NCBI GenBank assembly: GCA_021927905.1
Contig: BLLK01000047.1
Location: 124,001 to 188,000 of the forward strand
DNA length: 64,000 bases
Direction: 5' to 3'
Source: Chaetoceros tenuissimus
Taxonomy: Eukaryota > Bacillariophyta > Thalassiosirophyceae > Chaetocerotales > Chaetocerotaceae
Shown in pieces: positions 1 to 64,000 of the stretch. A program made the translations under genes and the position numbers. Under the pieces are notes generated by a model. It searched no databases, was not told the origin of the DNA, and saw only the letters and a list, made by a program, of their open reading frames with translations. The stretch's first letter is position 1, and the number at the start of each line of letters is the position of its first letter.

Positions 1-3000
1 TACCAAACTGGAATTGGTTATCTGTAAGTACGGCACTTTGCGGAATTATTTTTATGCAATTTCTTCTAACTGTCAACGTAATCACAGGATCGGTCTGAAC
101 TTTCGAGACTATACTACAATAATTGTGGAACAAATTGCGCTGATTGGATGACCACTGAGAATCACTGCCTTTGGTCTGGGATCTCTTGCGATGCCACGTC
201 AAGAGTTACTTCCTTGAATCTGCAAGGGAAAGAGCTTACAGGAAGTCTTTCATCCACACTAGGTGATTTGGATAAGATTCAATACATGGACCTTTCTATC
301 AACACTCTATCAGGGGCGATCCCAGCAAGTGTGTGCGAATTGTCAAATAGTAATTCTCTTTACTTGGTAGCCGATGCTCCAAATTGTCCAAATGATTACA
401 ATGAAGTCGATGGTACATTTGCAGATGGATGTTGCAACCATGTAGTCATTCTTGAGAACTTTATTTCAACTAAATATGGAAGTACAGATTGTAGCAGTTC
501 AACAGGAACCGAGTTGAATGTTTGTACATATATGAAGAGTAGGAATAATCACAATGTTTACCAGGATACAAACTCTCCCCTTCCAACTTACAAGTGGCTG
601 GAAGTAAGTCATTTCAAATACGAATTCTGTGTATTACTCAATGTTTTATTACTCACAAAACTTTTTCAAGGAGCGATCAGTTTTAGCAGCTATGTTCTAT
701 GATAATTGTGGAGGTAACTGCCCTGACTGGTTGAGCACAACCAATCACTGTACATGGTCAGGAATTACTTGTGATGCAAATTATCGCATTACAAAAATTG
801 AGCTTGCTAATAGAGAACTTTCTGGAACTATTTCTGATGATCTTGCTACAATTGCAAACCTTGTAGTGTTGGACCTCTCAATTAATGATTTCACAGGATC
901 AATACCAACTCTAGTTTGTGAAAGATCGACATCTAGCCTATTGACTTTGAGTGGAGATGCTACTAACTGTCCAAATGTGTTGGATGCAACTACCGGGTTA
1001 TACGGAGCAGGATGTTGTGATAATGTCAACTTCCTCGATTATTTCATCGAGGCAACATATGGAAATGAAAGCTGCAAAGGATTAGTTGGAACTGATAGCA
1101 ATGTGTGTACCTTCATGCAATCAAGAGCGAATCATGACCAAGTGCACAACTGGAACTGGTTACAAGAACGTTCTGTCTTAGCACGCATGTACTTCGACAA
1201 TTGTGGCTCAAGCTGCGCTGGATGGTTGAGCAGCACTAGCCATTGTGAATGGCCAGGTGTAACATGTGATAGCGACAACGCTGTTGTAGGTATCGACTTG
1301 TCCAACCAGCAGCTAGGAGGAGCTTATCCTGAGGTTGTTGGTAGCTTGAGCAAGCTTTCAGTATTGGATCTGTCTCAGAACTATTTGTCGGGAGGAGTAC
1401 CTACAGCAGTCTGCGATAGATCAACCAGCGGGGCTTTGACTTTGAGTGGAGATGCTACTAACTGTCCGAACGAGCTTGATCCTGTGACTGGCTTGTATGC
1501 ATCAGGATGTTGTGATAATGTGAACTTTCTAGAGCTCTTCATCCAGACACTCTACAACACTCAAGATTGCTCTACTCTAGCTGGTGTCGACGGAAGTACA
1601 TGCACCTTCATGCAATCAAGAGCGAATCATGATGTGATCAGTAGTCCATCTGGAAACATGCCAAACTGGAACTGGTTACAAGAACGTGCAAGCCTTACTG
1701 CACTATACTTCAATAACTGTGGCTCAAGCTGCGCTGGATGGTTGAGCAGCACTAGTCATTGTGAATGGCCAGGTGTAACATGCGATAGCGACAAAGCTGT
1801 TGTAGGTATCGACTTGTCCAACCAGCAGCTAGGAGGAGCTTATCCTGAGGTTGTTGGTAGCTTGAGCAAGCTATCTGTGTTGGATCTATCTCAGAACTAT
1901 TTGTCGGGAGGAGTACCTACAGCAGTCTGTGATAGATCAACCAGCGGGGCTTTGACTTTGAGTGGAGATGCTACTAACTGTCCGAACGAGCTTGATCCTG
2001 TGACTGGCTTGTATGCATCAGGATGTTGTGATGATGTGAACTTTCTAGAGCTCTTCATCCAGACACTCTACAACACTCAAGATTGTTCTACTCTGGCTGG
2101 TGTCGACGGAAGTACATGCACCTTCATGCAATCAAGAGAGAATCATGATGTGATCAGTAGTCCATCTGGAAACATGCCAAACTGGAACTGGTTACAAGAA
2201 CGTGCAAGCCTTACTGCACTATACTTCAATAACTGTGGCTCAAGCTGCGCTGGATGGTTGAGCAGCACTAGTCATTGTGAATGGCCAGGTGTAACATGCG
2301 ATAGCGACAAAGCTGTTGTAGGTATCGACTTGTCCAACCAGCAGCTAGGAGGAGCTTATCCTGAGGTTGTTGGTAGCTTGAGCAAGCTATCTGTGTTGGA
2401 TCTATCTCAGAACTATTTGTCGGGAGGAGTACCTACAGCAGTCTGTGATAGATCAACCAGCGGGGCTTTGACTTTGAGTGGAGATGCTACTAACTGTCCG
2501 AACGAGCTTGATCCTGTGACTGGCTTGTATGCATCAGGATGTTGTGATGATGTGAACTTTCTAGAGCTCTTCATCCAGACACTCTACAACACTCAAGATT
2601 GTTCTACTCTGGCTGGTGTCGACGGAAGTACATGCACCTTCATGCAATCAAGAGAGAATCATGATGTGATCAGTAGTCCATCTGGAAACATGCCAAACTG
2701 GAACTGGTTACAAGAACGTGCAAGCCTTACTGCACTATACTTCAATAACTGTGGCTCAAGCTGCGCTGGATGGTTGAGCAGCACTAGTCATTGTGAATGG
2801 CCAGGAGTAACATGTGATAGCGACAACGCTGTTGTAGGTATCAACTTGTCCAACCAGCAGCTAGGAGGAGCTTATCCTGAGGTTGTTGGTAGCTTGAGCA
2901 AGCTTTCAGTATTGGATCTGTCTCAGAACTATTTGTCGGGAGGAGTACCTACAGCAGTCTGCGATAGATCAACCAGCGGGGCTTTGACTTTGAGTGGAGA

Positions 3001-3672
3001 TGCTACTAACTGTCCGAACGAGCTTGATCCTGTGACTGGCTTGTATGCATCAGGATGTTGTGATAATGTGAACTTTCTAGAGCTCTTTATCCAGACACTC
3101 TACAACACTCAAGATTGCTCTAATGTTGTTGGGCCTGAAACAAATGTGTGTACCTTCATTCAATCAAGAGCGAATCATGACGTATTCAGTAGTCCATCAG
3201 GAAACATGCCAAACCTGATCTGGCTGGGTGTAAGTTTTGGAATGAGATGATTGTTTTTATTCTTTTCAACTTGTCACTTATTATTTTTTGTTAGGAACGT
3301 ACCATTTTAGCAAGACTTTATGTTAATGCTTGTGGATCAGGATGTTCTTTGAGCTCTAGCTGGATGTTACCTACAAATCATTGTAGTTGGTCTGGTGTTG
3401 TATGTAACACCGACAATCAAATTATCTCTCTTGATTTATCAGGCCAGACTCTTTCCGGACCATATCCAACCGATATGAACTCATTGGACCTAATGACTTC
3501 TCTCAACTTATCTGGAAATAATCTACTCGGACAGGTTCCAAATATTATTTGCGAGAAATCAGAAAGCAACGCTTTGTCTCTAATTGGTGATGCGCAGAAT
3601 TGTCCAAATCTATACAATGCAACCTCTGGTGAATACCTTGATGGCTGCTGCGATACTGTATTCATTGCATAA
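1..3672 (+). CDS. Modular leucine-rich-repeat surface protein, 5' end outside window
   Basis: Exons are <1-23, 88-603, 671-3229 and 3295-3672; introns 24-87, 604-670 and 3230-3294 are GTAAGT..AG and all phase 0. The product is a chain of modules of about 172 residues. Each has a Cys pair (NCGSSCAGWL), an LRRNT-like CxWxGVTCD motif, two LRRs (LSVLDLSQNYLSGGVP), a CPN/GCCD Cys patch and a NWNWLQER linker. This resembles the N-terminal ectodomain of plant LRR receptor proteins and the secreted LRR proteins of diatoms, so a cell-surface or secreted binding role is inferred. Every intron lies at the same point of a module, between WL-x and E/D-R. The central modules have lost or never had introns. 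The last module stops early at GCCDTVFIA, so it is truncated relative to its siblings. No kinase or membrane segment is seen; the N-terminus is missing. Confidence 0.8.
1148..3211 (+). repeat. Tandem 516-bp coding repeat, four units
   Basis: The NWNWLQER-encoding sequence recurs at 1148, 1664, 2180 and 2696, exactly 516 bp (172 codons) apart. Units 1664-2179 and 2180-2695 read identical base for base by eye; the outer units differ by scattered changes. This indicates very recent in-frame unequal crossover or gene conversion, or possibly an assembly artefact. Confidence 0.9.
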
Positions 3673-3953
3673 TCATAAATTTGAAAGATAACCTCTCTCC
3701 TTTTTATTTTTTGTCTTTTTAGTCCCATTTGAGTAAATGCGAACTCCAAGTTGAAGTGAATGTTCTCATCGAACGACACCTACAATTGAGACGCGAAAAA
3801 ATGAAGGAAAGATTGCATCAAGCTTCGGTGGTTCTAATTGGATAAAACCAAATCATGACCAAATTGAGAGTTACATTTCCATTATACGATTTACAAAATG
3901 TTTTGGATAGAACGTATTCATATCATAAATAATCCATCTTATCTAATTCAAGA

Positions 3954-4817
3954 ATGAAGTTCCATACCAAAAGCTGTGTCGTCTTTTTCTGTGCTGTGAA
4001 TTCTGTTCAGGGCAGAATTTATGTTCCGATGTGCAAAGAAATTGAAAGAAACTAAATAGTTCAAGGCAAGATTGTAAATGGCGACAATAATAACTTGAAA
4101 AAATTAGTTGAAGTCAGGTGTTACGATTATGACCAAACTGCTGCATTTACTGGAAACGCCGAATTTACTAACCCTGATCAAGAGCCATTAAAATCTTCGG
4201 AAAACGGAAACTTTGCCGTAAAGTATTGCGATTTGAGTACAAGAAATCCTATTTCTGGATGAGACTTTTCGTTGTGGAATAAAAAGAGTAGACACCCTGA
4301 TATCTTCTGCGAGTTCTCTCGCGACAAAGACTTCATGAAAGTTACAACTGACATCAAATGGAACTATGAAGACAAGGTCCTGGACCTTGGTAACATCACT
4401 GTTTACCCCAAAAGGTATTCCGACACACAACCATCTGATTCAGATGTATATTGTCAGATGGATGGACCTTCTGGAACAGTCCTTGGCCCGAAGTTTGCAT
4501 CTGGCGACTTCTACAAGACTAAGTTCAGCCCTGCATGCCAAAACTTTGACTGTTGCTATGCTTCTAGCGGAGGTAACAAAACCCTAGTGGCCAAATGTGT
4601 AAAGGAGTTCGATGCTGTAACAGATAGTATTTGCAATGCTCGTTTGAGTAAGTTGAATTGGTCACTTGACAGTTGTGATACCAAGGCAAAGGAGATGTAC
4701 AACGACTTAAATATGACTTATCTCCATAACGTGAATGTTACCGAGTCTGAAAAGATTTACAATTATACCGACGAATTCAAGCATTCTTCGCACTGTAAAG
4801 GCAATGATTGGGATTGA
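3954..4817 (+). pseudogene. Broken gene for a secreted Cys-rich protein
   Basis: An ATG at 3954 opens a frame beginning MKFHTKSCVVFFCAVNSVQG, which looks like a signal peptide. The same frame continues to a stop at 4815-4817 and is interrupted only by TAA at 4053 and TGA at 4260. Between and after these stops the translation looks coding (Cys-spaced, with N-glycosylation sites such as NMT and NVT). Without the stops it would be 287 residues. I see no GT..AG intron of sensible length that removes either stop, so a pseudogene is the simplest reading; stop read-through or sequence error is possible. No family is recognised. It lies 281 bp downstream of the LRR gene. Confidence 0.6.
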
Positions 4818-5535
4818 ATCGCTCCATTTCAAATCCCTTTCTTGTTCCGCTTTTTAGGAAAAAGTAATTTGGATATGCAGTAGGAATTTCTGTGATAATA
4901 TCTAGATTACTCATACATCAAATTAAATAAAACTATTCAAAGGAATTATAAGTACTGTTTATTGACTTTCTTGTGGCAAGTGGTCATCACGTTGTAACTA
5001 CAATCGGCGATATTTCACATGGCTTCTTTTTTTCTTTTTACTTCTAGGAATGGCAAGCTAGACTGAAATAAGTGTGTCTTCATATGAAACATAAAATAAT
5101 CACTAGCATCCAGGATGTGAAAGAGAAAATTTAATTGAACATGCTGGTTGTAGAAGACATTTTTGAAAAGTAGAAATTCATTTTTGAAAAGAAGAAGCCT
5201 CATTATTACAGCTAAACTAGTGCTTTTAGATTCAGGGGCTTATGTAAATCTATACAAGTGGGACTTAAACTTCAAAGAATGTGTCCTAGAAATGCAGGAT
5301 TTTAGTGGGAGCCCAACATTTTTTCGTCCACCGCGCACCTTCATCTGGAATCTTTTTTTTCTTCATTTGTTCCACGATCGAATACATTATCTACCCATTA
5401 CATATCTATTACAATCTATTCTATCTATCATCTATTATCAAAGAAAGCGAACAAAAGTACTGACAACCTACTTTGTGCTTGACTTGTAAAGCAGTTTTCT
5501 CTGTCTTCTTGTTCTCATTTCATTACCTTCCTTTC
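4818..5535. other. Intergenic, no gene seen
   Basis: About 720 bp of AT-rich sequence. Short ORFs on both strands have low-complexity translations without domains or signal peptides. It presumably holds the promoter of the FG-GAP gene. No RNA gene or repeat was recognised. Confidence 0.6.
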
Positions 5536-8433
5536 ATGTCAAAAGCGCGCACCTCCATGATGAAATCTTCACTCGCATCTCTGCTCGTAGTGTCCACTCT
5601 CATGTGCAGCAGTGTAAATGGAAATCATAACAGGTCGGGAGTAAAGCAGACGGATGAAGAAGAAACAACAGACATTTTTATGTTCAAAAATGAGAAATGG
5701 TTACGTTCAGAGCATACTTGTGATGAAATATTTTGTTCCAATGGAGAAAATTGCGGCAACTCAAAATGTGCAGGATGTGATTATAATTGCAGTGGTCAGT
5801 GTCCTGCAACACAAACAACTTGTGCGGTAAATTGTGATGAATCAAAGTGTTCCGAAAGAATATGTTCAAGCTGTCAATTTTGTTCCTTTACAAAAATCTG
5901 TCCAAAGGGTACCTTTGATGATGTGACAGATTCCATGTTTTCTTCCAATCCAGATTGGTACTCGTTTGGTCACTCTGGAATGCCATATCCTCATCAAAGT
6001 GCACCGTTATTTGTGGATTTGAATGGAGATGGTATCCTTGATTACTTCAATAGTATGCATGGTCACAAGTTTGATAGAGAAAAAGATAAAGATGGAATCA
6101 TTAAGTCAGATAGAATGGAACTCGCAATCTCAGTTAGTTCCGAGAGTGCAAGCAGTACACAGATTCTGCAGTCGGTAGCAGAACGGATAATATTTGAAGG
6201 CGATGATACAGAGGAATTCTTGAACAAGTTTGGAATACCCGGAGTTGATACCCATGGACAAAACATATTAGATTTGGATGGAGATGGTATTCTAGATCTG
6301 TACATAGCTCAGGGAGGTAACCAAGGGAAAGGAACATATAAGCCACCAATGCGCTATAACATGTTACTTTTTGGAGAGTTGGATGAAAATGGCAACACTA
6401 TATTTAGAGGCGGTCGTGCCGTAGCTGAACAAGCAGGTGTCCACATGGAGAACGGGAGGGGAAGAATCAACTACATGCTAGGTAAGGCAAATACTGTGTT
6501 TGTAGTTCTTGACCAATTACCGATTATTTTGAAACACTGCAAAGAATGATTACTGATACCAACGATTCGACTCTCTTTCCATATTACTTCAAGATGTGAA
6601 CGGCGATGGTCTAATTGACATTTTTTGTTTGCAATCAAGAAGAGTTGACAATTTGATTACTCCTGGCGTATTACTAATCAATCAAGGAAATAGGACTTGG
6701 GTCGAGGATGATAGTATGAAGGAATTTGCAAATACAATAATTTTGACGGATGCTGATGGGGATGGTGTCGCAAATGAAATCATGATTGTCAGAGGCAATT
6801 GCTTCCCACAAAGGGAAGATCCAGATTTGGACCCTAAGTACCCTGAATATGGACCATTTACGGAAGAAGTAATTAACTTTTGTGCAACAAGGCCAGTTGG
6901 ATCTACAGCAATTTACAAATATAATCCATCGCTGAAACGAATGGTTGAACTGACTGCATCCTACTACAATGTTCCCAAAGCAAAGAATCTCCAACCACCA
7001 TGCTGCCCTCTTGGTAGCTTTGATGTTGAATGCTCCGCAGTTTCAATAGCAAGTTCAGATTTTGATAACGATAGAATTGCTGATCAAGTTGTTCTTCATT
7101 GGGATAGACTGACATTCTACTTTTCATCCGATAGAGAAAAAGGCGAACTCCCAGTGAATGACAAAAAAGGGTTAGTTGTTAAACTTCCAGACTATTGTGG
7201 GGCTGGTCTATCTGTCCGTATCGTAGATATTGATAATGATTCAAAGGTGGAAGTTCTTATATTTTGCAAGAATCCAGGTGCTTTCGTCATTTACAGGGAG
7301 GGAATGAACGCAAAACAGTGGATCCTTCATAAAGCCTGTAATGATAATAGTTCATTGGGGGATATGAATGATATTTCTCTAGCCTATGGGGACTTCAACG
7401 CATTATTCGCTGATAAAGACTGTTCAGCTATAGCAGAAGAGACTTTTAGAAATTACTGTTTGGATTATCAAGAAAATGGAAATACTTATCAAATAGGTGC
7501 AACAGGGCTCGCCATGGTTGACATAGATAATGATGGTTTCACTGATGTAGTGGTTTCGAATCAAGTTGGGTATTTGAGATTTTTCCAAAATAATCCCTCC
7601 TCGTTGAAGAAGGATAATAAGTTTATCAAATTCAAAGTAAAGGGGAATGGCTCAACAAGTAATGTGTATGGGATAGGGGCTACTGTGATCCTATTCGCAA
7701 AGGCGAATGGCCGCATAAGTTCGCAGGTTAGAGAAATATCTCACCACCAACATGTTTCTGATAATACCGGGAGTGGCGATGATCGAATAACGTTTGGGTT
7801 AGCAAAGAATTTAAAACCAATGCGAGTTCAAATTGTATGGCCTAATAAAAAGAAACAAATTCTAAGCATCAAAGATTGGTCATTTTCAAAACAAAAGATG
7901 GAAACGATGGAGCTTCTCGACTATTCAGGTGAGTGCCACTTGTTTCTACTTTGTACATGTTTTTTTGGTTTCTTTTGTTCGCTTATAACCATTTCAATTT
8001 TGTCGCAGATCTTGCTTTCTTTACGATACAACCTGCTATGTCAATGCAAGGGCAAATATCATGGTGCCTTGCAACTGGAAGAAACAAGGACGGTGCAAAG
8101 AATAAGATTGAATTGGAAGAATGTTCGGCTGATGGCATCCTGCGAGAATTCTTTAGATTTGACAAGAAAGGAAGGTTGAGGAGTCTTCGTTATAAAAGTT
8201 ACTGTATTGAACCTATAGATGGTACTACGGCATTTTCACCATTACAAATGCAAAAATGTTCAAAAAGTAAGACATCCTGGCTTTTAGATAGTAGCGGTCA
8301 CTTTTGGGCTAATGGTTCAAAGGTTGCACTCTCTGTCTCTATGATTGAAGGCGACGTTAAAGTTCCATTTTTGTCATTGGTCGAGGAGAAGGAAAATATA
8401 ATACAAGAATGGAAGCTTACACGTAGAGATTAG
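5536..8433 (+). CDS. Secreted FG-GAP/VCBS repeat protein with ASPIC/UnbV domain and lectin-like C-terminus
   Basis: Model join(5536-6481, 6594-7928, 8009-8433), 901 residues; both introns split a GAT codon after its G, so reading phase is kept. Start choice: ATG 5536, with MMKSSLASLLVVSTLM at 5557 supplying the hydrophobic signal peptide. A Cys-rich segment follows (residues about 55-120). Then come Ca-binding-like FG-GAP/VCBS repeats: DLNGDGILD, DLDGDGILD, DVNGDGLID, DADGDG, DFDNDR, DIDNDS, DIDNDGFTD. An ASPIC/UnbV-like segment follows (VYGIGATVILFAK through VQIVWPNKKKQ). The last exon has a Cys pair around CLATG and CIEP and a QEW, suggesting a ricin-B-like beta-trefoil. FG-GAP plus ASPIC is the CRTAC1-like architecture, extracellular and likely adhesive or carbohydrate-binding. 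The lectin assignment is tentative. Confidence 0.8.
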
Positions 8434-8942
8434 GAAACTGTACTCTTCAAAGCTTCATGACTGCTCTATTTTGCAAAAGATCTTCATGGATAGCTAACCA
8501 TATCCTGAGCAAAGAGAGGCTTGGCATTGTCCCCTGCCTTTGCACAATGTGTTTTTGCGCGTACTCATTATATATTACTCTTGAACTCTAAAAGATGTAC
8601 TCTATCATTTTATAAATAGTAAGACTAAATGATGAAGTAAATAAGTTTGAGTACCTTACTCATTGCATCCGTCATCAGTTAAAAGAAAAAGAAAGAATTT
8701 ATCTCTCTTTTTTTTTCATCCAAGGAAACAATCTTCTTCTTCTATTTTACCTTTTATGGCTAGTGTTCAGCTTTCATTTATCTGGCTATGTGAACACTCA
8801 AACAGACAACAAAAACTTTTGAACTGTTTACATGATGAATAGAATGTTCATTACGGTGCTTTACTCTGCCTACCTTAGTGAACAAAAGCATCAATGTCCA
8901 TTCATAGTAATCAAATAAACTAAAGTTAAGCTAGAAAAAGAG
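8434..8942. other. Intergenic, no gene seen
   Basis: About 500 bp, AT-rich with poly-T tracts, between two genes in the same direction. It should contain the terminator of the FG-GAP gene and the promoter of the TEN1-like gene. No conserved element was identified. Confidence 0.5.
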
Positions 8943-10562
8943 ATGCTGTCAAATGAAGGGAATCCGGCGTTTTCTGCAACTCAAGAAATTGACGCCGACC
9001 AGCAGCAGCAAACTGTCATTGACTCATCTCACATTCACAGTCCCTTGCATTCCATGAAAGAAACCGACAGATGTCAACACGATGATGATGAGAGTGTCTA
9101 CTCGAATGGATCAGGTCCTCAGTCTCAAGCTTTCAATCAGCATAATTCAGGAAATGAATGGAATACACAAACTCAAGAAAGAATGCCGTTCTTTACTCAG
9201 ACACAAATGCAAGCTGGAAATGAATATTTTTCATATAATAATGACAATGATGAAGATATAATAAGAGAAGGAATAGATTCGAATGAGAAGAATGGACATG
9301 AAGAGAATAGCTTGTTAGAAAATATAGAGTCTATTTCAAAAGATGCACAAGGAGAAGCTTTGACAGAGAATGATGGACATCATGAACAAGAAAGATTCAA
9401 TGCTTCTGCAATTGATATGTCGAGTGAGTTAAAGCCTGAAGAGGAAAAGAAGTCAGCAAGTCAGACATCAAGTGATGAGCAAAAAGCAAAGAGCGTTCCG
9501 ACGGGAGAAATTCCATTAGTAGAACGATTGCCTTCGAGAAATGTTACTTTTCAATCGGCTACAATCCTGACTGTGCCAGAATTATCTTCTTGCATCTATG
9601 CTTCTACAAAAGCAAAAGCATGTTCATCGGAAGAAGAAGCTCAATGTATATTTGAAAACAAGCCTTTGACGGATGTAAGAGTGACTGGAGTAGTACAACA
9701 AATTGTAATCACAAATGATGCACAAGGCAATCAAAAATCATTTGTAGTTTTGGGTGATGCCCTATTTGTTGCTCCGAAACGACAAACAGGTACTTTGAAC
9801 CGCAATAGGTATCAGTCATTTAGTAAAAAGAATACATCTTTTTCAAAACTGCACATGACTCCGAAAAAGATTAATACCACCGCACAAAGGAATCTCAAGA
9901 CTCCATCATCTTCCACCTCTACATTATCCATGAAAACACCTCAAACATTTTCTACACAGAAAACTCCATCTACCAATACTCAACCGAAAGCAATGATTGG
10001 AACATCGCTTTCAGGTAAAAAGAGAAGACTTGTAACTGTCAAACCAAAGGTACACAATAGTTTATTAAATCGCAAGAATATAGCGACGCCATTGAATCCG
10101 ATTCGACCTAATACTCTAAAATCTAGAATGAATTCGACAAGGATAGATCGTCGACAACAAGAATTGGTTCAAAAAGTAAAGCAAGGGATGCATATCATCA
10201 TTGTAGATGTGACAGATACTACATTGGAAGGATGTAAAGTGGATGATTTAATCATGATTATGGGGAGTATAGCTTGTACACCTTTACCGAATGAAGAGAG
10301 TGGACGATATAATATGCTGTCGGCATTGGGTGTCATTCAAAGTAATTATGCACATTCTACTAGGGAAAGCGAAAAAGACTCAAAAGATACTTGTACCAAA
10401 GGAGATACTTTGGATGGAAAGAAACAAGAAGCTATGCACAAAATGGGAATGTATGTTCAAGCACGAATATTGCAAGTTGTCAATGGGACAGATATGAATT
10501 TACTTCAAAAGGCATTGGAATTGCGGCGCAAACATGTTGAAAATACATATAATACTAGCTAG
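8943..10562 (+). CDS. TEN1-like OB-fold protein (CST telomere complex candidate)
   Basis: Single-exon gene, 539 residues. Residues 1-190 are acidic, Gln/Ser-rich and probably disordered. A beta-rich segment at about 195-285 (LTDVRVTGVVQQI, SFVVLGDALFVAP) is followed by a Ser/Thr/Lys/Pro-rich insert (about 286-400), then VDDLIMIMGSIA and finally VQARILQVVNGTDMNLLQKA with LELRRKHV. The order RVTG - VxxLxxxxG - (V/L)xARxLxxVxGxDLxLLxxALxxRR matches TEN1 of plants and animals, the small OB-fold subunit of CTC1-STN1-TEN1, which caps telomeres and helps polymerase alpha fill-in. TEN1 is usually about 120 residues, so this would be TEN1 with a long N-terminal tail and loop insertions. This is recognised by motif spacing only; another OB-fold protein is possible. 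Confidence 0.5.
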   Translation: MLSNEGNPAFSATQEIDADQQQQTVIDSSHIHSPLHSMKETDRCQHDDDESVYSNGSGPQSQAFNQHNSGNEWNTQTQERMPFFTQTQMQAGNEYFSYNNDNDEDIIREGIDSNEKNGHEENSLLENIESISKDAQGEALTENDGHHEQERFNASAIDMSSELKPEEEKKSASQTSSDEQKAKSVPTGEIPLVERLPSRNVTFQSATILTVPELSSCIYASTKAKACSSEEEAQCIFENKPLTDVRVTGVVQQIVITNDAQGNQKSFVVLGDALFVAPKRQTGTLNRNRYQSFSKKNTSFSKLHMTPKKINTTAQRNLKTPSSSTSTLSMKTPQTFSTQKTPSTNTQPKAMIGTSLSGKKRRLVTVKPKVHNSLLNRKNIATPLNPIRPNTLKSRMNSTRIDRRQQELVQKVKQGMHIIIVDVTDTTLEGCKVDDLIMIMGSIACTPLPNEESGRYNMLSALGVIQSNYAHSTRESEKDSKDTCTKGDTLDGKKQEAMHKMGMYVQARILQVVNGTDMNLLQKALELRRKHVENTYNTS

Positions 10563-10626
10563 AACAGTTTTTTAAATCAATTTACTATTATACATTTTCG
10601 CATATATTATTTCGTCCAATGCATCT

Positions 10627-11535
10627 CTAGATCCATTTTCCGGTTGGCGCATACTCATCATCTTGAGAATTATCGTAATACTTATCATTTGGATTGAGAT
10701 GAAGCTCTACCATGTTCAAATCTAGCAACATGGCAAATGCTTGTTCTCCTTGATCTGGACTGTTGTAGCTTTCAATAATAATTTGTCTTCTACGAAGCTC
10801 AGGTCCAGATTCAGTACCAATGGGTACTGTACTCTTTGGAGTTGACGGTCTCATTTTAAACTCTTTATCAAGTTCCTGTTTTGTCGTCTTGTTTTCAAAT
10901 ACATATTTAATATTCTCAATAGAAGATCTCTTTGCCATCATTTCTTCCGTTTCAATATTTTGAGTCTTGACTAATGCATCTTTGGAAATGCGATTAGCCC
11001 TTTTCTCAAAGACACTCTTGATTTTTTCAAGAGAAGTCTGCTTCTTGTTTTGTTGCTCCTCTTCGAGCTTTGGAGTACGAAATAGATTACTCTGTGAAGA
11101 TTTTTCAGTAGCAGTTTCTTCTAGCATACTCGCCATTTGCACTAATAGAGCTAGATTCTCTTTTCTACGTCTAGAGTTGTAGAGTCTCGTGTTACTTTTT
11201 CTATTTCGTTTGTTTTCATGTGGTGACATGCTAGAGAATAGAGATGAGCTTCTTCTTTGATATTTGCGATAGATGGAAGTAGATCTCTTCTTTCCAGTGC
11301 TTCTATTTTCTTGTGCCGAGGCGACGTTTTGAAAGGTGGAGTATAAGGCATTATTGTTTGGACTCTGCGACGCGCTTTGTTGCTGCATAGGTGCAGATGG
11401 AAACATTTGCTGAGGTGCATTCACGAATGCATTGTTTCTGAGTCTCTGTCCGTTCGTTCCAGAGACACTGTAAGCATCAGTCAAGGTCAAGCCAGCGCTT
11501 GTAGCAAGAAGGAGAGCAATATTTTTCATATTCAA
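10627..11535 (-). CDS. Secreted or plastid-directed protein of unknown function
   Basis: 302 residues, convergent with the TEN1-like gene (64 bp between stops). It begins MNMKNIALLLATSAGLTLTD, a clear signal peptide with likely cleavage before AYSVSG. There is no ASAFAP-type plastid motif, so the secretory route is favoured but plastid import is not excluded. The mature part is Gln/Asn/Ser-rich then strongly basic, with two related segments (SLEKIKSVFEKRANRISKD and SIENIKYVFENKTTKQELD) separated by about 25 residues. It ends in a more conserved-looking acidic tail around SPDQGEQAFAMLLDLNMVEL. No known domain was recognised. Confidence 0.65.
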   Translation of the reverse strand: MNMKNIALLLATSAGLTLTDAYSVSGTNGQRLRNNAFVNAPQQMFPSAPMQQQSASQSPNNNALYSTFQNVASAQENRSTGKKRSTSIYRKYQRRSSSLFSSMSPHENKRNRKSNTRLYNSRRRKENLALLVQMASMLEETATEKSSQSNLFRTPKLEEEQQNKKQTSLEKIKSVFEKRANRISKDALVKTQNIETEEMMAKRSSIENIKYVFENKTTKQELDKEFKMRPSTPKSTVPIGTESGPELRRRQIIIESYNSPDQGEQAFAMLLDLNMVELHLNPNDKYYDNSQDDEYAPTGKWI

Positions 11536-11866
11536 ATATTGAAAGGGTTGTTCTTTGTTTAGAAGAAGGTATTTTCTATGCTATGTTATTAAATGTGGAT
11601 GAATGTTCTTTGATGAAGAAAAAAAGGAAAATAAACGTTGCCGGTGCGGCGCGTCAAATGTGTGCCAGTGTCAAGATGACGTGTACTACGACAAAGTATG
11701 GTCGCTCCCGCACGATTGTATCATATTTGAGTATTTTGGCCTTGGCCCAGCAGAAAGAACACTTCTTCGCTGAAAAAAATCTCTTTTTAGTTCTCCGAAT
11801 TCTTTTCACTTATGATCCACACTATATTCATTTACCACACTCTAATTAATTTGCAAAAGTGGTACC
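11536..11866. other. Divergent promoter region
   Basis: 331 bp between the reverse secreted-protein gene and the forward F-box/ankyrin gene, so it must serve both. A forward ORF of 88 codons from 11583 has no recognisable features and is probably chance. Confidence 0.5.
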
Positions 11867-13799
11867 ATGTCTTCTCAGAAAAGAATGAAGCTTACTCATA
11901 CTGTTGGCGCTGTGAAAGCGCTTGAGCCATCTGCAAAGATTCATGACTTGCCAAGTGAAGTGATGGAAGAACATCTTTAGTTATGTTGGCAAAGGCAGTT
12001 ACTACTTCGTTGCTCCGGTATCAAAAGACTTTTGTTTGAACTATCTAACCATGGATGTGATTGAAGATAAGTTTGCACACAGGATGGATTATTTCCAAGC
12101 GATTGATCGAAATAAATTTACTTCGAGTAAAGTAGTTGCATCCCATGTGAAGCTAGCCGAGGAGTGTTTTGTTCATGGCGCTAGGTATAGCCGTGACCCC
12201 CTGAATGAAGAAATATGTATGATTGCAGCTCTAGAAGGAAGGAAAGATATTGTAAAAATGGGAATAACATTTGGAGTGTCCGAGCACTTTCTAGAAAGAA
12301 TTGATGCTGAAGTGATGGGAGAAATTGTAGCAAAGGGCGACTTGGAGATGATGCAACTTTTACTTGGAGTAGAACAGTATTCGGACCTTCACGGATCATG
12401 CATTGAATCCATTGTTTACAATGCTGCTCGGAATGGTCATATTAATATTCTGAAATGGCTTTTTAATGATGATTCAAACGAAGAAAGGAGATACGAATTC
12501 AGATCGAGAAGTAGATTAATGTTTCTAGCTGCATCAGGAAGCGGTCATCTTGATATTATCGAGTGGGGAAAAGATATTACAGAGTTTGCTGATTATTATG
12601 AGTACACTAAATATGAGTCATTTCGTAATGCTTTGAAGGGTGGACATATTTCATTAGTGAGATGGTATAGAGATCAAGGTTTGCCTTTTGATGAGGACAC
12701 ACTACCGCTGGCAGCAGAAAGTCGAAATATTGAATTATTAGAATATCTTCTTCACTCTGAATGTCCAAATGATAATCCGCTTACTTGCGCAAAAGTCTTT
12801 TCAACAGAGTCAGATGAATATGAAGAGTCACTTCATATCTTAAAGTGGTTACGTGAGGAGCGTAATGTTCCTTGGGATGAAGATACTTGTTGTAGTGCTG
12901 CTGGAACTGGAAATATCAATGCACTGAAGTGGGCAAGAGCAAACGGTTGCGCCTGGAATGAAGGAACTCTTTCTGTAGCTGTTGAGATGGGACATTTTCA
13001 AATTGTAGAGTACTGCCTTGAAAATGGAGCACCTTTTGCAAATGAACATGCATATATCATAGCATTAGGCAATCTAGATATTCCAGATGCCTTGAAAATG
13101 ATTAAGTTACTTCGAAGATTCGAAATTCCAATGAATGAACAAGTTTGTGCGGAGGCTGCGGGTAATGCCCATATTGAAGCATTGAAATGGCTGCGTTCTA
13201 TTGCATGCCCTTGGGATGATGACACCTTTTATTGCGCCTTACAATCTTGTGACGTACCCACAATTCAATATTGCATTGATAACAGTTGTCCCGTCAATGA
13301 TGATGACAGTCTATATGCATGTGCTGTTCGTTGCGATGACCCTCTCAAAGTGCTCAAGATTCTCAAAGAGCATAATTTCACATCATGGACTGTTGACACC
13401 AGCGCAGTAGCTGCAGAAGAGAACAATATTAGAGTTCTACAATGGCTGAGGCACAATGGGTGTGCATGGGATGAATGGGTCTGCCACAATGCTGTTCGAA
13501 ATAATAATTATCATATGTTAAAATATGCACACAACAACGGATGTCCATGGACAAAAGAAACTTATGCATATTGCTTTCATTGCAACGATGGCATCGAACA
13601 TGAATTTTCGCAGATTCCCAAAGAACCGATATGTTTAGAAAAAATCTTTACATATCTACAAATATTTAATTGTCCAAAACCCGAAGAACATGAATGGCGT
13701 CTGAGGAGGCCAGTTCGTGTTCAAATTGATGGGAATCGTTGGGTAGAAGTTAGGATGGCTTCTCCTATCGAGGAATACTATGATGATAGAATGGAATAA
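11867..13799 (+). pseudogene. F-box/ankyrin-like repeat gene, copy 1, with one frameshift in the F-box
   Basis: ATG 11867 starts a frame that runs through AKIHDLPSEVM and then hits a stop. One base extra at about 11969 moves the homologous reading to NIFSYVG.. in the frame that then stays open to 13799. The sibling at 14761 reads DLPSEVLKNIFSYVG without a break, so the lesion is a single-base insertion in the F-box codons. Downstream are about 14 ankyrin-like repeats of 30-36 residues, with motifs such as LKWLREERNVPWDED, ALKWARANGCAWNEG and LKYAHNNGCPWTKETYAYC. F-box proteins of this type are expected to act as SCF ubiquitin-ligase adaptors with the repeats binding substrate. Because 587 codons remain open, this is either a very young pseudogene, a sequencing error, or a gene starting at an internal ATG (12036, MNYLTMDVIED) and lacking the F-box. 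Confidence 0.7.
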
Positions 13800-13904
13800 A
13801 TAAGTTTTATTGGTTCAATGCGTACGAGATACGTAGAAAAATACATCATAATGAAATTTATAGAAGAAACAAAGAATAGTTTTCTTAAAGTAAAGTAGGT
13901 CCGG

Positions 13905-14048
13905 AATATCGTGAGTGACATCCCAGGTCTTACCTTTCGATGTCATTACAAGGAAATTGATCATCCTTTTTATAAAAAGATCTACTCAAGAGCATTCGAG
14001 TTGAATCCAAAGCTTGCTGATAGTATGGATACTTGCATTGCGAAGTAG
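13905..14048 (+). pseudogene. 3' fragment of gene X
   Basis: Nearly identical to the end of gene X (24884-25027): it encodes VSDIPGLTFRCHYKEIDHPF and ends with a codon-equivalent of the X stop. No upstream X sequence is present, so it is a truncated copy. The X 3' flank continues downstream as homology. Confidence 0.85.
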
Positions 14049-14760
14049 ATCTATAAGTTTGATACCGACGCGTTCACAATACGACGGAAGTAGAGGCAAG
14101 GTCTAGTTCTTTGAATGGTAATCAAGTGAAACAAAACTTTATATTCATATTCAAATGCATTTTAAAACACAAAAGAAAAAATCTACATGTAAAAAGAGAG
14201 ACAAATGAAAATAGCAAAGAACAAAAACAAAATAAAAAGCAAAAAATGAGAAAAACAATAAAGTTTGCATCGGTTATCCACATTTTAGAACAATAGAATA
14301 ATCTAATCCTGGAGTAATCATTGCCAAACATTTGAATCGAATCTCCGTTCAAAATGTAATATAGGAAAAGACGTTACCTCTGTTAACGTCTCGATTCCTT
14401 TCCTGTAGTACGTACGCAAAGCGGATCTTTCTTTCTCTTATTTTAGCTTCTCTATCTGCACACACAACAAACAGTACCATTCACTCTGCGGAAATAAAAA
14501 TTTCATACTAAAATACTTTGACTTACATAGAATATGAAGGGTAATCATGGCCAAGTAAAGAAGCAGCACTACCAGTGGCTGCTAAAACAAGGAAGAAGGA
14601 AGAGAGGTGAACGAAGATCCTTGAAGGACATTTTTGGAAAAAGATTTGCAAACAATGATGTGTTCTTTTGGAATCTCACATCAGTTGGAAAGAACAGTTG
14701 GAACAGTGAACAAAATCGAAGCAATTAAAAACTTATAAGAAAAAGCAAGTTATAGTAACT
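14049..14760 (+). repeat. Duplicated non-coding segment upstream of F-box/ankyrin copy 2
   Basis: 14075-14345 matches the 3' flank of gene X (25035-25300). 14365-14665 matches 27229-27513 (shared AAAGACGTTAC..TTAACGTCTC and ATCCTTGAAGGACATTTT). 14686-14785 matches 29890-29985. Together these show the segment is ancestral to the second amplicon copy. A 64-codon ORF at 14534-14728 is not conserved in the sister copy and is probably not a gene. Confidence 0.8.
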
Positions 14761-16599
14761 ATGGAACAGGATAGTAAAGTCCGAGCAAAGAAGGAGCAGC
14801 CATCAGCTACTATCAATGACTTACCTAGTGAAGTTTTGAAGAATATTTTCAGCTATGTCGGAAGAGGAAACTATGCTCTTGTCGGCCCAGTTTCAAAAGA
14901 ATTCTGTTACAACTATCTAACTATGGATGTAATAGAAGACAAACTCGCACACAAGATGGACGTGCAATTGGCTATTCAACGCAACAATGGTACGACGATA
15001 GAAGCAGCGTCATCTAGTAAGGTATTAGCAGAATATTGTTTTCTTCACGATGCACCTCCAGAGTTTTTAAATCAGATGAGCCTAAAAGCTATTGCAGAAG
15101 GAAATCGAGATGTCGTAAAGGTGGCTCTTGCCATGGGGTTTGATTTTACACAAGGGCTCAAATACGTACCTGTAACGGAAACAGTTCAAGGCGAATTGAT
15201 ACAACAGCTATGTGTCAAAGGCGATCTAGAAATGATGAAGCTATTGGGAGATTTATGCATAATGCATTTCGAGGAACTGATAATTGATACAGCGGCATAT
15301 TATGGTCATTTAGAGATTTTAAAATGGATTCAAGGATGGATTCAACATGAATATAGAGCAATTGGAAAAACTTTGTGGACCCACAAAGATGAGTTTTTTG
15401 CCTCGGCTGCAAGAGGTGGACGCTTAGAGATTATCAAATGGGGGAAAGACGAAGCCTTTCTTGAATTGAACAAAACAGAATGTATCAAACATGCAGCAGA
15501 AAGTGGACAACTGGAGTTAGTCAAATGGTTCCATCGCAGCACCGATACCTTGGATACTCCTTTAGATCTCTTCACTTTTGAAAATGCCGTGAGCAGCGGA
15601 AATGTTGCATTGATCAAGTATCTTTTGGGAAATGATTGTCCCCATGACAGCCCCGAGGCATGTACGTTTGTGTGTAATATTCAAGACCATCAAAAGGCTG
15701 TGGAAATTTTGGAACTGTTGCACCAGTATGATGTTCCGTGGAATGAATCAACTTGTGCATGCGCAGCGGCAAATGGTAATCTTACGGCTTTAATATATGC
15801 AAGATCAAATGGCTGTGCTTGGGATGAAAAAACTTTGATCCGTGCTGTACAGAGCAATCACTTGAATATAGTAGAATATTGCCTCAGAAATGGTTGTCCT
15901 AGAGGTAGTGCTGACATTTGTATGTTTGCAATGTTCATTCATGATCATGATCAAGCATTGAAATGTCTGCAAACCCTGAGAGAATTTGCAATACCATGGA
16001 GTGCACAAACATGCGCAGAAGCTGCCAATAGTGGAAATATCAAGGCATTGAAGTGGGCGAAGTCAGAAGGTTGCTCTTGGAATGAAGACACATTCTGTAA
16101 TGCTGTCGGTGGATCATGTGATATTGAGATTGTCAACTATTGTATTGAGAATAACTGCCCTTTCAATGATGAAGTTTACATGAATGCTATTTCTAGTTCA
16201 GATCCCATTACTTTTGTGAATTGTATTCGTGATAATGGCTATCCATGGAGTGCTAGTGTATGTGCAGATGCAGCATATCAAAAGGATTTGAAACTTCTCC
16301 GTTGGCTGAGATACAATAATTGCCCATGGGATGAAAATGTCTGTCATGCAGCGGTCCGCAATGACGATTTGCTCATGTTGAAATATGCTCATGAAAATAA
16401 ATGCCCTTGGACCAAAGAAACTTATGCATACTGTTTTAATCCTGATGAAGGTCTCCAAGCATTTTTCCGAACAATACCCAGCGATAGTGAAGCAAGATTT
16501 CCCATAATATTGAACTACCTACAATTATATAACTGTCCTAAACCCGATGATAGTGAATGGAATGTTAGTTTCAGGGTAGTGCACCGGGAGGTTCAGTAA
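14761..16599 (+). CDS. F-box/ankyrin-like repeat protein, copy 2
   Basis: Intact, 612 residues, single exon. N-terminal F-box-like stretch at residues 20-60 (NDLPSEVLKNIFSYVGRGNY then VGPVSKEFCYNYLTMD). The rest is ankyrin-like helical hairpin repeats with a recurring (W/A)xxNGCPWxExT signature, e.g. LRWLRYNNCPWDENVCHAA, ending in a conserved KCPWTKETYAYCF cap. Known F-box proteins of this layout recruit targets to SCF E3 ligases; the substrate is unknown. About 97% identical in protein to copy 4 at 29959 (16 differences counted by eye), including the 3' flank, so both derive from one recent segmental duplication. The repeat class is greatly expanded in diatoms and related repeats occur in giant viruses. 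Confidence 0.85.
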   Translation: MEQDSKVRAKKEQPSATINDLPSEVLKNIFSYVGRGNYALVGPVSKEFCYNYLTMDVIEDKLAHKMDVQLAIQRNNGTTIEAASSSKVLAEYCFLHDAPPEFLNQMSLKAIAEGNRDVVKVALAMGFDFTQGLKYVPVTETVQGELIQQLCVKGDLEMMKLLGDLCIMHFEELIIDTAAYYGHLEILKWIQGWIQHEYRAIGKTLWTHKDEFFASAARGGRLEIIKWGKDEAFLELNKTECIKHAAESGQLELVKWFHRSTDTLDTPLDLFTFENAVSSGNVALIKYLLGNDCPHDSPEACTFVCNIQDHQKAVEILELLHQYDVPWNESTCACAAANGNLTALIYARSNGCAWDEKTLIRAVQSNHLNIVEYCLRNGCPRGSADICMFAMFIHDHDQALKCLQTLREFAIPWSAQTCAEAANSGNIKALKWAKSEGCSWNEDTFCNAVGGSCDIEIVNYCIENNCPFNDEVYMNAISSSDPITFVNCIRDNGYPWSASVCADAAYQKDLKLLRWLRYNNCPWDENVCHAAVRNDDLLMLKYAHENKCPWTKETYAYCFNPDEGLQAFFRTIPSDSEARFPIILNYLQLYNCPKPDDSEWNVSFRVVHREVQ

Positions 16600-17015
16600 C
16601 TTACAAAAAATTTCCTTCTTAAAGAATTATGTTTGATGAGTTGCGTCGGTGTCACATAGACTGAAGAAGGCAGGCACATTTCGATGAATGTGTATTTCGA
16701 GCTATGTGCTTCAGCACCACCACTACTTGTGTTGCATTCAATTATAGAAGTAGAACAAAATATAGTACAGCAGTGATTAGGAAGTGATGAGGCTTTTATA
16801 ATTTAAGCGTCATATCTATATTCTAGTTCCTCTATATCATCAAACTCGCTCATGCGTGAAATAAAGGAGCTACATGTTTACAATACTATGTCAAAAGTCT
16901 TGTACTGAAGATACTGTTTATGATCCAACTACAAGGGCGCTTAAATGTTATTGAAGTTCTGTGTGTGAACGATCCTCCTTAGTGATAGGGACTTTTGAAT
17001 TGACTTTGAACTTTT
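16600..17015 (+). repeat. Duplicated 3' flank of F-box/ankyrin copy 2
   Basis: 16600-16900 is nearly identical to 31798-32095. A weaker match resumes at the TTAGATTGAATGCAAGCAAT sequence (about 17044 versus 32170), so the duplicated block runs into the next F-box/ankyrin copy. No gene is seen here. Confidence 0.8.
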
Positions 17016-18771
17016 ATGAATGTCATGTTATGGGATGCAAAATTTAGATTGAATGCAAGCAATGCTGTGAGATTCATAGAGAGAGATTTGGAGCTCCCCT
17101 CTAGACTAGATGGCCCTGATGCCCTATATGAAGAAATATGCATGATTGCAGCTCTAGAAGGAAGGAAAGATATTGTGACAATGGGAAAAACATTTGGGGT
17201 GAACTTAGCAGCAAGAATTAATGATGAAGTAATGGGAGAAATTGCAGCAAAGGGTGATTTGGAAATGGTGCAACTTCTACTTGGACTAGAAATGATTTTG
17301 AACTGTTTCCCAGCAATTATTGGTTCCGTTATTGACAATTCTGCACAACATGGTCATATTAATATTCTCAAATGGCTATTTAATGACATTTCAAACGGAA
17401 AAAGGAGAGACAGTATTGTTAAGAGAAAAAGTGAATCCATGTTTCTAGCTGCATCAGAAAGCGGTCATCTTGATATTATCAAATGGGGGAAAGATATTGC
17501 GAAGCTTGAATCATACGAATTCTGTAAATATGGTGCATTTTGTAATGCTTTGAAGGGTGGACATATTTCTCTAGTGAGATGGTATAGAGGTCAGGACGTG
17601 CCTTTTGATGAGTACACACTTCCACTGGCAGCAGAAAGCCGAAAAATTGCTTTGCTAGAATATCTTCTTGAGTATGAATGTCCAAATGATAATCCGCTTA
17701 CTTGTGCATCAGTCTTTTCATCGGAATCAGAGAAATATCAAGAGTCACTTCATGTTTTACAGTGGTTGCGTGAGCAGCACAATACACCTTGGGATGAAAG
17801 TACTTGTTATAAGGCTGCTGAAACTGGAAACATCGATGCATTGAAATGGGCAAGAGAAAATGGTTGCCCTTGGGATGAAGGAACTCTTTGTGCGGCTGCT
17901 AAGATGGGGCACTTTCACATCGTAAACTACTGTCTTGAAAACGGATGTCCTGTTGCAGATGGACATGTATACAACAAAGCATTGAGTAATTTGGATATTC
18001 CAGATGCCTTGAAAATGATCAAATTACTTTGGACATTCGATGTACCGTTGAATGGACAGGTTTGTGCAGGAGCTGCGGGCTATGCTCATATTGAAGCATT
18101 GAAATGGCTACGTTCTGTCGCATGCCCTTGGGACCTTTTGCAGCGCCGTACACTCCGGTGATGTATCCACAGTCCAATTTTGTATTGATAATAATTGTCC
18201 CGTCAATGATGATGACAGTCTATATGCATGTGCTGTTCGTTGCGAAGAACCTATCGAAATACTCAAGATTCTGAAAGAGCATAATCACAAATCATGGACT
18301 GTATCCACAGTCCAATTTTGTATTGATAATAATTGTCCCGTCAATGATGATGACAGTCTATATGCATGTGCTGTTCGTTGCGAAGAACCTATCGAAATAC
18401 TCAAGATTCTGAAAGAGCATAATCACAAATCATGGACTGCCGACACTAGCGCAGTAGCTGCAGAAGTGAATAATATAAGAGTTTTACAATGGCTAAAATA
18501 CAATGGATGTGCATGGAATGAATGGGTCTGTCATGAAGCTGTGTGAAATGATAATATTGATATGTTGAAATATGCGCACGAAAACGGTTGCCCATGGACA
18601 AAAGAAACTTATGCATACTGCTTTGATCCATACAGTGGCATCGAACATGAATATTTGGAGATTCCTAAACGGCCGTCATGTTCCGATGAAATATTTGAGT
18701 ACCTACAAAAATATGATTGCCCAAAGCCTAAGCAAGAGGAATGGCGTGTCATGAATTGGAGGAGATTTTAA
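17016..18771 (+). pseudogene. F-box/ankyrin-like repeat pseudogene, copy 3
   Basis: Closest to copy 1. The F-box is missing: homology starts at a region equivalent to the first ankyrin-like repeats (EEICMIAALEGRKDIV). The frame is open from 17016 to 18161. There a deletion in the codons for CPWDDDTF causes a frameshift, and the reading continues in another frame through a 138-bp tandem duplication (18163-18438). A second lesion is TGA at 18544 where copy 1 has CGA. The intact C-terminal part resumes at 18562 (MLKYAHENGCPWTKETYAYC) and ends at 18771. At least three lesions plus the missing N-terminus make function unlikely. Confidence 0.85.
18163..18438 (+). repeat. Perfect 138-bp tandem duplication
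   Basis: 18163-18300 and 18301-18438 read identical throughout, each starting GTATCCACAGTCC and ending AAATCATGGACT. The unit equals 46 codons, about one and a half ankyrin-like repeats, and is single in copy 1. No divergence means it is young. Confidence 0.9.
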
Positions 18772-18889
18772 ATCCAATTTCAGAATGATTGACCAAAACC
18801 CAGTACGTAAAATGTCTTGACAAGTGTGTCTATAAGAATTATTTTTTCAAATATCTTGACGAGTCAATAATCATTTATCCTTTGTGGCC

Positions 18890-18966
18890 TAATGCTGTAC
18901 TCAGAATTCATTAAATTTCTTTTGCAAATTGAAGTATGGAACGTACTTGTATTGTAAAGTAGACAT
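18890..18966 (+). pseudogene. Internal plus terminal fragment of gene X
   Basis: The first part (CCTAATGCTGTACTCAGAAT, then a poor match) corresponds to X codons for LMPYSEFINFFCKLK. It jumps directly to the X end (CTTGTATTGTAAAGTAGACA), so about 340 bp of X is deleted. Upstream, 18775-18850 resembles the X 3' flank near 25300. Confidence 0.6.
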
Positions 18967-19411
18967 CAGTTTGGCCGAATTCAATGAGTGACTCCAGATG
19001 GATCTGAATAATTTGTGAAGAAAGCTTGTTTCTCATACCTTTACTCCACATTTCGAAAATTAATTACTAAAGCGCATTTGAAGAAAATCACTAGTGATAC
19101 GGTATCCTAGTTGGTTGCAAAATTGTGGATTGGGATAAAGACGTTATATCTTTTAACGCACCCTTTGACACCAAAAGAAAAAAGAGACGACAAATTTGAG
19201 CTACGTACGTCAACCGCTTTTCCACAAGATGAGCTCACAACCGCTCAGCAAAATTCACGCAATTCATTGCCGCATCTCATTAATTTACTGAGCTTTTCTT
19301 GTTACCATCATCATCTACTTCTTGACAGTCCTCTTTCAGTTTAAGTATATTTTGATTACAAATTGCTTGCAAAAACTCTAAGCATTGATACTGGACAGAT
19401 AAGTTCGAAAG

Positions 19412-19704
19412 ATGTCGTTTGATGCTGTAGATATTGGACTGGTGACTGCATTTGTACTTTTTGGTGGATTCCTGTACTCAAACTACCACACTTGGGTAAG
19501 TTTTGTGTCGTGTCTTCTCTTCCTAGCAAGCAATAATGTGTCCCCTTTTGCTATACCAGTGTAAATTTTACAAAGGAAATTCCAACATTCATTCATGAAC
19601 ATAGTGACACTTTGAAAATATCCTATAAATCTGACTTCATTATTGTTTTTATTCTCTAGGAAGAAAACTTTGGAGTAAGACGTTTGCCAAGAACTGCAAA
19701 TTGA
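19412..19704 (+). pseudogene. 5' fragment of gene X, still a spliceable 42-residue ORF
   Basis: Exon 19412-19495 encodes a 28-residue membrane-anchor sequence (MSFDAVDIGLVTAFVLFGGF..), followed by a GTAAGT..TAG intron at 19496-19659 in the same position as in X. The next exon reads EENFGVRRLPRTAN and then TGA at 19702, where X has GGA. Homology to X fades just after. It is most likely a truncated duplicate, but the start, splice sites and frame are all intact, so a 42-residue single-span microprotein could be made. Confidence 0.65.
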
Positions 19705-19960
19705 TGTCTGAGATATTTGGCTAGTTTACACAAGTCAGGTTGAAATCGGTTTGTTTGTTTTTTCTCATCGAAACTAAAAGTAAATGATAGTACATAGTAG
19801 GTTCACCCTATTTTGTAAGAAGTAAAGAGGTACAGCACTGTGTTATAGAATGCCTGTACAATAGAAGAATGGTCCTAGGTAGAGTGTCTACTTTACTGCA
19901 GACAGTCTGACCTTCTATCCGTCAATCATGTCAAGTAGGTAGTTACTAATTGTGAGAATG

Positions 19961-20074
19961 AACGAATCATCTTCACCCATTCAGAGTCAACAGTTAGTAG
20001 TGCGACGCGAACAATAGAACGGAGCGAATCATTTCACCCCGTTGGGGTCATCTGTTAGTAGTGTGACACGAACG
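19961..20074. repeat. Imperfect two-unit direct repeat
   Basis: Two units of about 62 bp share CGAATCAT.TTCACC, then GTTAGTAGTG.GAC.CGAAC. The second unit runs into a (CGCA)n-like microsatellite near 20080. Confidence 0.7.
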
Positions 20075-21227
20075 AACGCACGCACGCACGGAAAAATAAA
20101 CGGGGTAAGGAATCGGTTCCCTGACAAACCGATAATAAAAATTGATACAAGACTGAGAAAAGCAAGACAATCATTCTGAACTTAGAAATTACTTAAGCCC
20201 TCAATTTTGTGTAACACTTTTTTTACTCTAAACTATGCTCAATCGTCCTGATTTGGGGAGACACAATAGAGCACGCTCCGGGTTGCGCAATGAGTTAGGA
20301 CAAATTGATCATAAATAACAAATAACATGCGAGTCAGTTAGAATAATTAGCCATTAACAAAGTGAGACCTCTCAAGTTAGTACTTGGAAAGGGGGGTAAG
20401 GGGGACGCAGTCCCACCACACCTCAAGTTCCTGATAAGCGGGAATAAAATCAAATATGAATACTTCACTTTTCGTAGAGACTTATCTTTCAATTCTTATA
20501 AGAGTGAGGGAAGAGAACATTCTAGGTTTCTCCACTCTAGACATACAATCGATTTGACTCTTTCATATATCTAAAGCTTCACAGTACACTTAGAACCTCA
20601 ACGCCAAGATGAGACCTTGCTGCAACAGGAGATGGCGCTATGTCACTTCTCCACAAGGTCAACATCCTCTAACGTGCAATCCAGCACTTTTGAAAATCAG
20701 ATAAAGACTTTACTACTTGAAAAACACTAAGAGCAACGCTATGACTCATAATGTCTTCCGGAAGCTCTTGATCTCCCCCTCATCATTTACTACCTCACCA
20801 TGTCTCTCTGTACAATGTTGATCTCACAAAGTATAATTTCATGCCACGTGCTCTGGCTGAAACCTACTACATTGTACCGAGAAGGCTTGTTTGGTTGGAA
20901 ATGCTAGGCTGGTATCCCTGCCTCGCTCTTCATCTGTTTCCAGCTCTTGAATAAAAAGATCTTGATAGAGATGACTTTCTTTTGAAGTCCTTTTTTCTAT
21001 GTTCCCTTGAGCAACCTATGTGTATCCTCTCTCCTATGGTAATCAGCCAAAGTATCAGAGTCATAGGGTGTAGCTTTACTTGCAGGTTGCTGTAGATCTA
21101 CTTGCAAGCTTCCTGGTTTCTTTAGATATGAACTGAAGAAGTCTGTCGTGAGTGAAATGTTCATAAATAAAATAATGAAACCTGAATACCTAGAGTCAGC
21201 CAACAAGACGCCTATGCTACAAGTTCT

Positions 21228-21700
21228 TTGATAAGCCATCAACCCATTCGTTGACCTTTCCTAAAATGACAATGTTTCCCAACACGAAATACCTATGATC
21301 CAACTTCTTCGACAAGTCATTGACCCACTCGCTGACTTTTTCCCATATCAAAAGATGATCTGTGTAAACTTGAACAAACTATGAAACAAATCCTTCGGTA
21401 AGGCATCGACCCATTTGTTGACCTTTTCCCATATCGAAAGATGATATATATATAATATAAAACTGAGTACTGAAAGTCACCAACCCATGCGTGATGATCT
21501 TCACAAACAAATACCTATGATGCAAATCCTTTGGCAAGCCATCGACCCATTCGTTGACCTATTCCCATATCAAAAGATTATATATAATAAAGATTGAGTA
21601 CTGAAAGTCACCAACCCATGCGTGACGAGCTTCACAAACGAATACCTATGATGTAACTCCTTCGACAAGTCATTGACCCATTCGTTGACGTTGCCCAAGC
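21228..21700. repeat. Degenerate minisatellite, five units
   Basis: The core AAG(C/T)CAT(T/C)GACCCATTCGTTGAC followed by TTTCCCATATC recurs near 21231, 21309, 21393, 21530 and 21663. Spacing is irregular, 78-137 bp. The interval also carries repeated ATACCTATGAT and GTACTGAAAGTCACCAACCC motifs. It does not read as protein. Confidence 0.75.
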
Positions 21701-22204
21701 CTAAAAGATCCCAAGTCTATTCCACTTTCTTTTCTATCCCTCCACCTTCTCATGCACTCTTTTCTGATCTCATCAACAGCTATTCCCCATGTGCAACTAA
21801 AAGCTGTGCATGCTAGCAACTATCTAATCTATCCTGAGAAGGCTGCACATTCTCTGAATATTTTCCATCTACCTTCTATCCCTTTCCTTCCAAGCTTTGA
21901 TTCTCTCCTTCATATATTCCATCCAAAATCCTATATGCTCCTCAGTCTATCAGTGATCATTCAGCAGGTATATTTCCTTTGTTGTGTCCTTACGTGATAT
22001 GGATATAAGAAACAAACGAGGAAGTATCGTAACTGACATGGACTGAACATATCTCTATTTCCACTATGCCAATACAAATGGAGACATGCGCTGGCGTTGC
22101 AAGCCTAAAGCATGACCGTCTCCATTTGTGTATTACCTCTTTCCGATGTTGTCCAGCAAAAGGTTGCAATAAAGCAATCAAGGTTGGCTTTTGCTGGATT
22201 TCAT

Positions 22205-22455
22205 CCTCCTCTTTCATCCCCCCCTACTTTAGCACACGAATGCTTGTAGTATAAGCAGAGTTTGAAACAAAGGCAGAGGAAACATGTTAATTCTCTTTCA
22301 TCCCCCATCAACTTCAGCACATGAACGCTTGTAGTATAAGCGGAGTTTGAAAAACAAAATCAGAGAAAAACATGTTCGTCCTTTGTTCCCCCATTTACTT
22401 TAGCAAACAACGCTGGATAGCAGCAGCGAGGTTTGGAGACGAAGTCAGAGACTAA
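22205..22455. repeat. Imperfect tandem repeat, three units of about 88 bp
   Basis: Each unit has (T/C)CCCCCATCNACTT.AGCACA, then GCTTGTAGTATAAGC.GAGTTTG, then CAGAG.AAACATGTT. The third unit is diverged. Confidence 0.7.
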
Positions 22456-23371
22456 CCAAAAAGAGGTAAAGTAAAATGTTTTGCAATGACTGTTGAAAGT
22501 TAAAAAATTTTCTTTCAAGTTCCATACAAGGTAGCTAGCCTTCCATACAACCAAAATTTCAACTTTCTATGAGCACACTGCAATAAAGTTATTGTTGGCT
22601 TTCTTCCTGACACCTTTTCTGACATGTCTAATTTCAATGGCCTACATTTTACATTCGTCATTTCTCCTATGTACACCTATCTCTGATTCAAACAATTTCC
22701 ACCTTCGTACGTCATGCTTATCAGTATTACCTTGCCTGTCAAGTGCATCATACATTGCTACCGTAGAATTCATACTGTAGACCGGCGGCGCTGTCTGGCA
22801 GATGCTTACTGACACGGTGTCTTCAAGCGTTAATTAGACGTTCCGAAGATTCTCCTGATCGGCATTTATTGATCCTCAATTTTCCATTTTCTTTCTTATC
22901 CCTATTGAACTGGAGGTGCGAGTTGGGCTATTGTGCCTCCTATTTACGGCTTCTGTACCCCTCTGGAAAGGGGAGAAAAGTTTGACACAAAATCTGAAAT
23001 TTTGCATCTGTCGTTTGCAAGCGAACACACAGTACTTATGTCGAGAAACAAAACCAACCTAGGGATATCTTTTACAGAGGAAAATATGAAAGGAAGCTCA
23101 CTCCATTCCCTTGTAATTCCTTCTACATAGCTTTTCAGTACAATGTGTACGAAGATCTTGAAGGGTGAAAAAGTAAATATCTGCCCCCTCTCTTTTCATT
23201 TGATGACTCTCCTAACAAAATACCTGAGATCTGTTCATGTTAAAAATCTGTGCTTTCGAGCTTCGGGGAATTGCACCTTCATACATTAAAGTGAACACAT
23301 ATTTTTGGATTTCAGATCTTTTGTCACTTTGCTTGTATCGCCTTTAGCATAATAGAACAAATTGAGGAAAG

Positions 23372-25027
23372 ATGCCGTTTGATTCTGTAGATATTGGACT
23401 GGTGACTGTATTTGTACTTTTTGGTGGATTCGTGTACTCGAACTACCATACTTGGGTAAGTTTTATGTCATATCTTTCTCTAATCAAGATGGAACTTATA
23501 TGTTCCCCTTTTTCTACAACATAAATTTGAAGGTTAAAATTCAGCACTCAGTCGTGAACATCCAGTATTGTGATCTCAAGACATTGTGTTGCTATAACCC
23601 AATAAGTTTCATCTGAATTATCTAATGCTTCATTCATAATTTCATCATTTACGTACTAGGAAGAAAACTTTGGAGTGAAGCGTTTGCCAAGAACTGCGAA
23701 TGGATGCCCATCCAATGGAGCTCCTCCTAAACTTAGATCTAGTGAGGAATTCAAACAAATCACTATCGATAGAGCTAGTAAGCACCAGGAGACTTTCACA
23801 GGAATTGAGGAATATGTTCCAGATAAGGTGAAGGAAGGGAAGATCAGTTATGACAAAAGTGCTGACGACAAGGAAGCCTCTGAAGCAGCTAGACTTTTGG
23901 ATTCTGAAGGAGTGACATATGGAAATGCAGAAGATGAAGAGGATCGTTCTCCATGTCTCAACATGGATCACCAATACTTGTCCTTTGGTCAATACATGTG
24001 GTCTCAATTTGCTGTTGGTCCAAATGCACTGGCGCTTTGGCTTGGAGGTGTTGCGAAACTTCGTGTTCGCGATTACTTTTATAGACGTGGTCGTCTCACT
24101 CCAAAGAAACTCGATGCTGATGATCTTGCTGCTAAGTTGGTTTTAGAGTCTGCTATTGCAATTCATTACCAAGGAAAGAAGACTGATGAAAACGGAAACC
24201 TGATTGCTACTTTTGCCTTCCCTGATTTCCCTATGGTAATGAAGGATGGAATATTCCACGTCGCTGATCTTTTCCAAGTAAATGTTGATTTGAACAAGAA
24301 AAAAATGGTTTCTTCATTTTTGGATGATAAAGAATTGAATGGAAGCGAAGCATCGATTCTGCTCTTTTACTACACAATTTCTGCATTTCATGTCAAGCTC
24401 CATTCCTATGCCAACTGGGGTCTTAATTTAGGAGCTGAACAGAAAAAGAATAATCCAATTCCTTTCCGTAGTGCACTGGTAACAGTCATCTACAACTACT
24501 TTGGATATACGTCTTTTGCAACTTTCTTCCAGTTTTGGAAAATTATTGGTGTTTTGAGTAAAAATTTTGAAGAGGGTTGGATCGGTTCCATAAATCATGG
24601 CGTTGATTGGAACTCTACCTGTCATCCAGATATTTATGACCTAATGCCGTATTCAGAATTCATCAATTTCTTTTGCAAATTGAAGCCATTTTTTATGAAT
24701 GAATTTAGTAAGGTCAAGGACAAGTACTTTCCAAATTGCTACGGCGATGCATTGTTTTATGGATCCATCATGCACTCAGTTGATCACTGCCGTATGGACT
24801 GGAACATTGAGGATCCTCTTTGGTTGGATGCTGACCATCCTGAATTCGGGTTGATGGCAGAGATTGGTCGTATTGTAAAAGTTGGATTCGTGAGTGACAT
24901 CCCAGGTCTCACCTTTCAACGTCATTACAAGGAAATTGATCATCCTTTCTACAAAAAGATCTACTCAAAAGCATTCGAGTTGAATCCAAAGCTTGCTGAT
25001 AGTATGGATACTTGCATTGTGAAGTAG
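23372..25027 (+). CDS. Gene X: membrane-anchored protein of unknown function
   Basis: Model join(23372-23455, 23660-25027), 483 residues, one phase-0 intron of 204 bp. Exon 1 encodes the N-terminus plus one hydrophobic span (IGLVTVFVLFGGFVY), so the protein is probably a signal-anchored ER or plasma-membrane protein. The remainder is soluble, with Trp/Phe/His-rich blocks: a conserved-looking FHVKLHSYANWGLN, GSIMHSVDHCRMDW and QRHYKEIDHPFYKKIY. The spaced histidines could hint at a metal or heme enzyme, but I recognise no family. Four fragments of the same gene lie at 13905, 18890, 19412 and 27001, so this is the only intact copy in a degraded amplicon that also carries the F-box/ankyrin genes. 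Confidence 0.75.
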
Positions 25028-25370
25028 ATCCGCAATACGACGGAAGTAGAGGCAAGGTCTAGTTCTATGAATGGTAATCAAGTGATACAAAACTTTATAT
25101 TCATATTCAAATGTATTTAAAACACAAAAGAAAAAAATCTACATGTAAAAAGAGAGAATACGAGCAAAGAACAAAAACAAAATAAAAAGCAAAAAACGAG
25201 AAAAACAATAAAGTTGGCATCAATTATTCCAGTACATTTTAGAACAATAAAATAATCTAATCCTGGAGGAGTCGTTGCCAAAACATTTGAATAAATCGGA
25301 ATGATTGAGCAGAACTGCCCAGTACGTAGGATGCATTGTTAAGTTTGTTTCATTAAAACCAGTTTAAAAT
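25028..25370 (+). repeat. 3' flank of gene X, duplicated elsewhere
   Basis: 25035-25300 matches 14075-14345 with small indels, including the GACGGAAGTAGAGGCAAGG start and AATCTAATCCTGGAG end. 25300-25345 resembles 18780-18820 (CCCAGTACGTA). Confidence 0.8.
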
Positions 25371-26908
25371 TTATTTTTTCATCATGACATTTATCAAAAA
25401 GAATGTCAAAAGCTTTGCAGCTTGAATTCCAAATCCCAAATATGACACGCCAGGAATTCCAAATCTTTGAAATACCTGCGAAGCTACAATAAATGCTGCC
25501 ATTGATCCTATAGCTGTGCTTGTACGTATGGGTTCCCTTCACGGCATGACGAAGATTCATATTATCTTCGTCTACGTTTGCACCAAACATTTTCATCAAG
25601 TAAAATTGCTGAATGGGTAGGGTCTCACAGATTCCAAAAAAAGCATAATGAAAAACCAATACTTTCCCTGTCGAGACACGTCAATGTAAATTATCAAAGC
25701 AATATATCCAACCAAACAGAATCCATCCAACAAATAACCAGCGATAGGACCACAATATTTAATCTGAATGGCTTGAGATACAGCTCTTCCAATCTGATAT
25801 GCAAAGAGAACACATGCCGCTAACTCAACAGAAAAGTCATCAGCATGGCAACAGCCAAAAACACGAACGGAAGCCGAGTAATTGCAGCATCCAAAAAAGG
25901 AAATGTTTGGACCAATAAAAAATACAGTAGTCCATGATCAATATATTCCTTGCTCTCTGGCAATAGTGCCTCGGATCCCACTGTTTCATACAAATCAAAG
26001 CCCATCATCGATTGCTGTAGCAAGATGGACTTTCCATTTTCACGCTGATCTAAATCCTCCTCTATAACTGTAGAAGGTTGGTTGCCCTTTTCTCCAGGCA
26101 GAAATTCTTCAAGATCATCTTCTTCAATATGTTTTTCCTTCTCTTTCTCGACCGCACAGTCGTACGGAGAATCGTTCTCAAAATCTTCTTCTTCATTTTC
26201 ATCAATCTTCACCATAACATTTGAAGCAATAGGAAATTTATTGAATACCTTGTCCGCAACTTCCTCATCATTCTTCAATTCTACGAGATTCTTTTCACTA
26301 CTCATTCTCCTAACAATACTCTTCAATGCTCCAATGGTGCTGAATTTCAAGTCTTGATCTGAATCATCATAGCTGATACGTTTTGTACTACAGCTTTGAT
26401 CTTTCGCCTTCAAATCTTCCAGCATATGTTTGATGCCATTAGAGCTATGTACAAGAATGAATAGAAAAAATAGCATGGTACCTCCAATGACATAAAATGA
26501 GAGAGATGCAAATTTAGAATAGAGCAATGGGGAAACGACGCAAATGATTGAATTTCCAATTCTGCGATACATATTAGCCTTGGCAAAAACTTTAGCAGGA
26601 TCTTCGTCTACAAGTAAAGCCAAACGATACAAGTTTTCTCCCAGAACAGGCTTCGCAGAAGAATTGAAGAATTGTGTGGTCATCATACCAATAGCTGATA
26701 AAAGTGAGGGCCCGATAGGCATAGCTATCAGGCACAAAGCAATAGCGAAATTAACAAGATGCAAATCGTGTGGACGAGAAAGGATGAATCCCTTTTCAGA
26801 TATTTCAGCGATCTTCATACCAATGATTCCAATGCCTTCCCCTCCAGCCATGAACCATCCTACGAATATACCACCATGATCCACGCACAGCTCTGTCAAA
26901 TGCTTCAT
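25371..26908 (-). pseudogene. Broken multipass transporter gene, possibly MFS
   Basis: Reading on the minus strand, 26908 to 25820 is open: several hydrophobic spans (e.g. IALCLIAMPIGPSLLSAIGM and SFYVIGGTMLFFLFILV), a long acidic cytoplasmic loop, then FVFLAVAMLMTFLLS. The membrane protein clearly continues after that stop in another frame (AACVLFAYQIGRAVSQAIQI, then GYLLDGFCLVGYIALIIYI). It shifts again near a T-run at about 25640 and once more near 25530, finishing GIQAAKLLTFFLINVMMKK. Three frameshifts in C-terminal codons indicate a pseudogene or poor sequence. The fold suggests a 12-span carrier of the major facilitator type; substrate unknown. Its N-terminus may also be incomplete. It sits between fragments of gene X. 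Confidence 0.6.
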
Positions 26909-27000
26909 GTAATGTAATTCAAGGTGCTTGAAAAAGACTGCAACCTACAGTACGAGCAACATTTATGTCAGAAACGTGCAGGTGTTGAAAAAAATGAAAA

Positions 27001-27075
27001 AAGATCTACTCAAGAGCATTCGACTCAAAACCAAAGCTGCTTGCTGATAGTATGGATACTTGCATTGTGAAGTAG
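27001..27075 (+). pseudogene. Terminal fragment of gene X
   Basis: Matches 24955-25027 of X (AAGATCTACTCAA.AGCATTCGA through CTTGCATTGTGAAGTAG) with a small disruption in the middle. No other X sequence is attached upstream. Confidence 0.8.
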
Positions 27076-27513
27076 ACATCATCAGTTTGAACTGGATAAA
27101 GCCCAGTGTTTCTTAAAATTATTGCAACCTTTCTCGAGGATCAATTTATTGATTGACCCTAGACTATACTTTAGTATGCAAATAAAAATTGCCATTATTT
27201 GTAAAACAGAAAATATGAAGAAGGATAAAGACGTTACACCTTGTTAACGTCTCAGTTCAGTATATCATGTACATACGACGATATAAACGTATCTTTTCAT
27301 CTTTTCTTTCGACACTTGCACACACCGCGACCATTGGAAATATAAAAAGATGACACTGAAATACATTGACTTCAATAGAATATGAAGGGAGTCATGGCCT
27401 AGCAAAGAAGCAGCTCTACCAGTCGCTGCTAAAATGAGCAAGAAGTATATGAGACATGAACGAAAATCCTTGAAGGACATTTTCGGGAAAAGATTGCAAA
27501 CGATGATGTGTTC
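27076..27513 (+). repeat. Left part of the amplicon copy interrupted by the transposon
   Basis: 27229-27513 matches 14365-14665 with many small differences. Homology stops exactly at ATGTGTTC (27506-27513) and resumes at the second ATGTGTTC (29854-29861). 27076-27228 has no gene. Confidence 0.8.
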
Positions 27514-27544
27514 GGCAATAGTTCTACAGGGGTGGAGGTTTTAC
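27514..27544 (+). repeat. Left terminal inverted repeat
   Basis: Starts GGCAATAGTTCTACAGG. It pairs with 29823-29853 with about four mismatches in the first 25 bases and a one-base offset at the tip. Confidence 0.8.
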
Positions 27545-28282
27545 TGATTTTAACTCTCTATTTTAGCAGACCAAAGAGAATAAGACTTTTTACCCTTCTG
27601 TAGGTACTTCCCGGTATCAACAAAGATGTTGTATGTGTTGCGATGAAAGAAAGATATGGGAAGCACTTCAATAGAAAAGAAACTAATGCAACTGAATATG
27701 GAAGCACTGGCAGATACACCTTTCACCCAATCTTTCAGATGAGGATTTATCTACCAGTGCCTCGGATCTCTTATTATTTTTCTATCTAGTAGTTCACCAA
27801 TTTTCAAACACAAATTCTATCTAGCTTTGACTACCGCCGCTGCAGTTCCATATACCGCTCCTCCTCCACGATGCCTCTTCAGCCTAGGTAAGCTTCTAAC
27901 AGCAATATGGATCAATCTCATTCGTTTTAAATTCAACATTTGTGTCTTATCATTGCGAATCTAGCAAAATCCACCGTAAACAGCTTCCCTATACAACAAA
28001 GAAAGAAGAAGTAACGTTAGAGCAGTGCAATATTGTACACATATATGGAATAAAAAAATCACGTACCTGAGGTCTGGATTGATCATTGTAATCTATACAT
28101 GTGCATGTGATAGTCCAATTTTGATTGAGCTCTGTGCACTGATAGTGTGAAAACATATAAGAGATCGAAAGTACAAGCAACAACGGCGAAAATACTCAGT
28201 CGTGCCTACAATCTGTTTCAAAAACATGTACCAACGGTCACTTTTTGAAAGGAATTTGCAATTAATGTTAGAGCTACAGAAA

Positions 28283-29122
28283 TTATGGAGGACCAGATCT
28301 CACAATTTGATTTGTTGTCATACAATATAAATGGCTACCCTTTGCAACACGACCTGAACGGCCTCCATTACAACCATCTTTTTCTGTTTTGTTGCAAATA
28401 GGACAATTTCTTCCGCTTTTCCTCTGTTTTCGGTCTGGACCTCTAGTAGGTGGTGGATTTGTGGCAATGTTTGAAACAGGGGTCGCTTCATATTGATGAT
28501 TATAAGTCATTGGAATGCCTCCTACGTATGTCATGTCTAGCATTGTACCAAAGTTGATATCTACTTGCTCGATTGGACGAGGTTTATGAGCTTTCTTCGG
28601 TTTGAGTTTTGGACCAATATGTTGTTGTAGAGCTTGAGTCACGGCTGTAATAATTGGTTCATTTGGAGTTTCTACTTCTACAATGGCATTGTCAATGTCA
28701 TTTGAATTTTGGTCTTCACTTTGCTTGATCTGAACTGCGCTATCATCACCAGTTACTTCATTCACGGCTTCAATCAACCTGCGAGCCGATGCTAGATTTG
28801 AATGGGAATCTTTCACTTTGGAATTAAAAATGTATCGCTTTCTATACAAGCGATTATGGACTGGTAATTTCGGAAAGACTTTTTTTCCGTCAACATATCG
28901 TAAAATAGACATGCATAATCTCTCGTCAACAATTGTCTCATTTACATTTGCACCTCTTTGAGCTTTCCGTAGAAGATTGGGGAAGAGTTTCTTTTCTGCT
29001 ACAGTATTCCATGGAAGTGGAGGAACTTTCAATTTACAGCATTCAGCGATATACTTTACATCCGGAGTGAATTCAATGTTGCGTATCTCCAAAGAATTTA
29101 TTGCAATCTGTAGCTCCTCCAT
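28283..29122 (-). CDS. Transposon ORF B with C-terminal Cys/His cluster
   Basis: 279 residues, starting MEELQIAINSLEIRN and overlapping ORF A by 25 bp in another frame, so it is reached by its own start, by splicing, or by frameshift. The C-terminus has CPICNKTEKDGCNGG.., then HLYC, a CxxC-x(n)-C-x(n)-HxxC arrangement that looks like a zinc knuckle. The middle is Pro/Thr-rich. I recognise no transposase catalytic motif. Its position inside a TIR-bounded element suggests a transposition or DNA-binding function, but that is inference from location only. Confidence 0.55.
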   Translation of the reverse strand: MEELQIAINSLEIRNIEFTPDVKYIAECCKLKVPPLPWNTVAEKKLFPNLLRKAQRGANVNETIVDERLCMSILRYVDGKKVFPKLPVHNRLYRKRYIFNSKVKDSHSNLASARRLIEAVNEVTGDDSAVQIKQSEDQNSNDIDNAIVEVETPNEPIITAVTQALQQHIGPKLKPKKAHKPRPIEQVDINFGTMLDMTYVGGIPMTYNHQYEATPVSNIATNPPPTRGPDRKQRKSGRNCPICNKTEKDGCNGGRSGRVAKGSHLYCMTTNQIVRSGPP

Positions 29123-29583
29123 TTCTCTTCATCACTGATTGGGTCCTTTGTATTGCTCTCTATTTGGATTCTCTTTTCTATTGCTTTTTGAAACTTTCCC
29201 ATAATTGATAGCTCTTTTGTTGGATGAAGTGTTTGTTCCTCACTTTGTTTTTCATCGTATTCTCCGTCAACTAATTCTTCATTGTCGTCATCTAGTAAAT
29301 CATCACTATCTTCAATATCCTCGACTTGTCTATTTATTCGAGGCTGCACATTTCTATCCCTGTGTCGGATTTTGTCCCAAGGAATATGAAGTTTTTCAAT
29401 AACCTTGCCAAAGAAGGCACATAGATTATCTCTCATCTTTGCAGTTGTGGTAGAGTTCTCACGCTTCTTTTTAGATTTGTCTAAGTCAATCTGAGCATTA
29501 CTAGTTCTGCGTTTTCTAGGTCTTTTCTCCTTTTCTCTAGGCGAACCTCCAAAGAGGCTCCGCTGCTTTTTCTGGTTATTCAT
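29098..29583 (-). CDS. Transposon ORF A, basic and acidic low-complexity protein
   Basis: 161 residues from MNNQKKQRSLFGG. The N-terminal 50 residues are Lys/Arg-rich (KEKRPRKRRTS, DLDKSKKKREN), a plausible nuclear-localisation and DNA-binding tail. An FFGKVIEKLHIPWDKI segment and an acidic stretch (EDIEDSDDLLDDDNEELVD) follow. It ends just after the start of ORF B. No family recognised; the two ORFs may encode one protein after splicing or frameshifting. Confidence 0.5.
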   Translation of the reverse strand: MNNQKKQRSLFGGSPREKEKRPRKRRTSNAQIDLDKSKKKRENSTTTAKMRDNLCAFFGKVIEKLHIPWDKIRHRDRNVQPRINRQVEDIEDSDDLLDDDNEELVDGEYDEKQSEEQTLHPTKELSIMGKFQKAIEKRIQIESNTKDPISDEEKWRSYRLQ

Positions 29584-29822
29584 TGTATGAAGAATATTTA
29601 TAGAGCATAAGTTGAGATTGCTGCAGATAATACTTAAGTAAATAGATTAGCATCATATTCGCTGCTTGCTACGATGCACAAAGCAAAAGAGAACAAAACT
29701 ATTATGATGACGTTTCTACAGTGTCATTGACACAGGACTGGACATAAACACGATACTCTTTTATTCTTTTAATTAGGTTTATACGATACCCTTTTATTCT
29801 TTTACTTAAGCCCCTCTGGAAT

Positions 29823-29853
29823 AAAAGGGTCCACCACTGCAGAACCATTGCCC
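29823..29853 (-). repeat. Right terminal inverted repeat
   Basis: Its reverse complement starts GGGCAATGGTTCTGCAG; it is the partner of 27514-27544. Confidence 0.8.
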
Positions 29854-29958
29854 ATGTGTTCTTTTGTTCTTTTGCATCTGAATCTGGAACATCAGTTGGA
29901 ACTGTGAACAAAATCGAATCACTTGAAAACTTATACGAAAAAGCAAGCTACAGTAACT

Positions 29959-31797
29959 ATGCATCAAAATAGTAAAGTCCAAGCAAAGAAGGAGCAGCCA
30001 TCAGCTACTATCAATGACTTACCTAGTGAAATTTTGAAGAATATTTTCAGCTATGTCGGAAGAGGAAACTATGCTCTTGTCGGCCCAGTTTCAAAAGATT
30101 TCTGTTACAATTATCTCACTATGGATGTAATAGAAGACAAGCTTGCACATAAGATGGACGTGCAATTGGCTATTCAACGTAATAGTGGTACTACGATAGA
30201 AGCAGCGTCATCTAGTAAGGCACTAGCAGAATATTGCTTTCTTCACGATGCACCTCCGGAGTTTCTCAATCAGATGAGCCTAAAAGCTATTGCAGAAGGG
30301 AATCGAGATGTCGTAAAGGTGGCTCTTGCCATGGGGTTTGATATTACACAAGGGCTCAAATACGTACCTGTAACGGAAACAGTTCAAGGCGAATTGATAC
30401 AACAGCTATGTGTCAAAGGCGATCTAGAAATGATGAAGCTATTGGGAGATTTATGCATAATGCATTTCGAGGAACTGATAATTGATACAGCGGCATATTA
30501 TGGTCATTTAGAGATGTTAAAATGGATTCAAGGATGGATTCAACATGAATATAGAGCAATTGGAAAAACTTTGTGGACCCACAAAGATATGTTTTTTGCT
30601 TCGGCTGCAAGAGGTGGGCGCTTAGAGATTATCAAATGGGGGAAAGATGAAGCTTTTCTTGAATTGAACAAAACAGAATGTATCAAACATGCAGCAGAAA
30701 GTGGACAACTGGAGTTAGTCAAATGGTTCCATCGCAGCACCGATACCTTGGATACTCCTTTAGATCTCTTCACTTTTGAAAATGCCGTGAGCAGCGGAAA
30801 TGTTGCATTGATCAAGTATCTTTTGGAAAATGATTGTCCCCATGACAGCCCCGAGGCATGTACGTTTGTGTGTAATATTCAAGACCATCAAAAGGCTGTG
30901 GAAATTTTGGAACTGTTGCACCAGTATGATGTTCCGTGGAATGAATCAACTTGTGCATGCGCAGCGGCAAATGGTAATCTTACGGCTTTAATATATGCAA
31001 GATCAAATGGCTGTGCTTGGGATGAAGAAACTTTGATCCATGCTGTACAGAGCAATCACTTGAATATAGTAGAATATTGCCTCAGAAATGGTTGTCCTAG
31101 AGGTAGTGCTGACATTTGTATGTTTGCAATGTTCATTCATGATCATGATCAAGCATTGAAATGTCTGCAAACCCTGAGAGAATTTGCAATACCATGGAGT
31201 GCACAAATATGCGCAGAAGCTGCCAATAGTGGAAATATCAAGGCATTGAAGTGGGCGAAGTCAGAAGGTTGCTCTTGGAATGAAGACACATTCTGTAATG
31301 CTGTCGGTGGATCATGTGATATTGAGATTGTCAACTATTGTATTGAGAATAACTGCCCTTTCAATGATGAAGTTTACATGAATGCTATTTCTAGTTCAGA
31401 TCCCATTACTTTTGTGAATTGTCTTCGTGATAATGGCTATCCATGGAGTGCTAGTGTATGTGCAGATGCAGCATATCAAAAGGATTTGAAACTTCTCCGT
31501 TGGCTGAGATACAATAATTGCCCATGGGATGAAAATGTCTGTCATGCAGCGGTCCGTAATAACGATTTGCTCATGTTGAAATATGCTCATGAAAATAAAT
31601 GCCCTTGGACCAAAGAAACTTATGCATACTGCTTTAATCCTGATGAAGGTCTCCAAGCATTTTTCCGAACAATACCCAGCGATAGTGAAGCAAGATTTCC
31701 CATAATATTGAACTACCTACAATTATATAACTGTCCTAAACCAGATGATAGTGAATGGAATGTTAGTTTCAGGGTAGTGCACCGGGAGGTTCAGTAA
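29959..31797 (+). CDS. F-box/ankyrin-like repeat protein, copy 4
   Basis: Intact, 612 residues. Start chosen at ATG 29959 (MHQNSKVQAKKEQ), which aligns with ATG 14761 of copy 2; the in-frame TTG further upstream is not aligned with any coding sequence there. Same architecture as copy 2: F-box NDLPSEILKNIFSYVG at residues 20-35, ankyrin-like repeats to about 570, KCPWTKETYAYCF cap. Only 16 residue differences from copy 2 were counted, several in the N-terminus, and no stops or shifts, so both copies appear to be kept. Presumed SCF adaptor; substrate unknown. The transposon insertion at 27514-29853 ends about 100 bp upstream and probably altered the promoter of this copy. Confidence 0.85.
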   Translation: MHQNSKVQAKKEQPSATINDLPSEILKNIFSYVGRGNYALVGPVSKDFCYNYLTMDVIEDKLAHKMDVQLAIQRNSGTTIEAASSSKALAEYCFLHDAPPEFLNQMSLKAIAEGNRDVVKVALAMGFDITQGLKYVPVTETVQGELIQQLCVKGDLEMMKLLGDLCIMHFEELIIDTAAYYGHLEMLKWIQGWIQHEYRAIGKTLWTHKDMFFASAARGGRLEIIKWGKDEAFLELNKTECIKHAAESGQLELVKWFHRSTDTLDTPLDLFTFENAVSSGNVALIKYLLENDCPHDSPEACTFVCNIQDHQKAVEILELLHQYDVPWNESTCACAAANGNLTALIYARSNGCAWDEETLIHAVQSNHLNIVEYCLRNGCPRGSADICMFAMFIHDHDQALKCLQTLREFAIPWSAQICAEAANSGNIKALKWAKSEGCSWNEDTFCNAVGGSCDIEIVNYCIENNCPFNDEVYMNAISSSDPITFVNCLRDNGYPWSASVCADAAYQKDLKLLRWLRYNNCPWDENVCHAAVRNNDLLMLKYAHENKCPWTKETYAYCFNPDEGLQAFFRTIPSDSEARFPIILNYLQLYNCPKPDDSEWNVSFRVVHREVQ

Positions 31798-32240
31798 CTT
31801 ACAAAAAAGTTCCTTCTTAAAGAATTATGTTTGATGAGTTGCGTCGGTGTCACATAGACTGAAGAAGGCAGGCACATTTCGATGAATGTGTATTTCGAGC
31901 TATGTGCTTCAGCACCACCACTACTTGTATTGCATTCAATTATAGAAGTAGAACAAAATATAGTACAGCAGTGATTAGGAAGTGATGAGGGTTTTCTAAT
32001 TGAAGCGTCATATCTATATTCTAGTTCCTCTATGTCATCAATATCATGCGTGAAATAAAGGAGCTACATGTTCATCAAAAGTTTTTACTGAAGATACTGT
32101 TTATACTACAAGTGAGCTTATAATGGGATTTGAGCGACTCTCTTCTCGGAAAATTATTTTGCAACAGCTAGATTGAATGCAAGCAATGTTGTGAGGTTCA
32201 TGCAGAGAGATTTAGGACTCACTCCCCTCTAGGCTACCGA
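31798..32240 (+). repeat. Duplicated 3' flank of copy 4, ending at a breakpoint
   Basis: Nearly identical to 16600-16900, then weaker to about 17110. After TCCCCTCTAGGCTA homology to copy 3 is lost, marking the right edge of the segmental duplication. Confidence 0.8.
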
Positions 32241-32256
32241 GGCGATTCGTAGCATT

Positions 32257-32673
32257 GCTAGCTCCTTCTTCTTTTCACTTATTCAAGATCCAAGCCAGTT
32301 GAAGAAGCATCCAGGACCGTCGTGTCAAGGAAATGTTTCTTTTGATGTGTAAGGAAAGAATGTCTTGAAACAGAAGAATGGACAGCCAGTGGGTAAGATC
32401 TACGTTGTATACAATGGATGGGACTTTGCCCTCGAACAAAGCACAGGAGTAGGTGGTAACTGGGTCACTCGTATGGGTACTGTTGGTGTTGGTACCTACG
32501 ACTGGTGGGGTTATTGTTGGAAAAATAATGTGAATCTTCTTCATCCAGAGATCCGCGGCCATACTGAGAACTACGATGCAGGTGCAAAGCTCAATGGATG
32601 GGGCGATTACAAGGCTCACGGTTATCATTGGATGGATTTCATGCTTGATTTCTACAAATCCAAGCTCGGCTAG
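32257..32673 (+). pseudogene. Remnant of an unrelated gene at the duplication edge
   Basis: One frame reads IASSFFFSLIQDPSQLKKHP.. to FDV, then TAA at 32350, then continues GKNVLKQKNGQPVGKIYVVY and on to YKSKLG before a stop at 32671-32673. The C-terminal 100 residues are Trp/Tyr/Gly-rich (GTVGVGTYDWWGYCW, YHWMDFMLDFY) and look like real coding sequence from a small globular, possibly secreted protein. There is no start upstream because the segment abuts the F-box amplicon breakpoint. Likely a gene truncated by the duplication. Family not recognised. Confidence 0.55.
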
Positions 32674-32914
32674 GCAAGAGAAAGTGCCCGAGTCCCTGAG
32701 GAAATTGAAGAGTAGATTCCTTCGTCGTTTCTCATCTTTTACATATTTATTTATGTTGGAGCAAAGACTTTCTTAACTAAATAAAAATCAAAGCATAAAG
32801 TATACCTTTGCTCAGTTCTTTATCTATTACATATATTCTTTATCTATGACATTTATCATTTACGTTTAGGTAAAGGCCAACCCCTCAAACTTTCCCTTCC
32901 TATATTAAGACTAT

Positions 32915-35340
32915 TTAGTAACCAAACAAGTTAAAAATCCAATCCGAAATCTCGCTTCTAGTTACAGCGATAATATTGACACACTTCACTGCTACAAAGG
33001 AGTAAATAATTTCACCCAGAGCTAAACCCAAATAAAGCGGAAAGACGATGTGAATAAAGTAACTAAGCCATGAAATAACAACACCATCAAAGATTCGAAA
33101 CAAACTTCGAAGCAAACCAGTACTATTTTTCATGGATCTTCCCAACTCTTTAAAGATCAAAACATCTCGAAAGTGTCTCATAAACAATATTCCTGCACCT
33201 TTATCATCTTCGTGAGGGTAAAAATTTTCAAGTTTCACCTCTTTGAAGAGTGAAATATTGTCTAATTCTCGTGAAACAGAAACGTTACCTTCAGTATCTT
33301 TCTCAAAGACAACATTGATATCTGGTACAGGCGGTAAAAATAAAATTTTATCCCAACGACTCCATACTCTATACATGCTGAATCTCTCAAAAATTGGCTT
33401 GGATCCGAAAAAGCGTCCAATAAACCTCTCTAAAACTCCAAAGTATCTCTTTGGTTTGGAATATTCTTCTAAAGCATTTCTATTCCCACCTGCCTTTGCA
33501 ATCTTTGCACAAACTGCCTCCAATCGTTGCGTATGAGTCATGTACTGTGGATTTTGCATATCTTCCTTTGCGAGTCTTGCATTATTCAAGAATCTTCTAT
33601 CTCCATTACATGCTTCCAATAACTTCTTTTCTGGAATGTTGTACTTCTTTCCAAAGAGTTTCGCCGATTTGAAGTAATTCAACTGTAAAAATGTTTGCAA
33701 TGCCATACTTTGTGCTCCTGCTGTACACCAACGACGCTTTGGATCGTACCAATCTGTCTTTGTCAAATCTTCGTCAATACGTGCGATGAATGCAAATGCA
33801 AGAGCATTCAAAATGATTTCGATAGCCTCCTCCGTAAGAAGAATCACATAGATATTGAGCATAGAAAGCAATGTCTCATAACTTGTATTGAAGTAGATAT
33901 CAAACTTGTATCCAATCATCTGCAGTAGATTATCATCTGCCTGAAGCCACAATGTACGACGTAAAGATAACAACCTTGAGTACACAGAGTCTGCAGCACC
34001 AGCCACATTGAAGAAATTGGAATAAGTATCTGGAATCACTGAAAATGTGTAGTAAATGAAGACAACTAAGGACATGATCTTTGCCAATATGATTTCAGTT
34101 GTCCACTCTCCGTTGTTGCTGCATCGGCCTCCCTCCTTTCCAAATGCTTCCATTACGAGCACTACAGGGATCACAATTTGCACAATGAGAACAAAAAGAG
34201 GAAGAATGACTCCAGTACCATACATACTGAGATATGTAAATATATTGATATTGTCATCTTCTGCAAAGTCCCATTCTTTATTTTCTTCTCCCATGATATC
34301 AATCAAGTTGAAGGGCTTTTGAATCTATAGAAAAGATGTAGATCTGTTAGGAGTATACCTCAAATTCACATATATAAATACATTCATTCAGTACTTACAT
34401 GACTAAGGAGCAATCTCCTTCCCTTTTCTCCCACACGTTCATCATCGTAGACAGCTTTAAAGTCCGCATTCTCTGGCCGATTAAGCCACCATTCCCAAGA
34501 ATCAGAAGCAAACTTTTGGATATCTAATTCCATGAAATCATCTTGATGCCCCTCTTGAAATCTCAACTTTGCTTCTAATTTCAAAAGAGCAAACTGTTGC
34601 CAAACCCATGGCCGAGTTCCAAAGATTAACTTGAGCCCACTTTCCGTCATGCGAAGATCGTTCCCTTCCACATTACGATCAGCACCTGCATTATAAATAA
34701 AGATCCAATTCGGTTCCACATTTGCATTTGCCGGATCATTCCAGTCAAAGTCATCTGGTGCAGTCTTGATAACTCTTGTAATCATGTCCATACGCCATTT
34801 CATATCCAGCCCTTCAATTTCTACCCAATCTCCAGGAGCAAATAGTGCCTTGTTACGTTTTAACTCTCCCAATTGAGGAATCAACTGCGAATTAGAAGGT
34901 CTCTGATCCTTTAATGGAAATTCTTTTTCAATCAGTTCCGATAATTTCTCCTCGATGGCTTTTTGATCTGCAGCATTTACTTCTGCATTCTCTTCATCAA
35001 TGGGTTCACTTGTAATGGACGTCGTTAGAAATTTATTCAAGGCTTTATTCATTTCTAAATCTTTTTTACTGGTGGATGCACCGACTCTTTGAAGTAAAGT
35101 ATCCTCATCATCCAGTACCTCCTTGCCTACAGATCTTCTCTTGCGGAGGCCATATGTGTTGACGAGAGTTGAAAGGCCGAATTGACGATCTCTATCTTGA
35201 GGTGGACTGTTGTTCATTCTGGTGTAATGTGTATTAGATGTTACCTCGACGTTATCTGCGAATTCTTCTTGGCTTTTTCGGGATGCGTCTTCGTCGTTCG
35301 TAGGCCACATGTTCAAATCACCACAGTAATTTGATGCCAT
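32915..35340 (-). CDS. Multipass membrane protein of unknown function
   Basis: Model complement(join(32915-34324, 34399-35340)), 783 residues. The 74-bp GTAAGT..TAG intron is phase 0 and joins ..LLLSH to IQKPFNLIDIMGEE... Residues 1-150 are polar and probably disordered. A soluble part follows (FAPGDWVEIEGLDMKWRMDM, then NWIFIYNAGADRN). Hydrophobic spans come next: TGVILPLFVLIVQIVIPVVL, IMSLVVFIYYTFSVI, LLSMLNIYVILL, EIILNALAFAFIARI, and a C-terminal pair around WLSYFIHIVFPLYLG and IYSFVAVKCVNIIAV. It could be a channel or transporter-like protein; no family signature is recognised. It resembles large diatom-specific membrane families only in general layout. Confidence 0.7.
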
Positions 35341-35533
35341 TGAGTTGGCTGTTCGATAAGTCTATTGATGTGAATAGAAGATGTGTAGAAGAAAAAAAAG
35401 AAGTGATGTTTTTCAACGTACCACAGAGTTTAGGCTAGAAAAGTACCACACAAAATTTTTGGCGAGACTAAAAAGTCGTAGTTACGGTTAAATAACGGTT
35501 AAGGGCCCAACCACAATTTGAGATTTCATAAAG

Positions 35534-37378
35534 TCAAGGAAAATCAATCAGCATTGATGCACTTTGAACTTCATTCAGAATATCCTTTCCATCCTTCATA
35601 CACTCTAAAATATTATAGATTTCATCCAGATCATCTTCATTGTAGGTATTGGCATTCTTGAATTGCTTCATCATTTCTTTCAACAGCTGTTGAACCATGG
35701 ATTTTGGAATGTGTGCTTCGAATTCCGAATATGTCATGCATGTACACATGAATTTCACAATGGTATTCCATGGATTCATCGAAGTTCCCTTTAGTTTGAC
35801 TAGATTTTGAATCAAGAATGGTATCGTTTCATGAAAGAATGTGCTGACTGCTTTGACCCATTTCTCGTGTCCATGTAATCCATATTCTGTAGCAACAATG
35901 ATGATGTTGAAGTAGGATACAATACTTGATGGTATAGACGAACGGGATTTCAAACAGGTAGGTATGGAAGGCACGATATGGAAGAATGGACTCATGGCTC
36001 CTGTATCCAAAAGGTTGTTGTTCTTTGATAATCCACATAGAATTCGTGTAATTGCCTCTTCACATGTATCAAATAGATGTAAATGAATATGTGGTTGACT
36101 ATTCCTAGTTTCTGAACCTTTCTCAGTGCGAGTATTTACATCTTCAAGTCCTCCATTCATTGTCAGATCTAACTTGAGTATCGATATAAAGGGCGAAATG
36201 AGTGTATGAATTTGCTCTGGTGTACATGGTAGCTTTTCTTGATTGCAATACTCTTGCAGCTCATCGTCAATGTCTTGGATCCATTTCAATTTCCTGTCGA
36301 CATTTTCGAAGTTTACTTGTTGTTTCGTTTCAATAGAGTCATCAGATGGAAAAGAAAAGTTGACAATGGATGTAGATTGAAGTATCGTCTTCAAGAGACA
36401 CAATGAGTATCCAATGGTACTATCGACAGCTCTTTCAGTATCTCCATTCAGTGTATAATTTACAATGTCCAAAATATGCAGTAAGAGTCCTGTTTTCTTC
36501 CAAATCAACTCCAATTTCAACTGCGAATTCACAACTCGTCCACAATTCTCAAAAAGTATTCCTTGAGAATCAATCTCTGCCCATTGAACCCATAAATCTT
36601 GATTCATGAGATGACATTGAATCCACAAATACATGAGGTCCAAAAATGATTCTTGGTATGCACCTCCGTCGTTCCATACACTCATGAGAGTTTCGATAGC
36701 ATGTTTGACACAATCAATATACTTTTTCAGTTCATCTTTCTCACAAGTAGTTGTACTCGATGCGATAATTAGATTGCGAGTCAGTAAAAAGGCAAAGGAT
36801 ATACTTTCTTCATCTATAATGGAATCTTTGATCCATTTTTCATGTAAATTCAATACTGAATCAGTATCTCCTTTTGTATCCATTTCTAGTTTGAGAAATT
36901 CAAAACATTTCTTGGCCAATTGTTGAACTTCTAATTGGGTAGTGTTGAAGCCCAATACTAAATCTTGCAAATTCACCTCATGACATTGCTCACAGAATGA
37001 ATTTATATTTGAAACAGATAAAAAATCACGAATATTAGCGGGCGGTTTGAGATTTCCTCGAGGCATACTATCAAATAATGAAAAAGATGTCGATGCATCT
37101 TTTTGATTGTCCATCATGTCAAATAATGAATAGGATGTTTTGGGTTTCTCCGTCTTCTTTTTAGGATTTGAAAGTAAGGGCGGTACATTCTTTTGAAGTG
37201 AATCTAAAAGAGACATGAATGACGAGGATGACGTGATTCGATCCACAGCTTCGTTTAATTGGTACTCATCCGATATCTTTTCTGGAAGTTGTTGGGAAAG
37301 ATATTCTTGGACAGCTTGATCGACATAAGCTCTGTAGTGCAATCTCTTTTTCTCTATTTGTTCATCAGACTCTGTCAT
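35534..37378 (-). CDS. Large helical protein of unknown function
   Basis: 614 residues, single exon, start MTESDEQIEKKRLHYRAYVD. No signal peptide or membrane span. A short repeated motif occurs near residues 80-105 (TSYSLFDMMDNQKD, TSFSLFDSMPRG). Beyond 120 it is a long series of amphipathic helices with Leu/Ile/Trp spacing (e.g. LMYLWIQCHLMNQDLWVQW), like an alpha-solenoid (HEAT/ARM-type) scaffold. The family cannot be named. Divergent with the LRR_5-RING gene, with which it shares a 338-bp promoter interval. Confidence 0.7.
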   Translation of the reverse strand: MTESDEQIEKKRLHYRAYVDQAVQEYLSQQLPEKISDEYQLNEAVDRITSSSSFMSLLDSLQKNVPPLLSNPKKKTEKPKTSYSLFDMMDNQKDASTSFSLFDSMPRGNLKPPANIRDFLSVSNINSFCEQCHEVNLQDLVLGFNTTQLEVQQLAKKCFEFLKLEMDTKGDTDSVLNLHEKWIKDSIIDEESISFAFLLTRNLIIASSTTTCEKDELKKYIDCVKHAIETLMSVWNDGGAYQESFLDLMYLWIQCHLMNQDLWVQWAEIDSQGILFENCGRVVNSQLKLELIWKKTGLLLHILDIVNYTLNGDTERAVDSTIGYSLCLLKTILQSTSIVNFSFPSDDSIETKQQVNFENVDRKLKWIQDIDDELQEYCNQEKLPCTPEQIHTLISPFISILKLDLTMNGGLEDVNTRTEKGSETRNSQPHIHLHLFDTCEEAITRILCGLSKNNNLLDTGAMSPFFHIVPSIPTCLKSRSSIPSSIVSYFNIIIVATEYGLHGHEKWVKAVSTFFHETIPFLIQNLVKLKGTSMNPWNTIVKFMCTCMTYSEFEAHIPKSMVQQLLKEMMKQFKNANTYNEDDLDEIYNILECMKDGKDILNEVQSASMLIDFP

Positions 37379-37716
37379 GATTCTATCAAACTGTTGGTCA
37401 GATTATGTTGAAGCAACTTCTCTAAGAGTAGGTAAGATACTTCATTAGAATGAACATTAGGTAAAGAGTAAGGTAAGGTACGAAGATGAAAGTCTATGTC
37501 GAACAAAAATCTGACGACGGACGGACGACAAAGATCGAAATTCATTTGACTAGCCAAACAATCCCATTTTCACTCGGCTAGTCAATGTAAAACCTCGACT
37601 TGTTGGGAGATTGACACCATCCGAAAGGCAGACAGAGCTTCTTCATGGAAAATTCGATGTTACGTTGTAGGCAATCAATTTCCATAAAAGATTCATATAG
37701 TAAGTAAAAGATAATC
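37379..37716. other. Divergent promoter region
   Basis: Separates a reverse helical-protein gene and the forward LRR_5-RING gene. Overlapping reverse ORFs here are short and featureless. Confidence 0.5.
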
Positions 37717-39411
37717 ATGTTGGTACATACAAAAGAACGCCAGCTATTTAGACCCGGAGTACGAATGCACAAGGGACTTAAAACCCTCTTTTACAACGGG
37801 GAAAAATTATGCATATCCAGTGGAATCGACGGCAAGGAACCTATTTACAAAATACATGATATAAAAGAGAGAGAAACATGGGAGCAAGTATTTGTTTTAC
37901 CCGGTGTCAAAATCATTCCTTATCGCACTTTCTACTGCTGTAGAAATATCAAGAGAGTCATCATGAGTGACTCTGTCAAACGCATTGCAAACAGAGCTTT
38001 TTGGTTGTGTGAAAATATTGTCTTTTTGAATCTTTCGAGGAATTTAAAAGTTATCGAGGAATTGGCATTTGCAGGCTGTACATCTCTCCATTGCATTTTC
38101 ATCCCACTTTCTTGTACATATATTGATGATAATGCATTTTATGGATGTACAAAACTACTCATCTTCAATGCTCCTAAGCATGTCCAACTGGAGAATGGAG
38201 TTATTCTGAAAACAGCTTTGATGGAACATTCTCCATTTCAAACTTGTACAATTGATGAGCGCTTTAATTTTCATGAAGTAAATGAATGGATCAAGTATCG
38301 ACATGACAAGTTATCTCTCCATAAGATCTGTTGTAGTGAGCAGCCGATACTTGAACAAGAATACTCACAGCAAGATTGGATGACAAAAGATGAATGTGGA
38401 CTTACTCCAATGCATTATCTTGCCGCAAATCAAAATGCAGATACCAACACTATCCTTTCCATCATTACGGCACATGAAGCGATTTTCATTGGACCCGATG
38501 AAACCAAGTTTGAAAACTCGTTACTGTTTGATATAGCTACTTCTTCATTCATTAGCTTTCATGTTTTGCATTGTTTCATGAAAACTTATCCAATGTTAGG
38601 TGAGCTTAGAGATAAAAATGGAATCAAATTGAACGAAAGGTATGCACAAATTGCAATGGATCTTGCCTCGATTGAGAAAAATGATGCTGAAGAATTGTTC
38701 TCAGAACAAAGATGCACTGGTGATGCATCGTCCTTGACAATCGCTAAACGAAAACGAACACGAGAATACTCATTTGATGGGGAGATCATATCCACAATGT
38801 CTCCTTCTCTACATCATCAATACAGTATTTTCGATATGTTACATCCAGAGTATCTATCTCTTTTGAAAGTGAAAGATAACCTCGTGCAATCAGCAAAAAA
38901 GGCAAATAGGGAATTCAATATATTTAAGAAAAGGACATTGATAAGACTTGGTAAGAAGAATAAAGAAATAGAAACAATGAAAGCCATCCTAAGCAGAAAT
39001 GGGGAGGAAATCAAAGATCTAAAAGAAGATTACGAGAAAGAAATTAGATTGAAGGATGATGTAATAGAGATGCAGACAGAGAAAGAAGAAATCTTGTCGG
39101 AAGAAAACAAATGTCTCAAACAACATGTGAGAGGCATTGGGGTCGCTAAAGGAATGAATGCTTTATCAAGAAAGCTCAAGACAGAACTAGAATGCCCGAT
39201 CTGCCTCGACGAACTAGATGATCCCCATTTAATTCCAGAGTGTGGTCATAGATTTTGTTGCTCATGTATCAAAGATGCCATCCAGAAAAGTGGCCACGAA
39301 TGCCCACTATGCCGATCAAGAATAACTAGTAAGCGAGGCCTACGAAAAGATAAGTTGATTGGTAAAATTACAAGACTTGTTTTTGCTACCAGAGAGCAAT
39401 TGAATATATGA
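37717..39411 (+). CDS. BspA-type LRR (LRR_5) protein with coiled coil and C-terminal RING finger
   Basis: 564 residues, single exon. Residues about 60-155 are LRR_5 repeats of the BspA type (VKRIANRAFWLCENIVFLNL, VIEELAFAGCTSLHCIFIP, YIDDNAFYGCTKL). Residues 225-330 resemble degenerate ankyrin helices (CGLTPMHYLAANQNAD). Residues 395-480 are a charged coiled coil. Residues 489-533 form a C3HC4 RING (CPICLDELDDP, CGHRFCCSCI, CPLCRSR). This is the layout of an E3 ubiquitin ligase with LRR substrate-recognition part; it is predicted to be cytosolic. Its RING codons and 3' UTR are copied exactly at 40128-40528. Confidence 0.85.
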   Translation: MLVHTKERQLFRPGVRMHKGLKTLFYNGEKLCISSGIDGKEPIYKIHDIKERETWEQVFVLPGVKIIPYRTFYCCRNIKRVIMSDSVKRIANRAFWLCENIVFLNLSRNLKVIEELAFAGCTSLHCIFIPLSCTYIDDNAFYGCTKLLIFNAPKHVQLENGVILKTALMEHSPFQTCTIDERFNFHEVNEWIKYRHDKLSLHKICCSEQPILEQEYSQQDWMTKDECGLTPMHYLAANQNADTNTILSIITAHEAIFIGPDETKFENSLLFDIATSSFISFHVLHCFMKTYPMLGELRDKNGIKLNERYAQIAMDLASIEKNDAEELFSEQRCTGDASSLTIAKRKRTREYSFDGEIISTMSPSLHHQYSIFDMLHPEYLSLLKVKDNLVQSAKKANREFNIFKKRTLIRLGKKNKEIETMKAILSRNGEEIKDLKEDYEKEIRLKDDVIEMQTEKEEILSEENKCLKQHVRGIGVAKGMNALSRKLKTELECPICLDELDDPHLIPECGHRFCCSCIKDAIQKSGHECPLCRSRITSKRGLRKDKLIGKITRLVFATREQLNI

Positions 39412-39589
39412 GCTAATTTTTCTGTTGCTTGAGCATTGTTCAATGGACGCATACTGTATAGAGAACTAAAAAAGTATTTCATTTCCATTGACAAAGTAGC
39501 AACTCAGGTAATACGAGGTACTAAAAACTACAAAGTTCTTTGCTTTGAACATTAAATTTTAAAACATATATATATATATATATCTTTGT

Positions 39590-40111
39590 CTATGTATCCA
39601 TGACACTACTATTGAAACTATTCACTCCTTCGTCATAGGATATGCCGTTATCTCCAGCACTCACATTTCCTGATCTACCGCGACTTGACTCTTTTTTGCT
39701 ACTCAAACGAATAACTTTCGACACTTTTCCAATCTTGGCAAAGATGGAATCATCATCACCAACACTCGAAATCTGATACTTGGCAAACAAGTCGTCAATT
39801 GCTTGCTGGTCTTGTGTGTTGATGTGATGATCATCATCGATAAAGTTCTGCTCATTCTCATCAGTAGATCCCTCCTCTCGATAGTAACTTGAGCCCAAGT
39901 CAATTTCTTTTGGTGTTTCACCTCCGGAAAAGATAACGATTAACAAATGAACAACATAATTCATATGTGCAATCTCTGGGAAGTTTCTTCGAACTTGCTG
40001 TACTTTGGGTCTGGTGTAGATGAGCATTGTAAATAGACCATTCAATGGGAAAAATGTAGATTGAAGCCAACGGAGCCAAATGGGAACATTACCACTATTA
40101 AATTCTAACAA
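39590..40111 (-). pseudogene. 3' fragment of the GPCR-like gene
   Basis: 173 codons equal to the last third of the intact gene at 40536-42074, from the TM6/TM7 region (NSGNVPIWLRWLQS, LNGLFTMLIYTRPKVQQVRR) to the C-terminal tail ending NSSVMDT. The first five spans are absent and the fragment is cut at the RING duplication junction. Differences from the intact copy cluster in TM7. Confidence 0.85.
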
Positions 40112-40361
40112 CAGAAAAACAATGATTAAGACAGAACTAGAATGCCCGATCTGCCTCGACGAACTAGATGATCCCCATTTAATTCCAGAGTGTGGTCATA
40201 GATTTTGTTGCTCATGTATCAAAGATGCCATCCAGAAAAGTGGCCACGAATGCCCACTATGCCGATCAAGAATAACTAGTAAGCGAGGCCTACGAAAAGA
40301 TAAGTTGATTGGTAAAATTACAAGACTTGTTTTTGCTACCAGAGAGCAATTGAATATATGA
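40080..40361 (+). CDS. Chimeric RING-only ORF
   Basis: 93 residues. The new N-terminus MGTLPLLNSNNRKTMI comes from the antisense strand of the GPCR fragment and is fused in frame to KTELECPICLDELDDP and the complete RING of the LRR_5-RING protein, with the original stop and 3' flank. All eight RING Cys/His ligands are present. It overlaps the antisense GPCR fragment by 32 bp. If transcribed it would be a stand-alone RING domain that could compete with or regulate the full protein. No promoter evidence; it may be an unexpressed by-product. Confidence 0.5.
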   Translation: MGTLPLLNSNNRKTMIKTELECPICLDELDDPHLIPECGHRFCCSCIKDAIQKSGHECPLCRSRITSKRGLRKDKLIGKITRLVFATREQLNI

Positions 40362-40535
40362 GCTAATTTTTCTGTTGCTTGAGCATTGTTCAATGGACGC
40401 ATACTGTATAGAGAACTAAAAAAGTATTTCATTTCCATTGACAAAGTAGCAACTCAGGTAATACGAGGTACTAAAAACTACAAAGTTCTTTGCTTTGAAC
40501 ATTAAATTTTAAAACATATATATATATATCTTTGT

Positions 40536-42074
40536 CTATGTATCCATGACACTACTATTGAAACTATTCACTCCTTCGTCATAGGATATGCCGTTATCTC
40601 CAGCACTCACATTTCCTGATCTACCGCGACTTGACTCTTTTTTGCTACTCAAACGAATAACTTTCGACACTTTTCCAATCTTGGCAAAGATGGAATCATC
40701 ATCACCAACACTCGAAATCTGATACTTGGCAAACAAGTCGTCAATTGCTTGCTGGTCTTGTATGTTGATGTGATGATCATCATCGATAAAGTTCTGCTCA
40801 TTCTCATCAGTAGATCCCTCCTCTCGATAGTAACTTGAGCCCAAATCAATTTCTTTTGGAGTTTCACCTCCTGAAAAGATCACAATCAACAAAAGAACAA
40901 CGTAACTGAGATCTGCAATCTCTGGGAAGTTTCTTCGAACTTGCTGTACTTTGGGTCTGGTGTAGATGAGCATTGTAAATAAACCATTCAATGGATAGAG
41001 AGCAGACTGCAGCCAGCGAATCCAAATAGGAACATTGCCACCATTAAAGTCTAATAACAGAAAAACAATGATTACCGAGAAATATGTCACAAAGAAGGTG
41101 ACGATGTACATGCTGGACTGGATCAGAGCTTTACGAGTAAGGGATTGCTTTTTCTTCTCTGTATCCTTTTTCCCACATTTGATCCAGCAGCAAGATTTCT
41201 TCTCGGGGGAGTCATTTGCTTCTTGTTCGTTTTCATTATTATTAGCCGGCTCATTTGTAATGGCAGTCTCTGACAGTATTTGTTCCTGAGGTGTATCGTT
41301 GCTGATGAATGATGCCGACCTTGCTTGTTTCTCGGCAATTTTCGCCTTTCTTTCTTTCTCGTCAAGAGCCTCCAAGTACATCAGTCTCTCTGACCTATAT
41401 ACGAACGAGATAAACCGTGCTAGGTTCAATACCAACAACAAAAGTGTTAGTAAAACTGGCCCAACAGCAAGTATCACGAGTCCTCTGTATAATTTTCCTC
41501 TCGTGCACTCTTCATTGGGGTCATCTCGTAGCGCACATTCAAATTCCTCTCGTGTATCAAAAATCAAGCAAACCTGACCTTCTTCATTTGGATTCATTAG
41601 TTTTTTAATGTATGCGTAGATACAGGCAACTACCCCGGACACCCAAATCAATGCATGAATCTTTTTCTCATATGACCTCGTGAACTGTGCTGGACTAACC
41701 TTATCCTTGACACGTTTCAAAAAGTAATAGCTCAATAGAAGAGTATAGAATGGTACAAGGTATATAGACCCCAAAGCCGTGATAATACCAGCAACGTCAC
41801 AAGTACCTGTAGTTCCTTTGGCCCAATAAGCTCCTAGATCTGAATATTCTTTCGGAATTGCATGTGGCCCAATAATGATTCCCAGTGATTGTAGAATATC
41901 TCCTATAGATATAAAAAATATAATTCTGGAATAGGGCGACTTGAGACCATCTTGATTCCATAATATCATTACCAGTAGTAAAAAGGACATGAAGCATGAT
42001 ATCGATGCAGATGTGGTTCGTATAGCTAGTTGCTGATTGAATATCTTGTAGGGAAGAGTCTGGAGAGAAGACAT
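40536..42074 (-). CDS. GPCR-like seven-transmembrane protein (cAMP-receptor/Git3-like class)
   Basis: 512 residues from MSSLQTLPYKIFNQQ at 42074; an upstream in-frame ATG at 42197 would add 41 residues without a clear signal and is less likely. Seven hydrophobic spans: about 30-50 (SASISCFMSFLLLVMILWN), SRIIFFISIGDILQSLGIII, a third with DVAGIITALGSIYLVPFYTL, LIWVSGVVACIYAYI, LVILAVGPVLLTLLLLVLNL, a long charged cytoplasmic loop rich in Lys/Glu, MYIVTFFVTYFSVIIVFLLL, and LNGLFTMLIYTRP. The ISIGDILQS motif in TM2 and conserved P in TM7 fit slime-mould cAMP-receptor-like and fungal Git3-like receptors. The C-terminal tail is Ser/Asp-rich. Ligand unknown. The promoter region carries a perfect hairpin (42329-42378). 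Confidence 0.75.
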   Translation of the reverse strand: MSSLQTLPYKIFNQQLAIRTTSASISCFMSFLLLVMILWNQDGLKSPYSRIIFFISIGDILQSLGIIIGPHAIPKEYSDLGAYWAKGTTGTCDVAGIITALGSIYLVPFYTLLLSYYFLKRVKDKVSPAQFTRSYEKKIHALIWVSGVVACIYAYIKKLMNPNEEGQVCLIFDTREEFECALRDDPNEECTRGKLYRGLVILAVGPVLLTLLLLVLNLARFISFVYRSERLMYLEALDEKERKAKIAEKQARSASFISNDTPQEQILSETAITNEPANNNENEQEANDSPEKKSCCWIKCGKKDTEKKKQSLTRKALIQSSMYIVTFFVTYFSVIIVFLLLDFNGGNVPIWIRWLQSALYPLNGLFTMLIYTRPKVQQVRRNFPEIADLSYVVLLLIVIFSGGETPKEIDLGSSYYREEGSTDENEQNFIDDDHHINIQDQQAIDDLFAKYQISSVGDDDSIFAKIGKVSKVIRLSSKKESSRGRSGNVSAGDNGISYDEGVNSFNSSVMDT

Positions 42075-42563
42075 GTTGTTGCTGCTACTACGTACTAGTG
42101 GCTTTGAAGGATCGATCAATGCGAAAGAAGTTTGATGATAAAATGTGTTGCTTAGTTCACGTTTTATCAACAAACGTTTTATCAACAAAAGGAGCAATTA
42201 TAAGTTTAGAAGTCTAAGTTCGCTGGCGACTGGCTTGTGCTGCTTTTGTTATCTAAAAATAGGAGTAGTGAAGTTGCATTTCTTTGGCTTCTCGCGATTC
42301 TCACATTGCACGTGTGCATTCCCTCGTCTTGGTACAAAAGTACATACAATACTTTGCATGTATGTACTTTTGTACCAAAATAAAAGCAATCACTTTGGTA
42401 AAGTATATACGTACATGACAGTATATTTCAGTACTTACACCAGCTAGCTCACCAGTCATAATATTCAGCAAAATAATAATATTTTGAGCAAAAAACTTTT
42501 CAAATTTGATAAAGAGCTCAATAGTATTTTATATAACCCTAACCATTTCTTCAAAGACTTTTT
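42075..42563. other. Intergenic region with hairpin
   Basis: 489 bp upstream of the GPCR-like gene and downstream of the GGH stop. Besides the hairpin it has a short direct repeat CGTTTTATCAACAAA at about 42162 and 42177. No gene seen. Confidence 0.6.
42329..42378. repeat. Perfect 19-bp inverted repeat, 12-nt loop
   Basis: TTGGTACAAAAGTACATAC (42329-42347) is exactly complementary to GTATGTACTTTTGTACCAA (42360-42378); the loop is AATACTTTGCAT. It lies upstream of the GPCR gene and downstream of GGH, both on the minus strand. Confidence 0.9.
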
Positions 42564-43610
42564 TTATGACAACATACTCTCTTGACTGCCACGAAGATTC
42601 TTCCCAAACTCCTTTTCCTTCTTCCAATACTTTGCCGATGGAATCACATACATTTCTTCAAAATTCAAGGCAATTTTCAAAGGATATTGAATCACCATTG
42701 GATGTCGATCCACCAAAGTATATTCTCCAACTGTCGAATTCCTCATTAACTCTCCAAAAAAGCTAGCTAAATGAAATGACAAAAATAGTGCTTCCCTTGT
42801 ATGTGAAATAACTTCATACGGTCTACTGGTACCCGGTTGCAAACCATATTCAAATGCATTCTTTTCCGGATGATACTGTACACCATATATAGGATACTGA
42901 ATCGATTCAATACTCGATACGAATGGTCTACCATTCAAATCATAATTGTATGAAGTGATTTTGAAAAACTTCTGTAATTTTTCATGTTTGGCAAATGTTT
43001 CTGGTTCAATTCCATTTTGATGAAAGTTAAATGTAATATTCTTTAAAGATAACATATGTTTCAATTCGGGTGTAGGATACAATTTACTCTGTGTCGAATA
43101 ATATTCTTGTGTAGATTGTTCTTGATCTGTTGGAAATATCAATGGCCAAGTGACGTTATTGGAATTGAACCCAGTTTGCAGTACATGTTCCTCCGCAGCT
43201 AGCTCTAACATAAACTCGAAACCAAGACAAGTACCCCATATTGGGAAGTTTTGATTTGGTTGTTGATTAACGTTCATTGCGAGTTTCCATAGAGTACGTA
43301 AACTTGATGGTAAAGTTGCAGCACCACCTGGTAATAGTAGGCCATTGATTTGTGAAAATATTTCATGAATCAGTTCATCATCTGCATCATAGGGGATAGG
43401 AATTGATCTTGCGCCACTGAGTTCAACCCATTTGACGTAGGATGCTGCAATGTAATTGCTGTCTGTAGAGTTAATGTCGTTCTCGGAAGCAGTGACATGT
43501 GTTCTTAGAGGTTGCGATAGAATCCCAATGACTGGAGTAGAACTGCTAGCAAGACATGATATAATTAGCAGTGATGAGAGTAATAGAATGAACTGGTTGT
43601 GAGAAGACAT
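42564..43610 (-). CDS. GGH: Gamma-glutamyl hydrolase (folate polyglutamate hydrolase)
   Basis: 348 residues, single exon, usual size for the family. A signal peptide (QFILLLSSLLIISCLASS) directs it to the secretory pathway and vacuole or lysosome. The class-I glutamine-amidotransferase-like fold shows the nucleophile in WGTCLGFEFM (Cys128), the LLLPGGAA strand, and the catalytic His in YGVQYHPEKN (His247) with adjacent Glu249. GGH (EC 3.4.19.9) removes gamma-linked glutamates from folylpolyglutamates in turnover of folate. Divergent with the uS15m gene. N-glycosylation sites are present (NVTW, NITF). Confidence 0.9.
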   Translation of the reverse strand: MSSHNQFILLLSSLLIISCLASSSTPVIGILSQPLRTHVTASENDINSTDSNYIAASYVKWVELSGARSIPIPYDADDELIHEIFSQINGLLLPGGAATLPSSLRTLWKLAMNVNQQPNQNFPIWGTCLGFEFMLELAAEEHVLQTGFNSNNVTWPLIFPTDQEQSTQEYYSTQSKLYPTPELKHMLSLKNITFNFHQNGIEPETFAKHEKLQKFFKITSYNYDLNGRPFVSSIESIQYPIYGVQYHPEKNAFEYGLQPGTSRPYEVISHTREALFLSFHLASFFGELMRNSTVGEYTLVDRHPMVIQYPLKIALNFEEMYVIPSAKYWKKEKEFGKNLRGSQESMLS

Positions 43611-43919
43611 TGGTTGAAATTGAAATGTTGGAATGTTTGTAGAGAAGTAAGAAGAATAATGAAAAAGAGAAAGATTCGCAATTTCGCATCACATGAAAAT
43701 CCAATGACTTGCATAAAGGAACACATAAAAGGCCTTTATGACGTATATGTATTCTCTTTCCTTCTTCCCTTTCTTTCTATATCTTTTTCCATCATCGCAA
43801 GGCTCTCTCAGCCGCTTGTCAGAAAAACACAAGAAATGAAAGTGAAAGCCAATTTCATATCAAAAGATAACATTACTGCTGATACAATCTTGTAGTAATC
43901 CATCTATTACAGCCTCATC
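43611..43919. other. Divergent promoter between GGH and uS15m
   Basis: 309 bp between two start codons facing away from one another. No element stands out. Confidence 0.5.
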
Positions 43920-44600
43920 ATGTCTCTTGTCAATGCATTGAATCGTTCCTTTCATCAACTGTCTGTAAAGGCTGCAGCATCTCAAGGCCTTTTGAGCAGC
44001 AACTCTTCGACTACTCAACAGATTCGCACCAAAATCACAAACACAAAGAAACGTCGTCTTTTGAAGAAGCAAAAGGCAGAACAGACGACATTCGTCAAAC
44101 CTCCACCAACAAACCATATCCCAAAAGAAAAGTCAGTCATCATTAACCCAACCGCATCCAGAACTTCACTCGCACAAAAGCCAGAACATGAAAGACTCTC
44201 CAATCTCTTATCGTCAAGATCTTCCCAGCTTTCCCAAGAAGCTCCACCATTACGATACAACTTTACAAACCTTGCTGAAGAAATGAGTCCAAAACTACGT
44301 AAACTATTCGATCTCACCAACGGTTCCTCAAGTGAATTAGCCAAGGCGCAAAAATCACGTGCTATGCAATTGTTTGAATCTCGACCTGGTGACACTGGCA
44401 GTTCCGCTGTACAAATTATGGCATTGACAAGTCGGATTCAACAGATGCAAAAGCATGTTGCTACTCATCGTAAAGATTATTCTGGTAAGAGGGGGTTAGA
44501 TGCCATGTATGTCAAGAGAAGAAAAATGTTGGATTATTTAGAGAGAAAGGATTATGATACTTATAATACTGTTGTCAAGGCTCTTGGTTTGGTGAGATAA
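43920..44600 (+). CDS. MRPS15: Mitochondrial small-subunit ribosomal protein uS15
   Basis: 226 residues, single exon. The N-terminal 40 residues are basic, Ser-rich and lack acids (MSLVNALNRSFHQLSVKAAA), a mitochondrial presequence. The S15 domain occupies residues about 150-226 with the family signature DTGSSAVQIMALTSRIQQMQ, then H..HRKDY and KRRKMLDYLERKDYDTYN. uS15 binds 16S-type rRNA helices h20-h22 in the mitoribosomal platform. A plastid role is less likely, as diatom plastid uS15 is usually short and the N-terminus has no signal peptide. Confidence 0.88.
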   Translation: MSLVNALNRSFHQLSVKAAASQGLLSSNSSTTQQIRTKITNTKKRRLLKKQKAEQTTFVKPPPTNHIPKEKSVIINPTASRTSLAQKPEHERLSNLLSSRSSQLSQEAPPLRYNFTNLAEEMSPKLRKLFDLTNGSSSELAKAQKSRAMQLFESRPGDTGSSAVQIMALTSRIQQMQKHVATHRKDYSGKRGLDAMYVKRRKMLDYLERKDYDTYNTVVKALGLVR

Positions 44601-44701
44601 ATTATATATGATTATATATATATATGAATTGAATGAGTAAGACAAAAGTAAGAGTTGCATACATATTGAAGTAGTTTACAAATTATTTTTATAATTCTAA
44701 A

Positions 44702-45924
44702 TTACATGCGACGAACTTCGGCGTACTTTAAGGAATGGTCCAATCCATCGTCTCTAGCTTCCACCTTGATCATTCGTACCTTTCTCAAAACACAAATTAA
44801 AACATTGTATCGTCCAAATTCAGCCCTACGACAACGTTGAATCTCCACCAAATACGCATCACGATTAGCACCAATCTCCACCGTATGACAAAAGAGAAAT
44901 CGTGGTCTTGGTTCCTTCAATGTCTTGCCAGATCTCATTTCGACAGGTTTACGATCTTGCATCAATTCTTGAATCATATGTTTATACCTTGGTTCGAATA
45001 ACATGATGGATCGTATCATACCCACTTGGATTTCATCGAATCGCATATGGAATATAGGATATGATATTGTGGCAAAATCTTTGGCTATTGAAAAATACAA
45101 TTCACGGACCGATGTGATTTCATTGGATTTTGTTTGCGTGTTGATTGTAGAATGTTGACTTTTTTCTTCTTCTTCCTCTTCTTCTTTATTTTTGTGTGAT
45201 TGACTTTGAATAGAGTCGTATATTTTGGACACTAATTCAAATACTTGTTGTTTGGATAATGTATGCATGTTGTGAACGTTATGAGCGAGGAGGTAGTCAT
45301 CCTTGTCGATTTCTTGGTTGTAATAGACTGACCACGTGGGTTTGGTGAATCCTGTGTTGAGACATTGTTTGAAACTATATTTGACTCGATCTGGATCTCG
45401 AAATGATAGTCTTTGCATGGATGCCTATGAGTATTGATACAAGAGATTGGTTAGTGGAAAAAGGGGTTGAACATTTGCAGACGTGTGGTTCTTTCTTATA
45501 TTACCTACCATCCAGACTGTGTTTGATTTGCATATGACATTGAATTGGTGATTGACTAGAGGCAGAACATGAGTTAAAGGCGACTTTACTTCATCTCTTT
45601 GTTCAAATGGAGCTTCTGTCAGATAAGAAAGGCTTCGTTACAAATTAACGCAAAAGCAGTGAGAAAAAGAAAGATCATGAAACAAGAAGGCAGAAGAGAG
45701 ATGTAGACAGTTCATACGGATTCTTACATTTCTAGTATAACATCATCACTCAGCATCCCAAACTTATGAAAGCAATGGTTTCGGTAGCTTCTCTTAGGAA
45801 ACTGTATCCTCGTCTTCTCCTTCTCATTTGTTCTATAAATTTCTCTTTTTGATGACACATGATCTTCGCAATGTAATTCTTCTTCTTCTTCCAGAAAACT
45901 TGACGATGATTGACATATCCCCAT
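44702..45924 (-). CDS. F-box-like plus LON-domain protein
   Basis: Model complement(join(44702-45424, 45509-45596, 45728-45924)), 335 residues; introns of 84 and 131 bp, and the total is a whole number of codons. Start MGICQSSSSFLEEEEE has Gly2 and Ser6, matching an N-myristoylation signal. An F-box-like segment is rebuilt across two introns: LSDDVILEIDEVKSPL, then LPLVNHQFNVICKSNTVWM. The last exon has SYPIFHMRF and IMLFEPRYKHMIQELM, the hallmark of the Lon substrate-binding domain (PF02190), with later beta strands around RYNVLICVLRKVRMIKV. F-box/LON proteins are thought to be ubiquitin-ligase substrate receptors. The first acceptor site (CAAAG) is uncertain. A Glu run lies at the middle. 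Confidence 0.6.
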
Positions 45925-46348
45925 TGTATTTAGAATTTCAGTCCACCAAATATAAGCCCAAAAGTCTGTACAAAACTTCAATGAATTATACTACAAGGTG
46001 ATTTAATGTACCTTAGCAGTATTAGTTATGAGTTCAGCATCATAGTAGACTATCACACTATCACAGTCTCAAGAATATGAATAGTTTGAAGAGGGTCCCG
46101 ACAGTTCCCCGACCAGTCCGACTATGACCGACTTCAAATATTTGAAGATACATGCGAAGCATTTTTGTACCGGTATCATTTCTATTTGAAACAAAGAGGT
46201 ACAAGCTTTGTAAATGTATATATATTATTTTACTACGTCACTTGCAATTAAAGATCCAATCTTTCCTGCTGTGTACGCATTTCAGTTTGCTTTACTGCTA
46301 TTTTTTCTCCGCCTTTGCTTATGTCAAGATGAAAATCCAATTCTCATC
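45925..46348. other. Intergenic, no gene seen
   Basis: About 420 bp, upstream of the F-box/LON gene and downstream of the CXC gene. A GACAGTTCCCCGACC / CCGACTATGACCGAC stretch near 46100 is locally GC-richer but has no assigned role. Confidence 0.5.
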
Positions 46349-47637
46349 TTAAGCATTTTTTTGATAGCCACTGTATGGAGAATAATAATATGAATATGGC
46401 GAATATGAGCGGAAGCTTGGAGCAGCATTAGAATCTAGAGTGGAGTATTTCTTCAAATACTTTCTTTTGTTCTTTGTCATTTTCGCTGTCTTCTCTCGCA
46501 ATTCTTCTGAACCTTGAAAATTCTTGCACTTTTCTTTACTACAATTGCATAGAGGACCACAAGTTACTCCAAATTTGAAGCAGTCGCAATACTTTCTCAA
46601 GCAAATCTCTTTACTACAACTGCATCCTGTGGTATGCTTTCCATTTTTAACCTTTTCTGAGAAAGCATTAGGATTCATAGCTTGAATTGCAGTGATTGCT
46701 CTTTGACGCTCGTATGAACGCTGAGGAGTTTCTTCGTTGTTATGACAATCGTTACAAGAGCATCTGGATGAGCATAATAGACTACCTGAAAAGCAAGAAC
46801 AATATAGTTTCAAACACTTTGATTTTGAACAGTTGCAAGATGTGATCTTGTTTGGTTGCTGCTTTTGATGTTGAATTCTTGGGCTTGAATTTGAAAAGTG
46901 ATGATATTGATATTGCGAATGCGAATAGTAACCTTGTGAAAATGGCGATGGTGTTACAAATCTTCCATTTTCTTGGTGGTTCTTCTGTATCGGTGTGAAT
47001 AAATGTGCTTGATTGCTTTTCAAAGTAGAAACAATCGCTGGAGGTGGATGCACAATGTTGGTATCGTATCTTCTAGATGATCTAGGCGATTCCAAAAAAA
47101 TTAAATCAACTTGGCCTTTTTTAATTTCGGCAAGAGGAATTGGTTCAATCGTTTCAGTCATGCTATGACTAAGATCGCCATCACTTGGGGAGGCCTCTTT
47201 ATAGTTCACATTAATATCGTTGCTCAATTTTACATCAAACTCAAAAGATAAATCCTTTTTACATGAATACAATGTGAGATTATTTCAATCTTGAGTTTAT
47301 GCGCGAAAGTGAGATAAGAACTACTTACGCTCATATCATTGTAACTGACAAATTCTTCTTCGCCAGTAGAGCGGTTACCTGATAAGTTTGTGACGGTGAA
47401 TGCCGATGCACCAGTAATGCTTGAGATATTTAATCCCTCGCTGTCAAAGGATGCATCTACTGAGAATTCTTCTGCTCTTACGTATTGTGATTGTGCTTCC
47501 TCTCTATTTGGTTTGATTGGAGAAAATGTTGCACATGTAGTGAATAAGTTGTTGAATTTATGTTTCTCATCTTCATCCATAAGATCGTCTTCTTCGTATG
47601 ATGGGATATATGTGTCAAAGCTGTTATAACGAGACAT
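46349..47637 (-). CDS. CXC-domain (LIN54/TSO1/tesmin-like) DNA-binding protein
   Basis: Model complement(join(46349-47254, 47329-47637)), 404 residues; phase-0 intron of 74 bp. Start chosen at MSRYNSFDTYIPSYEEDD because the upstream in-frame part has no coding character. Two Cys-rich CXC motifs: SCNCSKSKCLKLYCSCF..CSCNDC and GCSCSKEICLRKYCDCF..CNCSKEKC, joined by a linker with the conserved family core around AITAIQAMNPNAF. The C-C-C spacing and KSKCLKLYCSCF motif are diagnostic of the CRC domain, which binds TTYRAA-type (CHR) elements and in animals and plants controls cell-cycle and reproductive genes in DREAM/MuvB-like complexes. Nuclear role inferred. Confidence 0.85.
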
Positions 47638-48424
47638 TTTGATTTGATTTCTATGTTGAATGAAATGAAAGTAACCGTTGGTAATCGTTGGTGAATATGA
47701 ATACACCATGAACATAAAGTTTGAAGCACGATTGGTTTTGAAAAGTTCACTAACCATCCAACTCATTGATGCTCTCTCTAGTCTAAGCATTGTCAGCGCT
47801 CACCCAGACTTACCTACTTAGTTATTCTCTTTAAGTATGAGAATGTTAATGGTATGCTTTTCTAATAAAAGTATATGATAATTTGTAATTTGTTGAACTT
47901 TTTTGCTTTCCTGAACACTCAAAACACTGCTTCCTATTTGTTCCTTCATTTGCTTCATGCAGATCATTCCAAAGCACGACCAAAAAGTCCGAAACACACA
48001 CAATATCAACGATTTAGAGCTAAATAAGTAGGATAAAAATCTTTTTGAGAATCATTTCATATTACTGAAAGTAAAAGCAAAGGACATTAGAACACAAAAT
48101 GACACTACAATTAATTTATGCATCAAAAAGTATTAGTTCAGCTTTTTTCAAGGTTTCAAAATCTCAGGTGAATTGAAATTGAAAATAGCAGCTGGTAAAA
48201 CATTCATTTGAAGGAGTTTGAATTGATTAAGTTTGGAATTAGTTTACCGAAAAGGTGCAATTTTTATTCTTCCAATGCAATTTTATCTATGTATATTTGA
48301 ATTATCATCGCAGTGCTGCTCATTAAAGGAAGGGGCCTAAGATGTAACGATTCTGATTAATGCAGGCAATGCTTGTGAAGTAAAGTCAAGTGAATAGAGC
48401 GAGAGTAATAGTCTAATTCTACTT
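47638..48424. other. Intergenic, mostly empty
   Basis: 787 bp. The last part (about 48280-48424) resembles the 3' flank of the gene at 50630 (shared GTACTGCTCATTAA-like sequence near 48315 and 50518), so it belongs to the adjacent tandem duplication. No gene seen. Confidence 0.55.
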
Positions 48425-48745
48425 TTTATTAACGAGAGGTCCCTTTTCCACTTTTGGATCCTTTGCTGCCCTTCGATCCTTTTACGTTTTTAGTTCCTTT
48501 GTTAGATTTACTAGATTTACATGCCGACTTTCTAACTTCATGTTGGAAATTTCAGCAGTAGCATCACACTCTTCAGGATAATTACAGTCAAGCAAAGTAG
48601 TATAGATGTCTGTCACTTCGTCATTAGTACATGAGTTTGAAGCACTCTGAGGTGACATATGATCATCTCGAATAATAGTTCCACATCCCTCTCTATAATA
48701 AGTATTTGCATACATGACGCGTCCGTCGAGGGAGTCGCAGAATGT
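48425..48745 (-). pseudogene. 3' fragment of the secreted Ser/Lys-tailed protein gene
   Basis: Encodes MYANTYYREGCGTIIRDDHM, then CDATAEISNMK, homologous to the C-terminal half of the intact gene at 50630-51292. The signal peptide and N-terminal half are missing; the fragment is cut exactly where the kinase-like gene's stop begins (48746). A frameshift precedes the Lys/Ser tail. Confidence 0.8.
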
Positions 48746-50483
48746 TCACCATACAAGAGTACAATTGGAACTGTCTTCAGAAAAATAATCATGATTATCC
48801 AACAGCCATCTCAGTGTCGGCCGTTTCTCGCTCATTATAGTCGTCATATTTTGAATCAAATGTCGATCTTGGTGGTTGATGAAATATTTGCCATGCTTCT
48901 CATAAAACTTTTGCTCCTCGTCATAACCTGCGTCTGTGAAATTATAATATATCAACATTCTAGATATACGTGGGCCTAACGAACTCACATCATGTTCATG
49001 TACACAATCATAGTCACGCTTTACTCCATCTGTGCATTGTCCAGCCGAACATATCGCGTATGGCAACGTTATATTCTTTGACATTCTACGTGTACGTTCA
49101 TTTCTCCCTTCAAAAATCGCTGCATCACTCCAGTCTATAAATTTCATAACTCCATCCTGTAATATCACATTATAGAGAACTGTATCTATTATCATGATGT
49201 TTTTTGAGTGGGCATAGTCCAAGAAATCGAAGAGACGAGAAAGGAAACATCGCATTTTTCCTCCAGGCATTTTCGCATGCATATGAACATGAGTTCGAGT
49301 GACTTTTTCACACACTTGAATTGCCATATTTGTTGAGTTCAGTATTTTATTTCCTTGCATTTCTTTTGTTCCAGTAGATTCATCCACCGACATGGGTTGT
49401 TTGGGTAATTGGTATCTGTTGAAAAATGGATTGGGAGTACTTGGTACAAAAAAGAGGTTTTCAGGAATGCTCGGATGAGGCGAGAGACGTTTCAAAGCTT
49501 CTACAGCTGTAATGGCAGACTTGGCATAGTTGACATCACCGTCAGCCTCTGTGTCGCCGGTGAATTTAATGATATAACTCTTGTTGGTAGGATTGTACTC
49601 ATTATCTATAATGGCTTCGAATGCATCTGACCATCCTCCCGACCCAATCCATTCGCCGAGTTGAACATGATCCATCCACGAAATATCGTTTGGATCATTT
49701 TGAAGCATTGTTCTGCCATCGCTTGTGTTCTTATCAATATCTTCTTCAGTACCATGTTCGTTTGGTATGCAAGGACTAGAAATCCTCAAACTCGACTTAC
49801 TATCCTCTTCTTCTCTAGTACGAACTGCATTTTCATCATTGATCACATGGTCAGTAGATGCGTATAGAGCCATTATGACCACTGTTACGACGAGAATTAC
49901 ACTGCTTTTTGAATTAGATAGACACCAGTGTGATTTCAGTTGAACGTTACTATTGAGTTTTCTTTCTCCCCAATGCACACCGGTATCCTTGGTATCTCTC
50001 GTACCAACCTCGTCTGGGACGGGTGGCGTCTCCCTCTTTCGTCGTAACATGAAGAATATGTAAAGAACTGTATTTTTCGAATTAGATCATTCAAAGAGGA
50101 AACAATCAAGTGGCTTCTCAAATTGAGTATTCCCTATAGTCACGGTTCTGCTTACTTCTGAGTGGATGAGTGGATTTTTTTCTGAGCGCTACCTACGAGC
50201 TGTTATCACGTCTCACTTTGTATCTTCAAGAATGGGAGAAATTGGAGATAAATCCTCTAAATGAAGATGTGATGTCGATATGCACCCATTTGAAACTAGT
50301 AGCGCATTATACTGGTACTTCATGGAACAAGAAAAGGTAGAAGGTGGAAGAGCACAATAATAAAAGTGATATTTTTTTCCTAGTAGAGCAGGTTCTCAAG
50401 AAGAAAAAAATTATTTTAGCGATGAAGATTTTAAATCTTGACAGGAGTCAATTAGGCCCTTTCTGATGTCTGTCCGAGACAAT
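48745..50483 (-). repeat. Left arm of a large inverted duplication
   Basis: Matches 54056-55842 in inverse orientation, including the kinase-like CDS and about 430 bp of upstream sequence to the GTCTCGGACAGACAT motif. Divergence is moderate, with an extra 15-codon block only in the right arm. Confidence 0.9.
48746..50050 (-). CDS. Lumenal protein-kinase-like protein, left copy
   Basis: 434 residues. Type II topology: a short basic cytoplasmic N-terminus (MLRRKRETPPVPDE), a signal-anchor at about 50-67 (SSVILVVTVVIMALYAS), then a lumenal domain with N-glycosylation sites (NKSY, NITL, NCTL). The kinase-like core has a Gly-rich loop (GEWIGSGGWSDAF), Lys in YIIKFTG, and a catalytic-loop equivalent IMIIDTVLYNVIL with Asp and Asn at the normal spacing but no HRD His/Arg. 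DFG is replaced by FIDWSD, keeping the metal-binding Asp. It may therefore still be active. The paralog at 54495 is in opposite orientation. Substrate unknown. Confidence 0.65.
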   Translation of the reverse strand: MLRRKRETPPVPDEVGTRDTKDTGVHWGERKLNSNVQLKSHWCLSNSKSSVILVVTVVIMALYASTDHVINDENAVRTREEEDSKSSLRISSPCIPNEHGTEEDIDKNTSDGRTMLQNDPNDISWMDHVQLGEWIGSGGWSDAFEAIIDNEYNPTNKSYIIKFTGDTEADGDVNYAKSAITAVEALKRLSPHPSIPENLFFVPSTPNPFFNRYQLPKQPMSVDESTGTKEMQGNKILNSTNMAIQVCEKVTRTHVHMHAKMPGGKMRCFLSRLFDFLDYAHSKNIMIIDTVLYNVILQDGVMKFIDWSDAAIFEGRNERTRRMSKNITLPYAICSAGQCTDGVKRDYDCVHEHDVSSLGPRISRMLIYYNFTDAGYDEEQKFYEKHGKYFINHQDRHLIQNMTTIMSEKRPTLRWLLDNHDYFSEDSSNCTLVW

Positions 50484-50629
50484 GCTGTTATCTTTTATTT
50501 ATAAATTACCTTCGTAGTACTGCTCATTAATAAATGAAGGTCTTCGTTGTGTAGTTCCTACATACATGAATATCGCTTGGTAAAGTGTAATCTTATGAAG
50601 GGAATGATCATAAGAAACTGAGTGTCTTT
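50051..50629. other. Promoter region of the left kinase-like copy
   Basis: 50051-50483 is part of the inverted arm and mirrors 54056-54494. 50484-50629 is the 3' flank of the secreted-protein gene. No separate gene. Confidence 0.6.
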
Positions 50630-51292
50630 CTACTTCTTACGAGATCCTTTTCCGCTTTTAGTTCCTTTGTTAGACTTCTTGCTGGACTTGCTAGACTTAC
50701 AAGCTGACTTTTTAGACTTTGGAAACTTCATATTGGAAATTTCAGCAGTAGCATCACACCCTTCTGGATAGGTACTGATAAGTGCAGCAGTATAAATGTC
50801 TACGACTTCTGCATCAGTACATGAGTTTGAAGCGCACTGAGGTAACATATGACTATCACGAACAACAGTCTCACATCCTTCTCCGTAGTAAGTATTGGCA
50901 AACATGACACGGCCATTAAGGGACTCACACAATGCAGTGAAATTGCTTAGTGCTTCGTTGAATTCATCACTGTTATCTAGACTGAAGCCGCATACTTTCT
51001 TATCTGTACATTCATAAGGGCAAGAATAGAAAGTACATGGACAGGTCAATTCTCCTCCTGTGACTGCTGCTGTGGTAGATGCAGTAAGTGTATATTGATC
51101 ATAAAGGCATTCACCTGGTGCTTGAAGCTTGCGAATGGACGAAGATGATTGAAGCTTTCGAGACAGTTCCACTTGTTGTTTGAGGAAAGTCAAAGATGAA
51201 GGATCATGGAATCCAGCAAAGCCTTCATCTTCATAAGCAAAAGTGAGCTTCGAAGATAGAAAAAGAATAGATGGGGCAATGAGTAGCTTCAT
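50630..51292 (-). CDS. Secreted Cys-rich protein with Ser/Lys-rich C-terminal tail
   Basis: 220 residues. Signal peptide MKLLIAPSILFLSSKLTFA, then a Ser/Arg-Lys segment with RKLQ motifs (possible propeptide cleavage), then about ten Cys (CPCTFYSCPYECTDKKVC, LPQCASNSCTDAE) suggesting a disulfide-bonded domain. The C-terminal 30 residues are almost only Lys, Ser and Gly (KSSKSSKKSNKGTKSGKGS). Such Lys/Ser tails recall silaffin-type and other biosilica-associated diatom proteins, whose serines are phosphorylated and lysines modified, but no silaffin family match is claimed. It lies between two lumenal kinase-like genes; a 3' fragment of the same gene is at 48425. Confidence 0.75.
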   Translation of the reverse strand: MKLLIAPSILFLSSKLTFAYEDEGFAGFHDPSSLTFLKQQVELSRKLQSSSSIRKLQAPGECLYDQYTLTASTTAAVTGGELTCPCTFYSCPYECTDKKVCGFSLDNSDEFNEALSNFTALCESLNGRVMFANTYYGEGCETVVRDSHMLPQCASNSCTDAEVVDIYTAALISTYPEGCDATAEISNMKFPKSKKSACKSSKSSKKSNKGTKSGKGSRKK

Positions 51293-51601
51293 TGTGATAA
51301 AATCCGGTACTTTTATTTGTGATGATTAGGAATTGAACAGATTCCTTCTCATTATGAATACCTAATCGTAATTTTTTACGAATGATCAAGATTGTCAACA
51401 AGTAAATTTCAAATATTTGTGTTGGTAGATTTTGAGAACCCGAACATCTTATACTTATGAAACATAATTTTTGTATCTTTTCCACAACACAAACTTCAAC
51501 TACATGTTGCATGATATCATAATTACTTTTTAGCGTTATAGATGCTAACACTGAACTTAAACGGATACAAAATAATTGCATATTTAGGCATTTACATTGC
51601 G
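51293..51601. other. Intergenic, no gene seen
   Basis: About 310 bp upstream of the secreted protein and downstream of the ABCG gene, AT-rich. Confidence 0.5.
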
Positions 51602-53911
51602 CTAATGCGGGTTGATGTCGAAACTTTCCAATCCTGTTGCTTCTGTATCACTCGGAGCTGACTGTTTTGTTATTGTACCAAGATCATAAACAGTAGCCCC
51701 TTTATCGATGCCATCTTCCTCAGCTGTCAAAATTTTACTCTCTACAGACGTATCATCAAAATAATCTAATTTCATCATTGCATTGTCTTCGTCGACTTTA
51801 TTTGCTGTTGACTGCTTTGTTGCAATACTAAGGTCATAAATGGTTGTACCGGCTTCCTTTGCTGACAACGTTTCATTGTCTTCGAATATATCCAAATCTC
51901 CTTCTCTCTGTACATTATCTTCTTCAACTGCATTTGGATTCATTCTTAGACAACTTTTGTCATTCTTGGCACTCACTGGAATTGATGCTCTTGATCCTTT
52001 CAAAATGACAACAACAATGTAAATTACCTTCAAAGTGATAATCATCGCCAATGGAATCATCATATCTCGTGTCACTGTATTTCTGTTTTCAAACTGTGGT
52101 AAAATACGATGAAGAACATCTAGTATCTTGGAGCTATCGCCGTCTTCTATGCATATTGGTTCATTTGGATTCTCCTCAGGGAAGCATGGCTCAAATTTCG
52201 CATCGCTATAGTTTAGATAGAACATACTGCGGATGTAGTAGCTGAATGGTGTAATGTAGTAGAATAATTTCAGTGGCCAAAGTAGATCCTCTACAGGTAA
52301 AAAGAGTCCAGAGAAGAGAAAAGATATAATCCACAATGATAGATAGAACATTACACCAATGATTGGATTAGTCAAAAGAGATGCGAGAAGCTCTGCGGCT
52401 GTCTCATAGAGGTATGCAATAATAGACCAGAAAAGAAAAGCTTCCGCAAATTTCCCAAGTGGATACTTTTGCATTATGTACGCTGGAATCATGAGAGCAC
52501 TCAGACCATAAATCACCATGTATCCCAATGTTAAAATGATTTTGGCTGTGAGGTATGTACCTGGGTGGATAACACCGTTTCTCTGTTCATTGCGAATTTT
52601 TGACAACTCGTCATTTAGAACAAAGACTGCACCAGCACCCACTGGAAAAAGGGGTCGATATGTTAAGCAAACCAGTACATGTATGAAAAAATATAAATTC
52701 AAATTCGTTAGACTTACTGATTGCTGGAATACCAGCAAACCAAACAATTAGCCATGCCTTGGACATGACCTGATCTTGAACGTAATTTCTCGCCTTCCAG
52801 TACACTGTTGCAAATACACCGTTCAGTACTAATACCGCAATGCATCTCCCTATGTAGAGTATTGGCTATGACCGGACATGGAAGTGAGCTTTAGTATTGA
52901 AGATGAGTCTTTTTCATTCATTGAGACATCCTCTTTACTTACATCTCGTGAAATCATTAGAAAATGTCGTTTGAGTAGCCATTTTGTTTCGTCCAAACGT
53001 GATTTGAACGTGCTGAAGTAGACAGAATCTACTGACTCTTCTTCTACCATTTCTCTTTTGACCTCTATCTGAGGTCTTCTTTCCCATATCTGCAAGATAT
53101 CCATTACCTTTTCAACAGAACCAAAATCTGAATTCAATAAGCGTAAATAATGCTCTGATGGATTGGTCATGCTAGGAAGAGGGTATCCAAGGCTTGAGAA
53201 ATATCCTTGAGCCGATGCAGTCCCTCCAATATATGCTACCTTCCCCATCGATAACAGAATCAATTTGTTGAAGCATTCAAGGAATATGGTGGTAGAAGGT
53301 TGATGAATGGTACAAACGATTGTAATATTTTCTTCATCGGCAATTTTGCGTAGGGTTCCACAAACGCTTTCTGCTGATGCACTATCTAATCCGCTGGTTA
53401 CCTCGTCTAGAAACAAGACTTCAGGTTGTTTCATCAGTGCAATAGCTAGAGACAAACGCCTTTGTTGGCCTCCACTAAGATTTTTGTTCATTGTGTCTTT
53501 TGCAGTCGAGAGGCCGACTTCGTTTAGTACAGCATCCAGTCTGTCTTCTATTTTGATGGTACTAGAAGATTTATTTCCAAAGATTTTTGCCGCGAAAAAG
53601 CAGGTTTCTCTTACTTTCAAATACGGCCAATTGGAATCATACTGCTCTACAAGAAAACACTCTTCCTTGAATGTTTTATCACTCATGTGTCTATTGTCAA
53701 GTTTAATTTCTCCACTAAGCTCGCCGTAGTTTGCTTTCAAGCATAGTACATTCAGAAGTGTTGTCTTGCCACTTCCACTCGGACCCATGACAGCACAAAC
53801 ATCTCCCTTCGTCAAAGTTCCAGAAACATTTTCTAGAATACATTTCTTTTTCCCTTTCCTACCAGCTTTCAATGTCAGCCCTTTGAAGTACAAATTTCCT
53901 CTTTCATTCAT
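51602..53911 (-). CDS. ABCG-type half-transporter
   Basis: Model complement(join(51602-52641, 52718-52865, 52943-53911)), 718 residues; introns of 76 and 77 bp keep the frame. N-terminal nucleotide-binding domain: Walker A GPSGSGKT (43-50), signature LSGGQQRRLS, Walker B VLFLDEVTSGLDS, switch His in CTIHQPS. A linker is followed by the ABC2 membrane domain in exons 2-3: YIGRCIAVLVLNGVFA, AWLIVWFAGIPAI, a GAVFVLNDELSKIRNEQRNG re-entrant-like helix, ILTLGYMVIYGLSALMIPAY, and further spans. NBD-before-TMD order defines the ABCG (White/ABCG2) family, exporters of lipids, sterols or hydrophobic compounds after homo- or heterodimerisation. The C-terminal tail has two related acidic segments (TTIYDLSIATKQS, ATVYDLGTITKQS). 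Confidence 0.9.
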
Positions 53912-54494
53912 TTCTATCTTCTTTTATTTCACAGATAGCTCTGTGAAAATTCTGACATGTATTTCGCCACTGCAATACTATGGTAAAGAAGGGAAGAACT
54001 GTACATTTCAGAATATGAGAAGCCCAGAAACATCAAATGTTCTTGATACGACAAATGTCTCGGACAGACATGAGAAAGGGTCTAATTGACTCCTGTCAAG
54101 ATTTTAGATCTTCCCATAGCTAAAATAATTTTTTCTTCTTCGGATGAAGTGAAGAGTGAAGAACCTCTACTAGGAGGAAAATATCACTTTTATTGTGCCC
54201 GCCTTCTACCTTTTCTTGTTCCATAAAGTACCAGTATAATGCGCTACTAGTTTCAAATGGGTGCATGTCGACATCACATCTTCATTCAGAGGATTTATCT
54301 CCAATTTCTCCCATTCTTAAAGATACAAAGTGAGACGTGACAACAGCTCGCAGACAGCGCTCAGAAAAAATCCACTGATTCACTCAGAAGTGAGCAGAAC
54401 CGCGAATATAGGGAATACTCAATTTGAGAAGCCACTTGATTGTTTCCTCTTTGAATGATACATTTCGAAAAGTACAATTCTTTACATAATCTTC
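53912..54494. other. Promoter region shared by ABCG and the right kinase-like gene
   Basis: 583 bp between divergent genes. 54056-54494 mirrors 50045-50483 (left arm); the remainder is unique. Confidence 0.6.
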
Positions 54495-55842
54495 ATGTTA
54501 CGACGAAAGAGGGAGACGCCACCCGTCCCAGACGAGGTTGGTACGAGAGATGCCAAGAAGGATGCCGGTGTGCATTGGGGAGAAAGAAAACTCAATAATA
54601 ACATTCAAGTGACATCACACTGGTGTCAATTTTATTCAAAAAGCAATGTTATTCTCGTCCTAACAGTGGTCATGATGGCTCTATACGCATCCACTGTCCA
54701 TGTGATCAATGATGAAAATGCAGTTCGTACTCGAGAAGAGAAGGATAGCAAGTCGAGGTTGAGGATTTCTAGTCCGTGTATACCAAACGAACATGGAACT
54801 GTAGAAGATATTGATATGAACACAAGCGGTGGCAAAAATCATGACGGAAGTAATAGGAATAAATCTGATGGCAGAACAATGCTTCAAAATGATCCCAACG
54901 ATATTTCGTGGATGGATCATGTTCAACTAGGCGAATGGATTGGGTCGGGAGGATGGTCAGATGCATTCGAAGCCATTATAGACAATGAGTACAATCCTAC
55001 CAACAAGAGTTATATCATTAAATTCACTGGCGACACAGAGGCTGACGGTGATGTCGACTATGCCAAGTCTGCCATTACAGCTGTAGAAGCTTTGAAACGT
55101 CTCTCGCCTCATCCGAGCATTCCTGAAAACCTCTTTTTTGTACCAAGTACTCCCAATCCATTTTTCAACAGATACCAATTACCCAAACAACCCATGTCGG
55201 TGGATGAATCTACTGGAACAAAAGAAATGCAAGGAAATAAAATACTGAACTCAACAAATATGGCAATTCAAGTGTGTGAAAGAGTCACTCGAACTCACAA
55301 TCATAAGTATGGAAAAATGCCTGGAGGAAAAATGCGATGTTTCCTTCATCGCCTCTTCGATTTCTTGGACTATGCCCATTCAAAAAACATCATGATAATA
55401 GATATAGCTCTTCAAAATATGATATTACAGGATGGGGTTCTAAAATTTATAGACTGGAGTGATGCAGCGATTTTTGAAGGGAGAAATGAACGTAAACGTA
55501 GATTGTCAAAGAATATAACGTTGCCATACGCAATATGTTCGGCTGGTCAATGCACAGATGGAGTAAAGCGTGACTATGATAATGTACATGAACATGATGT
55601 GAGTTCGTTAGGCCCGCGCATATCTAGAATGTTGGAAGATTATGATGATATAGACGCTGGTTATGACGAAGAGCAAAAGTTTTATAAGAAGCATGGCAAA
55701 TATTTCATCAACCACCGAGATCGTCATTTGATTCAAAATATGACGAATATGATGAGCGAGGAACGGCCGACACTGAGATGGCTGTTGGATAACCATGATT
55801 ATTTTTCTGAAGACACTTCCAATTGTACTCTTGTATGGTGAA
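54056..55842 (+). repeat. Right arm of the large inverted duplication
   Basis: Inverse partner of 48745-50483, separated by a 3.57-kb spacer holding the secreted-protein and ABCG genes. The arms end within a few bases of the kinase stop codons on the outer side and at TGTCTCGGACAGACAT on the inner side. Confidence 0.9.
54495..55841 (+). CDS. Lumenal protein-kinase-like protein, right copy
   Basis: 448 residues. Same layout as the left copy: cytoplasmic RRKRE, signal-anchor at about 50-68 (NVILVLTVVMMALYAS), acidic stem, and kinase-like lumenal domain. GEWIGSGGWSDAF lies at about 146, YIIKFTG near 172, IMIIDIALQNMIL with Asp/Asn at normal spacing near 302-307, and FIDWSD near 318. It has an extra stem segment (NTSGGKNHDGSNRNKSDG) absent from the left copy. 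Sequence identity to the left copy is high, with changes spread through the protein but not in the kept catalytic-type residues. A secretory-pathway kinase (Fam20C-like location, not family) is inferred. Confidence 0.65.
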   Translation: MLRRKRETPPVPDEVGTRDAKKDAGVHWGERKLNNNIQVTSHWCQFYSKSNVILVLTVVMMALYASTVHVINDENAVRTREEKDSKSRLRISSPCIPNEHGTVEDIDMNTSGGKNHDGSNRNKSDGRTMLQNDPNDISWMDHVQLGEWIGSGGWSDAFEAIIDNEYNPTNKSYIIKFTGDTEADGDVDYAKSAITAVEALKRLSPHPSIPENLFFVPSTPNPFFNRYQLPKQPMSVDESTGTKEMQGNKILNSTNMAIQVCERVTRTHNHKYGKMPGGKMRCFLHRLFDFLDYAHSKNIMIIDIALQNMILQDGVLKFIDWSDAAIFEGRNERKRRLSKNITLPYAICSAGQCTDGVKRDYDNVHEHDVSSLGPRISRMLEDYDDIDAGYDEEQKFYKKHGKYFINHRDRHLIQNMTNMMSEERPTLRWLLDNHDYFSEDTSNCTLVW

Positions 55843-56293
55843 GACTGGAACAATCATATTACTTGTGTGATTTTATTTATAATATAATATGATAACAAAA
55901 GAAACTTTGTGTTCATTTTCATTTTTTTTCTCAACAGAATAAGGCAGCACAATGATCAAATACACATTTTGAAAACATGAGCAGAGACGACAAATGTCCC
56001 TGAAAGACACCAGAAAAGCCTTATTGACTTGTGTCGCCAATTCATATCTTCCATCGCTAAAATTTCACTCTTCAACTACAGGATACATACATCTGCTGCT
56101 ACCTATCAAAGAACAAATGGAAGTTCCAAAAGATGGAAACTTATTGAACACATCTGCTACTCTAAGAACAGATGGAAGTTCCAAAAGATACGAGCTAATT
56201 GAAGTCATGTATGCTTTCTAGCTGGCTTTGACATTCACATATTCAAGTTTGACATTCACATATCCTTTGTAACAAAGATATCTTAGCTTCACC
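55842..56293 (+). other. Intergenic with a decayed copy of the kinase upstream segment
   Basis: 55975-56050 (GACGACAAATGTC..TATTGACTTGTGTC..CATCGCTAAAAT) aligns to 54045-54125, so a third, degenerate copy of the inner arm end lies directly upstream of the oxidase fusion gene. Also two copies of AGATGGAAGTTCCAAAAGAT-like sequence (56115 and 56169). Confidence 0.6.
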
Positions 56294-59200
56294 ATGTCTC
56301 CCAAAGAAACAGAAGGAGAAATAAAAGTAAACGATGTTTCTCAAATGTCATCATCAACCGTTTCAAGAATCATATTTCCAAGAAATGAACAAGATGTCAA
56401 AGAGATTCTTCAATCCGCATACGAATTGAAAAAAAGAATTGGTATCAGAGGTACCAAGCATTCAATGGGAGGTCACTCTATCCCATCGAATACAGGATGG
56501 CAGATTGACACAAAGTTTTTGAGAAGAGTGGAATACAATCCTGATTTTCCGAATCAAGTCAAGTGTCAACCGGGAGCTACTTGGGCTGATTTAATTTCGT
56601 TATTGAATAAATATGGAAAAGCTCCGAGGACTATGCAGTCTTATTGTACCTTTAGTGTCGGTGGTACACTCGCTGTGAATGCACATGGGATTACTACAGA
56701 TTACTGTCTAGCTGAGAGTGTTTTGGAAATGAGACTTGCCCGAGTGAATACCAAAGGCAAAGCGGAAATTAGAACATGTCGTGCACCGGACCTTACAACT
56801 AATGCAAATTCTATAGAAAGTGAATTATTTCGATCCACTATTGGCGGATATGGATTGTTTGGTATCATGACGGAAGTAACTCTGAAAGTAGTGGATAACG
56901 TGCACTTGGAATTAGATAGCATGATCCTATCACTTCAATGTCCAGATATGGAAGAAGAATCGGAATTTGTACGTATTTATGATAATTGTCGAGGACAAGA
57001 TCAACATTTTGTCGATGGAGAACTCTCACTTGGAAGCACTGGTTTGGGAGCTGTTGAAATTAAAATTGCTAGAATGAATACCATCAATCTAGAGAAAGCT
57101 TCTTTATATGTCTTTCGAAGAAACTCAGATGCGTCTTCTGTATCCGATCTTCCAGTGGCACCAAGAGAACTTACTCCTACTTCGAGATTGTTATATAAAT
57201 GGCTTTTACCATTGGCAAAAGAAATGAGGTATTCCAAGGAAGAGAAATCTGGAGAAGCCTTGGATTGGAATCAGAATGATATAATGACCAAAAATCATCT
57301 TTTGTATGAAAGTGCTGTTCCCATGGCAACTCTTTACAATCCTTTAGTGAAAAAGAATGATACTTTTGTGTTGCAAGAATTCTTTTGTCCGCATGATAAA
57401 TTTTCGGAATGGATTGAGCAGGCCAAACCAATCTACAAGGAATTAGAGAGGGAACAGCATAAAAAGGAGCAAGAAATTATTTTGCTCAATACAACTATAC
57501 GTTATGTGGAAAAGGATGACTCTACAGTGTTAAGTTATAGTCGTGATGAAAAGGGATCATTTGCATTTGTGCTCTACTTTCGTATTGATATTGATGAAGA
57601 AGTGGAAAAACGATTAGGTGTCATTCACAATAAGCTCGCGGAAATCACAGTTAGCTTAGGTGGTACCTTCTATTTACCATATCGAAGATGCTATTCTCAA
57701 GAGTTATTGAAAAGGGCTTATCCTATGATTGGAGATTTTGCAAAATTAAAGGAGAAATATGATCCGCATACTTTATTTGGAAATCCATGGTTTGACGAGT
57801 ATGTTCTTCCGCATTGCTCGAAAGAGTATCAAGTGAAATGGACTTTGTTGCAGCGGCAAGCGAAGAATCGACTAGAGAAAACTGGATCCATTATGGATGC
57901 AAGTAAATTTTCTTCGTGGCTGCCTCGATGTGATCAGTCGACCTTGATTAGGAGAAACAATAGTTATAGAACTCTCCTTCGATCCAAAACTATGCGTGAT
58001 GATTTTAGACAAAAGTTTTTGGTAAACATTTTCCATTTGGCAGATCCAAATGAAGTTATGAGAGCCATGACTAGATTTGCATGGGATCCTAGAAACACCG
58101 ACGATTTTCACATCTACAAATGTTTATTCAAATATTTCAATGGCAATGAAAGAGGTGCTATAACCAAGGTACAGCAAAATCTTCGAGCTTTAGAGCAACT
58201 GAATCAACAGAAGAATGAGCTCACCAAGGAGACAGTAAGCATATTATCAAAGCTGGGGAAGGTCGATTCTATTCATTCATATGCATGCTTTGGAGATAAT
58301 GGAAAGACCGTCCACCGTTTTATCAAAGAATTATCTATTGTCGGGATGATCTATGTCGTCCATGATGCTGATATTGACAAAGAGAATAATTACATGCCTG
58401 ATCTAACTACTGTCCTTGAAAGGGGTTCTTTGAACTCAGTAGCAGACAAACAGATCAAGTATGACTATATGTCGGATAATGCCGCATTGAAATTATCATG
58501 CATTCCTTCTGGTTCTGTCGATCTGATCACGATGAACCAAGGCCTGCATCACATTCCCATCGAGAAACTACATGGCTTTCTAGTCGAGGTAAATAGAATT
58601 CTTAGTCCAAGTGGAGTTTTCATCCTTCGAGAGCATGATTTAGAAGTGAAACAAGGAGATGGAAAGGTTCCGTATGCTATGTTAGATTTAGCCCATTCTG
58701 TCTTCAATGCAGTCACTGGTGTACCTCTAGCAGAGGAACAAAAAGAAATAAGAGCTTTCAGGTCTATAAGTGAATGGCGGGAGATAGTTGAAAAAGTTGG
58801 ATTCCTAGATACAAGGATATATGAAGTTGAAGAAGGTGACCCAACATGGGACGAGATGATGGCTTTCATCAAAAATGTTGAAGGAGATGTTGAGTCACCT
58901 ACAATGCAAAAAGGACAAGTATGCAAAAGTGGGTCTAATGAATATCCCCCAATGAAAGAGTTGGTTGCCACTCTTTTGCAGCAAATACCACAAGCATCCT
59001 TGAATTTCGCAATGAATTTGCTTGATTATATTAACGCCTGGTTACCAAAGATTGAAAGTGCAATATCATACAAGCTCTTGAATGGAATTCCAGAGCTCAT
59101 AAAAGAGGCTAATTTGAATCCATCGGTGTCAAGGGATATTATAAAGCAGGTAGTAAATGTGATTGAGCCTTCTGTTGGTGAGATTATTAGACAAATTCAA

Positions 59201-61351
59201 GTATTAGCCAAGGGAGCTCGCGATATGTTTGCGAAAGCTGAACCGAAAGAATACTTCAAGTTGTTCAAAATGGGAAACGAAGTATTTCTGATACTTCCAT
59301 ACCTCGCTAAAAAGGTACACTTGAATAGAGAAATGTGCAGTGATGTTGAGATTATTCTTGTCGATTTTGTAAAAACGAAATTATCTTTTCTTTTGCCCCA
59401 AGAGATGCAGGAAGAAAGTAATTTGGAATCGGGTGGTGTTTCGAACGAGGCAGAGGAAAGTATGGATGAAAATAATATCTCTACTGATGAAGTTCAGGAA
59501 ATGTTGATAAAACTTTCTCAAGAAATTCCAGAACTGCTTGATCCTCAAAAGCTAGTAGCAGAAAGCGGCTTCTCTTTAATGCAACAAACTGCGATACTTG
59601 GTAGAATTGGTGCAAGTGACATTGAATCCACAGCACAAATATTGTCTAATTACCTGACTCCAGAGATTTGGAATGGGATGAAAAATCATTTGACAAATGT
59701 TATCGACTCTCGTGACTTGCCTACCAAGGCAAGGCTTCTCTCGTCAAACGATAATCATCCTTGGTACCGTGTCCTCAGAACATTTCTTCAAAGTCCGCGT
59801 GTGCTGCTAAATCAACAAGCCACAAGAACTTTGAAATTCATGGGATTAAATGAGCTTCTTGTCATTTACAAACAGGCAAAGAGAGATCATGAGACACTCC
59901 GTTTTTCTTCTTCTGATCAATTTACACTTCAATATCTTGATGAATCCGATCGAAGTATAGCAGATTTGAACAAAGATTGGAGAGCAGACGTTGTCAAGAA
60001 AGTAATTACATTTGACAATGGCTACCGGTACTGCTTGCATGATGTTGCAGAGATAATCGAGGCCAAGTTTGGATACAAAAGTATAACTAGCCGAAAGGTT
60101 GATGTTACCAAAGAGCTAAGAGACTTGCACAAGCAAATTCACAAGAATTTAAGCGATGAAAGTATAAACACTACAAAAACATCTGACAACAAGTACCATC
60201 ATATTGGGTTCCTTCCCTTAGATGAGGAAAAATTGATTGAAATGAGAAACAAAGGGGATGCTCAAAAAGAGCTTGGGGACAGTTTGCGCAGAAGTCTTGT
60301 TAATGTTGCAACCTTGGGAGCTGCGGGAAATAATCAACTGAAAATAACGTATCGAAAGATTTCAGTCTCTACCCAAGTTTCAACTGGAAGCCAGGTGATG
60401 TCAACGTTAGATAGAGGCTTCATTGAAAATCTTGGATCCCTATCTGAATCTGTTTGTGCAATGCTCGAAGGGAAAGGCATTGTAAGATCAGATTTACACC
60501 CTCTTGATGGGGTGTGGACTTGGTTCAAGCTAAACGAATGGATGCAAGTAGAGATGCTCGATGAACTTGTGAAGAGTCTTGAACATACACCTTGGTACAG
60601 GTTTCCTTACATGGGATTCCTAGGAACATATTTCAAAGTTTTCAAGAAGCAAACAGAGATTGTGAAAGAAAAGTATGGAGTAGAAAGCGCATATGCGAGC
60701 GGTGCTTTCATAGTCAACTTTGTACCAGCTATTGTAATGTCCATGCTTTTTGCGCAGCTCAAGATGCTTGCTTTCCCACTCGAAATGACTATGCCAGAAG
60801 ATGGCTATGATCATGATCCAAGTAGATTCCTTGAAGAAGTACTTTTACATATCAATTTTGACGATAGAGATGCTATAGCTGATCTTGATGGCTTTTGCAA
60901 GTCAAACATTCACCCGAAAATTGTAAAGGCAGCACTACTTTCAAACAATTTTGCCCTTATCTCTACTCCTCCATTCAAAGCTATGGGTGAAATATTGAAA
61001 AAGATATCAGTACAATATCCAACTGCAAGAGTGTTTCAAATATCCAATCAAAAAGAAGTCCAAGTAAGAGTCTCAAAAAGTTTTCTTTCAAACAATGACG
61101 CAAAGCAAGAGGCAGAGGTTGAATTTGAACGATTGAAAAGTCTCGCTGGATGTAAAGTCATGATGGACTTTGCATGGCCCAGTACATATTTTAATCGGAA
61201 AAGAAATGAAAATGACACTCATGATATGAGTGGACAAGGAAAGACATTTTACTGTTTGGAAGTCAAGTGCATCGCATTGTTGGATCTTTTCCGATTATGC
61301 AGCATGCTAGACCATTTTGAAGTCGATCAAGTGTTTGACTTTTGGAACTAA
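56294..61351 (+). CDS. FAD-linked oxidase / methyltransferase fusion with long unassigned C-terminus
   Basis: 1685 residues in one exon. Residues about 25-215 form a PCMH-type FAD-binding domain: IFPRNEQDVKEILQSA, GIRGTKHSMGGHS (FAD diphosphate loop, His candidate for covalent flavin), TWADLISLL, FSVGGTLAVNAHGI, GGYGLFGIMTEVTL. Residues to about 505 are an aldonolactone-oxidase-like C-domain ending KYDPHTLFGNPWF, as in gulonolactone and arabinonolactone oxidases. Residues about 655-870 are a SAM-dependent methyltransferase-like domain with VDLITMNQGLHHIP and VNRILSPSGVFILREHD (class I motif post-I/II-III). Residues 880-1685 are helical, with an acidic linker near 1040-1075 and PWYRVLRTFLQSP / TPWYRFPYMGFLG motifs; no family recognised. 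No signal peptide. Substrate unknown; oxidation followed by methylation of one small molecule is a plausible inference. Confidence 0.8.
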   Translation: MSPKETEGEIKVNDVSQMSSSTVSRIIFPRNEQDVKEILQSAYELKKRIGIRGTKHSMGGHSIPSNTGWQIDTKFLRRVEYNPDFPNQVKCQPGATWADLISLLNKYGKAPRTMQSYCTFSVGGTLAVNAHGITTDYCLAESVLEMRLARVNTKGKAEIRTCRAPDLTTNANSIESELFRSTIGGYGLFGIMTEVTLKVVDNVHLELDSMILSLQCPDMEEESEFVRIYDNCRGQDQHFVDGELSLGSTGLGAVEIKIARMNTINLEKASLYVFRRNSDASSVSDLPVAPRELTPTSRLLYKWLLPLAKEMRYSKEEKSGEALDWNQNDIMTKNHLLYESAVPMATLYNPLVKKNDTFVLQEFFCPHDKFSEWIEQAKPIYKELEREQHKKEQEIILLNTTIRYVEKDDSTVLSYSRDEKGSFAFVLYFRIDIDEEVEKRLGVIHNKLAEITVSLGGTFYLPYRRCYSQELLKRAYPMIGDFAKLKEKYDPHTLFGNPWFDEYVLPHCSKEYQVKWTLLQRQAKNRLEKTGSIMDASKFSSWLPRCDQSTLIRRNNSYRTLLRSKTMRDDFRQKFLVNIFHLADPNEVMRAMTRFAWDPRNTDDFHIYKCLFKYFNGNERGAITKVQQNLRALEQLNQQKNELTKETVSILSKLGKVDSIHSYACFGDNGKTVHRFIKELSIVGMIYVVHDADIDKENNYMPDLTTVLERGSLNSVADKQIKYDYMSDNAALKLSCIPSGSVDLITMNQGLHHIPIEKLHGFLVEVNRILSPSGVFILREHDLEVKQGDGKVPYAMLDLAHSVFNAVTGVPLAEEQKEIRAFRSISEWREIVEKVGFLDTRIYEVEEGDPTWDEMMAFIKNVEGDVESPTMQKGQVCKSGSNEYPPMKELVATLLQQIPQASLNFAMNLLDYINAWLPKIESAISYKLLNGIPELIKEANLNPSVSRDIIKQVVNVIEPSVGEIIRQIQVLAKGARDMFAKAEPKEYFKLFKMGNEVFLILPYLAKKVHLNREMCSDVEIILVDFVKTKLSFLLPQEMQEESNLESGGVSNEAEESMDENNISTDEVQEMLIKLSQEIPELLDPQKLVAESGFSLMQQTAILGRIGASDIESTAQILSNYLTPEIWNGMKNHLTNVIDSRDLPTKARLLSSNDNHPWYRVLRTFLQSPRVLLNQQATRTLKFMGLNELLVIYKQAKRDHETLRFSSSDQFTLQYLDESDRSIADLNKDWRADVVKKVITFDNGYRYCLHDVAEIIEAKFGYKSITSRKVDVTKELRDLHKQIHKNLSDESINTTKTSDNKYHHIGFLPLDEEKLIEMRNKGDAQKELGDSLRRSLVNVATLGAAGNNQLKITYRKISVSTQVSTGSQVMSTLDRGFIENLGSLSESVCAMLEGKGIVRSDLHPLDGVWTWFKLNEWMQVEMLDELVKSLEHTPWYRFPYMGFLGTYFKVFKKQTEIVKEKYGVESAYASGAFIVNFVPAIVMSMLFAQLKMLAFPLEMTMPEDGYDHDPSRFLEEVLLHINFDDRDAIADLDGFCKSNIHPKIVKAALLSNNFALISTPPFKAMGEILKKISVQYPTARVFQISNQKEVQVRVSKSFLSNNDAKQEAEVEFERLKSLAGCKVMMDFAWPSTYFNRKRNENDTHDMSGQGKTFYCLEVKCIALLDLFRLCSMLDHFEVDQVFDFWN

Positions 61352-61845
61352 TGAAGTGGATGAGACTTATTTATCATAATTGTTGTTGTTGTTATATGTA
61401 AAAGAGAAGAAATGGACATGTATATATTTTCATCATTCATTTCGCAATTACGCATTTTTGGAAAAATTTGTCATGCCTACCCTTTCTTGTGTATTTTATC
61501 GTATAATCTATCATTCCTTCGATTTCAACAATTTTTATACTTCTGTAAAGGGATTCACTGTGTTAGAGTTTTTAATGATTGTATGAACCTGGAGCTTATT
61601 TCTCGCTTTATTTCCAAATCAAAAATATATATATATTTTAAAATGAAATTCTCCCTCATCGAACTATTTTAGTCAATAGATCCTTGTTTGACACTGTCAA
61701 AAGACATTTCAAGTTGTCAAATTCATAGAGAAAGAAAAACGTCAGAGATGAAAGAATTGAACAGTGGTTTTCCTATTTATGCCCATAGACATATCTAATA
61801 CACTGTTTTGTACCATCTCAGCTTTCACATATTCCGGATTTGATA
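61352..61845. other. Intergenic, no gene seen
   Basis: About 490 bp, AT-rich, between two forward genes. Short ORFs lack features. Confidence 0.5.
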
Positions 61846-63105
61846 ATGCGTCATCTCGGTGAGTATTTTGCGTCGCTTTGCTTGTTAAAATTGCTGCTCT
61901 TTGTAGTTCTATCAGGAGTTTCTCGGGTCCATGTTGTCAAAGCAACTAGCAGTAACATGAGTCCTGCGGCAACTGCTGAGCATGAGTGTCCAATAAACAA
62001 TAATATTTCTCACTCATTCCTCGTAGATAAGAGCAATGAGTACGATGTACAAGCACACACGAGCAAATTAAGCACATCCTTTTACGAAGAATGGAACAGT
62101 GCCTTCCCTCCATCTTCTATTTTGCATAGTTACGATGAGAGTGACCCACAAACTGCTATTCAAGCTATAAGTGAATCTTTTGTATTTTGTACCAAGCACC
62201 TTCCAACAGACTTGGTTTCAAAACTGCTTTCTTTTCCTTATGATCCGAGTGCCCCAAGCTACCTCGTTATCCGTAATTTACCGATCGAGTCACTCAATAA
62301 TGTTCCTCCTACACCATTCAGAAACCACCTTTTTGAAAATGAACCCAATCATAAGGAACTTGTACCGATAGCATTGACTTGGATATTGGGTATCAGTAGA
62401 CTCTTGGGCCATCTCACTTGTCCTCCTTCCTTTAATAAGGCAATCAAAGAGCGTTTGATTAGATCAGTCACACAGTTTCCACACGAACATGGAATTTTAC
62501 CAATGCATCGTGACTATGCAAGAAAAGTCCAAGCAGGAGGAATTGAACCGGAGTTTCTCATCTTATTTGGTATTCGAAGTGATGAAGAAAGTTCTGTAGC
62601 TACTGTCATTACTGATAATGAAGAATTGATCCAACTTTTAGATCAGGATGATATTGAAATTCTTCAAAAGTTCAAGATTCAAATGAGCATGACTCGTAAA
62701 CCCGGTGCTGCAGAGAATGACGGAGAAGTGGAAAATTTTCCAATTGGAAACTCATTTTATGCCATTGATCCTATTGAAAAGGGTATGGTTACTCTCTATG
62801 GGCTTCCAAATGGTGTACCTACAAGTCCAGATGGAGGTGAAGCTGCTGTCGCTGCATATAAGCGAGTAGAAGCAATTGCTTTTGAGCATGGCGACAGGGT
62901 GGTATTGGGACCAGGAGACATGTTGATTCTTAACAATGCAAGAGCGGTGCATGGCAGAACTTCATACGATTCCAACATTCCAATTGGAGATAAGAGCAGA
63001 TGGATGATTAAGTCATACGTGACAAATGCAATGTGGAAAGGGACTGGTACAGATGGGAGTGGTGGAAGAGTTGAATATCCATCTTTATCAATTTTTAGAA
63101 AGTAG
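61846..63105 (+). CDS. Secretory Fe(II)/2-oxoglutarate dioxygenase-like protein (TauD/clavaminate synthase type)
   Basis: 419 residues from ATG 61846 (a TTG two codons upstream is not used). N-terminal signal peptide MRHLGEYFASLCLLKLLLFV. The double-stranded beta-helix enzyme core is seen from metal ligands HxD in MHRDYA (His221, Asp223), the distal His in LNNARAVHGRTSY (His369), and the 2OG-binding Arg in DKSRWMIKSYV (Arg385). A strand with YLVIRNLPI and GPGDMLILNNARAVHGR matches clavaminate-synthase-like enzymes, which hydroxylate or desaturate small molecules or amino acids. A signal peptide is unusual for this mostly cytosolic family. Substrate unknown. Confidence 0.7.
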   Translation: MRHLGEYFASLCLLKLLLFVVLSGVSRVHVVKATSSNMSPAATAEHECPINNNISHSFLVDKSNEYDVQAHTSKLSTSFYEEWNSAFPPSSILHSYDESDPQTAIQAISESFVFCTKHLPTDLVSKLLSFPYDPSAPSYLVIRNLPIESLNNVPPTPFRNHLFENEPNHKELVPIALTWILGISRLLGHLTCPPSFNKAIKERLIRSVTQFPHEHGILPMHRDYARKVQAGGIEPEFLILFGIRSDEESSVATVITDNEELIQLLDQDDIEILQKFKIQMSMTRKPGAAENDGEVENFPIGNSFYAIDPIEKGMVTLYGLPNGVPTSPDGGEAAVAAYKRVEAIAFEHGDRVVLGPGDMLILNNARAVHGRTSYDSNIPIGDKSRWMIKSYVTNAMWKGTGTDGSGGRVEYPSLSIFRK

Positions 63106-63226
63106 AGAAAAGATGAATATACGAAGAAATGTTTTTCTCGGGATCTTTTTTTTGCCTCGCCTAAAATCTCAGAGCTTATATATGTATCTTGGAAGCATAT
63201 CCACAAGTAAACGATAATATTTTCGT

Positions 63227-64000
63227 TCAAAAGTCAAATATCTTGATATCTTCTTTTCGATGTGGAATACCCCATTGTATAAGACTCCACAATGCATTTG
63301 AAGTACTCATTTCCCTTCCTATTTCAGTATAGCATAAAAACAACTCTTGACCCTTTGCAATTGGTCTGTTTGCGTAAATTTCAATATGATCTTGACCATA
63401 CGACATGGAAAGATTTGGATCAAGAGAATGATTGATCATGTCATGAAATGGAATAACTCCAGTAAGATTATCACCAAGTTCCCCTGCTCGCGATCCCAAA
63501 AGTGAATACATGCTCGATGTTTCCACATCATCTTTCAATGGTAGAACTTGCTTTTGCTCTTCAAATCTACCTAGCCGAATAGATAATGCTGCTTTCAAGT
63601 GCAAATCAGAAAAATAGTTTGCCTGCTTCTGAAGTTCCTTTGCAGTCAAGTCGATAACTTCTTCATCGTAAACTTTGGCATTTTTCTTGAATAAAGAATA
63701 TGTCGGATCATCTCTATTCCATTGATCAATCCATTCTTTCCATGGATGGTTTTCCTTAATGGCTTCAAGAGCATAGAGTGTCAATTCTGGTTGCCATAAA
63801 TCGTCTTCCTCCAAATGATAAAACTCCGGCTGTACTCTTGTCTTTCGCGCAACTTTTCTCCATAATCTATGAATCCATGCAAACTTTTTCTCGTCCATTC
63901 CAAATCCATATTTCTGTTTGCTTTTGGATATCTCTTTTGCCAACTGCGGAAAACAAGATGCACAATTTTCTTGATGAAACACGAGTGCATTTGGAATGAA
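63227..64000 (-). CDS. SET-domain protein, 5' end outside window
   Basis: The frame is open to the right edge (FIPNALVFHQENC..), so the start is beyond 64000. The visible 258 residues hold the SET C-half: VIPFHDMINHSLDPNLSMSY, the NHS motif and DHIEIYANRPIAKGQELFLC, then YTEIGREMSTSNALW. This is the plant Rubisco-LSMT/SETD6-like layout of SET methyltransferases acting on non-histone lysines. The NHSxDPN and ELFLCY motifs carry cofactor- and substrate-binding residues. The N-terminal SET part and insert lie upstream. Convergent with the dioxygenase gene. Confidence 0.8.
   Translation of the reverse strand, partial: FIPNALVFHQENCASCFPQLAKEISKSKQKYGFGMDEKKFAWIHRLWRKVARKTRVQPEFYHLEEDDLWQPELTLYALEAIKENHPWKEWIDQWNRDDPTYSLFKKNAKVYDEEVIDLTAKELQKQANYFSDLHLKAALSIRLGRFEEQKQVLPLKDDVETSSMYSLLGSRAGELGDNLTGVIPFHDMINHSLDPNLSMSYGQDHIEIYANRPIAKGQELFLCYTEIGREMSTSNALWSLIQWGIPHRKEDIKIFDF

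Follow-up and report, generated by a model that had tools for sequence, protein, structure and literature searches.

In the 64,000-nucleotide stretch of the Chaetoceros tenuissimus genome analysed here (the window), a single open frame encodes a 1685-residue protein made up of an FAD oxidase domain, a methyltransferase (MT) and a long C-terminal part, which – to judge from sequence comparison – probably represents the merger of a set of bacterial genes into a single one, enlarged by an insert of about 500 residues. The third member of that set is a protein of about 350 residues encoded downstream of FAD-MT, for which we have coined the name EPWY after a motif. As best explanation we propose, with roughly even confidence, that the diatom protein is a fused small bacterial set of FAD oxidase, MT and EPWY, to which about 500 residues were added between the MT and the EPWY-like domain, and that it would combine oxidation and methylation with a non-catalytic EPWY partner. 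Its parts, in window coordinates, are the following.

56294..61351, forward strand: the whole gene, a single open frame of 1685 codons plus stop, with coding signal, and the sole self-match in the genome.
56327..57808, forward strand: residues 12–505, FAD oxidase domain of the VAO/PCMH type, from FAD_binding_4 and domain-wide matches to bacterial FAD oxidases.
57947..58873, forward strand: residues 552–860, methyltransferase with an N-terminal extension, from Methyltransf_11 above its cut-off and colinearity with bacterial MTs.
58874..60493, forward strand: residues 861–1400, region between the MT and the EPWY-like domain, with Pfam and PDB matches below threshold only, helix-rich by eye.
60494..61348, forward strand: residues 1401–1685, tentative EPWY-like domain, from the EPWY profile score and the order of secondary structure.
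60692..60775, forward strand: residues 1467–1494, the most hydrophobic stretch of the protein (Kyte–Doolittle 19-residue maximum of 1.97 at residue 1471).
60839..61336, forward strand: residues 1516–1681, alpha/beta part of the EPWY-like domain, from a partly confident AlphaFold2 model.

As read from the DNA sequence, the frame at 56294–61351 (+) is real and uninterrupted. It opens with an ATG, upstream of which lies an in-frame stop with seven sense codons in between. Coding signal was scored in four segments (1–515, 560–870, 871–1400 and 1401–1685), with the codon use of three further open frames from the window as reference; frame 0 gave +0.185 to +0.220 bits per codon in each of them, frames 1 and 2 were negative in all four, and these scores gave no sign of two genes or of an assembly join. 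The original prediction of a single 1685-codon frame is borne out by the open frame and its coding signal, and it was right about the order of the parts, from oxidase through methyltransferase to a large C-terminal portion. In the diatom's own genome the protein matches only itself at E ≤ 0.01; the five ALO-type matches are located elsewhere.

The N-terminal domain is a flavoprotein of the VAO/PCMH type, with FAD_binding_4 at residues 25–148 scoring 67.4 bits against a Pfam cut-off of 26.4. The ALO family (PF04030) falls below its own cut-off at residues 358–502 (17.7 against 23.1 bits, Pfam), and the sugar-1,4-lactone oxidase family TIGR01678 of NCBIfam reaches 43.5 bits against a cut-off of 396.8; as such NCBIfam scores lie far under their cut-offs, we do not class the protein as a lactone oxidase. 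With the sugar-1,4-lactone oxidases, L-galactono-1,4-lactone dehydrogenase and DprE1 it has in common the half that binds FAD and, weakly, a C-terminal half of ALO type, yet it scores far below the family cut-offs, so that the earlier label ‘aldonolactone-type’ is a fair superfamily hint rather than a family membership. Among the 31 PDB sequences listed for the oxidase profile are L-galactono-lactone dehydrogenase, DprE1, cytokinin oxidase and xylitol oxidase, from families in which an alcohol or lactol carbon is commonly oxidised; none of the 31 carries a name that indicates fusion to a methyltransferase. The diatom domain has a histidine just before an S-x-G-G motif, the position that we take to bind flavin covalently in related oxidases. 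Of 103 bacterial rows examined (some loci repeated), 98 showed the motif and 85 of these have the histidine.

Bacterial relatives of this oxidase are numerous. On plasmids, tblastn returned ten matches, five spanning nearly the whole FAD domain (24.8–27.7% identity) and five covering only its first part; when genomes were scanned with the FAD alignment, at least 554 relatives were confirmed among the 593 pattern matches listed. In two of the best 80 loci, which were kept, an MT like the diatom's follows the FAD domain in the same frame: Undibacterium terreum (L066) and a Ralstonia metagenome-assembled genome (L078). Residues 12–858 of the diatom protein are colinear with the 736-residue Undibacterium protein P0005 (30% identity, 3e-81), a homology that takes in both domains of a bacterial FAD-MT fusion. 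The fusion had been put forward as unlike any recognised; for its FAD-MT part this no longer holds. A more divergent FAD-MT fusion is found in L094.

Within the order to which Undibacterium belongs, 399 genomes were covered and 5 had full-length FAD-MT at E ≤ 1e-60, a count that includes the L066 genome (G001) taken as centre. A profile of the MT alone found 1 of 249 genomes in the phylum of that genome, namely the centre itself, and 2 of 139, L155 and L156, in the phylum that includes G409, the Planctomycetaceae-titled genome from which L065 comes. L155 carries a DUF805-FAD-MT fusion of 878 residues (3608–6241, +) followed by EPWY; in L156 DUF805-FAD (8160–9893, −), MT and EPWY are three adjacent genes. 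DUF805 is thus fused to the N-terminus of the oxidase in both, and lies upstream in L066. Shortly downstream of EPWY, L155 also has a carbon-nitrogen hydrolase gene (7549–8619, +). Going by these sequences, the oxidase-methyltransferase combination is rare but pre-existing in bacteria, not confined to the diatom protein. The bacterial loci with an FAD-MT fusion and an EPWY gene (L066, L078, L094, L139–L142 and L155) have the domain order of the diatom protein and are colinear with it over 860 residues; they differ in being two genes rather than one, in having no counterpart of the insert of about 500 residues between MT and EPWY, in an identity of only 25–30% where measured and in FAD domains that do not group with the diatom's in the tree.

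The methyltransferase assignment starts from Methyltransf_11 at residues 731–778 (25.4 bits against a Pfam cut-off of 21.2), where only positions 51–95 of the 95 in the profile are matched. The domain is colinear with the MT half of fusions L066, L078 and L139–L142 and with the stand-alone MT of L156, and its best PDB profile matches are METTL6 (E 1.5e-4) and bacterial S-adenosylmethionine (SAM) methyltransferases. Class I SAM methyltransferases share with it the second half of the domain and the GLHH motif; the diatom MT differs from them, by eye, in a divergent motif I and an extra N-terminal extension of about 100 residues. Motif I reads CFGDNG in the diatom as against EIGxxGR in six of seven bacterial rows (again by eye), and GLHH, ERG, RxHD and LAHxVFNA are all retained.

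EPWY follows the MT directly and on the same strand in all nine bacterial loci in which this MT was seen (L066, L078, L094, L139–L142, L155 and L156), although in L094 it is a 108-residue piece at which the contig ends; all five fusion genomes of the Undibacterium order have it directly downstream, and in L078 the FAD-MT and EPWY genes overlap by four bases. Against Pfam the family stays below every cut-off, NCBIfam gives nothing, and its one PDB match (E 0.2) is meaningless. An AlphaFold2 model of a bacterial EPWY (mean pLDDT 85.6) begins with helices and continues as an alpha/beta part of order E-E-E-H-E-E-E-E-H-E.

The partnership of EPWY with the oxidase extends beyond the methyltransferase loci. 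EPWY lies near the FAD oxidase in 25 of the best 80 loci (from at least 554 relatives), 23 of them without an MT: besides the two MT fusions these are 14 Bradyrhizobium loci and nine others, comprising three Acidobacteria, one from Gemmatimonadetes, one from Hyphomicrobiales and four further bacterial loci. Three of these last four we take to be Patescibacteria. Since EPWY is on the opposite strand to the oxidase in 20 of the 25, such pairs are neighbours rather than operons. Among four plasmid loci fetched, EPWY occurs in three, all roseobacter; two of these are annotated and place it one gene away from the oxidase. In the Legionella plasmid locus L007 it is absent within 6 kb. A proteobacterial sample of 398 genomes has EPWY in 20 and a long FAD match in 14, of which 10 are also among the 20 (9 of 13 without the centre). 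Samples of Nomurabacteria and Acidobacteria have EPWY in 2 of 239 and 2 of 149 genomes, respectively, centres included, and in a genome from the Acidobacteria-phylum sample FAD and EPWY share one 828-residue frame (L118:1501–3984, −). That the same genes occur separate, overlapping and fused is good evidence that their products work together. If the proposed explanation is right, the diatom gene would join the annotations ‘FAD-binding oxidoreductase’, ‘methyltransferase’ and ‘hypothetical protein’ as one functional unit, and the EPWY family, found from Patescibacteria-type genomes to Proteobacteria, would be singled out, with laboratory bacteria as the place to find the reaction.

Two further kinds of neighbour recur in 17 chosen loci, including L014, L035, L044, L050 and L054. 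A BLASTP cluster of small proteins accompanies the oxidase and EPWY in 8 of the 17 (five of the eight were tested with Pfam, DUF4383 being above cut-off in three and below it in two); a second cluster, in 6 of the 17, consists of alpha/beta hydrolases in the four members tested, all above cut-off.

The C-terminal part of the diatom protein, some 800 residues that had been left without assignment, keeps that status as far as Pfam and PDB are concerned, although its last 285 or so residues resemble EPWY. The domain search originally suggested for residues 880–1685, run here on 871–1685, gave sub-threshold Pfam matches only (best E 0.042) and PDB matches no better than E 0.55. BLASTP detected no internal repeat in the C-terminal 811 residues, and an EPWY copy within 871–1250 was rejected, the profile scoring −1.7 bits.

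In our assessment the last 285 or so residues are probably a divergent EPWY domain: the statistics suggest it, but rival alignments compete and some of the tests fail. A profile of 48 EPWY members gave 12.1 bits on residues 1353–1685, as against 6.3 for the best of 1084 other open frames (stop to stop, at least 300 residues, many perhaps not genes) and 6.9 for the best of 3000 shuffles. With 35 members the score was 6.8 bits on the whole diatom protein and with 44 members 11.7 on residues 1351–1685 (best of 2000 shuffles 8.9), a rise to which the shortening of the target contributed. When the profile began 30 columns ahead of PWY, it reached 9.8–10.3 bits (best of 3000 shuffles 4.9, best open frame 6.8); with this version, hhalign recovered a PWY block (P 0.0006) and a PRY-IAGN block (P 0.012), ordered as in bacteria. 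Pairwise BLASTP of the diatom end against EPWY gave E values of 0.10 and 0.15. We lowered the assignment slightly on two counts: a conflict of register, as the best HMMER block pairs diatom residues 1409–1467 with the TYPEW part and not with the PWY part of the register we adopted, and a global test in which 16 of 1000 shuffles equalled the score and a different stretch of the diatom protein exceeded it. For the alpha/beta half alone, the profile does not exceed the nulls. The PWY/PRY register was preferred because it reproduces the secondary structure – a judgement made before the AlphaFold2 model of the diatom end – and both the HMMER TYPEW register and one placing LAGC with IAGN were set aside.

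Structure prediction, which had also been proposed, took in residues 1353–1685 modelled together with EPWY rows in an alignment chosen beforehand, and came out only partly confident, with a mean pLDDT of 61.6 and block means of 75–93 over model residues 161–240 and 82–90 over 301–330, falling to 64–69 over 241–270 and 45–57 over 271–300. Within these limits of confidence and of a pre-chosen alignment, the model shows the EPWY elements in order plus three extra helices. Foldseek found no PDB match at E ≤ 0.001 for either the bacterial EPWY or the diatom model; among the weak top matches, acetolactate synthase small subunits and aspartate kinase regulatory domains, presumably ACT/ferredoxin-like folds, appear for the two models alike. 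What the diatom end has in common with the EPWY family is its position after the methyltransferase and the PWY and alpha/beta elements in order; most conserved residues, among them PRY, IAGN and EHxYDY (alignments, by eye), are lost, and the homology is accordingly tentative.

One could instead suppose that only the FAD-methyltransferase part is of bacterial type and that the C-terminal 825 or so residues are a lineage-specific scaffold and no kin of EPWY. We regard this as rather unlikely, given that the EPWY profile scores exceed those of all 1084 other open frames and 3000 shuffles, that the position of the C-terminal end agrees with the bacterial gene order, and that its secondary structure runs in the same order as that of EPWY in the partly confident model.

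No phage relatives were matched; viral contigs gave no pattern match with the full protein and, with the FAD-MT alignment, 33 pattern matches of which none was confirmed; and PHROGs yielded a SAM methyltransferase family (E 0.0023) and three weaker, uninformative matches. A plasmid tblastn with residues 503–1685 returned seven records at E 0.3–0.9, one annotated as a methyltransferase, which we took as noise.

How the parts came together is approached through the FAD domain, for which, of the domain phylogenies once envisaged, trees were built. In both (75 rows, and 39 hand-picked rows) the diatom falls outside the bacterial fusions, on a branch of 2.5 and 2.39 changes per column, and the AU test on the 39 hand-picked rows, with this long diatom branch, rejects a single FAD clade of the diatom and the seven bacterial FAD-MT fusions then known (p 0.00011); L155 and L156, found later, are not included. 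Two readings fit: the gene neighbourhood is ancestral and fusion was repeated, or the diatom is misplaced through long-branch effects. On the tree as it stands, the diatom may have fused separately. Taken further, the rejected clade and the several different fusion states among bacterial genes would favour independent fusion in the diatom line of genes acquired separately or merely adjacent, the likeness to the bacterial fusion being a repeated event; we nonetheless consider this improbable, as the extreme length of the diatom branch makes its placement unsure and the MT alignment takes in the same extension before the SAM-binding part. The fuller form of the history we prefer – that the diatom took up a bacterial three-gene operon of FAD oxidase, methyltransferase and EPWY and merged it, in operon order, into a 1685-residue polypeptide with a new region of about 500 residues, as a eukaryotic member of a widespread bacterial oxidase-EPWY partnership – stands somewhat short of an even chance. 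If true, it would be a candidate example of a eukaryote that has retained a set of bacterial genes as a single gene.

For the function, the module of oxidation followed by methylation that had been predicted remains the likeliest reading, because both domains are fused or encoded by adjacent genes in bacteria too; its chemistry we can only infer, and the same applies to the substrate, the order of reactions and the role of the EPWY part. By comparison with aldonolactone and sugar oxidases and DprE1, the FAD domain would act on a polyol-like or lipid-linked substrate and oxidise one of its hydroxyl or lactol carbons; with S-adenosylmethionine, the tethered methyltransferase would then methylate the oxidised product, and the EPWY-like domain might serve as a non-catalytic partner for substrate binding, regulation or membrane positioning. 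Some of the bacterial genes have an alpha/beta hydrolase and membrane proteins nearby, which would suggest that the compound handled is a lactone, an ester or lipid-linked, and that it is processed close to a membrane. A carrier role of the C-terminus, once suggested, found no evidence in the form of a carrier domain; its alternative, a lipid-binding part, may apply, as lipid or membrane association would fit the N-terminal hydrophobic anchors or signal peptides of the bacterial partners (by eye) and the hydrophobic stretch at residues 1467–1494.

A catalytically degenerate protein, no longer a two-step enzyme but a scaffold or a sensor of redox state, would account for the altered motif I of the MT and for the missing EPWY motifs, but sits poorly with the four retained MT motifs and with the histidine before S-x-G-G, and we hold it to be very improbable. 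A literature search by title and start of abstract, with most subscription journals outside its coverage, found neither the fusion nor the gene set described, and EPWY has no published name.

As to the surroundings of the gene, the next open frame downstream in the window (61840–63105, +) has an end that resembles 2-oxoglutarate/Fe(II) oxygenases by eye. The genome as a whole (41 Mb, 68 contigs) has 11 matches to silicic acid transporters, the best at 705.6 bits, which marks the host as a diatom; outside the window, at G000:C17:442278–446357, three consecutive ones fall in a reported open frame of 1459 residues, one of the matches there being listed with two internal stop codons.
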